DNA of 64,000 nt from Oscillospiraceae bacterium (GTDB taxonomy: Bacteria > Bacillota > Clostridia > Oscillospirales > Acutalibacteraceae). How positions within the stretch are numbered: the stretch's first letter is position 1; each line of letters starts with the position of its first letter. Below are positions 1 to 64,000 of this stretch, piece by piece. A model generated the notes under the pieces. The model was given only the letters and a program-made list of their open reading frames with translations. It did no database searches and was not told where the DNA came from. The stretch spans positions 56,583 through 120,582 of the forward strand of contig SVPE01000008.1 of NCBI GenBank assembly GCA_015066015.1. The letters run 5' to 3'. The position numbers and the translations under genes were made by a program.

Positions 1-23
1 TATTTTTTCTCGGAGGACAGAAT

Positions 24-983
24 ATGAAGCTTGTAATACTGGACGGATACACTGAAAACCCGGGTGACCTCAGCTGGGACTGGCTGAAAGACCTTGTTGA
101 CGAATATACCGTATATGACAAGACCCCTGAAAATCTTATAGTTGAAAGAGCGAAGGATGCTGACATCCTTGTCACAAATAAAACACCGCTGACAAGAGAG
201 ACTCTTTCGTCACTCAAAAAACTCAGATACATTTCCACCCTTGCAACAGGCTACAACGTTATCGACATTGAGGCTGCAACTGAGCTTGGTATAACAGTTT
301 CAAATATTCCCGCATATAGCACTGACGGCGTTGCTCAGCTTGTTTTTGCACTTCTTCTTGAAATGGTAAACAGTGTCGCAGTCCATAACGACAGTGTCAA
401 AAAAGGCGAATGGGCTTCCTCGGAGCATTTCTGCTACTGGAAAACCCCTCTTACGGAGCTTTCGGGCAAAATCTTCGGCATAATCGGCTTCGGTAAAATA
501 GGCTCAGCAGTTGCTGCAATTGCAAACGCCTTCAAAATGAAGGTTATCGCCTACTCACCTAATACAAGAAGCTATGACGGCTTCGGCAGTGTCAACTTTC
601 TCTCACTTGAAGAGGTCATCGCCGCTTCAGATGTAATTTCTCTGCACTGTCCTCTTACTGAAAGCACAAAAGGGCTTGTCAATATGGATTTCATCCGCAA
701 AATGAAAAAGGGTGCTTACATCATCAACACCTCAAGAGGCCCCGTGCTCAACGAAGCCGATGTAAGGAAGGCTCTTGACGAGGGACTTCTTGCCGGCGTA
801 GGTGCAGACGTACTTTCAACAGAGCCTCCCGCAAGCGATAATCCCCTGACATCCACCGACAAGACCGTCATCACACCCCACATAGCCTGGGCAAGTCTTG
901 AAGCAAGAACAAGGCTGATGAATATTTTCAAGAGCAATGTTGAGGGCTTTGTCAACGGCAAGCCTGTAAACTGTGTCAACTGA
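24..983 (+). CDS. D-2-hydroxyacid dehydrogenase (glycerate dehydrogenase-like)
   Basis: ORF 319 aa with Rossmann motif GKIFGIIGFGKIGSAVA and catalytic-region motifs NTSRGPVLNEADV and TPHIAWAS; RBS-like ggagga upstream. Confidence 0.9.
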   Translation: MKLVILDGYTENPGDLSWDWLKDLVDEYTVYDKTPENLIVERAKDADILVTNKTPLTRETLSSLKKLRYISTLATGYNVIDIEAATELGITVSNIPAYSTDGVAQLVFALLLEMVNSVAVHNDSVKKGEWASSEHFCYWKTPLTELSGKIFGIIGFGKIGSAVAAIANAFKMKVIAYSPNTRSYDGFGSVNFLSLEEVIAASDVISLHCPLTESTKGLVNMDFIRKMKKGAYIINTSRGPVLNEADVRKALDEGLLAGVGADVLSTEPPASDNPLTSTDKTVITPHIAWASLEARTRLMNIFKSNVEGFVNGKPVNCVN

Positions 984-1000
984 TAACGTCAACAACATAA

Positions 1001-1034
1001 GAAAGAAGCACCCGACAAGGGTGCTTCTTTCTTT
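1001..1034 (+). terminator. Rho-independent terminator after the dehydrogenase
   Basis: GAAAGAAGCACCC gacaa GGGTGCTTCTTTC hairpin followed by a T-rich tract. Confidence 0.8.
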
Positions 1035-1071
1035 CAATATAGCTTTTTTATAAAAAAGTTAAATAAAACCG

Positions 1072-1105
1072 GGAAGACTGAATTTCCGGAAGATATCAGT
1101 CTTCC
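1072..1105 (-). terminator. Terminator overlapping the stop of the 1096-1944 gene
   Basis: GGAAGACTGA/TCAGTCTTCC inverted repeat; minus-strand 3' side is T-rich (ggttttattt). Confidence 0.6.
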
Positions 1106-1944
1106 TTTTTCTTGAGGCATACGCCTGCTGTAGCAGTAGCTACACAAAGAGTTGCGAGAGCAACAACAACTGAAGCTGTGTCGCCTGTTTCGGGCTCTTT
1201 TTCACCTTCCTCTGCAGGCTTATCGTCTGCAACGGGGCCAACAAAGCCGATGTACATGTTAGCAAAGAAGTTGATAAGCTCGTTGTCGCCTAATGAACCG
1301 AGAAGTGCATCTGTATCAATGCCTACTGTTGTAAGACCGCCTCTGAGAGTATCGAGGATACCTGTAACGAGGTCAGTAGTAATCATTGATGAATCATTAG
1401 GAGCTACATCTGTTGCTGTACCTGTGGGAGCTGATGTTTCTGCACCGCCGAGAAGTGTGGTAATGTCAAACTTACCTAATTCGCTGATATCAAAGGTAGT
1501 CATATCAATACCTGCACCGCTGAATGCGTCAGCGATAACGGTAAGAAGACCGGGCATTTCGTCAGCGCTGATTTCTGAAACAGCCTCTTCAACAGCGGCA
1601 GTGTCAACACCTTCGCTGAGAGTGCCTGTTAACCAGCTGAAGTCGATTGTAGCGCCACCGGGAAGATTTTCAGCAATCTTATCCATTGCATTCTGGAAGC
1701 CCTGCTCGATTTTTACCTGAGTATCAGTTTCTTCGTTGTCTTTTTCTTCCTGCATAAAGCTGCCAACGATACCTGTGATGCTGTCAAGATCGAGGGAATC
1801 AAGTGAGCTCTCGCCTGAAATAAAGCCACCGATCAGATCAGCAATTCCGCCTGTAAGAGCTTCTTCAGCTGAAGCAAATGCTGCAGGAACTGTAAGAGAC
1901 ATGCAAAGAATTACAGTAAGAAGAACACCAATAAACTTTTTCAT
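1096..1944 (-). CDS. Secreted protein with sortase-like C-terminal anchor, unknown function
   Basis: N-terminal signal peptide (MKKFIGVLLTVILCMSLTVPAAFA); C-terminus PETGD + hydrophobic helix + KKKED. Confidence 0.7.
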   Translation of the reverse strand: MKKFIGVLLTVILCMSLTVPAAFASAEEALTGGIADLIGGFISGESSLDSLDLDSITGIVGSFMQEEKDNEETDTQVKIEQGFQNAMDKIAENLPGGATIDFSWLTGTLSEGVDTAAVEEAVSEISADEMPGLLTVIADAFSGAGIDMTTFDISELGKFDITTLLGGAETSAPTGTATDVAPNDSSMITTDLVTGILDTLRGGLTTVGIDTDALLGSLGDNELINFFANMYIGFVGPVADDKPAEEGEKEPETGDTASVVVALATLCVATATAGVCLKKKED

Positions 1945-2077
1945 CTCTAATCAATCCTTTCATAATATTTATATAAACGGCAAAAAGCCGTAAATATACA
2001 ACTTATCTTATGTATTATACTATATATTGTATAATATTTCAATAACTTTCAGAAAGTTTTTTTATGTTTTTTGAAAA

Positions 2078-3082
2078 TTATTGCCAAGTGATAAATACAT
2101 CAAGATCACTTACTGTGTAGTGCTTTCCTTCGACAAGGTTGTTAGCCTTAAGCTCGCTTACGATGCTGTCGAGCATATTCTCGTCCTTAGCAGTAATTCT
2201 GCACTTGACTGCAAGCTCTGAACGGTCGGAGAATTTCTCAAGCTGACCGGGTACAAAGCCTGTGCACCACCAATATTTTGTGTATTCTCTTGAGAAGATA
2301 ATCTGGTCGTGACGGTAGCCTGTCATTGACATATAAAGTGCATCCTCGTCGCTTGCAGCGTCATAATGCTCAACTCCTCTGTCAAGGGGCTTTGTATAAA
2401 CACCGATTTCTGCACCGACAAATGCAAGACCGTACTGACCCTTCCAGAGCTGAATCATCCAGTCCTTGTCCTCGTAGCGGAACTTGAGTCTCATAGTATC
2501 CATATAGATACTTACGAAGGGTGCCGCAGTATCAAAGGCCTGATTGTAACCGAAGTTTCTCTGCCAGGGGTCGTCACTTGTAAAGAAGAAGTTGCCTGCT
2601 GAATCGAAAAGATAACCTGCAAGGCCCTTATCCTGAAGTGCATTGTTCTGCTTTGTTGTAGCGTTTGTGAGGTTTCTCGTTGTTGTAAGAGAAGCCGCAT
2701 TTGTAGCAAGTGTGGGCAGAGTAAGTGTTGTTGATGCTGTTGTTGGTGCGGTAGTGGTTGTAGTGGTATTCGGAGCTGCACCGGGCACCATGGGATAAAG
2801 TGTGATAGCTGTATCCGCAGAGGTTGAACCGATACCGACATTTGTTGTTGCAACGGGATTTGTTGTGGGAAGGTTAACATCCGCAACAGGCTGCTGGGTT
2901 GCGCCGTAAGGGCTTGTGGTTGTGGTGGTTGTGGTGGACTCTGTAACATAAGTGAGATTCTGGCTTGTAAGCTGTGCATCGGCACTGTTACTGAGCGCAC
3001 GTACACCGATAAAGGAACCGCCGCAAACGACAATCAGTGCAACAATTATCAGAATTGTTGACTTGTTCTTGAATTCGTTCAT
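2078..3082 (-). CDS. Membrane-anchored Thr-rich protein of unknown function, downstream of ftsZ
   Basis: 334 aa; N-terminal TM (STILIIVALIVVCGGSFIGV), Thr-rich linker, globular C-terminal domain. Confidence 0.7.
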   Translation of the reverse strand: MNEFKNKSTILIIVALIVVCGGSFIGVRALSNSADAQLTSQNLTYVTESTTTTTTTSPYGATQQPVADVNLPTTNPVATTNVGIGSTSADTAITLYPMVPGAAPNTTTTTTAPTTASTTLTLPTLATNAASLTTTRNLTNATTKQNNALQDKGLAGYLFDSAGNFFFTSDDPWQRNFGYNQAFDTAAPFVSIYMDTMRLKFRYEDKDWMIQLWKGQYGLAFVGAEIGVYTKPLDRGVEHYDAASDEDALYMSMTGYRHDQIIFSREYTKYWWCTGFVPGQLEKFSDRSELAVKCRITAKDENMLDSIVSELKANNLVEGKHYTVSDLDVFITWQ

Positions 3083-3132
3083 TCTGATCCTCCTGGGTTG
3101 ATATTTGTATTATATAAAGCCAATCTTTATAA

Positions 3133-4560
3133 TCAGTTATTACCGAAAATGTTTCTGCCCTTGAATACGGGAAGAACATCACTTTCATCCTCGTCAGGAT
3201 CATCGAAAATTGAGCCTGTCTTCTTTGCAGGAGCCTCTATCACATCAAAGCTCTGTGCAGGAGCCTGCTGAACGGGAGCCTGCTGTACAGGTACCTCAGC
3301 CTGTACGGGTGCTGCAGTCTGAATGGGAGCGACGGGCTGAATAGGTGTGAACTCGCCGAAGGAAACGGGAGCTGCACCGTCAGCTGAAGCTGCTGCTGCC
3401 TTTTCAAAAACTGAAACGAAGCCCTGACCGAACTTTGTTGATGCGAAATCAACTGCATCCTGACTTACTGAAGTAAAGCCTGCCTCAACAGTAGCTCTGG
3501 GAGCCTGGCTGATGAATTCGGGAGCTGCACTTCTTACAGGAGCTGCACCTCTTACGGGAGCTGCAGTTGCCTGAGTCTGAACGGGAGCTGCTTCTGCAGT
3601 GTTACCTGCACCGAAGCCGGTTGCGATAACTGTAATGAGCATCTCGTCGCCCATCTCTTCATCGAATACTGAACCGAAGATGATGTTTGCATCGGGATGT
3701 GTTGCATCGGAAATAAGAGTACCTGCCTGCTCGATCATATCAAGTGACATATCTGATGAACATGTAACGTTGATGATAACACCGCTTGCACCGTCGATAG
3801 CAGTCTCGAGAAGAGGACTTGTGATAGCCTGCTTTGTTGCCTCAGCAGCACAGTCTGCACCCTTACCGCGGCCGATACCCATATGAGCAAGACCTGCATC
3901 CTTCATAACGCTCTTGATATCTGCAAAGTCGAGGTTGATGTAACCGGGAACCTTGATTGTATCTGAAATACTCTTTACGCCCTGCCAGAGAACGTTGTTT
4001 GCCTGACCGAAGGCATCCTTCATGCTGAGGCTCTTGTCACCGAGGAGCTTAAGTCTTTCGTTAGGGATAACGATAAGGCTGTCAACATGCTTTTCAAGCT
4101 CTCTGATACCGTCTTCTGCCTGCTTCATACGCTTTTTACCTTCAAACTTGAAGGGCTTTGTAACGATACCTACTGTAAGTGCACCGAGCTCTCTTGCGAT
4201 TTCAGCAACAACGGGAGCTGCACCTGTACCTGTACCGCCGCCCATACCGGCAGTGATGAATACCATATCTGTTGAACGAAGAGCGTCTGCAATTGTGTCA
4301 CGGCTTTCTTCTGCAGCCTTCTTACCGATTGAAGGGTCGCCGCCTGCACCCATGCAGCCTGTTACCTTCTCACCGATCTGGATTTTATGTGTTGCCTTTG
4401 AGTTTTCAAGAATCTGTCTGTCGGTATTGATTGAAAGGAACTCAACACCTACGATACCTGACTCGACCATCTGATTGACAGCGTTGCCGCCGCCACCGCC
4501 GACACCTATAACTTTAATCTGATTATAAGCGATGTTTTCGTTGTCCATAATGAAGCCCAT
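3133..4560 (-). CDS. ftsZ: Cell division protein FtsZ
   Basis: Tubulin signature [33 protein letters not shown]; Pro/Ala/Gln-rich linker and C-terminal tail [14 protein letters not shown]. Confidence 0.98.
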
Positions 4561-4653
4561 TGTACTTCCTCCTGTTATAAAAATTTATTGATGAAATTAT
4601 TCTGTATTATGTGTTGTGCCCATAATTAGGCACAATAACTTATTATCTCCGTA

Positions 4654-4682
4654 ATTATATCATAGCTTTACAAAAAATACAA
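4654..4682 (-). promoter_or_regulatory. Candidate sigma-A promoter for ftsZ
   Basis: Minus strand TTGTAT-17 nt-TATAAT upstream of ftsZ. Confidence 0.5.
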
Positions 4683-4754
4683 TAACAAAAATGTATAAGA
4701 TTTACTTTTTTTGATGATTTTTTTGTAAAAAAAAAATAAAAACTAAAAAACAAA

Positions 4755-4782
4755 GGCCACCGACAGTAATTCTGCAGTGACC
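4755..4782 (-). terminator. Terminator-like hairpin between ftsQ and ftsZ
   Basis: Minus strand GGTCACtgcagaattactgtcgGTGGCC followed by TTTGTTTTTTAGTTTTT. Confidence 0.5.
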
Positions 4783-4821
4783 CGTATTTTAAGCTGAAAA
4801 TCTGCTTTGAAGGCAGACAGT

Positions 4822-6270
4822 CTATTGAATTGTCATACCGCCCGGAGTGAAGGTGCCGTAATCCTTATACCGCATATCAATATAGCCCTTTGCCTTGTTT
4901 GCTATGGCAATATCAAGTATGCCGCTTGCACCCGGGATTTTCTTTTCAAGCTCTTCGCACTTACCCAGATAGACGGCAATTTTTCCGTCATATTCAATAA
5001 CCACATCCTCCACGTTATGGAGCCTGATTACGGCGGTGTCAATAACACCCGCCTTGTCAAGAAGTGTGACTATCTCCTTCATAAGCTCAAAGCGTCTGAC
5101 GTTATCACCCTGAGGAACATAGGTGCTGCCTTCCCTTGCCTTCTGATAGTCGAAGCCTTCAATCTGATACATTCCGCCTTCGACTTTATTGCGAGAAAGG
5201 GAAACTACCTTTCCGTCGGAGTCGAGTGTTACCCAACCCGATGTCCCTGTGATTACGTATTTATCCTGAGTGGTAATAACCCTGAGCACAAGGGTATCGG
5301 GATATTCCTTTTCAACAACGACATCCTTGATGTACGGAAGCTTGGTGATTATATCGTGCTTTACCTTCTTTGCCGAAAATGCGAAGAGGTTTCTGCCGCG
5401 GGCAATGCCTGCTGCCTGATAAATCTCCTCGTCGGAATAGATTGTCTGACCCTCGATTATGATGTTTTCAACGGGAGTACCCTTACTGTAAAAGACGGCA
5501 ACAATTGCTGCAACTGCACAAACAAGCACCAGTGCTACCGTAAGTATACGGCTGAAATGATTCTTCTTGCGCTTGTTTTCGTTTTTCTTTTTGCAGAATT
5601 CGTCGTGATTGATTCCGTCCTCAGTGCTTTTTTGGTAGTCGCGGCGATTCTTTCTGACATTTTCAATATGTTTCTGCTGCTTTCTCTTATCGTCGCGCAT
5701 ATCCTTGCCTTTAGGCGTGCGGGATTCACTTTTTTTGTTTACAGAAGCCTTCTTCTGTGACTGAGAGCCGTTATCTGATGACCCACGTGCAGACTCTGAC
5801 TTATTCCCCTTTGAGGATGTGCTTGACTGAGCTGACTTATTTCCCTTTGAGGATGCGTTCGACTGAGCTGACTTATTTCCCTTAGGTGAAGCAGGCTGCT
5901 GACCCGATTTAGTGCCGTTATTTTTTGCACCTGAAGGGTTTCTTTCTTCCGCCGTGCTTTTATCTGACGGAATGCCCTTGCTTATCAGGTCAAATCCGTC
6001 AAGTCCTGATGACTTCCCTTTACCGGCAGCTTTTTTACTGCCCTTGGGCGAGGATGCGGATTTGCCCTTACCCTCAGGCCGAGCCTTCGGGGCGGTTTTC
6101 TGATTTTTGGGCTGAGCTGAGCTCTTATGTTTTGCCGCAGAAGTACCTGTGCCGGTACTTATGGGAGTCCACGCCGATGAGGATATATCCTTCACCTGAC
6201 CGATGCTCTCATTACTATATTTCCCGAAAGTATCCGAAACATTCCTGTTTTTTTCGTCCAAAAAGAACAC
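4822..6270 (-). CDS. ftsQ: Cell division protein FtsQ/DivIB with long basic low-complexity N-terminal extension
   Basis: TM followed by POTRA-like GTPVENIIIEGQTIYSDEEIYQAAGIARGRNLF; ~230 aa Ser/Lys/Gly-rich N-terminus. Confidence 0.85.
   Translation of the reverse strand: MFFLDEKNRNVSDTFGKYSNESIGQVKDISSSAWTPISTGTGTSAAKHKSSAQPKNQKTAPKARPEGKGKSASSPKGSKKAAGKGKSSGLDGFDLISKGIPSDKSTAEERNPSGAKNNGTKSGQQPASPKGNKSAQSNASSKGNKSAQSSTSSKGNKSESARGSSDNGSQSQKKASVNKKSESRTPKGKDMRDDKRKQQKHIENVRKNRRDYQKSTEDGINHDEFCKKKNENKRKKNHFSRILTVALVLVCAVAAIVAVFYSKGTPVENIIIEGQTIYSDEEIYQAAGIARGRNLFAFSAKKVKHDIITKLPYIKDVVVEKEYPDTLVLRVITTQDKYVITGTSGWVTLDSDGKVVSLSRNKVEGGMYQIEGFDYQKAREGSTYVPQGDNVRRFELMKEIVTLLDKAGVIDTAVIRLHNVEDVVIEYDGKIAVYLGKCEELEKKIPGASGILDIAIANKAKGYIDMRYKDYGTFTPGGMTIQ
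5796..5890 (-). repeat. 36-bp tandem repeat in ftsQ (12-aa unit SSKGNKSAQS..)
   Basis: ctgacttatt starts at 5796, 5832 and 5868. Confidence 0.8.
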
Positions 6271-6282
6271 CCCCTTTTTTTG

Positions 6283-6317
6283 AATGCATAATGCAGAGTG
6301 CAGAATGCAGAATTATT
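6283..6317. repeat. TGCA-heptad iteron tract (tgcataatgcagagtgcagaatgcagaatta)
   Basis: Same iterons as the 23726-23931 element. Confidence 0.6.
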
Positions 6318-6443
6318 CCTTGGTTTTAAACTTACTGTATTTTATATTGCGTAATTTAATTCACCTTTAAATCTTTTCCGTGCATTACGATAGCGTACTC
6401 TGTCTGTACGCCCCTCTGCCGGCAATTGTGAATTTCACCGGCC

Positions 6444-6567
6444 GGCGGGGAGGCGGACGCGCCGCAGGCACGTCACACAGAGAAAATCCGCTTTCCCGCT
6501 TCTTCGAAAGCGGATTTTCTCTGTGCCTTTGGCTTTCCACAAAGGAAAGCCAAAGCGCCTCCCCGCC
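6444..6567. repeat. Cloverleaf-like palindromic intergenic repeat, copy A
   Basis: Outer GGCGGGGAGGCG (6444-6455)/CGCCTCCCCGCC (6556-6567); inner CACAGAGAAAATCCGCTTTC/GAAAGCGGATTTTCTCTGTG (20 bp), CTTTGGCTTTCC/GGAAAGCCAAAG (12 bp) and GACGCGCC/GGCACGTC. Confidence 0.85.
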
Positions 6568-6577
6568 TAATTAGCCT

Positions 6578-7840
6578 CTATTTATTCACTCTTACTATAT
6601 CTGCGCCCACACCTCTGAGGCACTCTTCGATTTTCTCATAGCCTCTGTCGATGTGAGAGATATTGCATACCTCGGTTATACCCTTAGCCGCAAGTCCTGC
6701 CACAACAAGAGCTCCGCCGCCCCTTAAATCGGGGCATTCCACCCTTGTGCCGTAAAGAGAATCCACACCCTCAACCAGGGCAATTCTCCCCTCAAGGCGG
6801 ATTTTCGCGCCCATTCTGACAAGCTCGCCTACGTGCTTGAAGCGACCTTCAAATATATTTTCAACGATTACACCGCTGCCCCTTGCAACACAGGAAAGCG
6901 CCATCAGGGGAGCCTGAGCATCCGTCGGGAATCCGGGATAAGGCATAGTGCGGATATCCCTCAGAGCCTTCGGGCGACCGTTCATTTTGATTCTGATGCT
7001 TTCTTTTTTATCGGTGATTTCACAGCCTGCCCCCTCAAAAAAGGGAAGCACCGTGCGATAGTCATCGGTATCTGTATTTTTTATAAGTACGTCGCCCCCT
7101 GCCGCACCTACACATGAAAGGTAGGTAAGGGCAACAATTCTGTCGGGAATTACTCTGTGTCTTGTGCCGTGAATTTTCTGTACTGCCTCGATTATTACGG
7201 TATCCTGAGCCGTAAGCTCAACCTTACAGCCACATTTACACAGAAAATCCGCAAGGTCTCTTATCTCAGGCTCTCTTGCTGCATTGTGTATCACAGTCCT
7301 TCCCTCGCCCAGCACGGAAGCAAGAATTATGTTTTCCGTTGCTCCGACACTCGGAAAAGAAAGGCTGATGACCGTATCGGAATTATAGCTTTTTCTCGTA
7401 CAGCTGATGTGACCTCTGCTGATATCGACGCTTACACCCATAAGCCTCAGCGAGCTTATGTGAAGATCAATCGGACGAAGCCCTATCTCACATCCGCCCG
7501 GAGAAGAAAGCCTCGCCTGCCCTGTTCTTCCGAGTATTGAGCCGAGAAAAACTATTGACGAGCGCATTTCCCTCATAAGACTGTCGGGGATGCTGCAGCC
7601 GTCGATAAAACGCGAATCCACTGTAAGCGTAGTCCCCTGACGGAAAACCTTACAGCCGAGATGCTCGAGAATTTTTACGGCGGCACTGACGTCAGTAAGC
7701 TCGGGACAGTTTTCAATTACACTGATACCGTCAACAAGCACCGTTGCCGCAAGTATGGGCAGAGAGCTGTTTTTTGAGCCTTGAAGCTCAATTTCTCCTT
7801 CAAGACGGTTACCGCCTTTTATAACAATGGTTTCTTCCAT
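6578..7840 (-). CDS. murA: UDP-N-acetylglucosamine 1-carboxyvinyltransferase
   Basis: EPSP-synthase fold; KGGNRLEGEIELQGSKNSSLPILAATVL, PGFPTDAQAPLMAL. Confidence 0.95.
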   Translation of the reverse strand: MEETIVIKGGNRLEGEIELQGSKNSSLPILAATVLVDGISVIENCPELTDVSAAVKILEHLGCKVFRQGTTLTVDSRFIDGCSIPDSLMREMRSSIVFLGSILGRTGQARLSSPGGCEIGLRPIDLHISSLRLMGVSVDISRGHISCTRKSYNSDTVISLSFPSVGATENIILASVLGEGRTVIHNAAREPEIRDLADFLCKCGCKVELTAQDTVIIEAVQKIHGTRHRVIPDRIVALTYLSCVGAAGGDVLIKNTDTDDYRTVLPFFEGAGCEITDKKESIRIKMNGRPKALRDIRTMPYPGFPTDAQAPLMALSCVARGSGVIVENIFEGRFKHVGELVRMGAKIRLEGRIALVEGVDSLYGTRVECPDLRGGGALVVAGLAAKGITEVCNISHIDRGYEKIEECLRGVGADIVRVNK

Positions 7841-7897
7841 AAAATCACGCCTTTCACCCCATACTATGCAAAAAACGGATTTTATGTGATTTTTCTT

Positions 7898-9016
7898 TTA
7901 TTTTATGAGCGAAATTACATTATCTGCAATTTTTTCCTTTGCATCGACTGTGCTCATAGCCTTTGCAGCAGCCTCAACGGAGTGTCTCTTTTCATCGTCA
8001 GCAGCGAGGCTGAGGAAAAGCGACTGCATCTTCTCTTTGGTGAATTCTTTTTCCTCGAGGATGAGTGCTGCGCCCTTGTTGACAAGTGCCATTGCATTAT
8101 GATACTGATGGTTCTCGGCAACATTGGGTGAGGGAATGAGAATTGATGCCTTACCGAGCGCCTGAATTTCAGAAAGACTGCTTGCACCTGCACGGCAGAT
8201 GACTATATCTGCAGCAGACATACATCTGTGCATATCGTTTATGTATTCGCGGATTTCGATGTTGCTCTTGTTTTCGTGGTCTGTACCCTTTTCCTTGAGC
8301 TTGTCACCGAACCAGAGCCCGTACTGACCTGTTGCATGAAGGAAATAAAGATTCTCATCATCGCAGTTATCGGCAATTATATCGAGCATTGCATTGTTTA
8401 TGGTTGCAGCACCGAGGGAGCCGCCCATGGAAAGCACAAGCTTCTGATTATCCTTTACACCCAGCTCGGCACGGCTTATGTCTCTGTCGGCACGAAGCAT
8501 CTCACCTCTTACGGGAAGACCTGTAACAATGGGAGGATTCTTCGGTGAAAGGTACTTCTCGGCCTCACCGGCAGTAAGCATAACACTGTCAACAAGCTTT
8601 GCAAGGGTCTTGTTTGTGATACCGGGATAAGCATTCTGCTCGTGAATTGCAGTGGGGATACCCATCTTTGCGGCCATACGTACAACGGGGCCGCTTACAT
8701 AACCGCCGAAGCCCACAACAACATCGGGACAGAAATTCTTTATAATCTTTTTCACTCTTCTTCCGCAGGTGAGAAGATACCATACGGTCTTGATGTTTCT
8801 TATGATATTTTCGGGTGTGAGCTGACGCTGAAAGCCCGAAATTTTTATTGTGGTAAAATCAAAGCCTGCAGCAGGTACAAGCTTTGCTTCCATTTTATCC
8901 TTTGTGCCGACAAAGAGAATCTCTGCATCGGGATAACGGTCTCTTATTTCACCTGCAACTGCAAGTGCGGGATTGATGTGTCCGCCTGTACCGCCGGCGG
9001 CAAAAAGAATTTTCAT
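7898..9016 (-). CDS. murG: UDP-GlcNAc:lipid II N-acetylglucosaminyltransferase
   Basis: MKILFAAGGTGGHINPALAVA start with RBS aggaga; ORF extended to 9169 but conserved start is at 9016. Confidence 0.95.
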   Translation of the reverse strand: MKILFAAGGTGGHINPALAVAGEIRDRYPDAEILFVGTKDKMEAKLVPAAGFDFTTIKISGFQRQLTPENIIRNIKTVWYLLTCGRRVKKIIKNFCPDVVVGFGGYVSGPVVRMAAKMGIPTAIHEQNAYPGITNKTLAKLVDSVMLTAGEAEKYLSPKNPPIVTGLPVRGEMLRADRDISRAELGVKDNQKLVLSMGGSLGAATINNAMLDIIADNCDDENLYFLHATGQYGLWFGDKLKEKGTDHENKSNIEIREYINDMHRCMSAADIVICRAGASSLSEIQALGKASILIPSPNVAENHQYHNAMALVNKGAALILEEKEFTKEKMQSLFLSLAADDEKRHSVEAAAKAMSTVDAKEKIADNVISLIK

Positions 9017-9029
9017 TTTGAACATCTCC

Positions 9030-10316
9030 TTATCTTTTTTCAATGTTACAGTCCCTCGAAACACAAAGCACAACTCCCATCTGCGCAAGAAGTACGATAA
9101 GTGCCGTACCTCCGTAGCTGAAAAAAGGAAGAGAAATACCCGTATTCGGGAAAATATCCGTAACGACAAATATATTGAATATAACCTGAATGCCCAGCTG
9201 AATCATTATTCCCGTTACAAGAAGGGCACCGAAGTAGTTTCTGCATTTAAGGGCAATATAGCAGCCTCTTGCAATAAGTGCCGCAAAAAGAATCAGCACC
9301 GCCGAAGCACCGACAAAGCCCAGCTCCTCACAGATTACGGGGAAGATAAAATCATTCTGCGGCTCAGGGATATATAGCTGCTTTTGCATTGAATTGCCGA
9401 GACCGACGCCTAGAAGTCCGCCCGACCCTATGGCATAAAGTCCGTTGAGGGTCTGATAACGGCTGTCAGCATCAGCGGTGTCCTTATTGATAAAGGACTC
9501 AATTCTGCTTGATGCAAAGCCGAAGCCTTCGAGGATTTCCGGCTTGAGAAGCACCACAGTGACCGCTGCGGCAACAAGGGTAAACACAAGCGCAAAGTAT
9601 CTCCCCTTCGCACCCGAAACCCACAGCATCAGCACCCCTACGGTAAAAAGAAGAATCGTGCACGAGTAATGACTTTCCAGAAAAACAAGTCCGCAGAAAA
9701 GGCATATTACCGCCGAAAGAAGCACACATGCACGGAAACAGGTTGTGCCGAAGGAGAAAAATCTCTCCTCTGCCGATGTCAGATTATCCCTGCCTTTTTC
9801 AAGACGGATGTGTCTGTCAGTTTTGCTCATAAGAGGCTTCTGCATTACGTTTATCATATATGCAAGAACAATGATGAGGGCAAATTTTGCAAATTCAGAG
9901 GGCTGCACCTGTAAAGGTCCGATACTTATCCATCGCTTTGTCTGACTGTCCGTTGCACCGAAATTAAGCACAAGGGTAAGCACCAGAAGCGCAACCGTAC
10001 CGAAGAATACAAGAAGTGCAGGTCTGCCGTTGAGAAGCTTATAGTCAACCTTCGAAAGCACCGCCATAAGAACAAAGCCTATTGCTCCCCTTTCAAGCTG
10101 AGACCTGAGAAGCACCTCCGAGCCTCCCTTGTTAGCCTCGGAAAAGGCATAGGAGGCGGAGTACATCATAACAATTCCGAAGGCGAAAAGCACCAGCACA
10201 AGAAACAGAAACACAAGGTCAATGTTTCCTTTTGCAAAATAAGCACTGTCTTTTAAAATCAGCTTTTCTTTAAACGTCCCTGCAGTCTTTTTCCGTCCCG
10301 ATAAGGGCATAGACAT
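9030..10316 (-). CDS. ftsW: SEDS peptidoglycan glycosyltransferase FtsW/SpoVE
   Basis: Polytopic; FGIVMMYSAS, PFFSYGGTALIV. Confidence 0.93.
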   Translation of the reverse strand: MSMPLSGRKKTAGTFKEKLILKDSAYFAKGNIDLVFLFLVLVLFAFGIVMMYSASYAFSEANKGGSEVLLRSQLERGAIGFVLMAVLSKVDYKLLNGRPALLVFFGTVALLVLTLVLNFGATDSQTKRWISIGPLQVQPSEFAKFALIIVLAYMINVMQKPLMSKTDRHIRLEKGRDNLTSAEERFFSFGTTCFRACVLLSAVICLFCGLVFLESHYSCTILLFTVGVLMLWVSGAKGRYFALVFTLVAAAVTVVLLKPEILEGFGFASSRIESFINKDTADADSRYQTLNGLYAIGSGGLLGVGLGNSMQKQLYIPEPQNDFIFPVICEELGFVGASAVLILFAALIARGCYIALKCRNYFGALLVTGIMIQLGIQVIFNIFVVTDIFPNTGISLPFFSYGGTALIVLLAQMGVVLCVSRDCNIEKR

Positions 10317-10359
10317 AAAAAGGACAGCCTCCGTTTAATGATGATGTAAAATAAGTAAA

Positions 10360-11403
10360 TTATTTATTGACCGTAAAGTACATAAGTACGACACCTATTA
10401 TGCAGCCGACAGTGCTCACTGCAGTGAAAACAGCAACGATTTTCTTTTCGTTCCAGCCGCACATTTCAAAATGGTGATGGATAGGTGCCATTTTGAAAAC
10501 CTTCTTTTTGCGGATTTTGATTGATCCGATCTGGATAACGTCGCTGAGAGCCTCTATAACGTAAATGATGCCTACGGGAAGAAGTATAACCGGGCATTCA
10601 ACAGCATAGGCAAGTGCAACAACAAGACCGCCAAGGAACATTGAACCGGTATCGCCCATCATAACCTTTGCAGGGTAGTGATTCCATACGATGTAACCGC
10701 AGCAGCTGCCTGCAAGTGCGGCACCGAGAATTCCTACGGATGTATTCTTCATAATAAGACCCATTACACAGAAAGCAACACCGACAGGGATTGTTACGCT
10801 GCCGCAAAGACCGTCAACACCGTCAGTAAAGTTAACTGCATTGATTGCACCGTAAATTACGCAGACGCCGAAAATAAAGAAGAAAATCATTCCGGGGATA
10901 CTGTCAAGTGCAAGCTTGCCGTAGAAGGGAATGTACATTCCGGTGCTGTCGCTGATTGCAAGTGAAGCAAGATAACCGGCAATAATAAGCACCTGAGGAA
11001 TTGTCTTCTGAATTTCGGTAAGACCGAGGTTTCTCTTTTTTACAACCTTGATGTAGTCGTCTGCAAAGCCTACAAGTGAGAAGCAGAATGCCATAAGTAT
11101 ACCGGCAAAAAGTCTTGTCATCTGCTGATTGCGAAGCACCTCAAGCTCTGCAAAGGCATCAAAGCCCGCAAGCTTACAGGTAAGAAGTGTAAGCGCAGTG
11201 ACAACAATAGTACCTATAATGAACATGATACCGCCCATTGTGGGTGTACCCTGCTTTTTGGCGTGCCATTTCGGGCCGATGTCCACAAGGATATTCTGAC
11301 CGAATTTAAGCTTGTGAAGTATGGGGATAAGAAAATATCCGAGCACTGCCGTCACAATAAGGGACAGCACAAAGCTTATTGAAATTGCGATAATACTGTT
11401 CAT
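10360..11403 (-). CDS. mraY: Phospho-N-acetylmuramoyl-pentapeptide transferase
   Basis: KQGTPTMGGIMF, NAVNFTDGVDGLCG, APIHHHFEMCGWNEKKIV. Confidence 0.97.
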   Translation of the reverse strand: MNSIIAISISFVLSLIVTAVLGYFLIPILHKLKFGQNILVDIGPKWHAKKQGTPTMGGIMFIIGTIVVTALTLLTCKLAGFDAFAELEVLRNQQMTRLFAGILMAFCFSLVGFADDYIKVVKKRNLGLTEIQKTIPQVLIIAGYLASLAISDSTGMYIPFYGKLALDSIPGMIFFFIFGVCVIYGAINAVNFTDGVDGLCGSVTIPVGVAFCVMGLIMKNTSVGILGAALAGSCCGYIVWNHYPAKVMMGDTGSMFLGGLVVALAYAVECPVILLPVGIIYVIEALSDVIQIGSIKIRKKKVFKMAPIHHHFEMCGWNEKKIVAVFTAVSTVGCIIGVVLMYFTVNK

Positions 11404-11440
11404 TTTAAAACATTCCTTTCAATTTATCTTTCGCGGAAAA

Positions 11441-12856
11441 TCATTTTGCAAGGATTTCCCTTACAATTTCCCGCTCATCAAAGGGCAGCTTTTCGTCGCC
11501 TATCTGCTGACTTGTTTCATGCCCTTTACCTGCCAGGAAAATAATATCATTATTTTGCGCCCTTTTCAAGGCATATTCTATTGCTTTTTTCCGATTTTCG
11601 TGAATGTAAACGGATTTTTTACTTTTTTTCATTCCCGAAAGTATATCTTCAATGATTTTTTCAGGCTCCTCGTACCGTGGGTTATCACTTGTGACCACGG
11701 TAATATCGGAAAGCTCACCGACAATCTCGCCCATACGGCTGCGCTTTTCCCGGTCTCTGTTTCCGCCGCAGCCGAATACGGTAATTATTCTCCCCTTCTT
11801 TATGCCTCTGAGAAAAAGAAGGCTCTGCCTTAATGAATCCTCGGTATGCGCATAGTCGATTATAACGGAAAAGTCTCTGTCAAGAGGGAGAAACTCCATT
11901 CTGCCCCTGACGGAATAAAACTGTCTGAGCCCCTCAGCACAGCCGTAAAGGCTTATGCCAAGCTCCATACAAAGTGCAATTGCCGACAGTGAGTTTGCAA
12001 CATTGAAAAGTCCCGGTACCTTAAGCTTTATGCGGTGTATTATTCCGTCTCCGACAAAGGCGTAATCTGTCTCCTGCTGCTTGCAGCTGATGCTTTTTGC
12101 CGTATAGGTTGCACTGTTATCCCGAAGGGAATAAGTAATAGTTTTCCCTTTTGACGCATTTATAAAATCGTCTCTTGCTCCGTCGTCATAATTTATCACG
12201 CTGAAAAAAGCATTTCTGAATAGCTCCAGCTTCGCATTTTTATAGTTTTCGGCGTTTCCGTGATAATCAAGGTGGTCCCTTGTAAGATTCGTGAGCACCG
12301 CACCTTCAAATTCAAGCCCGTAAAGCCTCTGCTGAAAAAGGCCCTGAGACGACGCCTCAATAACACAGAATTCGCCTCCCGAATTCCTTACCTCGCTGAG
12401 CATTCTGTGAAGCTCAAAGCAATCGGGAGTTGTAAGCACCGACTCTGTTTCGCTTATGCAGGTATCGTTTTTCACCGTGCTTATCAGTCCGCAGCGTCTT
12501 CCCGCAACGGTAAGTATACGGTGAATCATATAGCAGGTTGTTGTTTTTCCGTTTGTACCCGTAACGCCTATAAGCCGCAGTGCCCTGTGGCAATCACTGA
12601 AAAAGGCACTGCACAAAAGCGCGTAGGCTTTTCTTGTGTCGCTTACGACAACGCAGTCACCACATACCGCACTGTCTGATATAACAAGCTCGGCGCCCCT
12701 TGAAAAAGCGTCCGCAACATAGTCACGGGCATTTTTGTGACAGACAAAAATACTGCCCTTACTGCATTTTCTTGAGTCATCCGTAATATATTTTATGTCC
12801 TTATCCTCACCTTTATACGATATGTCAACAGCTCTTAACAATTGAGAGATAAGCAT
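11441..12856 (-). CDS. murE: UDP-N-acetylmuramyl-tripeptide synthetase MurE
   Basis: GVTGTNGKTTTCYM, TSDNPRYEEP, LAGKGHETSQ; Mur ligase fold. Confidence 0.95.
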   Translation of the reverse strand: MLISQLLRAVDISYKGEDKDIKYITDDSRKCSKGSIFVCHKNARDYVADAFSRGAELVISDSAVCGDCVVVSDTRKAYALLCSAFFSDCHRALRLIGVTGTNGKTTTCYMIHRILTVAGRRCGLISTVKNDTCISETESVLTTPDCFELHRMLSEVRNSGGEFCVIEASSQGLFQQRLYGLEFEGAVLTNLTRDHLDYHGNAENYKNAKLELFRNAFFSVINYDDGARDDFINASKGKTITYSLRDNSATYTAKSISCKQQETDYAFVGDGIIHRIKLKVPGLFNVANSLSAIALCMELGISLYGCAEGLRQFYSVRGRMEFLPLDRDFSVIIDYAHTEDSLRQSLLFLRGIKKGRIITVFGCGGNRDREKRSRMGEIVGELSDITVVTSDNPRYEEPEKIIEDILSGMKKSKKSVYIHENRKKAIEYALKRAQNNDIIFLAGKGHETSQQIGDEKLPFDEREIVREILAK

Positions 12857-12868
12857 ATTTTTCCTCCG

Positions 12869-15181
12869 TTAATCTGCCGCTGCTTCACGGCTTATGAATG
12901 TAACTGTAAGTGTTGTACCCGCTTTCACCACAGTGCCCTCGGGAATACTCTGACTGTAGGAAACAAGAGCATCCTGCCCCTGTCCTGACGAAAAAATAAC
13001 ATTAAGTGAATGCTCTGCGGCAAGAAAATTCACCTCAGAGACTGTTTTGCCTGAAAAGTCGGGCACTACCGTTTCAACAGCTTCGCCTGCCTTATCGGTA
13101 TAAACCACCACAACTCCGCCCCTTGCAATCAGCTGACCCTCCGACGGAAACTGAGAGATAATGTTTTCCCCTTTGCCCGACACCTTTATTTCAAAGCCCT
13201 CTGCAGCGGCAATATTTCTCGCCTGCCATAAGGGCATACCGATAAAATCCGGTGCGGTAAAGCTGACTGCCGAAAGCTCCTTTTCGGTGTACTGCGGCTC
13301 ATAATTCATGTAATCGAGTGTACTTCTGATTACCTCTTTTGCAACGGGTGCCGCAAGAGCGCCGCCGCTTGTAAGGTAGCCCGACGGACTGTCAATCCCG
13401 ATAAGCACACATATTTGGGGATTATCTGCAGGGGCAAAGGAAAGAAAAGAGGCTATGTAGGAATTAGTGCCCGAATCGAGCTTCTGTGCAGTGCCTGTTT
13501 TCCCCGCTATACGGTAGCCCTCAAGGTAAGCGTTTTTACCCGTACCCTCAGAGACAACCGATTCCATCATGCTCCTGACCTTTTCGCAGGTGCTTTCGCT
13601 TAAAATCTGACGCCTGAGTGAAGGCTCGGTTTTTCTGATAAGCTCACCGTCGCTGTCAAGCACACCTGCCACAAGGTAGGGCTTCATCAGCCTTCCGCCG
13701 TTGGCAATTGCCGATGCGGCACTCACGAGCTGAAGCGGTGTGACTCTCACGCTCTGCCCGAAGGATGTACTTGCAAGGTCAACTATGCTCATTTTATCCC
13801 TTCGGTGGACAATTGAGATGCTTTCATTTGCCGCATCGATACCCGTCCGTTCCGTAAAGCCGAAGGACTCAAAATATTTATAGTAATTCTCTACTCCGAG
13901 TCTTTGTCCCAGGGAAATGAAAAAACAGTTGCAGGAATTCATAAGACCCTGACACAGAGTCTGACTTCCGTGAGCCTTATGGCTTGCACAGTGATAAACC
14001 GTATCGGCAACACGTATGGACGACGTGCAGCTGAAGCCTGTTTTTTCGGTAGCAACGCCCTCTTCCAGTGCTGCCGCAAGGGTGAAAATTTTAAAGGTCG
14101 AGCCGGGCTCATAATTACTCGTAAGACAAAAGCTGTTCCACTGTCTGAAAAGAAGCTCCGAGTATTTTTCCTTATACTCCGTTGTGCCCGGTGTAAGCAG
14201 TGAAAGCTCCGAGGAATCGGTAGAAGCTGAAAGCTCACGGGGATTATTAAGATCAAAATCCGGCTTATCGCTCATAGCGAGAATTGCGCCCGTTTTCACG
14301 TCAGCCACAATACCGTAAACGCCCTTTGCCTTAGTCCTCGAAAGAGCCTTTGTCAAAGAATTTTCAAGGTAGGTCTGTATGTTTTTGTCCACCGTGAGAA
14401 TAAGCCCGTTACCCTCAACGGGATCAATTATGGTTTCATAGCTGTCTGAGATTTCATTACCTCTTGAATCTCTTGCAGAAAGGATTCTGCCGTCTGTCCC
14501 CTTAAGCTCACTGTTATAGTAGCTTTCAAGTCCTGTTTCACCGTCGCCGTCAGCATTGACAACGCCTATAAGCTTTGACGCGAGACTTTGTCCCGGATAA
14601 ATTCTGTTTTGGGAATTCTCATAATAAAAGCAGCTGCGAAGGTCTACTGTGCTTTTATCCTTTATATAAAAGGGCTCGCAGAAAAACTCCTCAAGAAGCC
14701 TGATTTCCTCACTTGTAATATTCTTGTGAATTCTCGCCTGAGGGTCCGAGCTTCTGCTCAGGGCGGTCATGATATCCTCTTCGTCAAGTGAAAGCACCTG
14801 AGCAATTCTCCGGCAGATAAGTGAAAAGCACCTCTGCTTTTCCTCAGGATATTTTTTGAATTTAAGGTTTAATCTGTAACTGTTTACGCAAAGGTTGCGG
14901 CAGGGCTCACTTGCAGCAAGCAAAGACATATTGCAGTCGTAAATTGTGCCTCTTGCCGCCTTTACGGTCGTGTCTCTGAGCTGATTGTCAGCAGCAAGCT
15001 GCCTGTACTCTTCGCCCCTTGTGAGCATAATGTACGCCACTCTGCCGAGGCAACCGAAAATAAGAAGAAACAGCATTGCAAGACAAAGTGTCACCGTACG
15101 GAAGGAAAAGGCTCCGCTTATCCTTCTTTTTACCGAGTCCTTATTTACATAATGCTCCTTATTTTTTCTTTGCAAAGGCAC
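12869..15181 (-). CDS. Class B PBP (FtsI/SpoVD) with C-terminal PASTA domains
   Basis: EPGSTFKIFTLAAAL (SxxK), SCN, KTGTAQK; PASTA-like repeats at C-terminus; GTG start. Confidence 0.93.
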   Translation of the reverse strand: MPLQRKNKEHYVNKDSVKRRISGAFSFRTVTLCLAMLFLLIFGCLGRVAYIMLTRGEEYRQLAADNQLRDTTVKAARGTIYDCNMSLLAASEPCRNLCVNSYRLNLKFKKYPEEKQRCFSLICRRIAQVLSLDEEDIMTALSRSSDPQARIHKNITSEEIRLLEEFFCEPFYIKDKSTVDLRSCFYYENSQNRIYPGQSLASKLIGVVNADGDGETGLESYYNSELKGTDGRILSARDSRGNEISDSYETIIDPVEGNGLILTVDKNIQTYLENSLTKALSRTKAKGVYGIVADVKTGAILAMSDKPDFDLNNPRELSASTDSSELSLLTPGTTEYKEKYSELLFRQWNSFCLTSNYEPGSTFKIFTLAAALEEGVATEKTGFSCTSSIRVADTVYHCASHKAHGSQTLCQGLMNSCNCFFISLGQRLGVENYYKYFESFGFTERTGIDAANESISIVHRRDKMSIVDLASTSFGQSVRVTPLQLVSAASAIANGGRLMKPYLVAGVLDSDGELIRKTEPSLRRQILSESTCEKVRSMMESVVSEGTGKNAYLEGYRIAGKTGTAQKLDSGTNSYIASFLSFAPADNPQICVLIGIDSPSGYLTSGGALAAPVAKEVIRSTLDYMNYEPQYTEKELSAVSFTAPDFIGMPLWQARNIAAAEGFEIKVSGKGENIISQFPSEGQLIARGGVVVVYTDKAGEAVETVVPDFSGKTVSEVNFLAAEHSLNVIFSSGQGQDALVSYSQSIPEGTVVKAGTTLTVTFISREAAAD

Positions 15182-15299
15182 CAGCTCCCGGGAAATTAAT
15201 AGGTTTCAAAAAGTCAAAACAGGGGCTGCCAAAAAAACAGTCCCTTGTTTGATTTACACGAATAATATATTCATTTCCCTTTGCTTTTATTATCCTGCC

Positions 15300-15797
15300 T
15301 CAGCTGTAATCGCTTATTCTTACCTGTCTGGTCTTTTTTTCGGGGACCTTGATAAGTCCGAGCTGCTCAGTAGCAATTTTATCTATATTGATACCCTTGG
15401 TTGCTTCGTCAAGCTGAAACTTAAGAGTATTGTTCTGCTCAAGACAAAGCTGGTATTCACTTTCAAGTGTTTCAAGTCTTGATTTTGCGCTGTTGAGCTC
15501 AGCCTTGCTTGCTATAGCCATTATACCGACTGAAAGAAACAGTGCGAGAACTATGGATGTCTGTATCATAAAAAGCTTGAAGGTTCTGTTTTTTGCAAGA
15601 ATACCCTGCTTTTTTGTACCTTCAACTCTTGTAAGCTTAGGCTGTTCTTTTCTCTGAGGAGGTCTCTGCTGAGTGCTTCTTCTGTCAGGTGCTGCATTTG
15701 CTCTGGGAGCAGTATTGCCGTATTGTGTTCTGCCTGCTGTACGTGTAGGCACGTAGTCATCAAAAATATCGTTGTACTTATATGCGTACGGTGCCAC
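15300..15797 (-). CDS. ftsL: FtsL-like septum formation initiator protein
   Basis: Small protein with single TM and coiled coil between rsmH and ftsI. Confidence 0.75.
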   Translation of the reverse strand: MAPYAYKYNDIFDDYVPTRTAGRTQYGNTAPRANAAPDRRSTQQRPPQRKEQPKLTRVEGTKKQGILAKNRTFKLFMIQTSIVLALFLSVGIMAIASKAELNSAKSRLETLESEYQLCLEQNNTLKFQLDEATKGINIDKIATEQLGLIKVPEKKTRQVRISDYS

Positions 15798-15838
15798 TTG
15801 ACCTCACCTCTTCCTTTATTTTTAACGAATTGATTTTT

Positions 15839-16768
15839 TCAACGAATTTTCTTTATGCATCTGAGTGTTGCGCTTCTCGAACGCGGATTTTCTTCAATCT
15901 CTTTTTCGCTCGGCAGAATCTTTCTGAAGGGAAGCTCACCCTCCGGAGTTTTTCCGCAGATGCACACCGGTGCGCTTCTCGGGCACTCACAGCCCTTGCA
16001 GAATTCACGGAAAGCATTTTTCACTATCCTGTCTTCAAGGGAATGGAAGGTAATGATTGAAAGTCTGCCGTCCTTCCTGAGGCAAGAAAACATTTCCCCT
16101 ATAGTATCCTCAAGCTGTCCGGTTTCATTGTTAATAAATATTCTGACGCTTTGGAAAGTTTTTCGCGCCGGGTGATGACCCGTTCTTCTTGCAGCTGCGG
16201 GAATACTGTTTTTTACGATTTCCGCAAGCTCTGTTGTAGTGTCTATAGGCTTCTGCTGTCTTAACTGCACAATGCTTCTTGCAATTCTCGGTGCAAACTT
16301 TTCCTCTCCGTAAAGACGGAAAATTCTGATAAGCTCACCCTCGGAAAAGGTATTTATAACATCGTGCGCCGACATACCCTCCTTACTCATCCTCATATCG
16401 AGCATTGCCTCATTGTGAATCGAAAAGCCTCTGTCCGCCTTGTCCATCTGGTGTGATGAAACTCCGAGGTCAGCCATTACGCCGTCGACCTTGTCTATGC
16501 CTAAGTCCGAAAGAATCGATGAAAGCTCCGAAAATGCCGAATGCACAACGGTGACATTCTTTTCTCCTCCGATTCTCTCCTTTATAACTTCTATTGCCTC
16601 GGGATCACGGTCAATAGCGATAAGTCTGCCTGTGCCCTCGAGCCTTCTTAATATCTCGCGGCTGTGTCCCGCACCTCCGCAGGTACAGTCTACATATATG
16701 CCGCCTTTTTTTACATCAAGTGAGTCGACAGTTTCCTTAAGCAGCACGCTTACGTGTGAAAATTCCAT
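15839..16768 (-). CDS. rsmH: 16S rRNA (cytosine1402-N4)-methyltransferase
   Basis: MEFSHVSVLLKETVDSL, YVDCTCGGAGHSREIL, ARKTFQSVRIFINNE; ORF extended upstream to 16786. Confidence 0.96.
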   Translation of the reverse strand: MEFSHVSVLLKETVDSLDVKKGGIYVDCTCGGAGHSREILRRLEGTGRLIAIDRDPEAIEVIKERIGGEKNVTVVHSAFSELSSILSDLGIDKVDGVMADLGVSSHQMDKADRGFSIHNEAMLDMRMSKEGMSAHDVINTFSEGELIRIFRLYGEEKFAPRIARSIVQLRQQKPIDTTTELAEIVKNSIPAAARRTGHHPARKTFQSVRIFINNETGQLEDTIGEMFSCLRKDGRLSIITFHSLEDRIVKNAFREFCKGCECPRSAPVCICGKTPEGELPFRKILPSEKEIEENPRSRSATLRCIKKIR

Positions 16769-16769
16769 C

Positions 16770-17261
16770 TTACTCACCTTCCACATCGAGGAATCTGCCC
16801 TCGCCCATCATCTGACGGTAAACATCTGCTTCCTTTTCAACGGCAGCCTCATCAGCCTCGTTATCCTCGCAGACCATCTGCAAGCTGGCGTTATAAGACT
16901 TTTTGCTCATAAGCTCCACATAAGAGCCGAAACCGACAAAGATACATTCCTTTTCAAGTCCCGCATTTTCCGCAATTACCGAATTTATGGTGATTCTTCC
17001 CTGACTGTCATAGGATGCTATGTTGGCAGTAAGGAAAATCGGTGAAAGAAGCTTCTTTTTCTTTGCCTGATTATTCATATTCGGAACGGCATTACTGAAC
17101 TCTCTTTCAAACTCATCCTTGCTGTAAAGCTGAATGGAAGGATTCTCTTTAGATGCATAAAGTCTGTAGTAAATAGTTTCACCAAGCTCTTCACGGAACT
17201 TAACCGGAACGAAAACACGGTTTTTTGAGTCCATATTATGTTCGTATGTACCGATAAACAT
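16770..17261 (-). CDS. mraZ: Transcriptional regulator MraZ
   Basis: MFIGTYEHNMDSKNRVFVPVKFREELG and second AbrB-like half ITINSVIAENAGLEKECIFVGFGSYVELM. Confidence 0.95.
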   Translation of the reverse strand: MFIGTYEHNMDSKNRVFVPVKFREELGETIYYRLYASKENPSIQLYSKDEFEREFSNAVPNMNNQAKKKKLLSPIFLTANIASYDSQGRITINSVIAENAGLEKECIFVGFGSYVELMSKKSYNASLQMVCEDNEADEAAVEKEADVYRQMMGEGRFLDVEGE

Positions 17262-17313
17262 TTAAAGCACCTTCCTTTCTTTTCAGATGAAAACAGAAGC
17301 GGAGTGCGATTTT

Positions 17314-17330
17314 CCACCACGAAAAACCAC
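17314..17330 (-). promoter_or_regulatory. Candidate MraZ-binding GTGG direct repeats
   Basis: Minus strand GTGGTTTTTCGTGGTGG: GTGG repeats at 10-bp spacing upstream of mraZ; another GTGGGG at 17356-17361. Confidence 0.35.
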
Positions 17331-17376
17331 TAATCGACATAAAGTTGAACCGATTCCCCACTTTTGTTGTGTTTTT

Positions 17377-17405
17377 ATTATAATATTCACCATTAGAATT
17401 GTCAA
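17377..17405 (-). promoter_or_regulatory. Consensus sigma-A promoter for the dcw cluster
   Basis: Minus strand TTGACA-17 nt-TATAAT (TTGACA ATTCTAATGGTGAATAT TATAAT). Confidence 0.85.
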
Positions 17406-17480
17406 TGGGTAAAATAAAAAAATAAAAAGATTTTTTCTGTTTTTGCAGGCTTTTTTCTCAGGAATATGCCCCACACTGAC

Positions 17481-17624
17481 CGCGGGGAGGCTTTACGCCT
17501 TCCCGCGGAAGGCGTAAAGGCAGCGAGCCCTGCGCTGTCGCCCGACCTTTCTGCTTTACACGGCACATTGAACAGACAGCGCAGGGCCCGCTGAAGCAAC
17601 GCTTGCGCGTTGCTCCTCCCCGCG
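17481..17624. repeat. Cloverleaf-like palindromic intergenic repeat, copy B
   Basis: Outer CGCGGGGAG (17481-17489)/CTCCCCGCG (17616-17624); inner CTTTACGCCTTCC/GGAAGGCGTAAAG, GCCCTGCGCTGTC/GACAGCGCAGGGC, GCAACGC/GCGTTGC. Confidence 0.85.
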
Positions 17625-17656
17625 TATGTATACCCGGAATTTTCCCTTAAATTAAG

Positions 17657-17876
17657 GGGGTTGTTGCATTAAGCGCAGACCAAAAAGCAAAACAAAAAAG
17701 CAGGTATTTGTAGTAAATCTACTGAAAATATCTGCTTTAATTCTATTGAAAGTAACTTTTAAGTGTTGCATAAAACATAATTTTGCTTTTTTAGACGTTT
17801 TTTCACCCACTCGGAGTACCTTAGTACGCCTTCGGGGATGAAGAAAACGCCTTCTGCATCTTAATGCAACAACCCC
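17657..17876. mobile_element. MITE-like element, copy 1 (no ORF)
   Basis: 17-bp TIR GGGGTTGTTGCATTAAG/CTTAATGCAACAACCCC; internal palindrome GCAGGTATTTGTAGTAAATCTACTGAAAATATCTGC; near-identical second copy at 63875. Confidence 0.8.
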
Positions 17877-17954
17877 TTGATATTTTTTGTAAAAGAGAAA
17901 AGGCAGCCGTTTTAATGCAAACGGTGTCGCATACGGCTGTCTTTAATCTGGCTT

Positions 17955-19619
17955 TTAAAAGAGAGGCTTTCCGCTTATCAGCATTGTAATAAACTTAAAA
18001 ATCATTGTTACAAAACGCAGCAGAGAAGCAAGCTTTGTCATCATGTCAGGTTTTTCTTCAGCACGGCTGACAAATTCAAGGTCTGCACAGTTTTCTTCAG
18101 TCATATCTTCAACAGCCTTAGTATCGTAGCTGTTGACACGGAATCTTGCAAAGCCTGAATTTTCAACATTGACATCTGTTCCGTTGAGGAATTTTTCTGC
18201 AACAACTCTGCATATCGGATCAAAATCGTCATGGTGAACATTCTTGATTATCCACGTAGTATCGGGGAACATACAGGTTGATGTGTCCACCTGCTTGTCG
18301 GGAGAAATATACTTTCCTTTTCCCTCAAGAATTCTGCTTTCAACATACTGCTCATCGAGTGTCGAACCGATTTTTGCACAGGTTGCGCCTAAGGATGAAT
18401 CCTTAAGGCTTACAAGGCTGTCTGAAAGATCGTCGTAGCCCTCTGTAAACGGAGCATTGAGGAATCCGTACTTACCGATAACGCCGATGTGAATACCGTA
18501 TTCCTTGCTGAACTTCTTATAAAGCTCATCTCTGTGAGCTGTAATCTTTTCTCTGTAATTTTTAATCTTTGCGATAAGTCCTGCGAAATATTCTCTTGTT
18601 TCAGAGCCTTCCTCACCGAACATAACATCAAGAGCAAGGTCGAAATCCTCTTCTTCAACAAGCGTCCAGTAAATCGGCTGGGAAGCGTATCCGATTGAAT
18701 GGAAAATTGCAGGAATAAGAGCCTTATAAAGCTTAGCATAAAGCTCTTCAACCCCCTGGGTGAAATCATCCATTACACCGGTCTGTGTAAGAATATCGAG
18801 CGTTCTTATGATGATTTCATCAACAACCTCTGCAACGTCAAAGCCGATACCGAAACCGATCTCATCACAGAAGGTGAGCTGACCTTCATATCTCTGAAGG
18901 CTTTTTGCATCAATGTTTATCTGTCCGCTGAAGCCTTTGCTGATAACATTGCAGCCGTCGGAAAGAGTTTCACAATACATTACATTTTTTACATGACCCA
19001 GATTACCGTATTTTTCAAGATATGCATTGAGAAGACTGCCTCCGAGACATCTTGACGAGAGGGAAACCTGACTTTTTCCTGTTGATTTCATAACGGTTTC
19101 AATATAAGTGTGAAGTCTGTCAACATGCTCGTAAGGGTCAAGTCTCCAGTCGAAACAAAACATATAAGAAAAATATCCGTACTGTCCGTTTCTGATCATA
19201 TCCTTCTTTGCATTGGCTTCTGAATTTTTAAGAGCATCAGGATGTACACCTGTACCGTTACGGGGATTTCCGTTTCCGTCAAGAATGGCATCATCAAACA
19301 AAGGTGATATTTCATTATAGATAGCCTTTGCATAATTATCCCATTTATTGTTCAGCATACCTTCGGCAAGGAAGGGAATAAGAATATTAACAGCCGCTTC
19401 AACGATCTTGTTTTTGCTATCCTCACCGTCATCGGAAATTTTCAGATCACCTATGTCAGCTGCTACCTCTTCACCGTCAGCGTTATATAGTTTTTCTCCG
19501 TTTCCTCTCAGATAAATTATCGGCGTAGCCTGAGTCTGAGCTGCAGCAGCATTCACAACCGGCGTCATAACAGCAAAAAGCATTAAAGATGCGAGTAAAA
19601 CCGATATAAGTCTCTTCAT
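17955..19619 (-). CDS. Secreted alpha/beta-hydrolase-like protein with Cys at the nucleophile elbow
   Basis: Signal peptide; VSLSSRCLGGSLLNAYLEKY nucleophile-elbow-like motif; C-terminal HHDDFDP possible His. Confidence 0.65.
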   Translation of the reverse strand: MKRLISVLLASLMLFAVMTPVVNAAAAQTQATPIIYLRGNGEKLYNADGEEVAADIGDLKISDDGEDSKNKIVEAAVNILIPFLAEGMLNNKWDNYAKAIYNEISPLFDDAILDGNGNPRNGTGVHPDALKNSEANAKKDMIRNGQYGYFSYMFCFDWRLDPYEHVDRLHTYIETVMKSTGKSQVSLSSRCLGGSLLNAYLEKYGNLGHVKNVMYCETLSDGCNVISKGFSGQINIDAKSLQRYEGQLTFCDEIGFGIGFDVAEVVDEIIIRTLDILTQTGVMDDFTQGVEELYAKLYKALIPAIFHSIGYASQPIYWTLVEEEDFDLALDVMFGEEGSETREYFAGLIAKIKNYREKITAHRDELYKKFSKEYGIHIGVIGKYGFLNAPFTEGYDDLSDSLVSLKDSSLGATCAKIGSTLDEQYVESRILEGKGKYISPDKQVDTSTCMFPDTTWIIKNVHHDDFDPICRVVAEKFLNGTDVNVENSGFARFRVNSYDTKAVEDMTEENCADLEFVSRAEEKPDMMTKLASLLRFVTMIFKFITMLISGKPLF

Positions 19620-19789
19620 AAAACAACCTCCGTTTTATTCTCATAAATTTCCAATCTGACTATTATATTACTATTTTCAGCCCTGATTGTCAATTGAAAT
19701 AAGGACAAATGTAACATTTTTTGTTCAACAAAATCCAAGCGTAAACCACAATACCATAAAGCCTTCGTCCACTGCTTACCTTTGTTATT

Positions 19790-22171
19790 CTATTCCTGTA
19801 AACTCATCGCAATTCTGACACCCTCCATGGCGTCCTTTGCATAATATGTTGCACCTATCATATCGGCATATTCCTTTGTAAGCACAGCTCCGCCTACAAT
19901 AGTCTTCACCTCGGGAGCTTCCTTTTTAAGAAGCTCAACGGTTGCCTTCATGCTTTCGACAGTTGTCGTCATAAGGGCAGAAAGTCCCACAAGTGTGCAT
20001 CCGTGCTCTCTTACAGCCTCAAGCACCTTTTCGGCAGGTACGTCCTTACCAAGGTCAATTACTCCGAAGCCGTAGTTTTCCATAAGCACCTTTACAATAT
20101 TCTTACCGATATCGTGAATATCACCCTTTACGGTAGCAAGCACTATTTTCCCGCGACTTTCCTTGTTGCTGTCGCCCATTTTTGCCTTTACAGCCTCAAA
20201 GGCTCTTGATGCCGCCTCGGCACTCATAAGAAGCTGCGGAAGATAAACTCTTTTCTCCTCAAAGCCCTTTCCGACCTCGTCGAGGGCAGGTATGATTTTT
20301 TCGTTTATCACCCTCATAGGCTCCGTGCTTTCAAGAAGCTCCCCGGCCTTTTCGAAAGCAGGCTCACGCATGCCCTTTACTATAGCGTAAATAAGTCCGT
20401 CACCGTTTTCACTTTCTCTTACGGCTTCTTTTTTTACAGTGGTAACTTCATTTTCCGAAGCAAATGAAATATAATCAACGCAACCCTCATCCAGACCTCT
20501 GAGTGCCCTGAAGCTGTGATAAGCCTGCATCATAGGTACTGAATTCGGATTCATAATCGCACAGTCAAGACCTCTTTCAAGAGCAAGGGAGAAGAAAAAG
20601 GAGTTTACAACATCCCTTTGCGGAAGTCCGAAGGAAATATTCGAAACACCGAGACTCGTTTTCACACCGAGCTCCTTTTTTATAAGCTCAACGCTTTCGA
20701 GAGTTACCTTGCCGCTGTTTTTATCTGACGACACTGCCATAGCAAGGGGGTCAACGATAATATCCTTCATATCGATGCCCTGCTTTTCGCACTCAAGTAC
20801 AATTTTCTTTGCTATTTCCAGTCTGCCTTCTGCAGTGTCGGGTATTCCGTTTTCGTCAATAGTAAGTGCAATAAGTACACCGCCGTACTTTTTTACAAGA
20901 GGAAGAATCTCCCTGAGACTTTCTTTCTTGCCGTTGACTGAGTTTATAAGAGGCTTACCGTTATAAAGGCGCATCGCCTTTTCAAGAGAGGAAGCCTTTA
21001 CCGAATCAAGCTGCAAAGGCACATCAAGGACTGTCTGTAACGCTCTTACACTGTCACAGAGCATTTTATCCTCATCAATTTCAGGCAGACCCACATTGAC
21101 GTCAAGGATGTGTACACCCTTTTCCTGCTGCTTTACACCCTCGGAAACAATATAATCGATATCACCGCGGCGAAGAGCCTCCTTGAATTTAGGCTTACCC
21201 GTAGGATTGATTCTTTCACCGATAAGCACAGGACCGTTTCCGATTTCGACGGCGTGTGTATATGACGAGATGAATGTGTAATCCTTTCTTTCGGCTTTTC
21301 TGAAAGGAATATTCCTTGTCTTTTCCACTGTTTTTCTTATGTATTCGGGAGTTGTACCGCAACAGCCGCCAAGGATACCGACACCAAGCTGTGCAATTTC
21401 AGCCATAATGTCGGAAAACTCCTCTGCGGAAACATCAAATACGGTTTTACCCTTTTCGTTTCTCGGAAGACCGGCATTGGGACTTACCGTAACAGGAAGA
21501 GATGAATATTTCACATACTCTTTTATTACGGGAAGCATCTGTCTCGGACCGAGCGAGCAGTTCATACCGATTGCATCAACACCAAGCGACTCTAAAAGTG
21601 CAATCATTGCCTTTGCATCGGCACCGGTCATCAGCTTACCTCTTTCATCGAATACATTACTTACAAAAACCGGAAGTGACGAGCCCTCCTTTGCACCGAG
21701 GACCGCCGCCTTGGTTTCATAGCTGTCATTCATAGTTTCGATTATTATAAGGTCAGCCTTGTTTTTTTCCGCTTCAATTGCCGCCTTACGGAAAACCCCG
21801 ACAGCATCTTCAAAGGGTAAATCTCCCAGAGGCTCAAGCATCTTTCCCGTAGGTCCCATATCAAAAGCTACAAAGCAGCTGTCCCTGTCCCCCTCGAAAA
21901 GACTGATTGCCTTTCTTGCATTTTTTATTGCAGAAGCAATTAACTCCTTATAATTGTCAAACTTCAGGCAATTTGCCCCGAAGGTATTGGCAGAAATTAT
22001 ATTACTGCCTGCATTGAGGTAGTCGAGATGTATCTGTGTTATTATTTCAGGATGGGTTATATTCCACTGCTCAGGCTTTTCTCCTGCCGCAAGACCCTTT
22101 GCCTGAAGAAGAGTACCCATTCCGCCGTCAAAGTAAAGACGCATATTATTCAGAAGTCTTCTTATGTCCAT
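19790..22171 (-). CDS. metH: B12-dependent methionine synthase (Hcy, pterin and cobalamin domains; no activation domain)
   Basis: FDGGMGTLLQAKGL, GGCCGTTPEYI, GERINPTGKPKFKEAL, DIHDIGKNIVKVLMENYGF. Confidence 0.93.
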   Translation of the reverse strand: MDIRRLLNNMRLYFDGGMGTLLQAKGLAAGEKPEQWNITHPEIITQIHLDYLNAGSNIISANTFGANCLKFDNYKELIASAIKNARKAISLFEGDRDSCFVAFDMGPTGKMLEPLGDLPFEDAVGVFRKAAIEAEKNKADLIIIETMNDSYETKAAVLGAKEGSSLPVFVSNVFDERGKLMTGADAKAMIALLESLGVDAIGMNCSLGPRQMLPVIKEYVKYSSLPVTVSPNAGLPRNEKGKTVFDVSAEEFSDIMAEIAQLGVGILGGCCGTTPEYIRKTVEKTRNIPFRKAERKDYTFISSYTHAVEIGNGPVLIGERINPTGKPKFKEALRRGDIDYIVSEGVKQQEKGVHILDVNVGLPEIDEDKMLCDSVRALQTVLDVPLQLDSVKASSLEKAMRLYNGKPLINSVNGKKESLREILPLVKKYGGVLIALTIDENGIPDTAEGRLEIAKKIVLECEKQGIDMKDIIVDPLAMAVSSDKNSGKVTLESVELIKKELGVKTSLGVSNISFGLPQRDVVNSFFFSLALERGLDCAIMNPNSVPMMQAYHSFRALRGLDEGCVDYISFASENEVTTVKKEAVRESENGDGLIYAIVKGMREPAFEKAGELLESTEPMRVINEKIIPALDEVGKGFEEKRVYLPQLLMSAEAASRAFEAVKAKMGDSNKESRGKIVLATVKGDIHDIGKNIVKVLMENYGFGVIDLGKDVPAEKVLEAVREHGCTLVGLSALMTTTVESMKATVELLKKEAPEVKTIVGGAVLTKEYADMIGATYYAKDAMEGVRIAMSLQE

Positions 22172-22173
22172 AA

Positions 22174-22782
22174 TTATTCCTCCTCAATACCGATAAATGC
22201 AGTAACGGATTTCACAGGTGTCATAAAATAAGAATCCGTAAGCGTTATACCGATTTTTCTGCCGGCATCAAGAAATTCCAGAATCTCCTTCTGATGCCTT
22301 AATTCAACACCGCCGTAGCCGGGGCTGAAGCGGGGTCTTGTCTTTTTACCCTCAGCTATTTTTTCATTTACGGTGTCGCACCAGCACTCGACCGCCGACG
22401 AGCCCTGACCGCTTATAACCATAGCCTTTACTGCATCGGTGCTTTTGTATCTGAGCATAAGTCTGTCAATACCTATACCTGCCGTTGCGGCAAAAACGAA
22501 GGCACTTGTGCAGCCGCTGAGATTTTTGCAAAGGGCAGCACTTGTGATTTTTCCGAAGTCAAACTCCACAGTATCCTCACCGCAGAAGCAGACATCGGTT
22601 TTCCTCCACACTGCCTTGAAAAAGCTTTCCCTTTTAACAAGCGCAAGGCATTCAAAGTAAAGTTCTTCCAGCTCCCCACCGACTTCACCGTCACCGCAGC
22701 CGATAAATCTCATCGCCTGTCTTTTATTGCAGCCAACCTCATCAAAATCGGCTGAAAGTGAATAAATCGTACTGTCGTTCAT
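22174..22782 (-). CDS. Methionine synthase activation-domain protein (separate polypeptide)
   Basis: RPRFSPGYGGVELRHQKEILEFLDAGRKIGITLTDSYFMTPVKSVTAFIGI; directly upstream of metH. Confidence 0.85.
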   Translation of the reverse strand: MNDSTIYSLSADFDEVGCNKRQAMRFIGCGDGEVGGELEELYFECLALVKRESFFKAVWRKTDVCFCGEDTVEFDFGKITSAALCKNLSGCTSAFVFAATAGIGIDRLMLRYKSTDAVKAMVISGQGSSAVECWCDTVNEKIAEGKKTRPRFSPGYGGVELRHQKEILEFLDAGRKIGITLTDSYFMTPVKSVTAFIGIEEE

Positions 22783-22840
22783 AATAATCCGAAAAAGGGA
22801 ACTGTCATAAAATCAACAGCTCCCCACTCTTTCTGTAAAA

Positions 22841-23704
22841 TTATTTAATGATTGCGCTGATATTTTCCATAATCTTACGGGCAACATCAGGCTTATTCAT
22901 CGAGTAAACATGAACTGCTCTTACGCCGTTTGCGTAAAGGTCGATAATCTGCTCCGTCGCATAGGCGATGCCCGCTTGCTTCATTGCCTCGGGATTGTCG
23001 CCGTAGCGGTCAACGATTCTTATGAAGCGCTGAGGAAGAGCCGAGCCCGAAATACGGCAGATACGCTTGATGGACTTCGGATTTGTAACGGGCATAATAC
23101 CTGCAACAACCGGCACGTCAATACCTGCCTTTCTTGCTCTGTAAATGAAGTTATAAAGCAGATTATTATCAAAAAACATCTGTGTTGTAAGAAACTCACA
23201 CCCGGCATCAACCTTTTCCTTAAGGTGCTTTATATCCTCGATGGAGTTTGCACTTTCAGGATGGCTTTCGGGATAGCAGGCACCTCCGATACAGAAGCCG
23301 CCGTATTCCTTTATCTCTCTTGTAAGCTCACTCGCATAATGATAGTCGAGGTGCTCCTTACTCATACCCTCGGGCATATCGCCTCTCAGGGCAAGGATGT
23401 TCTCAATCCCCTTTGACCTGAGAAGGTCAAGCTGTTTTCTTATTTCGTCCCTTGTTGAGGAAACACAGGTAAGGTGTGCCACGACGGGAACATCGTACTT
23501 ATCCTGAAGATTTCCCGCAATGTCAGCCGTAAACTGTGAGGTACCTCCGCCGGCGCCGTAGGTTACGGACATAAAATCAGGGCTGAGCACCGCTATTTTC
23601 TCCGTAGCGATTCTGACCGATTCAAAGGTATCCGTTGTTTTCGGCGGAAATACCTCCATAGACAGCGACGGCTTTTCACTTTTTATGATGTCAATTATTT
23701 TCAC
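22841..23704 (-). CDS. metF: Methylenetetrahydrofolate reductase
   Basis: LSMEVFPPKTTDTFESV, FMSVTYGAGGGTS, LTTQMFFDN; likely GTG start at 23704 after GGAAGG (ORF extension runs into a repeat). Confidence 0.93.
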   Translation of the reverse strand: MKIIDIIKSEKPSLSMEVFPPKTTDTFESVRIATEKIAVLSPDFMSVTYGAGGGTSQFTADIAGNLQDKYDVPVVAHLTCVSSTRDEIRKQLDLLRSKGIENILALRGDMPEGMSKEHLDYHYASELTREIKEYGGFCIGGACYPESHPESANSIEDIKHLKEKVDAGCEFLTTQMFFDNNLLYNFIYRARKAGIDVPVVAGIMPVTNPKSIKRICRISGSALPQRFIRIVDRYGDNPEAMKQAGIAYATEQIIDLYANGVRAVHVYSMNKPDVARKIMENISAIIK

Positions 23705-23725
23705 TGTAATTCCTTCCTTCATGTA

Positions 23726-23931
23726 AATGCAAAGTGCAAAATGCAAAAGGCAAAATTGTGGTCGCGGTTCGGATATTACTATTATTAAAATCAATTCCCG
23801 CAAAGATAGATTTGTTGTAAATAAAAGTGGGCAGATTAATAATTCTCCCGTGGGAGATGTCAGAGAAGCTGACAGAGGGCATTACAATGCGTCGCAGACC
23901 CTTAATTCTGCATTCTGCATTCTGCATTCAG
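23726..23931. mobile_element. MITE-like repeat with TGCA-heptad inverted termini
   Basis: Left aatgcaaagtgcaaaatgcaaaaggcaaaatt, right ttaattctgcattctgcattctgcattc; palindromic interior; no credible ORF. Confidence 0.6.
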
Positions 23932-23954
23932 GTAAGCCCTTCCGGCTTACCTGC
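23930..23954 (-). terminator. Hairpin after DUF711 gene
   Basis: CAGGTAAGCC cttc CGGCTTACCTG. Confidence 0.5.
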
Positions 23955-23955
23955 A

Positions 23956-25314
23956 TCAGTTCTTCAGCGAGTGCATCGGTGCAGGGATTCTGCCGCCGCG
24001 AAGAACAAAGTTTTCACTTGAAAATTCGTGTACCGGCATTACGGGAGCTGAGCCTAAAAGTCCGCCGAACTCAACCATATCGCCTACCTTCATACCGACG
24101 GCAGGGATGATTCTTACGGCAGTCGTCTTTGTATTGACAACACCTATAGCCGATTCGTCAGCTATAATAGCTGAAATTGTTGAAGCAGAGGTATCACCCG
24201 GCACGGCGATCATATCAAGACCGACAGAGCAAACGCAGGTCATAGCCTCAAGCTTATCGAGAGTAAGAGCATTTTTCAAAGCCGCCTCAATCATACCCTC
24301 GTCTTCACTTACGGGGATAAATGCGCCCGACAGTCCGCCGACGTGGTTACTTGCCATTACACCGCCCTTTTTGACTGCATCGTTCAAAAGAGCAAGAGCT
24401 GCCGTTGTACCGTGTGTACCGCAGCATTCAAGTCCCATTTCCTCAAGTATACGGGCAACACTGTCGCCCTTTTCCGGCGTGGGCGCAAGTGAAAGGTCTA
24501 CAATACCTGAAGGCACACCGAGTCTGCGCGAAGCCTCGGAAGCAACCAGCTGACCCATACGGGTGATTTTAAAGGCAGTCTTTTTTATGGTTTCAGCCAC
24601 AACATCAAAGGTCTGACCCTTACATTTCTGCAAAGCGTGATAAACAACACCGGGGCCGCTTACGCCGACATTGATAACGCATTCTGCCTCACCGACACCG
24701 TGGAAGGCACCTGCCATAAAGGGGTTATCCTCAACGGCATTTGCAAAGACAACAAGCTTTGCACAACCGAAGCCGTGCTGATCACCTGTCATATCGGCGG
24801 TCTTTTTGATTATTTTACCCATAAGGGCAACGGCATCCATATTGATGCCCGCTTTTGTAGAAGCAACGCTTACACTTGAGCAGACTCTCTCAGTTGTTGC
24901 AAGAGCCGAGGGAATCGAGTTAATGAGGTTTATGTCCGCATTGGTCATTCCCTTATGTACCAGAGCGGAAAAACCGCCGATAAAGTTAACACCGCACTTT
25001 TTCGCTGCTTCGTCAAGAGCAACGGCAATGGGAGTGTAATCAGTTTCCTTGCAGGCGGCGGCAACAAGTGAAACGGGAGTCACGGAAATTCTCTTATTAA
25101 CGATGGGGATACCGAATTCCTTTTCGATGTCCTCACCTGTTTTCACAAGGTCCTTTGCAAGGCGTGTGACCTTTTCATAAATCTTTTTTGCAGTCACCTC
25201 AACGCTGTCACTTGCGCAATCAAGCAGGGAAATACCCATTGTGATTGTTCTGACGTCAAGGTGCTGATGGTCAATCATATCTATAGTGGAAAGAATCTCT
25301 TTCTGGCTGTGCAT
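23956..25314 (-). CDS. PFL family protein (DUF711/UPF0210)
   Basis: [44 protein letters not shown]; paired with ACT protein. Confidence 0.9.
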
Positions 25315-25326
25315 AGTTCTTCCCCC

Positions 25327-25596
25327 TTAAATTCTGTGCATTTTATCAAAGATGTCCTCACGCTGAACGCGGATGCTGAGGTTCATTTCCTCACCCTTAG
25401 CCTTGAGCTTATCACTGATGTCTGCAAAGGGCACAACGCACTCCTTCATATCAATGAGCATAGTCATGGTGAAGAAGCCCTCCATAACGGTCTGGCTGAT
25501 GTCGAGGATATTGATTTTATTTTCTGCAAGAAGGGTGCAGACAGAAGCAATAATACCGGTTGTGTCCTTACCGATAACTGTTACGATAGCTTTCAT
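25327..25596 (-). CDS. ACT domain protein (UPF0237)
   Basis: MKAIVTVIGKDTTGIIASVCTLLAENKINILDISQTVM. Confidence 0.93.
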   Translation of the reverse strand: MKAIVTVIGKDTTGIIASVCTLLAENKINILDISQTVMEGFFTMTMLIDMKECVVPFADISDKLKAKGEEMNLSIRVQREDIFDKMHRI

Positions 25597-25669
25597 AGTT
25601 AAGTTTCCTTTCGGGTATAATTTTCTAGTTTATATTTTATTACTTTTAATGGGTATTGTCAAGATGTTT

Positions 25670-25758
25670 CGTGTAGGGGCGACTCTTCTGTGTGGTCGCC
25701 CTCATAAATGACGCCGTTAAACCCGACAAGGGATGCCACACAGTGCGTCCCCTACGCG
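25670..25758. repeat. Palindromic intergenic repeat (GTAGGGGCGAC type)
   Basis: CGTGTAGGGGCGAC ... GTGCGTCCCCTACGCG outer arms, CTGTGTGG/CCACACAG inner arms. Confidence 0.65.
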
Positions 25759-25776
25759 CATTCAAACAAAAAGAAA

Positions 25777-25797
25777 AGGACGGCGTGTGCCGTCCTG
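25777..25797. terminator. Hairpin AGGACGGC gtgt GCCGTCCT
   Basis: Perfect 8-bp stem with A-rich upstream side (minus-strand T-tract). Confidence 0.5.
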
Positions 25798-25849
25798 AGT
25801 CTGTGAGTTGAGGTTTTGTCCGAAAGACAGGAATCTGTCAACGATATCA

Positions 25850-26770
25850 TTACCAACATTTTGAACAAGCTGAATAATTTCTTTTTGCAGTTTCAAGAGA
25901 AACCTGACGGGAAGATTTCGTATTCCCGCAATCAGGGATACTATGATATTTCGTTCCGGTAGCAGTAATCCAAACCATTTCGGATTCTTCTTCCCCGTAG
26001 TATGTATCATCTTCCTCTTCGTCGTAGTATGTATCATCGTAATATGTTTCTTCTTCGGTTATCTCTTCTTCAGTTGTCTCTTCTTCAGTTGTTTCTTCCT
26101 CGGTTGTCTCTTCCTCAGTTGTTTCTTCTTCGGTTGTTTCTTCTTCGGTTGTTTCTTCTTCGGTTGTCTCTTCCTCGGTTGTTTCTTCTTCGGTAGTAGT
26201 TTCTGTCGTAGTTATTTCAGATGTTATATCTTCAAAGAGGTCCGATGTTTCTGAAATCGTTACTGACGTCGTATTTCCATCAAATGCAAGACTGGTCGGA
26301 GGCTCATCAGCTGAATCGCCTGAACCTGCAAGAGCACATAAAACAACTAAAGCCGAGGTTACACCGATTTTCACTCCTTTACCCCATTGCGCGTGTTTCC
26401 ACATCAGGTATAAGCCCATCGGAAAGAATAAAACTAACATCAGAACTACTCCCCATGTTTGCTGATACCATTTTTTGTTGTTCATATTTTCGTTTCCTCC
26501 ATTATAATTATTATTGAAATTCTGCCCGCCTGCAATGCCGTTAACTGATGAATTGCCTGACGTCTTTCTATTTAAGTTTTTGCTTTTCGAACTGGTGGTT
26601 GAGTAATACAGTCCTGTACCCGGTACACCTACACTTGTTGTTCTTTTTCCTTTGGAATTTACGGTATAGTGCATACCCTTGCCACCAAAAGTTATGCCTG
26701 TTGATTTTTTATTAAAGTTTAATTTCACACCCGGTGCAATTTTTATACTTTTCCTGAATTTAAAACCCAT
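25850..26770 (-). CDS. DUF4236 protein with TM, TEEET repeat stalk and C-terminal HxxxC/CxxC motif
   Basis: MGFKFRKSIKIAPGVKLNFNKKSTGITFGGKGMHYTVNSKGKRTTSVGVPGTGLYY; repeat (TEEET)n; YHSIPDCGN...CSKCW. Confidence 0.85.
   Translation of the reverse strand: MGFKFRKSIKIAPGVKLNFNKKSTGITFGGKGMHYTVNSKGKRTTSVGVPGTGLYYSTTSSKSKNLNRKTSGNSSVNGIAGGQNFNNNYNGGNENMNNKKWYQQTWGVVLMLVLFFPMGLYLMWKHAQWGKGVKIGVTSALVVLCALAGSGDSADEPPTSLAFDGNTTSVTISETSDLFEDITSEITTTETTTEEETTEEETTEEETTEEETTEEETTEEETTEEETTEEETTEEEITEEETYYDDTYYDEEEDDTYYGEEESEMVWITATGTKYHSIPDCGNTKSSRQVSLETAKRNYSACSKCW
26055..26215 (-). repeat. Tandem in-frame repeat encoding (TTEEE)n
   Basis: Iterated ggttgtctcttcttc-like units. Confidence 0.85.
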
Positions 26771-27081
26771 TCAATCAGCCCCTTATCAATCTAAAAAATA
26801 AAAGTGTGCCCCAAACGAGACACACTTGCAAAAATGGTTCTCATTTGCTACCACACAAATTATAACACTATGCCTAAACAGGATACAGTTAATTAAGAGA
26901 ACACATCTTCACCGATGTTTTCTCCCGTTAAGGCAATAATATTCAAATGTTATAAAATATGTGGTGGTTTTAGTTTAACACCATTTTCCTGAAAAATCAA
27001 CACTTTCTTAAATTAAATACATCTTTACTTTCCCCCTCACCTATGCTACAATACCCCTATCAAACCCAAAGGAGAAAAACT

Positions 27082-28407
27082 ATGCTGAAAAAAGACACCT
27101 TTGCCCTCACTCCCCCCATGGGCTGGAACAGCTGGGACTGCTACGGCGCCGCAGTAAACGAGGAACAGCTTCTCGGCAACGCTCAGTATGTCGCCGACAA
27201 TCTCAAGGACTACGGCTGGAGATACATCGTCTGCGACATTCAGTGGTATGAGCCGAAAGCCACAAGTAATTTTTACAACAACTTCACCGAGCTTTGTATG
27301 GACGAATACTCACGTCTTATCCCTGCCGAAAACCGTTTTCCATCAAGTGCAAACGGAGTCGGCTTCAAGGCTATTGCCGATAAAATCCACGCCATGGACT
27401 TAAAGTTCGGTATACATATTATGCGAGGTATTCCCCGTCAGGCAGTGCATATGAATACACCCATAAAAGGCAGCGACAAAACCGCACGTGAAATCGCTCA
27501 GGGCTTTTCTGTCTGCTCGTGGAATACGGATATGTACGGACTTCGCACCTGCGAGGGTGCTCAGGCTTATTACAACAGCATCTTTGAGCTTTACGCTTCC
27601 TGGGGCGTTGACTTTGTAAAGGTTGACGATATCGCAAACACCGAATTCAAGCCTCACGACCCCTACAGTGCAAGGGAAGAAATCGAAATGATACGTAAGG
27701 CAATTGACAACTGCGGCAGAGCTATGGTGCTTTCCCTCTCCCCCGGACCTGCCGTTATTAACGAAGCCTTCCACCTTTCACAGAATGCGAATATGTGGAG
27801 AATGACCGGTGACTTCTGGGACCACTGGGACAAGCTGAAAAATATGTTCGAACGCTGCGAAAAATGGGCACCTCACGTAAAAGTCGGCTGCTGGCCTGAC
27901 TGCGATATGCTCCCCCTCGGTAAAATCAGCAAAACCTGCACCTGCCTTGGCGACAGAGACCGCTACACAAACTTTACTCCCGACGAGCAGAAAACAATGC
28001 TCACCCTCTGGTCAGTTTTCCGCTCACCGCTTATATTGGGAGGAGAGCTCCGTGAAAACCGTCCCGAGGATCTTGAGCTTTTAAGGAACGAAGATATTAT
28101 TATGATCAATCAGCGCTCCTACGATAACCGTCAGCTTTTCCGTACAGATAAAGAGGCGGCCTGGTTCTGCCTGATAAATGAATACGAAAAGTCAATAACC
28201 GATGACCATATCAGCACTCCCGGACCCTGTCCCGTAATAGCTCTTTTCAATCTGTCCGACGAGGAAAGAGAGGTATGTGCCGAATTTTCAAACAAACCCC
28301 GTCACTTTCTCGCTACCGAGTTGTGGACAAAGGAAACCATAATAATAAAAGACAACTGCATTAAAGCAAAGCTCAGGCCTCACGCCTGCGCGATTTTCAA
28401 ATTATAA
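27082..28407 (+). CDS. Alpha-galactosidase, GH27
   Basis: FALTPPMGWNSWDCYG, VDFVKVDDI; RBS ggag before ATG at 27082. Confidence 0.92.
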   Translation: MLKKDTFALTPPMGWNSWDCYGAAVNEEQLLGNAQYVADNLKDYGWRYIVCDIQWYEPKATSNFYNNFTELCMDEYSRLIPAENRFPSSANGVGFKAIADKIHAMDLKFGIHIMRGIPRQAVHMNTPIKGSDKTAREIAQGFSVCSWNTDMYGLRTCEGAQAYYNSIFELYASWGVDFVKVDDIANTEFKPHDPYSAREEIEMIRKAIDNCGRAMVLSLSPGPAVINEAFHLSQNANMWRMTGDFWDHWDKLKNMFERCEKWAPHVKVGCWPDCDMLPLGKISKTCTCLGDRDRYTNFTPDEQKTMLTLWSVFRSPLILGGELRENRPEDLELLRNEDIIMINQRSYDNRQLFRTDKEAAWFCLINEYEKSITDDHISTPGPCPVIALFNLSDEEREVCAEFSNKPRHFLATELWTKETIIIKDNCIKAKLRPHACAIFKL

Positions 28408-28421
28408 AAAAGAGGTCTGAA

Positions 28422-29492
28422 ATGAATAACGGTACTTATGATTTTCTTAAAGACTTTGCAGACAATAATGAAAACTATAAAAAATGGCAGGCAATGCACA
28501 CCAAGGCATTCGGTACACTTTATTCGTCTGCATTCGAGGAAAACGAAGAAGCAAAAATACACCTCACCGCCGCACTTAACAATATGTCTGAAAGAAAATT
28601 CCTTGTCGCTATGCCAAAGCTCCGCATTCTTGAGAGTATAACCGACAACGACAACGATGAATATGCAGTAAACTATTTTTACGGTCTTAACTTCGAATTT
28701 ATGGGCAACGAAGCAGGTATGCAAAAGCATTACGAAAAACTGTCAGATCACGAGCCGCAAGTCGCCTTCAACCTTGCTTTTCATCCATACTACCGAACTG
28801 CAAAAATTGCTCAAAGAGATTCTGAATGCAAAAAAGCCGTATACTATTACAGAAAAGCGCTTGAAATTTACGACAGCTTTATTCCTGACAACACCGCAAA
28901 AAAGAATATAAGTCTCATAAGCTATGAGCTTGCAACTGCATATATATACATACATGACTGCGACAATGCCGAGCGTTTTCTTGAGCTTTCAGAAAGATTC
29001 GACCCAACGGATAATCCGTTAAGAAATTACACCCGGGCTGTTTTATACGCCATAAGGGGTAACAACGATAAATACAAAAGCTTTCTTGAGCTTTTGCCCG
29101 CACAGCTTAAAGAAAACTGTATTCATGTTGCTGCCCCCATGATTAACAAAACCGACCCTCACCGCTTCGTTATTGAACAGTCAAGAATAACTTATCCTTC
29201 TTTTGTTGATACCTTTTTAAGCAAGAAGGATGAGCTTGCCTCACTTATCAATGAAAAGAAGGTCAAAAAAGCTGAAAAGCTTATTTCAGAAATGCTTACC
29301 CGGACATTTCCTTTTATGTTAAGAAGACTTGATTGTAAAATTGAAAAAAGCGAAGAAAGAATAACTGTCAGATGTAAAAACTACTATGTTAAAACATTAA
29401 TAGCAGAGCACAGTGTACTGTTTTCGTCTCCGGAACTGAAAATTCCCGGATGGGAATTTGTTTCGGTTAACGAATTCAGCAGATTCTCCTGA
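28422..29492 (+). CDS. TPR-like protein, unknown function
   Basis: Helical repeat sequence (KKAVYYYRKALEIYDSF, CDNAERFLELSERFDPTDN). Confidence 0.6.
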   Translation: MNNGTYDFLKDFADNNENYKKWQAMHTKAFGTLYSSAFEENEEAKIHLTAALNNMSERKFLVAMPKLRILESITDNDNDEYAVNYFYGLNFEFMGNEAGMQKHYEKLSDHEPQVAFNLAFHPYYRTAKIAQRDSECKKAVYYYRKALEIYDSFIPDNTAKKNISLISYELATAYIYIHDCDNAERFLELSERFDPTDNPLRNYTRAVLYAIRGNNDKYKSFLELLPAQLKENCIHVAAPMINKTDPHRFVIEQSRITYPSFVDTFLSKKDELASLINEKKVKKAEKLISEMLTRTFPFMLRRLDCKIEKSEERITVRCKNYYVKTLIAEHSVLFSSPELKIPGWEFVSVNEFSRFS

Positions 29493-29515
29493 TATTATCA
29501 GATAGACTCAAAAGG

Positions 29516-29546
29516 AACCAGCCGCATCCGGATGATGCGGCTGGTT
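29516..29546. terminator. Bidirectional terminator
   Basis: AACCAGCCGCATC cggat GATGCGGCTGGTT between convergent genes. Confidence 0.8.
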
Positions 29547-29560
29547 ATTATTATTTACTC

Positions 29561-30880
29561 TTACTCAAAATCGGGCATCCAATCACCGTGAGCTTCAATA
29601 AGCTCATCAACCATCTTGTGAATATCCTCGATGTTAAGCTCTGCACCGGTGTGAGGATCCATCATTGCGGCGTTATAAATATACTGCTTTTTACCCGTTA
29701 CGGCAGCTTCAATTGTAAGTAGCTGAGCATAAATGTTACTTGAATTCATAGCTGCAAGCTGCAAGGGAAGACTTCCCACCTTGCAGGGTGTTATGCCGCT
29801 GCCGTCAACAAGGCAGGGCACCTCAACGCAGGCCTCGTCGGGAAGGTTATCAATAAGACCGTTGTTGAGCACATTGCCGCCGATTTTGTAAGGCTTGTTT
29901 GTAACAATCGCCTCCATAATGTAGGAAGCGTATTCCTCACTTCTTTCGTGGGTGATCTTACCGTCAGCAAGAATCTCGTCCCTCTGCTTTGCCCAGCCTT
30001 CAATCTGATTTACACAGCGTCTGGGATATTCATCAAGAGGGATATTCCACTTTTCAATCATTTCGGGATATTTTGACTTTATGTAGAAGGGGTTATACTC
30101 GGCATTATGCTCACTGCTTTCGGTGCAGTAATAGCCGAGCTTATCGATATAATCAAAGCGCACCATATCGTCGTGCTTTTCGTCGGCATTTTTCTCCTTT
30201 GCTCTTCTTCTGATTTCCGGATAAAGGTCATTTCCGTCCTTATCATAGAGCTCGAGAAGCCACGCCATATGGTTTATACCCGCAATTTTTTCTGTTCTGC
30301 CCTCGATTTTATCCTCCATACCGAGCTTTTTAAGAAGATGATAGGAACAGCCCTGCACACTGTGGCAAAGTCCGACTGTTTTGATTTTCGTATAACGCAG
30401 CATATAGCCTGTAAGCATAGCCATGGGATTTGTATAGTTGAGGAACCAGGCGTCAGGACATACCTCCTGCATATCATCGGCAAAGGCCTTCATTACAGGG
30501 ATGGTACGGAGTGCTCTCATAATTCCGCCGATTCCCATTGTGTCGGCAATAGTCTGCTGAAGACCGTACTTCTTGGGGATTTCAAAGTCCGTAACGGTAC
30601 AGGGCTCATAGCCGCCGACCTGAATTGCATTGACTACGAAGCTTGCACCCCTGAGAGCCTCCTTTCTTTCCTCCTCGCCGAGGTACGTGGTGATTTTAGC
30701 CTTACCGCCGTTGATGTTTCTGTTAATAGCCGAAAGGATAATTTCCGACTCCTCAAGTCTCTGCTTATCGATATCATAAAGTGCAAACTCACTTTCGCAA
30801 AGACAGGGCGTACACATACAGTCACCTATAACATTTCTTGCAAAAATTGTGCTTCCCGCACCCATAAATGTAATTTTCAT
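29561..30880 (-). CDS. GH4 family glycosidase (alpha-galactosidase/MelA-like)
   Basis: ITFMGAGSTIFARNVIGDC NAD-binding motif, NYTNPMAMLTGYM, VGLCHSVQG. Confidence 0.9.
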   Translation of the reverse strand: MKITFMGAGSTIFARNVIGDCMCTPCLCESEFALYDIDKQRLEESEIILSAINRNINGGKAKITTYLGEEERKEALRGASFVVNAIQVGGYEPCTVTDFEIPKKYGLQQTIADTMGIGGIMRALRTIPVMKAFADDMQEVCPDAWFLNYTNPMAMLTGYMLRYTKIKTVGLCHSVQGCSYHLLKKLGMEDKIEGRTEKIAGINHMAWLLELYDKDGNDLYPEIRRRAKEKNADEKHDDMVRFDYIDKLGYYCTESSEHNAEYNPFYIKSKYPEMIEKWNIPLDEYPRRCVNQIEGWAKQRDEILADGKITHERSEEYASYIMEAIVTNKPYKIGGNVLNNGLIDNLPDEACVEVPCLVDGSGITPCKVGSLPLQLAAMNSSNIYAQLLTIEAAVTGKKQYIYNAAMMDPHTGAELNIEDIHKMVDELIEAHGDWMPDFE

Positions 30881-30972
30881 ATTTTATCCCTTGCTTTCCT
30901 TTTTCTTTTTTGTTAATATTACTATACAGAGAGCATAAAATCAATATATTCCGGTAAATCAGGAGAAACAAA

Positions 30973-32325
30973 ATGAAAGAAACAAAATTTTATCTTATCA
31001 GTGACCCCCACTATTTCGCAACGGAGCTCGGCTGCAGCGGAGAAGAATACGAGGACTTTATGCACTATGAGCAGAAATGCTTTGCCGAAACCGAAAGCAT
31101 CTGCAACAGCGTTTTCGAATGGCTGAAAACTGCCGACGAGGCTGACACTGTGCTTATTGCAGGCGACCTTTCCTTCAACGGCGAGGCTAAAAGCCACGAA
31201 AAATTCCTGAAGCTTCTTTATGAGCTTAAGGAAAGCGGTAAGAGGATTTTCGTTGTAACCGCCGACCACGATTTCAAGTATAACCCCGGCGAAACCTTTG
31301 CCTTCGGAGAAAACGGCAGATATTCACCCGAGCATACGGAAAGAGACGAGCTTTTCGATATGTACCGTGATTTCGGCTTCGGTCAGGCCATTGCCGCAGA
31401 CCGGGACAATCTTTCCTATGTAGCCGACCTTTCCGAGGATGTGAGACTTCTTTGCATCAACTGCGACTTCAAAAAAGACGGCAAATATCACTTCGGCGAT
31501 GATCAGTGGGACTGGATAAAGCAGCAGGCTGAAAAAGCACGCGAGGACAACAAGACGCTGATTGCTATGTGCCACTATCCCGTTTTACCCGGTCAGCCCC
31601 TCTTCCAGCTTATTTCACCGATGATGATAAAGGATGCCTACAACTTTGCCACCTTTCTTGCCGATGAGGGCGTAAAAATTATCTTCACCGGCCATATGCA
31701 CAACCAGAGCATCAACTACATAGACACCGAAAAGGGTAACCGCCTTTATGACATCACAACCGGTGCAATTATTGCTGACCCGGCCTTTATCCGTCACGTT
31801 ACGATAAGCGAGGGAAGGGCAGAGATAAAGAGTATCCCCACCCCCGACTTTGAGTGGGACACCGATGACTGCAAAAAATATCTTCGTGATATGTTCGACA
31901 GAATGATTGTAAATGTGCTGACCGATATGCGCGATGATACAAAGCGTGCAATGAGAAAATTCCATATTGAGGAAAAAGACTCAACCGAAAAGCTTCTTAA
32001 AACAGCAGGCAAAATTGTCTGCAGCCTCAAAGTCGGCACCGTTGCAAAAATGCTTTTCATCCGCGCTGATAAGAGCATCAGGGATATGAAGGTCCTCGAC
32101 TTTGCCACAGAGCTTGTAAGAGGAGTTTTTGAAGGCAACCAGAGCTTTACCGAGGGCACACCTGAGGGTGATGTTTTCCTTGCTCTTATAAAAAGGTTAC
32201 GTCCCGTATTTAAAAAGCTCGATCTTAAGGGCTGGGACGGCAAAAAGGCTGACCTTTACGATATACTCAAAAACAGTGCAGGCAACTACGGCATAGACGA
32301 TTACAACGCCGTACTGGATATATAA
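30973..32325 (+). CDS. Metallophosphoesterase (paralog of 59857-61434)
   Basis: FYLISDPHYF, LIAGDLSFNGE, TADHDF, MCHYPVL, FTGHMHNQ. Confidence 0.85.
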   Translation: MKETKFYLISDPHYFATELGCSGEEYEDFMHYEQKCFAETESICNSVFEWLKTADEADTVLIAGDLSFNGEAKSHEKFLKLLYELKESGKRIFVVTADHDFKYNPGETFAFGENGRYSPEHTERDELFDMYRDFGFGQAIAADRDNLSYVADLSEDVRLLCINCDFKKDGKYHFGDDQWDWIKQQAEKAREDNKTLIAMCHYPVLPGQPLFQLISPMMIKDAYNFATFLADEGVKIIFTGHMHNQSINYIDTEKGNRLYDITTGAIIADPAFIRHVTISEGRAEIKSIPTPDFEWDTDDCKKYLRDMFDRMIVNVLTDMRDDTKRAMRKFHIEEKDSTEKLLKTAGKIVCSLKVGTVAKMLFIRADKSIRDMKVLDFATELVRGVFEGNQSFTEGTPEGDVFLALIKRLRPVFKKLDLKGWDGKKADLYDILKNSAGNYGIDDYNAVLDI

Positions 32326-32417
32326 AGAAGCCTGCCGACTGTCACGATAAAACCGAAAGAGTAGCAATGCTTGTATGTACTGAAAGGAATAATTCAGCTC
32401 CGAAAGGCGTAAAAACA

Positions 32418-32440
32418 GCCACCCATAACGGGTGGCTACT
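32418..32440. terminator. Bidirectional terminator
   Basis: AGCCACCC ataac GGGTGGCT between convergent genes. Confidence 0.75.
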
Positions 32441-32457
32441 TTTATGCTTAAAAAAAG

Positions 32458-33351
32458 TTATTTGAGGAATCTTGCAATATACTCATGAATAAGCTTGTCG
32501 GCTCTGTCCTTTGCCGCATCGTCCTTGCCGAGATCGTGGTCTGCGCCCTCATAGACGTTGAACACGTGCTCCACTCCATACTGTGTAAGAAGCGCATCAA
32601 GTGTAACTGCATTTGAAAAAGGCACAACCGTATCAGCGCTGCCGTGATTTATTACCGTAGGCACACATTCAGCACTTACATAGGCAATGGGAGAAACACT
32701 GTAAAGGGCCGCCATAGCACTTTCCTTTGTTTCGTAAGTAAAGCTCTGTCCGCAGGCGTAAGACATAAGCTGAGTAACAAATGCCGTATCGCCCATTGCG
32801 TTATTGTGATAGAAGTTGTCATCGTAAAGGTCTGTAGGACCTGAATTGCTCACAACTGCAACGGGAGCTATGGGAGCAGTATTCTTTCTCGCATATGCAT
32901 AAAGCATTGAGAGGTGTCCGCCTGCACTGTCGCCGGTAAGGAGCACCTTATTGATGTTTACTCCGGCCTCTGCGCCCTTCTGCTTTACCTTTGCAAGGGC
33001 TGCGTCTATGTCATCAAGCACGTCATGCAGGTCAACATCTGCTGAGATGTAACGGTAGTTGAGCGCTGCAGTAGCAACACCGATATCCGATGCACCGTAA
33101 TTCAGAACCTCTGCATAGCCTTCCTTATCGCCCTGAATCCATGCACCGCCGTGAATGAAAAGCACCATGCCGATATCACCGCTTGCACCGTCGGGAATGC
33201 AAAGGTCAACTACCTGTCTTTCGTGTGTACCGTAGGACATATCAAGGAACGCCTGACAGTCATAATTCTGACCGCCGACTCCGCCAAGGCCGAAAAGTCC
33301 TAAGAAAAAGTTGATGATAGCCATAAAAAATGCTGCAATTTTTTCAAACAT
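32458..33351 (-). CDS. Alpha/beta hydrolase (esterase/lipase, membrane-anchored)
   Basis: FIHGGAWIQGDK, LTGDSAGGHLSML, GADHDLG; N-terminal hydrophobic segment. Confidence 0.88.
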   Translation of the reverse strand: MFEKIAAFFMAIINFFLGLFGLGGVGGQNYDCQAFLDMSYGTHERQVVDLCIPDGASGDIGMVLFIHGGAWIQGDKEGYAEVLNYGASDIGVATAALNYRYISADVDLHDVLDDIDAALAKVKQKGAEAGVNINKVLLTGDSAGGHLSMLYAYARKNTAPIAPVAVVSNSGPTDLYDDNFYHNNAMGDTAFVTQLMSYACGQSFTYETKESAMAALYSVSPIAYVSAECVPTVINHGSADTVVPFSNAVTLDALLTQYGVEHVFNVYEGADHDLGKDDAAKDRADKLIHEYIARFLK

Positions 33352-33454
33352 AGTTTTTCCTCCTTAATGCATAAAAGCTTATATAAGACTGAAATCTTAC
33401 AGTTTTATGTTAACATATTTTTCATAAATTTTCAAGTTGAAAAAACCAAAAAAA

Positions 33455-34201
33455 TCACATATATGTCATTATCAGCCAGAGAACTATCATATGTGCAGGA
33501 TAAAATGCATAGCAGAAATACTGGAAGGCTTTGGTCTTTTTGCCTCTTCTGCCCCTGTAAAGCCAGATAAAGGGAAGTGCGAACAGTGCGAGTCCCTGCT
33601 GAACGATCTCAAAGCTGTGCCCGAAAAGCTCAACGCCGAAGGTAAGTCCCTGAAGCATCTCAACATTGATATAATAAAGTGCCGCAAGCTGCAGAATATA
33701 GCACCACCATTTCCTTTCGCGCAGGAAATAGAATACGAGCACCGTCAGCACACCTGCACCGTTATAATCGACAAAGGTTATCATTCCGATTACATAGCCA
33801 AGCAGTGCAGTACCTGCCGCTGTAATAAGAGAAAGCCACCACTTGCCCTTTTTTCTTGCGCGGTCGTTAAGATATATAACGGAAAGTCCGATAAGAAATG
33901 TCCACAGTACATTCTGATGGTAGGGATAGATGATGCTTCCCGAAAGCATAAGGTTAAAGGGAATTTCCGTAATAACGGCAAAAAGGAACATTCTCCCCAT
34001 ATACTTTTTCAGACTGCTTGTATGTACAAAGCCTTCCACAGTCATAAACGCGAAAATCGGAAATGCAATTCTGCCGACCTGTGTCATCCACGAATAATCC
34101 GAGCAGACCGTTGCCCACATATGGTCAAGGAGCATAAAGGTCATGGCCAGAATGTGAAGTGCCCTTGAAGTCAGATCAAATTTAATTTTTTTCACAGTCA
34201 T
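33455..34201 (-). CDS. TraX-like polytopic membrane protein
   Basis: ALHILAMTFMLLDHMWA, VGRIAFPIFAFMTVEGFVHTSS; start may be ATG 34201 or GTG 34195. Confidence 0.8.
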   Translation of the reverse strand: MTVKKIKFDLTSRALHILAMTFMLLDHMWATVCSDYSWMTQVGRIAFPIFAFMTVEGFVHTSSLKKYMGRMFLFAVITEIPFNLMLSGSIIYPYHQNVLWTFLIGLSVIYLNDRARKKGKWWLSLITAAGTALLGYVIGMITFVDYNGAGVLTVLVFYFLRERKWWCYILQLAALYYINVEMLQGLTFGVELFGHSFEIVQQGLALFALPFIWLYRGRRGKKTKAFQYFCYAFYPAHMIVLWLIMTYM

Positions 34202-34222
34202 CACCTCATTTATATTATAAAA

Positions 34223-34258
34223 AACCACCTTATACATAATTAAAAATATAAGGTGGTT
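34223..34258. terminator. Hairpin between alr and traX-like gene
   Basis: AACCACCTTATA/TATAAGGTGGTT. Confidence 0.65.
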
Positions 34259-34266
34259 AAGTATTA

Positions 34267-35418
34267 TCAGTCTAAAAGGTAGTGAAGGCTTATTGCCTCC
34301 TTACCGTTTTTATAGTAAATTCTCGGCACGCGCCTTGATATTCTGCAAAGAAGCTCATAGTTGAAGGAGTGCGCCTTTTCGGAAACCTCCTCCATAGTAA
34401 GACAGTCGTCACCGTCCTTTCCGACAAGTGTTATTTCCGTTCCGAGAGTAACATCGGGGACACCCGTAACGTCAATCATAAACTGGTCCATACATATTCT
34501 GCCTATAATGGGCACTCTTCTTCCGTTGACGAGCACCTCACCCTTATCAGAAAGACAGCGCGGATATCCGTCTGCATAGCCTACGGGTACGGTTGCAACC
34601 CTTGTCTCCCTTGTGGTGACATATGTTCCGCCGTAGCTTACCTCTCTGCCTGCAGGAAGAGTTTTCACGTGGCTTATTTTTGCAACCCAACGCATTGCGG
34701 GCTTTACGTCAAGAAGACTCTTATCTATATCGTGGCTCGGATAAAGTCCGTAAAGGACAATGCCGGCTCTTACAAGGTCATATCTTCTGCTGAAATTTAT
34801 AATACCTGCAGAGTTATTCATATGTCTGATGGGTATGCTTATGCCCTCTTTTTCAATTTCTTTAAGCATACTGTCAAAAAGCTCCTTTTGCTTTTCAGCT
34901 TTTGAAAGGTCGCTTTCGTCAGCCGTTGCAAAGTGAGAGAAAACTCCCTCAATTTCAATATAGGGCAGCTTTGAAATTTTCACAATCTCACTTATCTCAT
35001 CAGCCTGAAAGCCGATTCTGCTCATACCTGTATCAAGTGCAATGTGAATTTTCGCCTTTTTGCCCTGACGTGCCCCCTCTTCCGAGAGACTCTCAGCGTC
35101 ACTCAGGCAAGAAACCGTTGTGCGTATATCGTACTTTATGATTGCATCGCTGTAATAAGGGTCAGTCCTGCCAAGAATAAGAATCGGCTTATTGAAGCCG
35201 CCGATACGAAGCTGCATTGCCTCGTCAATATCGGCAACTCCGAAAAAATCGCAGAGCTTCTCAAGCTCCCTTGCCGTTTCAATGGCTCCGTGACCGTAGG
35301 CATCTGCCTTTATCACCGCCAATATACCGGTATCGTCGCCTACCTTCTGTTTTACTGCCAAAAAGTTATTTCTTATCGTGTCGAGGTCAACAACAACGGC
35401 ACTTCTGTAATAAGGCAT
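34267..35418 (-). CDS. alr: Alanine racemase
   Basis: AVIKADAYGHGAIETARELE, RICMDQFMIDVT. Confidence 0.97.
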   Translation of the reverse strand: MPYYRSAVVVDLDTIRNNFLAVKQKVGDDTGILAVIKADAYGHGAIETARELEKLCDFFGVADIDEAMQLRIGGFNKPILILGRTDPYYSDAIIKYDIRTTVSCLSDAESLSEEGARQGKKAKIHIALDTGMSRIGFQADEISEIVKISKLPYIEIEGVFSHFATADESDLSKAEKQKELFDSMLKEIEKEGISIPIRHMNNSAGIINFSRRYDLVRAGIVLYGLYPSHDIDKSLLDVKPAMRWVAKISHVKTLPAGREVSYGGTYVTTRETRVATVPVGYADGYPRCLSDKGEVLVNGRRVPIIGRICMDQFMIDVTGVPDVTLGTEITLVGKDGDDCLTMEEVSEKAHSFNYELLCRISRRVPRIYYKNGKEAISLHYLLD

Positions 35419-35456
35419 AAGCTTACTCCTTTCATCTCATTTTCAGGTTTTCTTTA

Positions 35457-36305
35457 TTATTCTCCGCATTCCTCGTGGAATTCCTTCACAAGGGAATCCT
35501 GAAGTGCTCTGAGAATTTCCGGTGCTTTTCCGCCTACGCTTCTGCCGTCAATTTCACTTGCCCGAAGACAGAATGAACCGCAGGATGAAATAATGATTTC
35601 GTCAGCGTTGAAAAGCTCGTCGACAGTAAACACTCTTTCCTCAGCAGGGATTCCGAGCTCACCGCACTTGCGAAGGAGGTTGAGTCTTGAAATTCCGTTG
35701 AGAATAAACTCATCGGCAGGATGAGTAATGAATTTGCCGTCCTTTATTATGTGTACATTTGAGTGTGCGCATTCCGTAACCTCGTTTCCCCGATGAAAAA
35801 CGCACTCGTCAGCGCCCCGAAGTGCAGCCGCATTTGCGCCCATGCAGGCAGGAATAAGGTTTACTGTTTTCGCGTTACAATGGTAAAATCTTGTGTCGGG
35901 TCTTGTGATAAGCTTTACACTTTTGTATGTGTCAACCACCTTTTTCGGTGTAAGCACTACCCAGAGGTTAGCCTTGACCTTTTCATTGTCGGGATAAACG
36001 TGATTTCTTATACCGGTGCCTCTTGTAAGCTGAAAATAGACAAATTGCTCGTGAGAGTCAACCTTTCTTACAAGCTCCCTCAGAAGCTCGGTAAGCTCTC
36101 TTTTGCACATCGGCACTTCCATTTCAAGAAGATCAGCACTTCTGTAAAATCTGTCTACGTGCTCTTTAAGGTCATGGATGACGTAGTTATATGAATATGT
36201 GGCATCGTATACACCGTCACCGAAAAAGCAGACTCTGTCAAGCATAGGGATCTGCATATTTTCAAGCTCGTCGTATTTGCCGTTGTAGTATCCTAAGTTT
36301 TTCAT
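35457..36305 (-). CDS. PLP class IV aminotransferase, D-amino-acid aminotransferase-like
   Basis: FFGDGVYDATYSYN, FQLTRGTGIRNHVYP (RGxxxRxH as in D-AAT), NAKTVNLIP. Confidence 0.8.
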   Translation of the reverse strand: MKNLGYYNGKYDELENMQIPMLDRVCFFGDGVYDATYSYNYVIHDLKEHVDRFYRSADLLEMEVPMCKRELTELLRELVRKVDSHEQFVYFQLTRGTGIRNHVYPDNEKVKANLWVVLTPKKVVDTYKSVKLITRPDTRFYHCNAKTVNLIPACMGANAAALRGADECVFHRGNEVTECAHSNVHIIKDGKFITHPADEFILNGISRLNLLRKCGELGIPAEERVFTVDELFNADEIIISSCGSFCLRASEIDGRSVGGKAPEILRALQDSLVKEFHEECGE

Positions 36306-36324
36306 TGTTATATAAAGCTTCCTT

Positions 36325-37407
36325 TTATCGTTTTGTAAAAAGTCTGAAAAGCGGCATACAGGATGAGAAGAATTTCATATAGCTGCTGCAATAGTCCGAA
36401 CTTTCGCGGTTACGCTTACAGCCACCCTGCCTGCAGATGGGAAAAAATCTGCAGTTTTTGCATCTTTCATCCACAGTAAGGCTCTCTTTTATAAATCTTG
36501 TTGCCCTTTCACACTCCGCCATTTCTTCAAGGCTTGTTTCATTTATGTTGCCAAGCAGCCACTCATCGGTGCAGTAAAAGTCGCAGGGGTAAATATTTCC
36601 GTTACCCTCGGCAACAAACTGATGCGTGCAATAACCGCACAGTCCGCATTGCTCCGGCCTTTCACCGAGATACATTCTGACCCAGTTGTCAAACTGCCTT
36701 ACGGACATATAATTCCCCTTTGTAAAATCCTTGACATAGAGGTTGAATATCCTTATAAGGAAATCCGCATACTGGTCAGCCGTCATATAAAGCTCACTTT
36801 GAGTACTGTCACCCATAGGCCGCAGACAGGGAATAAACTGCAGATATCTGTAGCCCATTGAACGGAAGTGCTTGTAGATTCTTTCGGCATTTTCCGCACA
36901 GTGGCCCGTAAGCACGGTAAGAATGTTGAATTCAACGCCGTGCTTTATGAATTTGTTTGCCGCCTTTGTGATTTTATAATAGGAATTCTGTCCGTTTGCA
37001 TCCACGCGGAATTTGTTGCCCTCATAATCACCGTCAAGGCTCAGACCCACAAGGAATCTGTTGTCACGGAAAAACCTTGCCCACTCATCGTCAACAAGGG
37101 TGCCGTTTGTCTGTATGGAGTAGTATATCTCCGAGCCTTTTGTGTTATACCTGTTTACAAGTGAAACAAAATTTTCGAAATATTCCTTGCCTGCAATAAG
37201 AGGCTCACCGCCCTGAAAGGCAAAGGCAACAGAGCAGCCGGAGGCAAAGCTGAGGGCACTTTTTATTAAGTTTTCTGCAGTGGAAAGCTCCATCTTACCG
37301 AGAGAAAAAACATCTCTGTGAGCTGCAACATCGCAGTAGAAGCAATATTTACAGCGAAGATTGCAAAGGCTTGATGCGGGCTTTATCATTATTGAAAGCG
37401 GCGGCAT
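36325..37407 (-). CDS. Anaerobic sulfatase-maturating enzyme (radical SAM, SPASM)
   Basis: CNLRCKYCFYC, FAFQGGEPLI, QTNGTLVD; C-terminal Cys cluster; TAATG overlap with upstream sulfatase. Confidence 0.92.
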   Translation of the reverse strand: MPPLSIMIKPASSLCNLRCKYCFYCDVAAHRDVFSLGKMELSTAENLIKSALSFASGCSVAFAFQGGEPLIAGKEYFENFVSLVNRYNTKGSEIYYSIQTNGTLVDDEWARFFRDNRFLVGLSLDGDYEGNKFRVDANGQNSYYKITKAANKFIKHGVEFNILTVLTGHCAENAERIYKHFRSMGYRYLQFIPCLRPMGDSTQSELYMTADQYADFLIRIFNLYVKDFTKGNYMSVRQFDNWVRMYLGERPEQCGLCGYCTHQFVAEGNGNIYPCDFYCTDEWLLGNINETSLEEMAECERATRFIKESLTVDERCKNCRFFPICRQGGCKRNRESSDYCSSYMKFFSSCMPLFRLFTKR

Positions 37408-39446
37408 TATTCTACGATACCTCTTCTGTTAGCTGCAAAGCCGTTCTGTACCTCGTCGAGCTTTTCGTGCATTTCGTCAGAAATTGTGGGATAAGCAGGT
37501 GTACGGTTGTAGTTTTCCTGATAGTCATCGGTAAGAATGTGCAGCCAGTTTTTACGGTTTTTATCCCAGAAGGCTGAGTTGTCGTTCTGAAGTTTATCAA
37601 AATACTTGAAGGTGATGTGCTCATTTTCCGTAAGAATGGGGTAGGTATAATCCTTGTACTCATCCCTTTCAAGCACACTCTTTGTTGTAACGGTATACTG
37701 GATACCCTTGATATCCTCACGCTTCATGTGAAGAATGGGATGCTCTGCAGTATGTACGGGAGTGTCATTTTTGATAACGGGAAGCATTGAAACGCCGTCG
37801 ATAATACGGTCTGAGGGAAGATAGCCCTCTGTGCCGCCGTCACCGGTGATGCCGCAAAGCTCAATAAGTGTGGGGAAGAAGTCTGTTGATGTCACGCTTT
37901 CGCTTCTGGTTTCACCCTTATTGAAAAGTCCGTTGTTATTATCCCAACGGATCATAAAGGGAACCTTCTGTCCGCCTTCATATGCGAGGTACTTACCGCC
38001 TCTGAGGTCACCCACCGAGCCTTCAAGGGCAGGCCCGTTATCGCTTGTGAAGATGATAATTGTATCCTCAAGGACACCGAGCTCCTCCATTGTGTTGAAG
38101 AGCTTGCCGAGATACGTATCAAACTCTGTAAGACAGTCAACATAGGTACCCATACCTGATGCACCCTTGAATTCGTCACCGACAAAAACAGGTCCGTGAG
38201 GCCAGGGAGTAGCATAATATGCAAAGAAAGGCTCATCGTTGGTTGCTTTTTCGGTAATCCACTCTGTAATTTCGCCGTGAATCCACTCGGTCAGCATCTT
38301 CTGGTCCTTTTTGCCGTTTTCATCTCTCATTTCACTGTTATCGTGAACTATTTCATATTCGCCGTTTTCTTCACTTACGTGATAGAAGGCGTACATATCG
38401 TTGACATGGTGGCTTCCGTAGAAGTAATCAAAGCCCTGATTTGTGGGAAGATACTCACCGTAGTCGCCGAGATGCCACTTACCGAAGGCACCTGTAGCAT
38501 AGCCGGCATTCTGAAATACCTCTGCGATTGTGATTTCGTCACCGAGCATACCGTCAACGTTGTTGCCCATTTCAAAGGAGTTGTAAACCCTTGTCTGAGC
38601 AAAATTGCCTGTGGTCTGCACTGTGGGATAAATAACATTATCAGCATAGCCTCTGTAGGGATAACGGCCTGTAAGAGTTGCAAAACGTGCAGGTGAGCAT
38701 ACAGAGTAAGCCGAATAGAAGTTTGTGAAATTAAGTCCGTTTTCACCGATGGAGTCCATATTGGGTGTATCGTAGATTGCACCGTTGAGTGAGGTGTCAC
38801 CGTAGCCCATATCGTCCATAAGGATGAAAAGTACATTGGGATTGTCGGAGGTTTTCTTGTCGATTTTACCGAGATAGTCGTCGTGACCGTCCCAGAGTCT
38901 GTCTGTGACAGGCTTTGTTCTGTGGTTACCGAAAAGCACGGAGAAAACAGATGCTGCCATAAGAAGAATACTCAAAGCAAAGGAGGAAATCTTCTTAAGA
39001 AGAGATGCCTCACCCTTTCTCTTTGCAACAAAGAAAAGTCCCCAGAGACAAATTGCGGCAGGAAGAGCAAGAAGGATGTTACCTGCAAGTCTGGTAAAAA
39101 ATGAGCCGTCACCTGACATAAGTGTGTGTGCAGCACTTGACCAGCCTGCAGCCTTATCGGAAATAAATGCACCGAAGCCTGCATCTGCGCCCCATATGAT
39201 ATGGAAGACGATCATTCCCACGCTTGAAGCGGCGTAGCCGAGCACCATGGGAAGATATACCTTTTTCTTTATAATGAGTGAAAGAAGAATAACAGCTGAA
39301 ACAATGCAGCAGTAAAGAAGATTAACAAGATTTACGAGATTGAGTCTTGTAATAAGCAGTGCCAATGCAACCGCAACACCGACAGCTGCAATTATCATCG
39401 GAAATATCTTTTTAAAGGATGTGTCAAGCGAAAATTTTTCTTTCAT
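37407..39446 (-). CDS. Polytopic membrane-anchored sulfatase (Cys-type)
   Basis: N-terminal TM helices, then LFILMDDMGYGDTSLNGA and YSVCSPARFATLTGRYPYR; RBS ggagg before ATG at 39446. Confidence 0.92.
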   Translation of the reverse strand: MKEKFSLDTSFKKIFPMIIAAVGVAVALALLITRLNLVNLVNLLYCCIVSAVILLSLIIKKKVYLPMVLGYAASSVGMIVFHIIWGADAGFGAFISDKAAGWSSAAHTLMSGDGSFFTRLAGNILLALPAAICLWGLFFVAKRKGEASLLKKISSFALSILLMAASVFSVLFGNHRTKPVTDRLWDGHDDYLGKIDKKTSDNPNVLFILMDDMGYGDTSLNGAIYDTPNMDSIGENGLNFTNFYSAYSVCSPARFATLTGRYPYRGYADNVIYPTVQTTGNFAQTRVYNSFEMGNNVDGMLGDEITIAEVFQNAGYATGAFGKWHLGDYGEYLPTNQGFDYFYGSHHVNDMYAFYHVSEENGEYEIVHDNSEMRDENGKKDQKMLTEWIHGEITEWITEKATNDEPFFAYYATPWPHGPVFVGDEFKGASGMGTYVDCLTEFDTYLGKLFNTMEELGVLEDTIIIFTSDNGPALEGSVGDLRGGKYLAYEGGQKVPFMIRWDNNNGLFNKGETRSESVTSTDFFPTLIELCGITGDGGTEGYLPSDRIIDGVSMLPVIKNDTPVHTAEHPILHMKREDIKGIQYTVTTKSVLERDEYKDYTYPILTENEHITFKYFDKLQNDNSAFWDKNRKNWLHILTDDYQENYNRTPAYPTISDEMHEKLDEVQNGFAANRRGIVE

Positions 39447-39615
39447 TTTTTTAACCTCCGTACTGCCATCAAAATCTACCGACCTTTTAAGGCATAATTT
39501 TACCAATAAAGTATACATTAATTTTTTGCTTCAGTCAATAATTATCTGTTAATAATATGTACTTTTACATTTATTTGTGATAAAATAAACTCAACTTAAT
39601 TAAAGGATGTTCTGC

Positions 39616-40764
39616 ATGAATTATATTATCAACGAGGATATTATTGCTTTTGACAGCAAAATCAAAAAAATAGTTTTCTCCTCCCCTAAAAATAAAAGCC
39701 TTGAAATTACCAAGGTGACCCTGCGCCCCTTTGTATCAAAAAAAGGCAATATGTGGCAGGCAGAAAAAATCAGGGGCACTCAGGCTTTTCACGAAAATAT
39801 GACTTCCGGGGAGCTTTATGAGCTTATCGAAGGAAATCTCCGTCATAATTTTTCCCAATGCTGTCTTACCGCTGAGGGCGCAACGGTGCATTATACAATT
39901 TTTCCCGACAAAACCAAGCGCAAGGTTACGGGAAATGACGTAAAAAAGGTTGAAGCCAAAAGTCACAACAAGGAAAAAAAATACATACTTTCACAGGGAG
40001 AAAACATTCCCGCACTTGTTGATCTCGGCGTTTTCACAGAAGATTTCAAGGTAGTAAAAAGCAAATACGACAAGTACAGACAGATAAACCGCTTCATTGA
40101 AATCGTAGACGACGCCTTCAGAGAATTCAGAAAGGACGAGGTTACAATCCTCGACTTCGGCTGCGGCAAGAGCTATCTGACATTTATAATTTACCACTAC
40201 TTTACAGTCATAAGAAAAGTAAAGGCAAAGGTTATCGGCTACGACCTTAAAGAGGATGTTGTAAATCACTGTAACGAAATTGCAGAAAAATACGGCTATA
40301 AAAATCTCCGATTCTATGTCAACGATGTAACCAAGGGCGAGCTTTTCGAGGGCGACATCGATATGGTAATCACACTTCACGCCTGCGACGTTGCAACAGA
40401 CTTTGCTCTTTACCACGGCATTGAAAACAAGGTAAAATATATCTTCTCTGTCCCCTGCTGCCAGCACGAAATATGCTCATCAATCAGAAAAGGCGGCGAC
40501 TTTGACATAATTCTGGAGCACGGACTTTTAAAAGAGCGCTTTTCTGCACTTCTGACCGACAGCATAAGGGCAGAAATCCTTAAAAAATGCGGATACGGTG
40601 TAGATGTTATCGAGTTTGTGGACTTCGCACACTCACCGAAAAATCTTATGCTTCGCTGCAAGCTGAAAAAGCCTCTGAAGCCCGACCTTTCACAGATAGA
40701 AGCTCTCAGCGAAAAATACGGCTTCACACAAAAGCTTTTTTCACTTATAGAAAGCAACAGCTGA
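39616..40764 (+). CDS. SAM-dependent methyltransferase
   Basis: VTILDFGCGKSYLTFIIYHYF motif I; ITLHACDVATDFALYHGI; CCQHE. Confidence 0.85.
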   Translation: MNYIINEDIIAFDSKIKKIVFSSPKNKSLEITKVTLRPFVSKKGNMWQAEKIRGTQAFHENMTSGELYELIEGNLRHNFSQCCLTAEGATVHYTIFPDKTKRKVTGNDVKKVEAKSHNKEKKYILSQGENIPALVDLGVFTEDFKVVKSKYDKYRQINRFIEIVDDAFREFRKDEVTILDFGCGKSYLTFIIYHYFTVIRKVKAKVIGYDLKEDVVNHCNEIAEKYGYKNLRFYVNDVTKGELFEGDIDMVITLHACDVATDFALYHGIENKVKYIFSVPCCQHEICSSIRKGGDFDIILEHGLLKERFSALLTDSIRAEILKKCGYGVDVIEFVDFAHSPKNLMLRCKLKKPLKPDLSQIEALSEKYGFTQKLFSLIESNS

Positions 40765-40777
40765 AAGGAGAAAGACT

Positions 40778-42421
40778 ATGAAAAAAACCGATGAACTCAA
40801 GGCAAAGGCAACCGACTTTTTCAAAACGGTGAAAAGCCAATGGCGCACTCCCGCCCAAGGCAAATATGTTCCTTACAAGGAAATGGCCGCTTATTCAATA
40901 GGCGGCGCAGGTGTCTACTTCATTATCTCACTTGTAGGTAAAATAACCCTCGATACCGGCAGTATGATTGTAGGCCCTGCAATCGGTCTTGAGCTTGTAG
41001 ACATTCAGACAATCAATGTAATTGTTACAATTCTTATGCTCTTTATTGCACCTACAAGAGCAATGCTTTTTGACAATACGCGAAGCAAAATGGGTAAATT
41101 CCGTCCTTATCTGCTTTATATGGGAGTGCCAACAGCACTTCTCGGCACACTGTTTGTTTATCTTCCCTATGAAAGCATGCAGTACAGTCAGAAGTTCTAC
41201 AGTGTGCTTATTGTTTACACCCTGCTTCAGTTCTGCTCCCCCTTTTATCTTTCGGCTTATTCGAGCCTTGTACAGGTGCTCTCACCCAACTCCTCCGAGC
41301 GCTCGTGGATAATCGGTGTCAGCTCCATCATCTACTCCTTTGCTCCTACCGTTGTAAATCCCGCAGTGCGTCTTATCGGCTCAACCGATGACCTTCACAC
41401 CTATCGCATAGCATTCCCCATCTTTTGCACAATCGGAGCCTGCGTAAGTATGCTCTGCATCTTCGGCACAAAGGAAAAGGTTATCGCTCCCAGACAGTAT
41501 GTACAGAAAATGGGCTTTTTTGAAGGCTTCAAAAAGGTTGCCGGTAATAAATATTTCTGGATTATCAACGGCTCAACCTGGATAAGCTTCCTCAATCACA
41601 GCTACGGCTCTCTTTTCGAGTGGGTGTTCCTTTACGGTATGAACAACAAGGCAATACACACAACTATGATACTCATAAAGGGAGAAGCAGCAACTCCCGG
41701 AATGGCACTTTCACCCTTGCTTACGAACAAGCTCGGAAAAAAGAAAATCGCCCTTCTTTCCCTTTCTGTTCAGACAATCTGCATAGGGCTTATGCTCACC
41801 TGCTATGAGAGCTACTTTATACTCTTCGCCCTGATGTTTATCAAGGATATGTTCGGTGCTCTTTCAATTATCTATCTTCCGGCTATGAAGGCTGACATAA
41901 TGGATTATCAGCAGTACAAAACCGGTGACCGTATAGAGGGCTTTATAGAACAAAGCGGTGTATTTATCGGAAGCCTTATAAGCCTCGCCACCGGCTATGT
42001 AATGCCGTTTATACTCAGACAGTACGGACTTACAAACAACTTCAGCGACCTGTATAACGCAGATTTCCGCAACCCGATTATAAAGGTGGTTATCATCTGC
42101 AGCTTCATAGGCACCCTGCTTTCGGTTATCCCCTTCCTCTTCTATGACCTTTCCGAGGACAAGCGTTCTAATATGATTCGTGCCCTGAAAATCCGCGCTC
42201 TCTTCTCGGATTATGAAAGCGGAAAAGCCGAAGACAGCAAGCTCATTGATACCGTCAGGGAAATTCACAGCGTTATTGAGCTTTACGAAAACGAATCCGA
42301 CGAAAAGAAAAAAGCGGCTTATAAAATAGCCGTAGATGAATTTGAAAAATACCGGAACGAAAAATCCGAACTTTGGCAGAACATTGAAGTAAAATATTCC
42401 GAACTGACTGCAATGGCATAA
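40778..42421 (+). CDS. MFS transporter (GPH sugar:cation symporter-like)
   Basis: ~12 TM; TRAMLFDNTRSKMGKFRPYLLYMG motif. Confidence 0.85.
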   Translation: MKKTDELKAKATDFFKTVKSQWRTPAQGKYVPYKEMAAYSIGGAGVYFIISLVGKITLDTGSMIVGPAIGLELVDIQTINVIVTILMLFIAPTRAMLFDNTRSKMGKFRPYLLYMGVPTALLGTLFVYLPYESMQYSQKFYSVLIVYTLLQFCSPFYLSAYSSLVQVLSPNSSERSWIIGVSSIIYSFAPTVVNPAVRLIGSTDDLHTYRIAFPIFCTIGACVSMLCIFGTKEKVIAPRQYVQKMGFFEGFKKVAGNKYFWIINGSTWISFLNHSYGSLFEWVFLYGMNNKAIHTTMILIKGEAATPGMALSPLLTNKLGKKKIALLSLSVQTICIGLMLTCYESYFILFALMFIKDMFGALSIIYLPAMKADIMDYQQYKTGDRIEGFIEQSGVFIGSLISLATGYVMPFILRQYGLTNNFSDLYNADFRNPIIKVVIICSFIGTLLSVIPFLFYDLSEDKRSNMIRALKIRALFSDYESGKAEDSKLIDTVREIHSVIELYENESDEKKKAAYKIAVDEFEKYRNEKSELWQNIEVKYSELTAMA

Positions 42422-42490
42422 TTAATAACCCTACCCGGCGGACAATCCAAAGCTGCGTCCGGGACCACCTGAACCTTCGTTTCACAATAA

Positions 42491-42527
42491 AAACGAGGCG
42501 TGCTTCCTTACAGAGTACGCCTCGTTT
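42491..42527. terminator. Bidirectional terminator hairpin, same family as a hairpin in the 55842-56229 element
   Basis: aaacgaggcgtgctTCCTTACagagtacgcctcgttt. Confidence 0.7.
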
Positions 42528-42531
42528 AATT

Positions 42532-43329
42532 TCATCTTAATGCCTTATCCTTAAGATAAGCTGCCTCGACGGCCTTTTCTGTTGCCGCCTCAAAGCCGTT
42601 TTCCTGCAAAGCGCATACACCCTCAATGGTTGTGCCTCCCGGTGAACACACCGCGTCAACCAGCTCCCAGGGATGCTTGTCGCTTTCAAGAATCATCTTT
42701 GCACTGCCGAGCACTGCCTGAGCCGCCGTTTCAAGAGCCTGAGCCTTTGACATTCCGTTTTTCACCGCTGCCCTTGCCATTGAGTCAATGAACATAAAGG
42801 CATATGCCGGTGAGCAGCCTCCGACTGCAGTATAAATCGGGAAGAGCTTTTCGTCAATTTCTATGCCTCTGCCGAAGCTGTCACAGAAAAGCTTCACCTT
42901 CATTCTGTCACTTTCATCTGCTCTTTCGGTAAAGCAGAAAGCCGATACCGCTTCGCCGACAGTTGCATTTATATTTGGCATAACACGTGAAAGTCTCGGC
43001 GCATAAGGAAGAGCTGCCGCTATGCTGTCCGTAGTTTTACCTGCAGCAATCGAGATAATAAGAGGATCGTTTTCCTTAAGCTCTGCACCGATTTTTTCAA
43101 GAAGCGAGGGCAGAACATTCGGCTTTACCGCGAGCACGACAGTGTCGCATCGCCCTGCAATTTCATTTTCGCTTTCAAGGACATTCAGTGAAAGCTCTTT
43201 TGCAAGGCTTTCGGCTTTTTCCCTTGCAAGGTCGTAAACGGCAATGTCTTCACCCTTGCAGCTGCCGCTTTTGATAAGGCCTCTTATAATGGCAGAAGCC
43301 ATATTTCCGCAACCTATAAAGCCTGTCAT
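42532..43329 (-). CDS. proC: Pyrroline-5-carboxylate reductase
   Basis: TGFIGCGNMASAIIRGLI, GGCSPAYAFMFIDSM, CSPGGTTIEGV. Confidence 0.95.
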   Translation of the reverse strand: MTGFIGCGNMASAIIRGLIKSGSCKGEDIAVYDLAREKAESLAKELSLNVLESENEIAGRCDTVVLAVKPNVLPSLLEKIGAELKENDPLIISIAAGKTTDSIAAALPYAPRLSRVMPNINATVGEAVSAFCFTERADESDRMKVKLFCDSFGRGIEIDEKLFPIYTAVGGCSPAYAFMFIDSMARAAVKNGMSKAQALETAAQAVLGSAKMILESDKHPWELVDAVCSPGGTTIEGVCALQENGFEAATEKAVEAAYLKDKALR

Positions 43330-43820
43330 TCTGCAGCTTCCTCCCCGGATTCGTCAGCAGGAATATCAGATGTACAATGAGGACACTTGACTGCTTCGAT
43401 TGAAATTTCGCTCTTGCAGAAGGGACAAGTCTTTGTTGCAGGCTCTTCTTCAACTGCTTCTTCCTTCTTTTTGCCGATATCGTTTATCTTGTTTATAGTC
43501 TTCACGAGTAAGAAAATAACCACTGCCATAATAAGGAAGTTGATAACGGCAGTAATGAATGAGCCGTAGTTGAGTGTAGCATAGCCGGCCTCTGCAGCGG
43601 CCTCAGCTGTTGCAAATGAAACCTCATCACCTGTAAGCACGATAAATTTATCTGCAAAATTCACACCCTTTGTAGCAAGGGAAATCACAGGTGAAACGAT
43701 ATCGTTTACAAGTGAGTTTACGATAGCCTGAAAAGCACCGCCGATGATAACGCCGACTGCAAGGTCGATTACGTTACCGCGCATAATAAATTTTTTGAAT
43801 TCCGAAATAAAACCTTTCAT
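43326..43820 (-). CDS. mscL: Large-conductance mechanosensitive channel with C-terminal zinc ribbon
   Basis: EFKKFIMRGNVIDLAVGVIIGGAFQAIVNSLVNDIVSP; C-terminal CPFCKSEISIEAVKCPHC. Confidence 0.92.
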   Translation of the reverse strand: MKGFISEFKKFIMRGNVIDLAVGVIIGGAFQAIVNSLVNDIVSPVISLATKGVNFADKFIVLTGDEVSFATAEAAAEAGYATLNYGSFITAVINFLIMAVVIFLLVKTINKINDIGKKKEEAVEEEPATKTCPFCKSEISIEAVKCPHCTSDIPADESGEEAAE

Positions 43821-43840
43821 TTTAATTCTCCTTTTACAAT

Positions 43841-44713
43841 TTATATTCCCGTAAAATCAAAGTCGGGTATGAAATCCTCGCTCGCCGAGGTCTTTTCCTG
43901 AGTGAAAATTTCCGTAAATCCCATATCAATTGCAGCAGAAATAACCTTATCGTATTCTCTGTCGGTAATTTTCCGCTGAAGCTCTCTGAAGTTATCAACC
44001 TTGCCGCAGGGAGTATACTGACTCATAAGGCTTATTGCAGTATCTGTGCCGAGATTTTCCCTTATCCACTGAAGAATCTTTATTGACTGATTGGTATTCT
44101 GCGGCAGAATAAGATGCCGTACAATCACACCTTTTTTTATAAGCCCCTCACTGTCATATATGTTTTCCGGACACTGCCTTTTCATTTCGGCAAGAGCCTT
44201 TGAGGCGAAAAGGAAATAATCCTCTGCATCACTGTACATAAGTGAGCGCTCAGAGCTTATGTATTTCAGGTCGGGAAGATACACGTCAATAAGTCCCTCA
44301 AGGCTTTTAAGCGTGCTGACCTTCTCGTAGCCTGAACTGTTATACACCACAGGCACATCCGGCTTTTCTTTTTTCAGCACATTTCTTATTTTCAGCGCAT
44401 AATGTGTGGGGTTTACAAGGTTGATGTTGTGTGCACCGTCATTTACAAGCCTGCGGAAAATCTCCGAAAGCTCATCCTCACTGACGGGCTTACCCTTGCC
44501 GTTATGGCTGATTTCGTAATTCTGACAGTATACGCAACCGAGACTGCAGCCCGAAAAGAAAACCGTACCGCTTCCTCCGGTGCCGCTTACGGGAGGCTCC
44601 TCCCAGAAGTGCTTTGCAGCCCTTGCAAGGTAAATTCCGTCTCCCATACCGCAGTAGCCCTTTTCGGTTTTTCTGTCAGCATTACAGCTTCGCGGACAGA
44701 TATTACATTTCAT
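43841..44713 (-). CDS. Radical SAM protein, PflX-like (COG1313 type)
   Basis: CNICPRSCNADR, FSGCSLGCVYCQNYEIS. Confidence 0.88.
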   Translation of the reverse strand: MKCNICPRSCNADRKTEKGYCGMGDGIYLARAAKHFWEEPPVSGTGGSGTVFFSGCSLGCVYCQNYEISHNGKGKPVSEDELSEIFRRLVNDGAHNINLVNPTHYALKIRNVLKKEKPDVPVVYNSSGYEKVSTLKSLEGLIDVYLPDLKYISSERSLMYSDAEDYFLFASKALAEMKRQCPENIYDSEGLIKKGVIVRHLILPQNTNQSIKILQWIRENLGTDTAISLMSQYTPCGKVDNFRELQRKITDREYDKVISAAIDMGFTEIFTQEKTSASEDFIPDFDFTGI

Positions 44714-45677
44714 TCTGAATAAAGAAGCTTTCGTATTCGCTTATATCAACAGGTGTAAGAATCTTCTCAACGAAATCAAGGATGTCGTTAAACACTACTT
44801 CTCTGTCATCCTCATTGAGAATCTCGTGTCTGTCACCGGGATAAAGTATGCACTTTGGCTCGTGTCCGGCATCCTCAAGATTATCGCAGACGTTGATTAC
44901 GCCCTTGCCGTTGAAGCCTACGGGATCCTTTGCACCTGAAACGAGAAGAATGGGAAGTGTAGGCGGAATAAGATATGCCCACTCATCGGTGCAGGCTGTG
45001 TTTGCAAGTGAGATAAGGTCTCTGAGGCCGCCGAGCTTGAGATCAGCACCGCAAAGAGGGTCAGCAATGTAAGCGTCAACATTTTCAACTCTTCTGCTGA
45101 GCCAGTCCTTGCCTGTACGTGCATCCTTTACCGTCATGGCACCGAGCTTATCGATAAGTGCGGCAGGCACCGCTGCTCTGGGGCCGAATTTCTTACAGAG
45201 GAATTTTATAGGCTCCTCAAGGACGACCGCCGCAGAGGGAAGCTCTCCCGTACCGCAGAGGATAAGTCCCGAAAGCTCATTGTAAAATGAAGTTGCGTAA
45301 ACTCTTGCACAGAACGAGCCCATACTGTGTCCGAAAAGGAAGTAAGGTAATTCCGGGTAACGTCTGTGCATAATGTTATAGAGCATATGCATATCGTCAA
45401 CCATTCTTACGTCGCCGTCCTTCTCAGCGAAAAAGCCGAGGTCCTCAAAGGAGTCAACGCTCTTTCCGTGACCGATGTGGTCATTGCCGCAGACAACGAA
45501 GCCCTTATCAGCAAGAAAGCGTGCAAACTCATCGTATCTTTCTATATGTTCACTTACACCGTGAGCGATCTGAAAAACGCCCCTATACTCTTTTTCATCG
45601 TCAAGCCATATGCAGCAGTGAATTTTATTCACTCCTGTAGATGACTCAAAGTAGGCGTCCTTTTTTATAACAGCCAT
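44703..45677 (-). CDS. Alpha/beta hydrolase (monoacylglycerol lipase/lysophospholipase-like)
   Basis: QIAHGVSEHIERYDEFARFL, FLFGHSMGSFCARVYA, GDRHEILNE. Confidence 0.9.
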   Translation of the reverse strand: MAVIKKDAYFESSTGVNKIHCCIWLDDEKEYRGVFQIAHGVSEHIERYDEFARFLADKGFVVCGNDHIGHGKSVDSFEDLGFFAEKDGDVRMVDDMHMLYNIMHRRYPELPYFLFGHSMGSFCARVYATSFYNELSGLILCGTGELPSAAVVLEEPIKFLCKKFGPRAAVPAALIDKLGAMTVKDARTGKDWLSRRVENVDAYIADPLCGADLKLGGLRDLISLANTACTDEWAYLIPPTLPILLVSGAKDPVGFNGKGVINVCDNLEDAGHEPKCILYPGDRHEILNEDDREVVFNDILDFVEKILTPVDISEYESFFIQNEM

Positions 45678-45835
45678 AATCAGTACCTCCTGATATATTT
45701 ATTTACTCTATAGTATAATATATCTTACGGAAATAATCAATAATTAATTTTATTTTTAAGTATTTGACTTAAGATGTTTACATTGTAGCTGAAATAATAT
45801 ATAATAAAGGGTAACACTGATATGTGAGGTATGAA

Positions 45836-46699
45836 ATGTTCGGTTACGTTAAATGCGACAAGCCTGAAATGAAGGTAAAGGAATACGAAGCATACAAAGG
45901 ACTTTACTGTTCTTTGTGTAAAGCTATGATAAAGCACTTCGGTGTGCTTTCGAGTCTTACGCTCAACTACGATATAGCCTTTCTTGTGCTTATGCGCCTT
46001 TCATTTTTAGGTATTGTTCCCTCATTCAATCAAGGCAGATGCCCCTTCAATGCGACAAAAAAATGCAACTTCTGTACCAACGGCGATGATGAGTTCAGAT
46101 TTGCCGCCTCAGTATCAATGATGATGTTTTATCACAAGGTCAGAGACAATATAAACGACAGCTCCTTTTTTAAAAGGCTTGTTATGTATCTGCTTCTCCC
46201 CTATGCTTATTTCAAGAATAAAAAGGCTGAAAAGCTTTACCGTGAGGTAGGTCAGATTATAAGAGACTCTATGGCAAAACAGTCTGCCGTTGAAAAAGAA
46301 AACACCGATTCCGTTGACAGGGCCGCCCACGAAAGTGCCGATGCCCTTGGAAAAATCCTTGCTTACGGCATTGATGACAGTGAGGGCAATATCTACCGCT
46401 TCGGTTACGGAGTCGGCAAGTGGGTTTACCTGTGTGATGCTGCAGACGACCTGAAAGACGATCTGAAAAAAGGCTCGTACAATGTTTTCATAAATCTTCT
46501 CGGTCTCAAAAAGGGTGACGAAGTAACGGAAAACGACCTTATGCTAATCGAACGCAACCTAAACCTCAGCTGTGCCTTTGCCGCTGAGAATTTTGAAAAA
46601 ATAAAAAACAAAACCCTTGTGCCGATTGCAAAAAACATCATTTACGGCGGCACAGAAAAAACGATGAACAACATACTGAAAGGAAAGAATAAAAAATGA
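45836..46699 (+). CDS. DUF5685 family protein
   Basis: MFGYVKCDKPEMKVKEYEAYKGLYCSLCKAM; DAADDLKDDLKKGSYNVF. Confidence 0.8.
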   Translation: MFGYVKCDKPEMKVKEYEAYKGLYCSLCKAMIKHFGVLSSLTLNYDIAFLVLMRLSFLGIVPSFNQGRCPFNATKKCNFCTNGDDEFRFAASVSMMMFYHKVRDNINDSSFFKRLVMYLLLPYAYFKNKKAEKLYREVGQIIRDSMAKQSAVEKENTDSVDRAAHESADALGKILAYGIDDSEGNIYRFGYGVGKWVYLCDAADDLKDDLKKGSYNVFINLLGLKKGDEVTENDLMLIERNLNLSCAFAAENFEKIKNKTLVPIAKNIIYGGTEKTMNNILKGKNKK

Positions 46700-47319
46700 A
46701 AGACCCCTATGAGGTTCTCGGCGTCCCTAGAGGAGCCGACAGAGATACCGTAAAATCAGCTTACAGAGCCCTTGCCAAAAAATATCATCCGGACCAGCAC
46801 ATCGGCAGTCCCCTTGAAGATCTTGCAAAAGAAAAAATGCAGGAAATCAACGCCGCTTACGATGCAATTATGTCGGGTAGCTTCGGTTCACACAGTAACG
46901 GCTCAGCCTATGCTGCAAACGATTACTCAGCCGTAGAAAGCCTTATCAATCAGGGACAGACCGACGAGGCTGAGCGCATTCTCGAATCAATAAACCGGAA
47001 TAACCGCGATGCACACTGGTACTACCTTAAAGGTCAGGTGAACTACAAGCGCGGCTGGACTCAGCAGGCGTACAGTTATTTTTCAATGGCTCACAATATG
47101 GACCCGGGCAACACAATGTACAGGGATGCCTTTGACAATGTATCAAGTAACGGAAACGGCGGATTCAGAACAAGCCGTACCCGGAGCCACGGTCACGGAC
47201 ACTCCTCGGGCTGCTGTGACTGCTGCGGCGACGGAGACGGTTGCGACATCTGTACGGGACTTCTTTGTGCCGACTGCTGCTGCGAATGCTTCGGCGGTGA
47301 CCTTATTTCCTGTTGCTGA
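46696..47319 (+). CDS. J-domain protein with TPR-like region and Cys-rich tail
   Basis: DPYEVLGVPRGADRDTVKSAYRALAKKYHPDQH; tail CCDCCGDGDGCDICTGLLCADCCCECFGGDLISCC. Confidence 0.9.
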   Translation: MKDPYEVLGVPRGADRDTVKSAYRALAKKYHPDQHIGSPLEDLAKEKMQEINAAYDAIMSGSFGSHSNGSAYAANDYSAVESLINQGQTDEAERILESINRNNRDAHWYYLKGQVNYKRGWTQQAYSYFSMAHNMDPGNTMYRDAFDNVSSNGNGGFRTSRTRSHGHGHSSGCCDCCGDGDGCDICTGLLCADCCCECFGGDLISCC

Positions 47320-47328
47320 GGTAAGAAA

Positions 47329-47895
47329 ATGAAAATGTCAACAAGTGCAAAAACGGCAATCGGTGCAATGGTAACTGCACTTTCTGTAATTATCCTTATG
47401 CCCTCGGTCATCGGTGTACTGTGCTATGCACTTCCGGTAATCGCAAGTCTTCTGATACTTTTCACGGTAATTGAGCTTGACAAAAAATGGGCATTCGGCT
47501 GCTATGCGGCAACATCGGTGCTTTCCCTTGTGCTTATAGCAAACAAGGAAGCCGTTATATATTACGTTGCCTTTTTCGGCTACTATCCTATTTTAAAGGC
47601 AATACTTGAAAGCAGGAAAATGCCCCGTATCGCCGAATATATACTCAAGGTGCTTATTTTCAACATAACAATGGTCCTTGCCGTTGTTATTCTCTCCGAG
47701 GTCTTCGGTATGCCCTATGAGGAGCTTCTCGGTACGGACAGTGATTATCCGTTTCTTTCAAAATATGCAGTACCCATAATGCTCGGTTTAGGTAACATAG
47801 CCTTTATCGGTCTTGACAACGCCCTTACGAAATATGTTATCATCTACACACGCCTGTGGCAGAAAAAATTCCGTAAACTTTTTCCTTTCAGATAA
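47329..47895 (+). CDS. Polytopic membrane protein, unknown
   Basis: 188 aa, several hydrophobic helices; co-directional 10 bp after DnaJ gene. Confidence 0.7.
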   Translation: MKMSTSAKTAIGAMVTALSVIILMPSVIGVLCYALPVIASLLILFTVIELDKKWAFGCYAATSVLSLVLIANKEAVIYYVAFFGYYPILKAILESRKMPRIAEYILKVLIFNITMVLAVVILSEVFGMPYEELLGTDSDYPFLSKYAVPIMLGLGNIAFIGLDNALTKYVIIYTRLWQKKFRKLFPFR

Positions 47896-47904
47896 GAATT
47901 AAAT

Positions 47905-47936
47905 CCCCTCAGAGTCTTGACTTAAGCTCTGAGGGG
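47905..47936 (+). terminator. Terminator of DUF5685-DnaJ operon
   Basis: CCCCTCAGAG/CTCTGAGGGG hairpin. Confidence 0.7.
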
Positions 47937-47975
47937 TGTTATATTATCATAGTCGGAATATTAACCGACAGAAAA

Positions 47976-48073
47976 ACAGAGTAGATTTGTGTGCGTCTGA
48001 GTGCCTCAGAGACGGGGAGTTGCTTTGGGGACGAAAAAGGTTTTCTTGCGATACACAGATCGCATCCCGCTGT
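47976..48073 (+). promoter_or_regulatory. Candidate tetrahydrofolate (folT/THF class I) riboswitch
   Basis: ACAG-AGTAGATTTGTGTGCGT ... TTGGGGACGA ... GCGATACACAGATCGCATCCCGCTGT: closing ACAG/CTGT, TGTGT/ACACA pairing, GCATCC-GCT terminus; upstream of folT-like ECF gene. Confidence 0.6.
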
Positions 48074-48139
48074 TACATTAAAAGGACTATATTATAACCG
48101 TGCTTCCTTTTCTTTTTCAGCGAGAGTAAAGTAAAGGAA

Positions 48140-48706
48140 GTGTTTTTTATGAAAGAAAAAGCTATGAATCAGGAAAAAATCTTCACTCTTTGCTATCTCG
48201 GTATACTTATTGCAATTCAGGTGGTGCTCGCCCGCTTTGCCGTAATTCCCGTCGGTGATATGATGAGATTTTCCCTTTCGTTTATACCCGTTGTGATTGC
48301 CGCAAGAAAATTCGGCATTCTTGCAAGCACTGCCGTTTACGGTCTGGGTGACCTTGTTGGTGCAATCGCCTTCCCTACAGGCGGTGCGTTTTTCCCGGGT
48401 TACACCCTTACGGCTGCAGTAGTAGGCCTGATTTTCGGGCTTTTCCTCAGACCTGCAAAAAAAGAAGAAAGCACCGTCGCACGCTATATAAAAATCGTGC
48501 TTTCAGTACTTTCGACTCAGCTTGTGGGTTCATTTCTTATGAACAGCTTCTGGAGAAGCTTTCAGACGGGCACACCCTACGGCGCAGTGCTTATGACAAG
48601 ACTTCCCCAGTGCCTTGTATCTGCAGTTATACAGTCAGTATTTATGATACTTTTCCTTGACAGAATCTGCAAGGTTATAAAGCTGCCTCACGGTAAATCG
48701 CATTAA
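48140..48706 (+). CDS. folT: ECF transporter S component, FolT-like
   Basis: VVLARFAVIPVGDMMRFSLSFIPVVIAARKFG ... YGLGDLVGAIAFPTGGAFFPGYTLTA. Confidence 0.85.
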   Translation: MFFMKEKAMNQEKIFTLCYLGILIAIQVVLARFAVIPVGDMMRFSLSFIPVVIAARKFGILASTAVYGLGDLVGAIAFPTGGAFFPGYTLTAAVVGLIFGLFLRPAKKEESTVARYIKIVLSVLSTQLVGSFLMNSFWRSFQTGTPYGAVLMTRLPQCLVSAVIQSVFMILFLDRICKVIKLPHGKSH

Positions 48707-49445
48707 GCCCGTCAAGAAGCAGATTTTCATCATGGATAACCTCTGTTTCGCAGCAGGAAACTATTTCTCTGCTGTAGCCTCCCGTAGCAACAACGGTAGC
48801 TTCACTGCTTCCGAGCTCAGCCTTTATCCTGGAAATCATTCCGTCGAGCATCGCTGCAGTACCTAAAACAATTCCGCTTTGCATACACTCAACGGTGTTT
48901 TCCCCTATTGCCTTTACGGGCTTTTCGAGGCTTATTGACGGCAGAAGCGACGCCTTTTCAGCAAGAGCGTCAAGGGAGATTTTCACTCCCGGAGAAATCG
49001 TGCAGCCTCTGAAGTAACCTTTTTCATCAATTACAATTATTTTTGTCGCAGTACCCAGGTCCGCCACAAGGCAGGGCAACGGGTACTTTTTTATTGCACC
49101 TACGCCGGCGGCAACAAGGTCTGCACCAAGCTGCGACACCGGAAGAATCTCAACCTTAAGATTTCCGTTGTATTTTTCACCTACGGTAAGAGGCTCTGTG
49201 CCGGTGATTTCTCTGAATGCACCTGTCACACCTTCCGTAACCTCGGGCACAACACTCGATACAATGCTTCCTGAAAAATCCTCTGCAGAAACACCGTAGC
49301 GGGAAAAGATGTCAAGTATTTCTGCCTTGTATCCGTCACAGTCTTTGTTCTTGTCAGTTGTCATGCGCGAGGAGAAAAGGAGCCTTTCACCCTCGTATGC
49401 ACCTATGCTTACGCTTGTGTTTCCTATATCACCGACGAGTATCAT
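48675..49445 (-). CDS. coaX: Type III pantothenate kinase
   Basis: MILVGDIGNTSVSIGAYEG; ADLGTATKIIVIDEKGYFRGCTISPGVKISLDALAEKASLLP; 3' overlap with folT. Confidence 0.95.
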   Translation of the reverse strand: MILVGDIGNTSVSIGAYEGERLLFSSRMTTDKNKDCDGYKAEILDIFSRYGVSAEDFSGSIVSSVVPEVTEGVTGAFREITGTEPLTVGEKYNGNLKVEILPVSQLGADLVAAGVGAIKKYPLPCLVADLGTATKIIVIDEKGYFRGCTISPGVKISLDALAEKASLLPSISLEKPVKAIGENTVECMQSGIVLGTAAMLDGMISRIKAELGSSEATVVATGGYSREIVSCCETEVIHDENLLLDGLNAIYREAAL

Positions 49446-49467
49446 TATAGCATCTCCTTAAAAAAAC

Positions 49468-49492
49468 TCACCCGAAAAGCTTCCGGGTGATG
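49468..49492. terminator. Terminator hairpin between coaX and the SGNH-Big2 gene
   Basis: TCACCCGgaa..ttCCGGGTGA followed by T tract. Confidence 0.7.
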
Positions 49493-49505
49493 TTTTTATG
49501 TATCA

Positions 49506-52500
49506 TTAGTATACCGTTACCTTGCAGGATTCGCCGCAGTTTCCTTCAACGGAATCGGCTCTTACCATACAGGTACCCTTTCCGACAAGAGTAACCTTAC
49601 CGCTTGAATCTACACGGGCAACACTTGTGTCGGAGCTTGTCCATACAACACGCTTGTCTGTTGCATTTTCGGGCACTACCGTAGCCTTGAGATAATGTAC
49701 AGAGCCTACCATACCGCTTATGGTGGACTTATCAAGCATAACACCGAGCACGCTTGTTGCACTGACTGTAACCTGACAGTAAGCAGTGAAGTTGCCGTCC
49801 TTTGTTTTACAGTATACAACTGCAGTGCCCTTGCCTCTTGCAGTAATTACACCGCTTTGTGAAACTGTTACAACTGAGGTGTCAGAGGAGCCCCATGTAA
49901 CTGCCTTGTTGGTGGCATTTGCGGGATAAACCGTAGGAACAAGAGTATAGGTTGTACCCGTAAGCATTCCGTATTCGGTCTTGTTGAGCTTAACGCCCGT
50001 AACCCTGAGAGGATTAACCTTTACCGTACACTTGGCAGTATAGCCGCCGACAACGGTTTTGCAGGTTATAACTGCTGATGAGTTGGGGGTAAGTGCTTTT
50101 ATAAGACCTGTTGAAGAAACCGAAACTGCCTTGGGATTTGACGATGACCAGGTGACACGCTTGTCTGTTGCATTTGCAGGATAAACCGTAGCCTTGAGCT
50201 GATAGGTTTTTCCGTAATTCATTGAGCCGCCGGCGGTATTAAGAACAACCTTTGTCGGATTGATGGGAAGAACCTTTACCGTACATGTTGCAGTTTTACC
50301 GCTGTCAACGGTTTTACAGGTTATTACTGCAGTACCGGGCTTCACGCCGAGAATTTTACCGCTTGAGCTTACCTTGAGTACAGATGTATCGGAAGATGAC
50401 CAGGTGACCTTTTTGATTGAAGCGTTTTCGGGCATTACCTTGGCAACAAGCTGGTAGTATGTACCGACATACATTGAGCCGCCCTTGGTGTTGAGCGTCA
50501 CTGATGTGGACTTTATCACAGGCTTGACGGTGACTGTGCACTTGGCAGTATAGCCGCCGTTTACTGTTTTACAGGTAATGACTGCTGCGCCTGCCCTGAC
50601 ACCGGTAATCTTACCGTTTTTATCAACTGTAGCAACTGCCGTATTTGATGAGGACCAGGTAACACGCTTATCTGTTGCATCTGCGGGATAAACAGTAGCC
50701 TTGAGCTGACCTGTATAGCCTGCATAAACTGAGCCTGAGCTGTGGCTGAGCTTGACGCCCGTTGTTGCCACGACAACCCTTACATTGCAGGTTGCCGTAA
50801 CCATGGGATTATCCTTACTGCGGCATGTGATTACTGCACTGCCCGCTGCAAGACCCCTGATAAAGCCTGTCTGATCAACAGAAACGATCTTCGGGTTTGA
50901 GCTTGTCCATGTAACGTTTTTAAAGGTTGCGTTTTCGGGGTAAATTTCACATCTGAGCTGATATGTCTTACCTTTATACATATTTCCGCCTGCCTTGTTA
51001 AGAGCAATAGAAACAACCTCAACCTTTTTGAGCACCCTGACGGTACACGTTGCGGTAACACCGCCTACATTTGTTTTACAGGTAATTACTGCAGTGCCTG
51101 AGCCTACTGCGGTAACGAAACCGTTCTTGTCAACGGTTGCAACCTTAGTGTTGCTCGATGTCCAGGTAACGCTCTTATCATAAGCGTTTTCGGGAAGCAC
51201 GGTTGCCTTGAGAGTTCCCTTCTGTGTAACGTAAACCGTAGCAGAGGTTTTACTGAGAGTAACGCTTGTAGGCTTTGCATAAACCTTGATTTTGCAGCTT
51301 GCCTTGTATCCGCCTTCCTCTGTTGTGCAGGTGATTACTGCCTCACCGGGAGCAATACACTCTACATAACCCTTACCGTTTACCTTTACAACGGAGGGAT
51401 TGCTGCTTGTCCAGATAAGATTCTTATTGACTGCAGTTGAGGGGAAAATGCTTGCCTTGAGATAGCCTGTCTTACCGACATAAACTGATACGGAGGTCTT
51501 GTCGAGCCTTACGCCCGCAACTGTCTTGCCTACACCGATGCAGCTGAGAGGGAATTCCTGTGCCCAGATTCTCTGCATTGTGTCTGAGGGGTGAATGCCG
51601 TCAATTGTATATTCGGGATAGAAGGCATCGGGATCCTTGGGGTTAACGGAAAACTCGTTGAAATCTACAAAGCCGTCGTGCTCATTTGTGGAAGCAAGCC
51701 ATTTATTTACATTCTGAGCAATTGCCCAGTCTGCGGCAAATTCCTCATCAGTTCTGACATATTTCGCACCTGTGCCGAGATAGTCTCTTGTCGATCCCTT
51801 CCAGGGAGTGATGCCGACTGCAATAACCTTGATACCCGCATCGTGGCACATACGGAAAAGCTGTCTGTAGCCAAGGCAGATTTCCTGCCATGTGGGCTGC
51901 TCAATTCCCGGATACATTTCCATAACGTCATTACATACGGGATGGATAATATCGTTGGCACCGATTTTTATAATAACATACTCAACACCTGACTGGCTGA
52001 GCACGTCACGCTGGAATCTGTCAAGCAGAGACTCACCGAAAATAAGCGAGCCGTAACCGAGACCGTCACCGAGAAGTCTGTTACCGATAATACCCTTACC
52101 TGCAACACCGACATTTGTAATCTCTTTTTCATTTATAGCTCCTGCAAGATACTTGGGAAACTCATTTGAAACGGTGGAGTCACCGACAACTACAACCGAA
52201 TATGCATTTTCGTCGGCAAGAACGTCCATACTTGCAAGGCAGGGAACGACCTTGACAAAGCTGAATGCAAGCTTGATGTCAACATCGCTTCCGGTGATTT
52301 TTGAAAGGTACTCCATAATTTCCTGGCTGTCCATCATTGTACCGATGTCCATGGAAGCCTTGCTTGTATAGTCATTACCCAGAGCAAGATAGGTTTCGCC
52401 GCCGGAAAGACCCATTGTCTTTACCTCGGTGAAATCCTCGATATAAATGCTGATAGCGATATCCTCACCTGCTTTTACATCGTAAGTGATGGGGTCGGAG

Positions 52501-52892
52501 TAATATTCCTTACCTGCAGGAACCGACACGAACTGCTTACCCTCGTTGAAGGTTACGATTTTAACGCTGTCGGGATCAATTTTTGCTCCGCCAAGGCTCT
52601 TTGCAACTGTAACTCTTGTAAGCTTCATTATGTCATTACCGTAGTAGTTGGTAACACGGATACGGAGCTTTGAGCCGTTTGCCGTAGGAGTGATAACTGT
52701 TCTTGCAGTTACATTACCGATATAGGCGGTGATATTTTCATAACCGTCAATACCGATTTCCGTAGGAGCTGTACCCCAGGCGCAGACCCACTTTCCGTCA
52801 GAGTTTACGGCAGAGGCGCTGAAGGCCGCACCGAAAAGCAGAGTAACTGCCAGCACAAGTGCAATCAAAATCCCCTTTACTGTTTTCTTCAT
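49506..52892 (-). CDS. Secreted SGNH/GDSL hydrolase with eight Big2 (Ig-like) domains
   Basis: Signal peptide; VVVVGDSTVSNEF, IIKIGANDI, DGIHPSD; eight repeats starting V.L.K....... (WTSSNPSVV / AVITCKT). Confidence 0.9.
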   Translation of the reverse strand: MKKTVKGILIALVLAVTLLFGAAFSASAVNSDGKWVCAWGTAPTEIGIDGYENITAYIGNVTARTVITPTANGSKLRIRVTNYYGNDIMKLTRVTVAKSLGGAKIDPDSVKIVTFNEGKQFVSVPAGKEYYSDPITYDVKAGEDIAISIYIEDFTEVKTMGLSGGETYLALGNDYTSKASMDIGTMMDSQEIMEYLSKITGSDVDIKLAFSFVKVVPCLASMDVLADENAYSVVVVGDSTVSNEFPKYLAGAINEKEITNVGVAGKGIIGNRLLGDGLGYGSLIFGESLLDRFQRDVLSQSGVEYVIIKIGANDIIHPVCNDVMEMYPGIEQPTWQEICLGYRQLFRMCHDAGIKVIAVGITPWKGSTRDYLGTGAKYVRTDEEFAADWAIAQNVNKWLASTNEHDGFVDFNEFSVNPKDPDAFYPEYTIDGIHPSDTMQRIWAQEFPLSCIGVGKTVAGVRLDKTSVSVYVGKTGYLKASIFPSTAVNKNLIWTSSNPSVVKVNGKGYVECIAPGEAVITCTTEEGGYKASCKIKVYAKPTSVTLSKTSATVYVTQKGTLKATVLPENAYDKSVTWTSSNTKVATVDKNGFVTAVGSGTAVITCKTNVGGVTATCTVRVLKKVEVVSIALNKAGGNMYKGKTYQLRCEIYPENATFKNVTWTSSNPKIVSVDQTGFIRGLAAGSAVITCRSKDNPMVTATCNVRVVVATTGVKLSHSSGSVYAGYTGQLKATVYPADATDKRVTWSSSNTAVATVDKNGKITGVRAGAAVITCKTVNGGYTAKCTVTVKPVIKSTSVTLNTKGGSMYVGTYYQLVAKVMPENASIKKVTWSSSDTSVLKVSSSGKILGVKPGTAVITCKTVDSGKTATCTVKVLPINPTKVVLNTAGGSMNYGKTYQLKATVYPANATDKRVTWSSSNPKAVSVSSTGLIKALTPNSSAVITCKTVVGGYTAKCTVKVNPLRVTGVKLNKTEYGMLTGTTYTLVPTVYPANATNKAVTWGSSDTSVVTVSQSGVITARGKGTAVVYCKTKDGNFTAYCQVTVSATSVLGVMLDKSTISGMVGSVHYLKATVVPENATDKRVVWTSSDTSVARVDSSGKVTLVGKGTCMVRADSVEGNCGESCKVTVY

Positions 52893-52988
52893 ATCAGATC
52901 AATCCTTTCGAAAAAGCAATAATATTCTTTTTCATAATACATTATATTGTCGTAAAAGTCAAGGAAAGTAACAATATATGCCATTTTT

Positions 52989-54686
52989 TTACTTTTTTAT
53001 TTCCTTTGTACTTTTGCTTTGCGAGGGTTTGTCCGTCACTTTTCTGTTTTTTGTTGCAGAGTCTTTTCTGACGGGTGTTTTTTTCGCACCGGGAGCCTTT
53101 TTCGTTCCTGCTCCGCCTTGCGTGGAGGAAGTCTTTTGTACCGAAGGCTTTGCACCTGTCTTAGGCTTTGTGCCCGTCTTGGCGCCAGGCTTCGCATTTG
53201 TCTTTTGCTTCGCTTTTGCCTCAGACTTTTCACCGGAGCCGTAACCTTTTTCAGAAGGTGCTTTTTTCTTTGTTGGCTTACCTTTTTTCGACTTTCCTGC
53301 AAAGGCTATTTTTTTCTTTATTTTCTCCGTAAGCACCTCAAAGGACGAGGGGAACGGATCATAGCTTTTTCTTCTTTCCTTGTCGAAGTAGTCCTTAAGG
53401 TCAAGGGCGAATTTCAGACAGGCGATAAATGCTGCAATAAAAGCTATTATTATAAAAAATACCGATCCGAAAACTGCCTTTGCAGCGGTAATGACAAGTC
53501 CGCCGAAGCTGAGCTTTATATCATTTTTCGCAACAAGGTTTACGGTTTTGAGCTTATGTCCCGCATAATAGATGTTTGCCTGAGCGATAACATCTCCTGC
53601 CTTTACAGGTGCTATAACGCTTTCCTTATCCTGATCGTCGACAACCTCAAACATTACAGAAGCAGGTCCTGCTGAAAGTGGCACAAGGGCTGAAATCTCC
53701 TTTTCAGGTACAAGCTGCAGCTTTTCATCACCCTTTCCTGCAATTACATCAACTGTAGACACAACCTGCTCGACCGTTGCAACCACCTTGAAGCGTATGT
53801 TTTCATAAACCCAATCGAGCATCTTCTGTGCATCGGTCATTGAGGTGTTTTCGTCATAGCCGTCATCGTCTATATCATCATATTTTCCGTTCATTACAAC
53901 GGTAAGGTATGAATATCCGTCAGCATTTGAAACAACTGCGATGCATTCTCCTGCAAGGTCTGTGCTTGTCTGACGTCCCCCCGTTACGGAGCTGTGATAG
54001 TAATCCGCAACTGCAGGATTGAGCATCTGATTGGAGCCGAAGCAGGTACGCTTCTCATTGTAGTCTGTTTCCTTGAGTGTGATTTCATCAAGGGCAAAGG
54101 CCTCGGTAAAGGCGGGATAATTAACCGCATATTTGATAATTTTTGAAACATCTCTTGCCGTAGTGTACTGTCCCTCAGTATCAAAGCCGTGAATGTTTTT
54201 TATAACCGTTGAGGTGCAGCCTATCTTTTTGACAAGATTCTGCATTTCTGCAATAAAATTCTCCTCAGTGCCTGCAACATCGTGAGCAATTATACTCAGC
54301 GCATCGTTTGCACTGTAAATCACAAGACAGTCGAAAAGCTCTTTTTTTGAAACAATCTCACCCGCTTCGTAAAGTGCAGTGAGCATCCCCATCTCATATT
54401 CAAATACATTGAGATTTTCTTCGGTCAGCTTTATTTCGCCGTCAAGGTTACCCCACTTTTCAATAGCGACAACGGCTGCCAGCACCTTTGCAAAGCCGGC
54501 AATCGGTACCTGCTTTTCACTGTCCTTATCGAACAAAACTGTACCCTCTTCGAGATTTTCCATATAGTAAACACCCGAATCGAGCTGAGAAGTTACGGCA
54601 TCTGAATCAAAATTAGCGCTCACCGACGGTGCCGCAACAAATACAAGAGTCAAAAATACAAGAAAAAAAGAAAATAGCTTTTTCAT
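52989..54686 (-). CDS. Peptidase S11 (DacA-like) homolog with degenerate active site, TM and Lys/Pro/Ala-rich tail
   Basis: S11-like sequence; SxxK position reads PIAGFAKVLAA (Gly), SAN retained, KTG position reads VTG. Confidence 0.85.
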   Translation of the reverse strand: MKKLFSFFLVFLTLVFVAAPSVSANFDSDAVTSQLDSGVYYMENLEEGTVLFDKDSEKQVPIAGFAKVLAAVVAIEKWGNLDGEIKLTEENLNVFEYEMGMLTALYEAGEIVSKKELFDCLVIYSANDALSIIAHDVAGTEENFIAEMQNLVKKIGCTSTVIKNIHGFDTEGQYTTARDVSKIIKYAVNYPAFTEAFALDEITLKETDYNEKRTCFGSNQMLNPAVADYYHSSVTGGRQTSTDLAGECIAVVSNADGYSYLTVVMNGKYDDIDDDGYDENTSMTDAQKMLDWVYENIRFKVVATVEQVVSTVDVIAGKGDEKLQLVPEKEISALVPLSAGPASVMFEVVDDQDKESVIAPVKAGDVIAQANIYYAGHKLKTVNLVAKNDIKLSFGGLVITAAKAVFGSVFFIIIAFIAAFIACLKFALDLKDYFDKERRKSYDPFPSSFEVLTEKIKKKIAFAGKSKKGKPTKKKAPSEKGYGSGEKSEAKAKQKTNAKPGAKTGTKPKTGAKPSVQKTSSTQGGAGTKKAPGAKKTPVRKDSATKNRKVTDKPSQSKSTKEIKK

Positions 54687-54887
54687 TTATATACACTCCG
54701 GTTGACAAGTTTTTGAAATTGTGTTTTAATTAATAGAGAAAGTAAATCTGTTATTACATAATGTATCAATTTATTATAACAATTTACGGATAAAAAGTAC
54801 ATAGCAAATCAAAAATTTAATTACAAAAAAATATAAACTTTTTTTGACTCAGAAATGAAAAAGCTCCACAGAAAGGACAGCTTATTT

Positions 54888-55583
54888 ATGATATATGTAA
54901 CCGGTGACACCCACGGAATTTTTTCACGCTTTGACGATCCCCGCTTCAGAAAGCTCGGCAGCGGAGACACGCTTATAATATGCGGAGACTTCGGCTTCGT
55001 CTGGGATGGCTCAAAGGAAGAAATCAACGTACTCAAGAAGCTCAGCAAAAAGAAATATAACATCTGCTTTGTTGACGGCACACATGAAAACTTCGAGCTG
55101 CTTTCAAAGCTCAAAATCAAAAAGTGGAACGGCGGTAAGGTGCACCATATCGGCGGAAACATCTTCCACCTTATGAGAGGTCAGGTTTTCAACATCGAGG
55201 ACAAAACCGTATTCACCATGGGTGGCGGAGAAAGCCCCGATATTGACATCCGTTTTGAAACAGAGACCTGGTCAGACCTTGAAATTCCCACAAGAGAAGA
55301 GCTTATCGAAGGCGTTGACAATCTGCAGAAGCACGGCGGTAAAATTGACATCATAATTTCCCACGAGCCTCCTGCAAAAATCAAGGATTTCCTGCTTATG
55401 GGTTCAGGTGCAAACGCAAGCATCACTGCAATCAACACCTACCTTGAGGACGTAAGCCGCACCTGTGAATTTGACCATTGGTACTTCGGCTCTCTTCATA
55501 TGGATAAGTTTATTTCAAACACCCACATCTGCGTTTTCAACAATGTCATAAACGCAAAAACCGGTGAAATAGTAAGGCGCTGA
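54888..55583 (+). CDS. Small metallophosphoesterase
   Basis: IYVTGDTHGIFSRF, IICGDFGFVWDG, FVDGTHENFE, IISHEPP; start ATG 54888. Confidence 0.88.
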   Translation: MIYVTGDTHGIFSRFDDPRFRKLGSGDTLIICGDFGFVWDGSKEEINVLKKLSKKKYNICFVDGTHENFELLSKLKIKKWNGGKVHHIGGNIFHLMRGQVFNIEDKTVFTMGGGESPDIDIRFETETWSDLEIPTREELIEGVDNLQKHGGKIDIIISHEPPAKIKDFLLMGSGANASITAINTYLEDVSRTCEFDHWYFGSLHMDKFISNTHICVFNNVINAKTGEIVRR

Positions 55584-55592
55584 TTCACTCAT

Positions 55593-55625
55593 GCAAAAAC
55601 GGACACAGAGATGTGCCCGTTTTTT
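55593..55625 (+). terminator. Terminator after small metallophosphoesterase
   Basis: AAAAACGGacaca gaga tgtgcCCGTTTTTTTT. Confidence 0.75.
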
Positions 55626-55695
55626 TTACGGTGAAAATCCGGATATAAATTTTTTTTTGCCGATTTTTCTGTGAATTATGAGTTAAACCCGACAT

Positions 55696-55736
55696 ACGGG
55701 GAGGCGGACGCGCTGCAGGCGCGTCCGCCTCCCCGT
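55696..55736. repeat. Palindromic intergenic repeat, copy C (single long hairpin)
   Basis: ACGGGGAGGCGGACGCGC tgcag GCGCGTCCGCCTCCCCGT, 18-bp perfect stem. Confidence 0.85.
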
Positions 55737-55841
55737 CGGCACAACCCGTAAATTCCGGTTGAACCGGACCCATAATCGCCATAGGCGATTACAGGCCTCG
55801 GCTATCCGCCTCGGCATCTCGAATTGCAAACCACACATAAA

Positions 55842-56229
55842 AAAAGCACCCCGAGAGAGACACTTCGTAAAGAAGTTGTCGCTCTCGGTTTTTATCGTAA
55901 TAAAAAAATGACACTTTACACAAGGATTGTGAAAGTGTCATAGTGGGTTACACACTTTGAAAAAAGGTAAATACTTGCCGAAAGACAACGGATTCTTTTT
56001 TCGGCTTGTGAAGTGAAGTTTTTGCTAACGCAAAAGTGAAGTTGCTCACTTTGTTCGCAGTGAAGTTTGGTCTTGCTGATCAAGTGAAGTTAAGTTTGCC
56101 CACTTCGCCGTAGGCGAAACTTCACTGTCCGCAGGACAACTTCACTATCGTAGATAACTTCACTTGCCCGAAAGGGCAAACTTAGTTGAGGCGCACTTCC
56201 TTACGGAGTGCGCCTCGAAGGGTGCTTTT
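55842..56229. mobile_element. Composite hairpin element with GTGAAGTT array (MITE-like or structured RNA)
   Basis: Terminal AAAAGCACCC/GGGTGCTTTT inverted repeat; 55852-55890 CCGAGAG hairpin; TGACACTTTACACAA/TTGTGAAAGTGTCA hairpin; GTGAAG at 56013, 56036, 56060, 56084; CTTCAC at 56120, 56140, 56158; terminal GAGGCGCACT/AGTGCGCCTC hairpin. Confidence 0.6.
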
Positions 56230-56244
56230 AATTATTCGGATAAA

Positions 56245-56871
56245 TTAGCCGAGAAGACCGCCGAGCATCTTTTCCATAAGCTCGATACCTGCTGCTGAGC
56301 TACCGTCAAGGAAGAGAAGACCGATGATTGTTCCGAATACCTTCATAAGTACGCCGAGAACCATAGTAAGTGTGTCGCCTTCTTGTACAGCGGGATAATA
56401 CTGAGCTTTGAAGTGGTAAATTCTGCTGCCTGAACCTTCAGGAATTCTCCAGTCTGTGCCGCCTGCAAGTGTCTCACGTGTTTCTACGCAGTACCAGCCC
56501 TGGAATGCATCGCCCTCAGCGGGAGTTACAAGGGGAAGGTTAAGGTAGGATGAGCCGTTTGCTGATGATGAAGGTCTGAGGTTGAACATACCGTTACCGG
56601 GAAGAGCAAGGTATCTTTCAGAAACATATTCATGATTGAAGTGGCCTGTGCCTGCTGCATCATAAACGGGAAGCGGGATATAGGACTTACCTCCGTTGAA
56701 GTCGAACTCAACGATGATGTAGTCGGTCTTGGGATATGTAGTGCCTGCAAGAGTGATTGATGAACCTGCTTCCCACTTGTTGAGAATGTCATCGTTTGAA
56801 GCTGATGCAGAAAGTGAAAGTGCTCCGAAAAGCATCATAATAGCTAACATAACTGATAATATTTTTTTCAT
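56245..56871 (-). CDS. Secreted protein, unknown function (InlB B-repeat-like region)
   Basis: Signal peptide MKKILSVMLAIMMLFGALSLSASA; GWYCVETRETLAGGTDWRIPEG; C-terminal hydrophobic segment. Confidence 0.65.
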   Translation of the reverse strand: MKKILSVMLAIMMLFGALSLSASASNDDILNKWEAGSSITLAGTTYPKTDYIIVEFDFNGGKSYIPLPVYDAAGTGHFNHEYVSERYLALPGNGMFNLRPSSSANGSSYLNLPLVTPAEGDAFQGWYCVETRETLAGGTDWRIPEGSGSRIYHFKAQYYPAVQEGDTLTMVLGVLMKVFGTIIGLLFLDGSSAAGIELMEKMLGGLLG

Positions 56872-57023
56872 AAGTATACCTCCTAGAAATTCGTTAGTCT
56901 GTAGCTTGATTAGATTATATCACCTGAAAAGCAAAAATTCAAGCAGTTTTTGAAAGATTTTTGAATATTTTAATGAAATATATTTCTACTATCGATTTTT
57001 ATTGCCCAAATGAGACAAAATCG

Positions 57024-57053
57024 TTGACTTTGATGTTTAAATTATTATATACT
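57024..57053 (+). promoter_or_regulatory. Candidate sigma-A promoter
   Basis: TTGACT-18 nt-TATACT upstream of the 57085 gene. Confidence 0.6.
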
Positions 57054-57084
57054 GAATCAGTAATAAAGCTTAAAGAGGTGTGCT

Positions 57085-59844
57085 ATGACCGATAAATTCA
57101 ACTGCATCCCGTTATGGGGTCCTTACAGCAAAAAATATGCCGGCATTTCGCGTATTGCCGACCACGAAAAATATCAGGGTATACGCTTTGACTTTTCTGT
57201 TGCCCCTGCTATACATGCTTTTGATATAAGAGTACCGAATGTTACTCTTCCCTCGGCATATCATCCCTGGCTCTGCAGTGAGGATTATTCCTTTTATTCC
57301 TACCGCTACGACCTTGAGTGGAAAGACAAAGTATATGCCGATGTATCCTACACAAAGCTCGACGGTGAGAGCACTCTCGTCAGAACGGAGATAGTCAACA
57401 ACTCAGATCTTATAAAGGACTGTGTTGTAAACTACTTTTCTTCAATAGAATACCCTCAGGACTCCTATACAGAAGTCTTTCTTCCCGAAAAGTGCGACTT
57501 TATAAAGGCTACCGACTACAGTGAATATGTTTACGCCACCCCCAGACCCTGGGATGAGCAGAATGCCGACGGCAGAAAAAAGGGTGAATTTATCGACAAG
57601 GCCTTTACCTTTGAAAGGGGTCTGGGTGACCGTGCCGAAAAGTGGCATATGCCCCACCGTGTGATAAAGCCCTTCGGTGCAGAGCCGGACGACAGGGTAA
57701 GCTACAGGGTGAATCTCAAAAACTCCTACTCCAATGCTGTGCTGACCTTACGCTACCGCACAAGCGACATTCACTATGAGCAGGGAAAGCAGGTCGGCGT
57801 ACACTACATAAACAGTGAAAGCACCGCTACCTTTATTTTAAACGGAAAGACAACACTTCCCCTCTCCCCTTGCGATGAGCCGGAGATGATTCACATTCAT
57901 TTAGGTCAGCTCAGCGCAGGCGAGCTTGAGCTTTCCTTTGTTGCGACAGGTACGGGTGCTGCAGAATTCGACTTTCTTGCAATCACAGAAAACTACGACA
58001 AGGACTTCATCGAGGTAAAAAGCATACCCGTAAGCTTCAGACCCGACTTCATAAATGAAAAGCTTGAAAAGGGCTACCTCACTACCCTCACCTATGACAA
58101 GATTGACGGAGATTACCGTCTTCGCATCTTTGACAGCAATACCCGATTCAGAGAAATTCCCACCGGTGCCCTTGAGGACTGTATGACAGCAAGACTCTCA
58201 AACGGTGACGAAACCTTCGACGATGTTACGGAAAGCTTCACCGGTGCCTTTAAACGCAAGCACAGTGATGAAGGCTTTTTTCACAATGCGATAAGCCACA
58301 CCATCTTCGTTGAAAAGGGCGAAAAAAAGGTACAGTATGCCGTTATCTCAAAGGGCAGCTGCGACTACCTTACCGAAGAGGAGTACGAGAAAATCTACCT
58401 TGAGGCAAAGGAAAAAGCAGTCCGCTTCACTCTCAACGAAAAGGGCGAGACCTACAGGCTCAGCAACCAGATTCTCGCTGCAACGCTTCTTACAAACGTG
58501 GTTTACCCGATATACAAGCACGGAGAATACATCGTACATCACACTCCGGGCAAGCGCTGGGACTGCCTTTACACATGGGACTCCGGCTTCATAGGTCTCG
58601 GAATGAACGAAATTGCCCCCACATTTGCCGAATACATCATTGACACCTACTTAAGTCAGGAGGACAACCCCGACTATGCATTCCTTCACCACGGCTCACC
58701 CGTACCCGTACAGATTTATCAGCTTTACGAAATGATTCAGAAGGCGAAGGACAAAAAGCATCTGCTTTCATATTATCCCAGAGCAAGGCTTTACTACCTC
58801 TTCCTTGCAGGCAAGATAAGAGGCTCAACAACAGCAAAGTTCAGAAGCGGAATTCTCACAACCTATGATTATTTTTATTCCACAAGCGGAATGGACGACT
58901 ATCCTGCTCAGGTTGCCATGATGAAGCAAAATCTTCGCGACAAGGCTTCACCCGTTATCACCACAAGTCATGTAATCCGTTTCGGTAAAATTCTCTCAAT
59001 CCTTGCCGCAAAGCTCGGAAAGAATGATGATATAAATGAATACTCCGAGGACATAAAGAAATTCACAAAGTCTCTTGATACCTACTCCTGGGATGAAGAA
59101 AGCGGATATTACAGCTATGTGCTTCACGACGAAAACTACGAGCCCGTAAAAAAATTCACCACCGCAGACGGAGAAAATCTCAACAAAGGACTTGACGGCA
59201 TATACCCGCTTATCGCAGGTGCCTGCAATAAGCAGCAAAGTGAAAAAATCATCGCACACCTTGAAAATGAAAACGAGATGCACACCCCTTACGGTATCAG
59301 CGCCGTTGACAAGAGTGCCTCTTATTATATGGTGAACGGTTACTGGAACGGAAATATCTGGTTTCCCCATCAGTGGTTTATATGGAAAAGTATGCTCGAC
59401 ATGGGCAGAGCTGACCTTGCAAGAGATATTGCTCATCTTGCTCTTGACATATGGAAAAGAGAGGTTGAAAACACCTATTACACCTTTGAAATGGTAAACA
59501 CGGTAACAGGCTGCGGCGGATGGTTCCATAACTTCGGCGGACTTTCATCACCGCTCAACCTCTGGCTCAAGGCTTATTACTCGCCCGGAACAGTAAATGT
59601 CGGCTTTGACACCTACCTTGACAAGGTAAGCTTCAACGAAGACTTCACGGCCGCACAGATTAACTTCACCTATTACGGAGAAAGTGAAAAAATTACTCTG
59701 CTTTGTGTAATGAAGGACAACGAAGACTATTACGCAGAGCTCAACGGCAAGGAAATCCCCTTCAGCTTCATTGACGGACTGGCTGAGCTTACCGTTTCAC
59801 CTAAAAACGGCAGTGCTCACAGCATCGTTATCAAGAAAAAATAA
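57085..59844 (+). CDS. (alpha/alpha)6-barrel glycoside hydrolase (MGH1/GH63-like)
   Basis: YTWDSGFIGLGMNEI; YWNGNIWFPHQWFIWKSM; FHNFGGLSSPLNLWLKAYYSPG. Confidence 0.7.
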   Translation: MTDKFNCIPLWGPYSKKYAGISRIADHEKYQGIRFDFSVAPAIHAFDIRVPNVTLPSAYHPWLCSEDYSFYSYRYDLEWKDKVYADVSYTKLDGESTLVRTEIVNNSDLIKDCVVNYFSSIEYPQDSYTEVFLPEKCDFIKATDYSEYVYATPRPWDEQNADGRKKGEFIDKAFTFERGLGDRAEKWHMPHRVIKPFGAEPDDRVSYRVNLKNSYSNAVLTLRYRTSDIHYEQGKQVGVHYINSESTATFILNGKTTLPLSPCDEPEMIHIHLGQLSAGELELSFVATGTGAAEFDFLAITENYDKDFIEVKSIPVSFRPDFINEKLEKGYLTTLTYDKIDGDYRLRIFDSNTRFREIPTGALEDCMTARLSNGDETFDDVTESFTGAFKRKHSDEGFFHNAISHTIFVEKGEKKVQYAVISKGSCDYLTEEEYEKIYLEAKEKAVRFTLNEKGETYRLSNQILAATLLTNVVYPIYKHGEYIVHHTPGKRWDCLYTWDSGFIGLGMNEIAPTFAEYIIDTYLSQEDNPDYAFLHHGSPVPVQIYQLYEMIQKAKDKKHLLSYYPRARLYYLFLAGKIRGSTTAKFRSGILTTYDYFYSTSGMDDYPAQVAMMKQNLRDKASPVITTSHVIRFGKILSILAAKLGKNDDINEYSEDIKKFTKSLDTYSWDEESGYYSYVLHDENYEPVKKFTTADGENLNKGLDGIYPLIAGACNKQQSEKIIAHLENENEMHTPYGISAVDKSASYYMVNGYWNGNIWFPHQWFIWKSMLDMGRADLARDIAHLALDIWKREVENTYYTFEMVNTVTGCGGWFHNFGGLSSPLNLWLKAYYSPGTVNVGFDTYLDKVSFNEDFTAAQINFTYYGESEKITLLCVMKDNEDYYAELNGKEIPFSFIDGLAELTVSPKNGSAHSIVIKKK

Positions 59845-59856
59845 AGGAGAAAAGCT

Positions 59857-61434
59857 ATGTACGAAAATCACAAGCCGCTTAAAATCAACATAATTTCCGA
59901 CATCCACTACTATTCACAGAAAACCGGTGTCACGGGCAAGGCCTTCGAAAAGGAAAACGTAAAAACTCCCAACGACCTTCTCAATTGCGAGAAAATCCTT
60001 TCCGCTCTTATGGACCAGCTTGCAGAAGACGAATGTGAAATCGTTCTTGTCTCCGGCGACGTTACAACAAGAGCCGAAATCGAAGCTCACGAGGGCGTTA
60101 TCAGGCTTCTTCGCTCACTCAGACAAAGAGGCAAAAAGGTTTATGTAATCACCGCCACCCACGATTTTCATGACGGTGACGTCACAAGAAGATTCGACGG
60201 TGACAGTGTAGTGCAGGTGCCTGCAGTAAAGCGTGAAGAGCTTTACGATTTATACAGGGAATTCGGCCCCGACGAGGCAATTTCCGTACACAGAGACAGT
60301 ATGTCCTACGTTGTACAGCTCTGCGACGGCTACCGTCTTTTTGCACTCAATGACGACAGAAACCACAAGGGTGCCAGCGGCTTTTCCGACGACTGCTTTG
60401 AGTGGATTGAAGCACAGATTAAGGACGCCCACGAAAACGGTCAGTTCATAATCCCCATGACTCACCACCCGATGCTCTCACCGTCTCCCTTCTACACCAT
60501 CATCGGCAGAAGCAACATTATGGGTGAGGCCGAAAGAAGAATTGACGAGCTGACAGAGCTCGGTGTAAACTACATGTTTACCGGTCATACCCATATGCAG
60601 GATATCTCCTACAAGTACACTGAAAAGGATAAGATTTTCTATGACATCACAACTGCCGCTGCAGTAGGCTATCCGGCAACCTTCCGTCAGGTTACCTTCC
60701 TTCCCTCAGAGGGAAAAATTGATGTAAACTCTGTAGACGTACAGTGTGACATTAACGGCAGACCTCTCAAGGAGCATCTTGAGGACAAATTCTTCGGCAT
60801 GATCAGAAGAGTAATCGATGCCGCCGGCAAGGATATTCCCGAGCTTGCAAGACTTGCCACCGCCTTCAGCGTAAAAGAAAAGCTTATCTACAAAATCGGT
60901 TGGATTATCAAGCCCTTTGCAAAGCTACTTTCAAAGCTTAAAATCGGCACCGTTGCAAAGCTTGTAAAAAAAGAAAGCGGTCTTAAGAAAAAAGACTATG
61001 CCCATATCAAGGACAACAAGGTTACAGACTTCATCGTTTCCCTTGTAAGAAACCTCTACGGCGGTGACAGCCCTTATTCTCCCGATACTGCCGAATACAA
61101 AATCACAATGGGCATACTTGCAATAATTGACAGTCTGCTTAATCTCTTCGGTGTGAAAATCGGCAAAATCCTCAAGGGCGCAACCTCCGTACAAAGTCTC
61201 GTTGAACCGCTTCTTTACAACAGCGGCATCTGCGATGAAAAAGCCGTGCTGAATCTCCGGGACAACCTTCCCGAAAAGCAGGAAAACGCTGAGCACTTTG
61301 TAAAAAGCAACAAAGCTCTCCCGATTGTTATTCTCCTTGTTCTGCTTGTGCTCGTATTTCTTCCGATAATCTTACTGTGGCTCGGAATAGGATTTATCGT
61401 TAACCGGATAAAATACGGAAAGCTGATGAAATAA
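59857..61434 (+). CDS. Metallophosphoesterase with C-terminal TM (paralog of 30973-32325)
   Basis: INIISDIHYYS, LVSGDVTTRAE, TATHDFHDG, MTHHPML, FTGHTHMQ; C-terminal TM. Confidence 0.87.
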   Translation: MYENHKPLKINIISDIHYYSQKTGVTGKAFEKENVKTPNDLLNCEKILSALMDQLAEDECEIVLVSGDVTTRAEIEAHEGVIRLLRSLRQRGKKVYVITATHDFHDGDVTRRFDGDSVVQVPAVKREELYDLYREFGPDEAISVHRDSMSYVVQLCDGYRLFALNDDRNHKGASGFSDDCFEWIEAQIKDAHENGQFIIPMTHHPMLSPSPFYTIIGRSNIMGEAERRIDELTELGVNYMFTGHTHMQDISYKYTEKDKIFYDITTAAAVGYPATFRQVTFLPSEGKIDVNSVDVQCDINGRPLKEHLEDKFFGMIRRVIDAAGKDIPELARLATAFSVKEKLIYKIGWIIKPFAKLLSKLKIGTVAKLVKKESGLKKKDYAHIKDNKVTDFIVSLVRNLYGGDSPYSPDTAEYKITMGILAIIDSLLNLFGVKIGKILKGATSVQSLVEPLLYNSGICDEKAVLNLRDNLPEKQENAEHFVKSNKALPIVILLVLLVLVFLPIILLWLGIGFIVNRIKYGKLMK

Positions 61435-61436
61435 AA

Positions 61437-61646
61437 ATGGAAATCCGCAAAGGAAAATACCGCCACTTCAAGGGCAAGGAATATGAGGTTATCGACATTG
61501 TAAGACACAGTGAAACAGGAGAAGAAATGGTGCTTTACAAGGCACTCTACGGCGACGGTGGTCTTTGGGTAAGACCCGCCTGCATGTGGAATGAAACCGT
61601 TGAAAGAGACGGAAAGGTTTTCAGGCGCTTTGAGTTTATCGGGTAA
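61437..61646 (+). CDS. DUF1653 protein
   Basis: GKYRHFKGKEYEVIDIVRHSETGEEMVLYKALYGDGGLWVRPACMW. Confidence 0.85.
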   Translation: MEIRKGKYRHFKGKEYEVIDIVRHSETGEEMVLYKALYGDGGLWVRPACMWNETVERDGKVFRRFEFIG

Positions 61647-61665
61647 TAACACATAAAGTCAAAAT

Positions 61666-61688
61666 AACCGGGACATCGAATCCCGGTT
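61666..61688 (+). terminator. Terminator after DUF1653 gene
   Basis: AACCGGGA catcgaa TCCCGGTT + T tract. Confidence 0.8.
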
Positions 61689-61739
61689 ATTTTTTCTGAC
61701 CGCCGGTCAGCGGCGCGAGGCTAAGCCTCGCGCATTTTC

Positions 61740-61845
61740 CGCGGGGAGAAGCTTTGACTTAGTCAAAGCTGCCGCCGTAAGCCGACTTTCTGCGAAAGTC
61801 GGCTTACGGCGGCATGGCAACGCTGCGCGTTGCCTGCTCCCCGCG
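61740..61845. repeat. Cloverleaf-like palindromic intergenic repeat, copy D
   Basis: Outer CGCGGGGAG (61740-61748)/CTCCCCGCG (61837-61845); inner AGCTTTGACT/AGTCAAAGCT, GCCGCCGTAAGCCGACTTTC/GAAAGTCGGCTTACGGCGGC (20 bp), GGCAACGC/GCGTTGCC. Confidence 0.88.
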
Positions 61846-61910
61846 CCCTCCTCCCCACACTTACGTCAGAGCCTGAATTGTTAACTCATTTTAACAATAA
61901 GCCCATTTTC

Positions 61911-61939
61911 TTGACTTAAAAACGTAATAATGGTATTAT
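61911..61939 (+). promoter_or_regulatory. Candidate sigma-A promoter for kinase gene
   Basis: TTGACT-17 nt-TATTAT. Confidence 0.7.
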
Positions 61940-61981
61940 AGGATACATAAATATATAAAAACTCGCAAAGGAGTTGAAATA

Positions 61982-63847
61982 ATGACTGTAGAAAAGTTAA
62001 GAAACTACGAGCCTCTTTTTGATGCGTGGACCGTTGAGGGCAAGCTTGCTGAAGGGAGATATTCCAAGGTCTTCAGGGTTGCCAATGTATCCGACGGTAA
62101 GGTTCGCCATCAGTGTCTGAAAACCATAAAGTTCCCCTCAGGCAACGAGGAATTGAGTCAGGTTATTTCATCGGGCATTTATACAAATGTGCAACAGTAT
62201 CTCGACGAAGTGGAGCAATCTGTGAGAAAAAATATGGACAAGATGCTGTCTCTGAGAGGCAACAGGAATATTGTCCGTTTCGACAACTATACAATCATAA
62301 AGGAAAGCTCCTGCTTCTACCTTGTTATCCTTATGGAGCTTCTTACCCCGCTGAACGAGCATATGCGCGGCGATTCCGCAGTACAAAACGACGTTATAAA
62401 GCTCGGTACCGATATATGCTCTGCCCTTGAGGCATTCCGCGGTGCAGGAATTGTCCACCACGAAATCAAACCCGAAAACATCTATGTTGACCGTCACGGA
62501 AACTTCAAGCTTGGCGACTTCGGCGTATGTAAAGGCCGCTTTGGTGAAGACAAGGTTGTTTCCTCCTATATTGCACCCGAGCTTTACGGCACAGGCACAA
62601 TAGATATCAGCTCCGACATATACTCGCTGGGTATTCTCATCTATAAGCTTCTTAACAATAACCGCCTCCCCTTCCTTCCCCAGTATCCCGCACCCGTTTC
62701 TGTTGCTGACAGAGAGCTTGCTTTCGAAAGACGAATGAGAGGCGACCTTTTCCCTGCACCGTCAAATGCAACCTCCGGGCTTGCAAATGTAATTTTCAAA
62801 GCAACGGCACACCGTGCTCACGAGCGTTACCTTACACCCGAGGATTTCTCACGAAACCTCGAGGCAAACTATGTTTTTGCTCCGCCCGTAACAACACTTA
62901 ATCCGCCGCTTTATACACCTGCAGTGCCTGTTATGCCTGTCGCACCGGCAACTCAGATTCAGTCCCCTGCTTACACAGACCCTGCCGCCCCCTACGGTGA
63001 CGACTCAGATTTTCAGGACATCTTCGACGAAGGTGCAGACGATACCGAAGCAGGCGAAAGCGTCAGCAAAAAATGGTACTTTATCATTATTGCACTTGTA
63101 GTAATACTCGGCATAACAATTGCCGCCGTTTCAGGCAGTAAGAAAAAGGATAAAACCACAACTACCACAACCACCCAGGCAATAACCTTCGGCCAGCAGG
63201 AAAACACCTATCCCACTGCCGAACCCACCGCACCCCCCACAACAACACAGCCGACAACTGCCTCCACTACAACCACAACTGCACCAAGTACAACAGAAAC
63301 CACTACATCAACAACAGCCGTCACAACTACGGTTGACGCTCCCTCTGCAGTTACAACTACGACCAATCCATATACCACACAGGCACCCCCGCCGTCAACC
63401 TCGGCAACAACCACAACGGAAACTACAACAGAAACAACAACGGAAACTACCACCGAAGCCGTTACTGACCCTCAGCTTATCTATAACATGCACGTTGAAG
63501 GTGCCGAGGATACCAGAGGCAGAAGGTATACTGTTGTTTCCGCTTCACCTCAGGGCTCATTCAACGGCAAAGACATCACAGTCCGTGTTGAAGGTCTCCC
63601 CGGTGAGGAATTCACTGTAAATGAAAGCAAAATCTTCATTTATACCCTTGACGGCAATAAGGCAACCAGCAGTACGGCAACCGCAACTCTTGTAAAAGGC
63701 TCAGACGGTGCAGTCACCTGCTTTATTACCGCAGAGAATCCTGCCTTCAGCTATACACCGGGCTCCTATAACTATTATGTGTGCCTGGAAGAGGAAGCTA
63801 TAGCTTCGGAAAGTGCAGTAAATATCGGTGTACAGATAAAAGTATAA
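61982..63847 (+). CDS. Membrane Ser/Thr protein kinase-like protein with HHE instead of HRD and Thr-rich extracellular linker
   Basis: LAEGRYSKVFRV, CLKTIK, IVHHEIKPENIYVDRHGNFKLGDFGVCKG; TM WYFIIIALVVILGITIAAV; Thr-rich stalk and C-terminal domain. Confidence 0.88.
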   Translation: MTVEKLRNYEPLFDAWTVEGKLAEGRYSKVFRVANVSDGKVRHQCLKTIKFPSGNEELSQVISSGIYTNVQQYLDEVEQSVRKNMDKMLSLRGNRNIVRFDNYTIIKESSCFYLVILMELLTPLNEHMRGDSAVQNDVIKLGTDICSALEAFRGAGIVHHEIKPENIYVDRHGNFKLGDFGVCKGRFGEDKVVSSYIAPELYGTGTIDISSDIYSLGILIYKLLNNNRLPFLPQYPAPVSVADRELAFERRMRGDLFPAPSNATSGLANVIFKATAHRAHERYLTPEDFSRNLEANYVFAPPVTTLNPPLYTPAVPVMPVAPATQIQSPAYTDPAAPYGDDSDFQDIFDEGADDTEAGESVSKKWYFIIIALVVILGITIAAVSGSKKKDKTTTTTTTQAITFGQQENTYPTAEPTAPPTTTQPTTASTTTTTAPSTTETTTSTTAVTTTVDAPSAVTTTTNPYTTQAPPPSTSATTTTETTTETTTETTTEAVTDPQLIYNMHVEGAEDTRGRRYTVVSASPQGSFNGKDITVRVEGLPGEEFTVNESKIFIYTLDGNKATSSTATATLVKGSDGAVTCFITAENPAFSYTPGSYNYYVCLEEEAIASESAVNIGVQIKV

Positions 63848-63874
63848 GCCTGTACATTTGTAAAGTCACTTGAC

Positions 63875-64000
63875 GGGGTTGTTGCATTAAGCGCAGACCA
63901 AAAAGCAAAACAAAAAGCAGGTATTTGAAGTAGTAAATCTACTGAAAATATCTGCTTTAATTCTATTGAAAGTAACTTTTAAGTGTTGCATAAAACATAA
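63875..64000. mobile_element. MITE-like element, copy 2 (truncated by window end)
   Basis: Matches 17657 onward except one A deleted in the poly-A run and a 3-nt aag insertion. Confidence 0.8.

Follow-up and report, generated by a model that had tools for sequence, protein, structure and literature searches.

A question is raised by the window, the 64-kb stretch of DNA analysed here, since a regular array of short repeats and small hairpins lies between two of its convergent protein genes: what is this array, and what brought it to this place? The original prediction had described GTGAAG at 56013, 56036, 56060 and 56084, then inverted CTTCAC at 56120, 56140 and 56158, with a 23-24 bp period and hairpin spacers between the units. 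All of these features were recovered, the spacers by an inverted-repeat reading of the window sequence, and an additional GTGAAG was found at 56008. The full repeat unit is AGTGAAGTT, which starts at 56012, 56035, 56059 and 56083 (steps of 23, 24 and 24) and returns in the inverted orientation at 56118, 56138 and 56156. The 64-kb window contains this unit 8 times for 0.69 expected, a level reached by 0 of 100 shuffles. A chance origin was rejected on the basis of this enrichment and of the recurrence of such arrays across the genus and the order. A CRISPR array was rejected too, the repeats being of 9 bp versus about 23-47 bp, the spacers palindromic and the second half inverted.

The left half-array (56012-56091, forward strand) contains four AGTGAAGTT units with their hairpin spacers and gives a weak match to the Gut-1 RNA (56011-56095, E 2e-4). 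The right half-array (56114-56188, reverse strand), which carries the inverted units, corresponds to the Rfam Gut-1 RNA (RF01706), with a cmscan score of 57.4 bits (E 9e-9) exceeding the gathering score of 50. The earlier statement that no known feature class explains the layout thus stands in so far as no ordinary class covers everything, and fails for the right half-array, which Gut-1 covers. This half is surrounded by an inverted pair (56091-56184, I11), TAAGTTTGCCC at 56091-56101 and GGGCAAACTTA at 56174-56184, complementary at 11 of 11 positions, a layout also seen in relatives. When the region was folded as single-stranded DNA, an energy of -93.9 kcal/mol was obtained for -47.7 kcal/mol in shuffles (z -9.7), and the array alone folded as RNA gave a z of -5.9. 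Gut-1 goes back to human-gut metagenomes, from which it was described as a probable ncRNA, with no function given (Weinberg et al. 2010, PMC2864571; Rfam). One explanation is that the array is an sRNA gene, transcribed as Gut-1 RNA and acting in trans, as the Rfam label 'Gene; sRNA' says. The score above the gathering cut-off, the stability of the array as an RNA fold and the grade of 'certainly RNA' given to Gut-1 by Weinberg 2010 (PMC2864571) are in agreement with it, whereas the conserved pairing would suit single-stranded DNA equally well.

The search of the same genome and of relatives that the original prediction had proposed found arrays dispersed in both, so that the result named there as refuting, a lack of further arrays in all genomes, did not arise. 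In the same genome, 26 Gut-1 matches were obtained at E<=10, 10 of them above the cut-off; the family is present in 24 of 34 genomes of the genus (E<=1e-6), in 105 of 297 genomes of the order (E<=1e-8) and in 4 of 398 genomes of a phylum-wide sample, two of the four being the same genome and another one of the order. The repeat word varies across copies (TGAAGT, TGATAT, TGAAAT, TGATGT, TGATGC, TGAAGC, TGTTAT/TTTTAT, TGAATT) and is consistent within a copy, an array containing its own word 6.1 times on average for 0.28 for the words of other arrays. Such wide differences between copies, which lie at many unrelated sites, argue against a trans-acting sRNA. Between arrays, left units and inverted right units vary in concert, and pairing between the halves is therefore preserved, the fully left-right paired structure lying 2.7-3.6 kcal/mol above the predicted minimum. 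The array end adjoins a strong hairpin (score of at least 9) in 11 of 18 matches of the same genome, against 1 of 360 control positions. In genome G003, a Gut-1 array (L088, L113; G003:C9:11809-12148) is strongly expanded, with far more units than usual, so array length can grow. Half-arrays terminating in GGGTCTGCGACGC were also observed upstream of genes (L014, L015, L027, L099); this tail was rejected as a common end, with only five scattered matches in the same genome.

The array proved genuine and, as had been claimed, belongs to a composite element, to which the present analysis adds a putative oriT module, an insertion between GA borders and a PF05635 partner. This element extends from 55853 to 56218 on the forward strand (366 bp including GA at 55853-55854 and GA at 56217-56218), has no coding sequence and is ordered as left hairpin, MobV-type oriT, GTGAAGTT/hairpin array and right hairpin, with GA borders on both sides. 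The left hairpin, CCGAGAGAGACACTTCGTAAAGAAGTTGTCGCTCTCGG followed by TTTTTAT (55851-55888, forward strand, inverted repeat I10), borrows host letters for its CC/GG base. The right, closing hairpin GAGGCGCACTTCCTTACGGAGTGCGCCTC (56188-56216, I13) is identical at 32 of 32 positions in G057, a genome from another family of the same order, and the two end hairpins have only the core CACTTC..TA.G.AGT in common (D2, 75%). A small hairpin, GCCGAAA...TTTCGGC (55977-56005, forward strand), appears from a reading of the sequence to separate the oriT from the array and is kept in composite relatives. Outside the element, the window contains a perfect 14-bp hairpin just ahead of it (GGAGGCGGACGCGC/GCGCGTCCGCCTCC, 55700-55732) and a THF riboswitch (RF01831, 47975-48074, 79.8 bits).

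The borders were given by a second copy found on contig C5 in a search of the same genome, 100% identical over the 366 bp; both copies have GA at the left and at the right border. The ends proposed at first, AAAAGCACCC and GGGTGCTTTT, had to be abandoned, as both are arms of the host terminator and are absent from the flanks of the C5 copy, whose terminator arms are AAAAAACCTGC and GCAGGTTTTTT. Because identical copies sit within different terminators, the outer arms belong to the host: in the window, the 5' arm of a bidirectional terminator (55842-55852, AAAAGCACCC plus the loop C) and its 3' arm (56219-56229, A plus GGGTGCTTTT), both outside the element. Joining the flanks at a single GA yields AAAAAAGCACCCCGAAGGGTGCTTTT for the window and AAAAAACCTGCTCCCGAAGGGCAGGTTTTTTT for C5. 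The window flanks so joined fold into a single hairpin of -14.2 kcal/mol (z -5.0; the junction as folded was one C shorter than AAAAAAGCACCCCGAAGGGTGCTTTT, which leaves the stem unaffected). Three composites of other genomes were treated likewise, giving AAAAGGGAGTC-TGAT-GACTCCCTTTTT in G033 (L079), AAAAAGGCTCC-GATA-GGAGCCTTTTT in G057 (L080, of the other family of the order) and AAAAGGGAGTGC-AACG-GCACTCCCTTTT in G058, the latter assembled from two contig ends. In all five composites (window, C5, G033, G057 and G058), the joined flanks give a terminator with a loop of 3-5 nt and a fold of -14.2 to -19 kcal/mol (z -5 to -7.4), and the border dinucleotide is GA in four of the five and AA in G058. 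The flank helices measure 10-12 bp in the four unambiguous composites, and 10 bp is reached by 0.12% of random flank pairs. Dispersal, the identical copy, the GA borders and the insertion into terminator loops together make the mobility of the element well supported. In the related composites L192 and L081, a terminator arm of 10-13 bp is duplicated (AAGTGGGGAA; TACGGTGCGGATT) without a GA core, and a second insertion route may therefore exist.

The site between convergent genes, the terminator arms retained and the terminator-like appearance of both end hairpins could also point to a mainly regulatory role, the element being selected, like some REP elements, for stronger bidirectional termination or for protection of mRNA 3' ends. 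However, in 29 congeners the orthologous place past the same metallophosphatase gene, to the extent that it was read, showed no array, and these congeners end the gene with ordinary short terminators; furthermore, termination needs neither an oriT nor borders with a 2-bp core. We consider this role very unlikely as the main explanation. In G004, the orthologous place carries two hairpins that are alike to the end hairpins of the element only.

The second part of the element to be recognized is the oriT-like module (55908-55965, forward strand), composed of a stem ATGACACTTT/AAAGTGTCAT, the 21-mer GAAAGTGTCATAGTGGGTTAC (55931-55951) and an inverted repeat (...ACACACTTTG). The 21 consecutive bases are invariant in seven sequences, including the stretches that immediately precede six Mob_Pre (MobV) genes, three of which were confirmed by Pfam (PF01076), and the whole module matches stretches upstream of Mob_Pre genes in relatives and in the IncHI2 plasmid pD610-HI2. 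MobV origins of transfer are built as an inverted repeat surrounding GTG(T/G)G/TTA, the nick being between G and T, which served here as a lead. Judged by its sequence, the module is a putative MobV-type oriT. No match to a Mob_Pre relaxase (PF01076) was obtained in the assembly of the same genome (91% complete, 42 contigs), and control genomes were equally silent. Plasmids match the oriT part only and not the rest of the element, and a search for phage carriage of the element gave no match. On the Klebsiella IncHI2 plasmid (L123; NZ_MG288680.1, pD610-HI2), the oriT core of the window element lies in a block together with TnpV, MobV ('plasmid recombination protein') and TnpW; the same block encodes a DUF4368 recombinase-like protein and a bifunctional aminoglycoside resistance gene.

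Left-type hairpins precede TnpV genes (PF14198) in relatives. Several TnpV genes are solitary (L181, L182, L183, L185, L186), with a left-type hairpin ahead nested in a terminator-like stem, and these loci may be small elements in their own right. A full integrative mobilizable element with the same left end was looked for and rejected, as the loci with only the left hairpin carry solitary TnpV and no complete element was recovered. Serine recombinases leave a shared 2-bp core and no further duplication. Tn4451 has numerous integration sites, at which GA is used (PMC5704250). In the composites found in other genomes, the array stays between the oriT and the right hairpin despite another word (a GTGATATT-like word occurs in the composites of G033, G057 and contig C9 of the same genome), and this constant position indicates that the array is an integral part of the element.

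What the array does is best approached through the loci where a similar array stands beside a gene. A recurrent order, [tRNA]-[terminator]-[array]-[promoter]-[PF05635 gene], was found, including on contigs C32 and C15 of the same genome; at the window copy, the PF05635 gene is absent beside the array, and the array linked to the C15 gene has the word TGAAGT, as in the window. Among the matches listed, a Gut-1 match lies within 700 bp of 11 of the 106 PF05635 genes in the genus, for 0.28 expected, and a reading of the loci that includes arrays under the listing threshold gives arrays at 24 of the 60 PF05635 genes examined. In a tree of 59 PF05635 proteins, all 24 array-linked proteins fall in a single clade of 26 (UFBoot 100, SH-aLRT 98); of the two remaining members, L168 has an array remnant and L262 perhaps one. 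The distance between words follows that between proteins (Mantel r 0.44, p 2e-5); in 18 of 24 cases the closest protein relative shares the word, for 2.6 expected. These values rest on hand-checked words, since some of the automatically chosen ones are homopolymer or heptamer artefacts, which accounts for a weaker yet significant correlation with the latter (r 0.31, p 2.5e-4). As co-divergence is expected from linkage alone, this result shows that the array and the PF05635 gene are one inherited unit and does not show binding. The protein itself matches 2rld (E 4e-20), an uncharacterized four-helix protein of solved structure, and PF05635 has been linked to Avd of diversity-generating retroelements (PMC10053308). 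A link of Gut-1 with PF05635 or with mobility was not found in the searchable literature. Two side observations concern these loci: the same downstream gene lies behind PF05635 genes of two array clades (L157 and L159; TGAAAT and TGATAT), a possible exchange of cargo, and at L164 the array-side hairpin GAAGCACGATTTC-AAATA-GAAATCGTGCTTC contains the stop codon of the upstream gene, so that its 3' arm may date from insertion.

The gene-linked loci also bear on two of the explanations. In 12 of 24 cases, the array is followed by an exact -10 box (TATAAT) ahead of the PF05635 gene, which places the array outside the transcript of that gene; as these arrays also follow a terminator, they are probably outside both transcripts. 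Together with the varied words, this leaves the trans-acting sRNA unlikely. According to another explanation, the array would be a passive by-product, hairpin-prone DNA that grew near terminators when replication slipped or switched template and was later copied around. Slippage could indeed produce the homogeneity of units inside an array, and the long array of G003 shows that array length is variable; but the same order (four units, then the central inverted pair, then the inverted units) is repeated from family to family under different words, the arrays are tied to a single PF05635 clade, and the 366-bp copy is exact with its oriT included. We regard such an origin as distinctly improbable.

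PF05635 genes without Gut-1-type arrays were found to have repeats of another kind, with a tandem heptamer run upstream in 25 of 36 and flanking inverted arms of at least 12 nt in 28 of 36, for 0 of 23 array-linked PF05635 genes with either feature. A period of 7 is the best in 25 of 25 runs, random stretches from the same loci contain heptamer runs in 11.7% of cases, and the heptamer word is correlated with PF05635 protein distance (r 0.54, p 5e-5). At a number of loci (L169, on contig C36 of the same genome, L172 and L224-L263), PF05635 genes of other clades lie between inverted tandem heptamer arrays. The rRNA intervening sequence of Coxiella has tandem heptamers upstream of the S23 ORF, with a copy number that varies between strains, and rRNA intervening sequences replace the tetraloop of an RNA hairpin (PMC4990558). 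Taken together, the linkage of both kinds of arrays, the Coxiella heptamers and the replacement of a tetraloop suggest that PF05635 genes generally travel with short-repeat arrays and prefer hairpin sites.

We consider it likely that the window contains a 366-bp non-autonomous mobile element lying in the loop of a bidirectional terminator and made of a mobilizable-element module and a PF05635-type array. The first module would comprise the end hairpins, the GA at both borders and the MobV-type oriT, as in Tn4451-like integrative mobilizable elements; a TnpX-like serine recombinase supplied in trans most likely moves the element within the genome, and a MobV relaxase, also in trans, could transfer it between cells as single-stranded DNA from the oriT. 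The second module would be the Gut-1-type repeat-hairpin array, with autonomous relatives that have a terminator on one side and a PF05635 gene on the other. The array, whether as single-stranded DNA or as RNA, most likely folds into a branched form through pairing of its left units with the inverted right ones, and this folded form is most likely the recognition substrate of a PF05635 protein, the one encoded on C15 of the same genome, with the same word, being the candidate partner for the window array. We infer that single-stranded DNA is the acting form. Several gains from the array could be envisaged: (i) recognition; (ii) a start for the second strand; and (iii) protection. It is possible, though we propose it only tentatively, that PF05635 (IVP/S23/Avd-like) proteins provide specificity or mobility to a wide class of mobile elements with short-repeat arrays as nucleic-acid substrates, with octamer-hairpin Gut-1 arrays in one clade and inverted heptamer arrays in others, rRNA intervening sequences among them, and with insertion directed to hairpins such as terminators.

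The Gut-1 match, the MobV oriT and the Tn4451-like borders belong to what is already known; Gut-1 as mobile DNA, its PF05635 partner, the concerted words and the insertion into terminator loops appear new as far as searchable papers show. An orphan RNA family, Gut-1, with no function since 2010, gains a genomic home as mobile DNA. PF05635, functionally enigmatic since rRNA intervening sequences were described, gains a testable partner in arrays whose word follows the protein. The preference for terminator loops spares genes, and each small coding-free chromosomal element with a putative MobV oriT could be a place from which chromosomal DNA is mobilized by conjugation.

Compared with known systems, the element shares with REP/BIME sequences and their RAYT, and with MITEs, the character of short, dispersed, palindromic intergenic DNA with non-autonomous copies as well as copies beside a cognate gene; in contrast, the partner found here is PF05635 and not a Y1 or DDE transposase, and the element has arrays of several units, each array keeping to one word, and no long terminal inverted repeat. 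As in MITEs, it is short and non-coding, has two identical copies in its genome, and its orthologous place is empty in congeners. Relative to the PF05635-linked array elements, the window array has the inverted second half and the adjoining hairpin and is missing a PF05635 gene of its own. With the 23S rRNA intervening sequences encoding the S23/IVP protein, the autonomous relatives of the element share the PF05635 family, and these intervening sequences likewise take the place of a small tetraloop in an RNA hairpin, the Coxiella one having heptamers upstream of its ORF (PMC4990558); the window copy, however, is intergenic rather than in rRNA, has no ORF and carries an octamer-hairpin instead of a heptamer array. 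Tn4451/Tn4453 (TnpX, TnpV, TnpZ=MobV) have in common with it a GA-bounded insertion, what reads as a MobV-type oriT, and the TnpV-associated end hairpin, whereas the element is only 366 bp long, gene-free, located in terminator loops and bears a repeat-hairpin array; being non-coding, without an integrase or relaxase of its own, it is therefore at most a Tn4451-type derivative served in trans. Finally, Rfam Gut-1 (RF01706) has the same hairpin-and-repeat units, with the right half-array above its gathering score, but it models 77 nt and one half only, whereas the full unit here is a two-halved array of about 175 nt that is mobile, has varied words and is linked to PF05635 genes.
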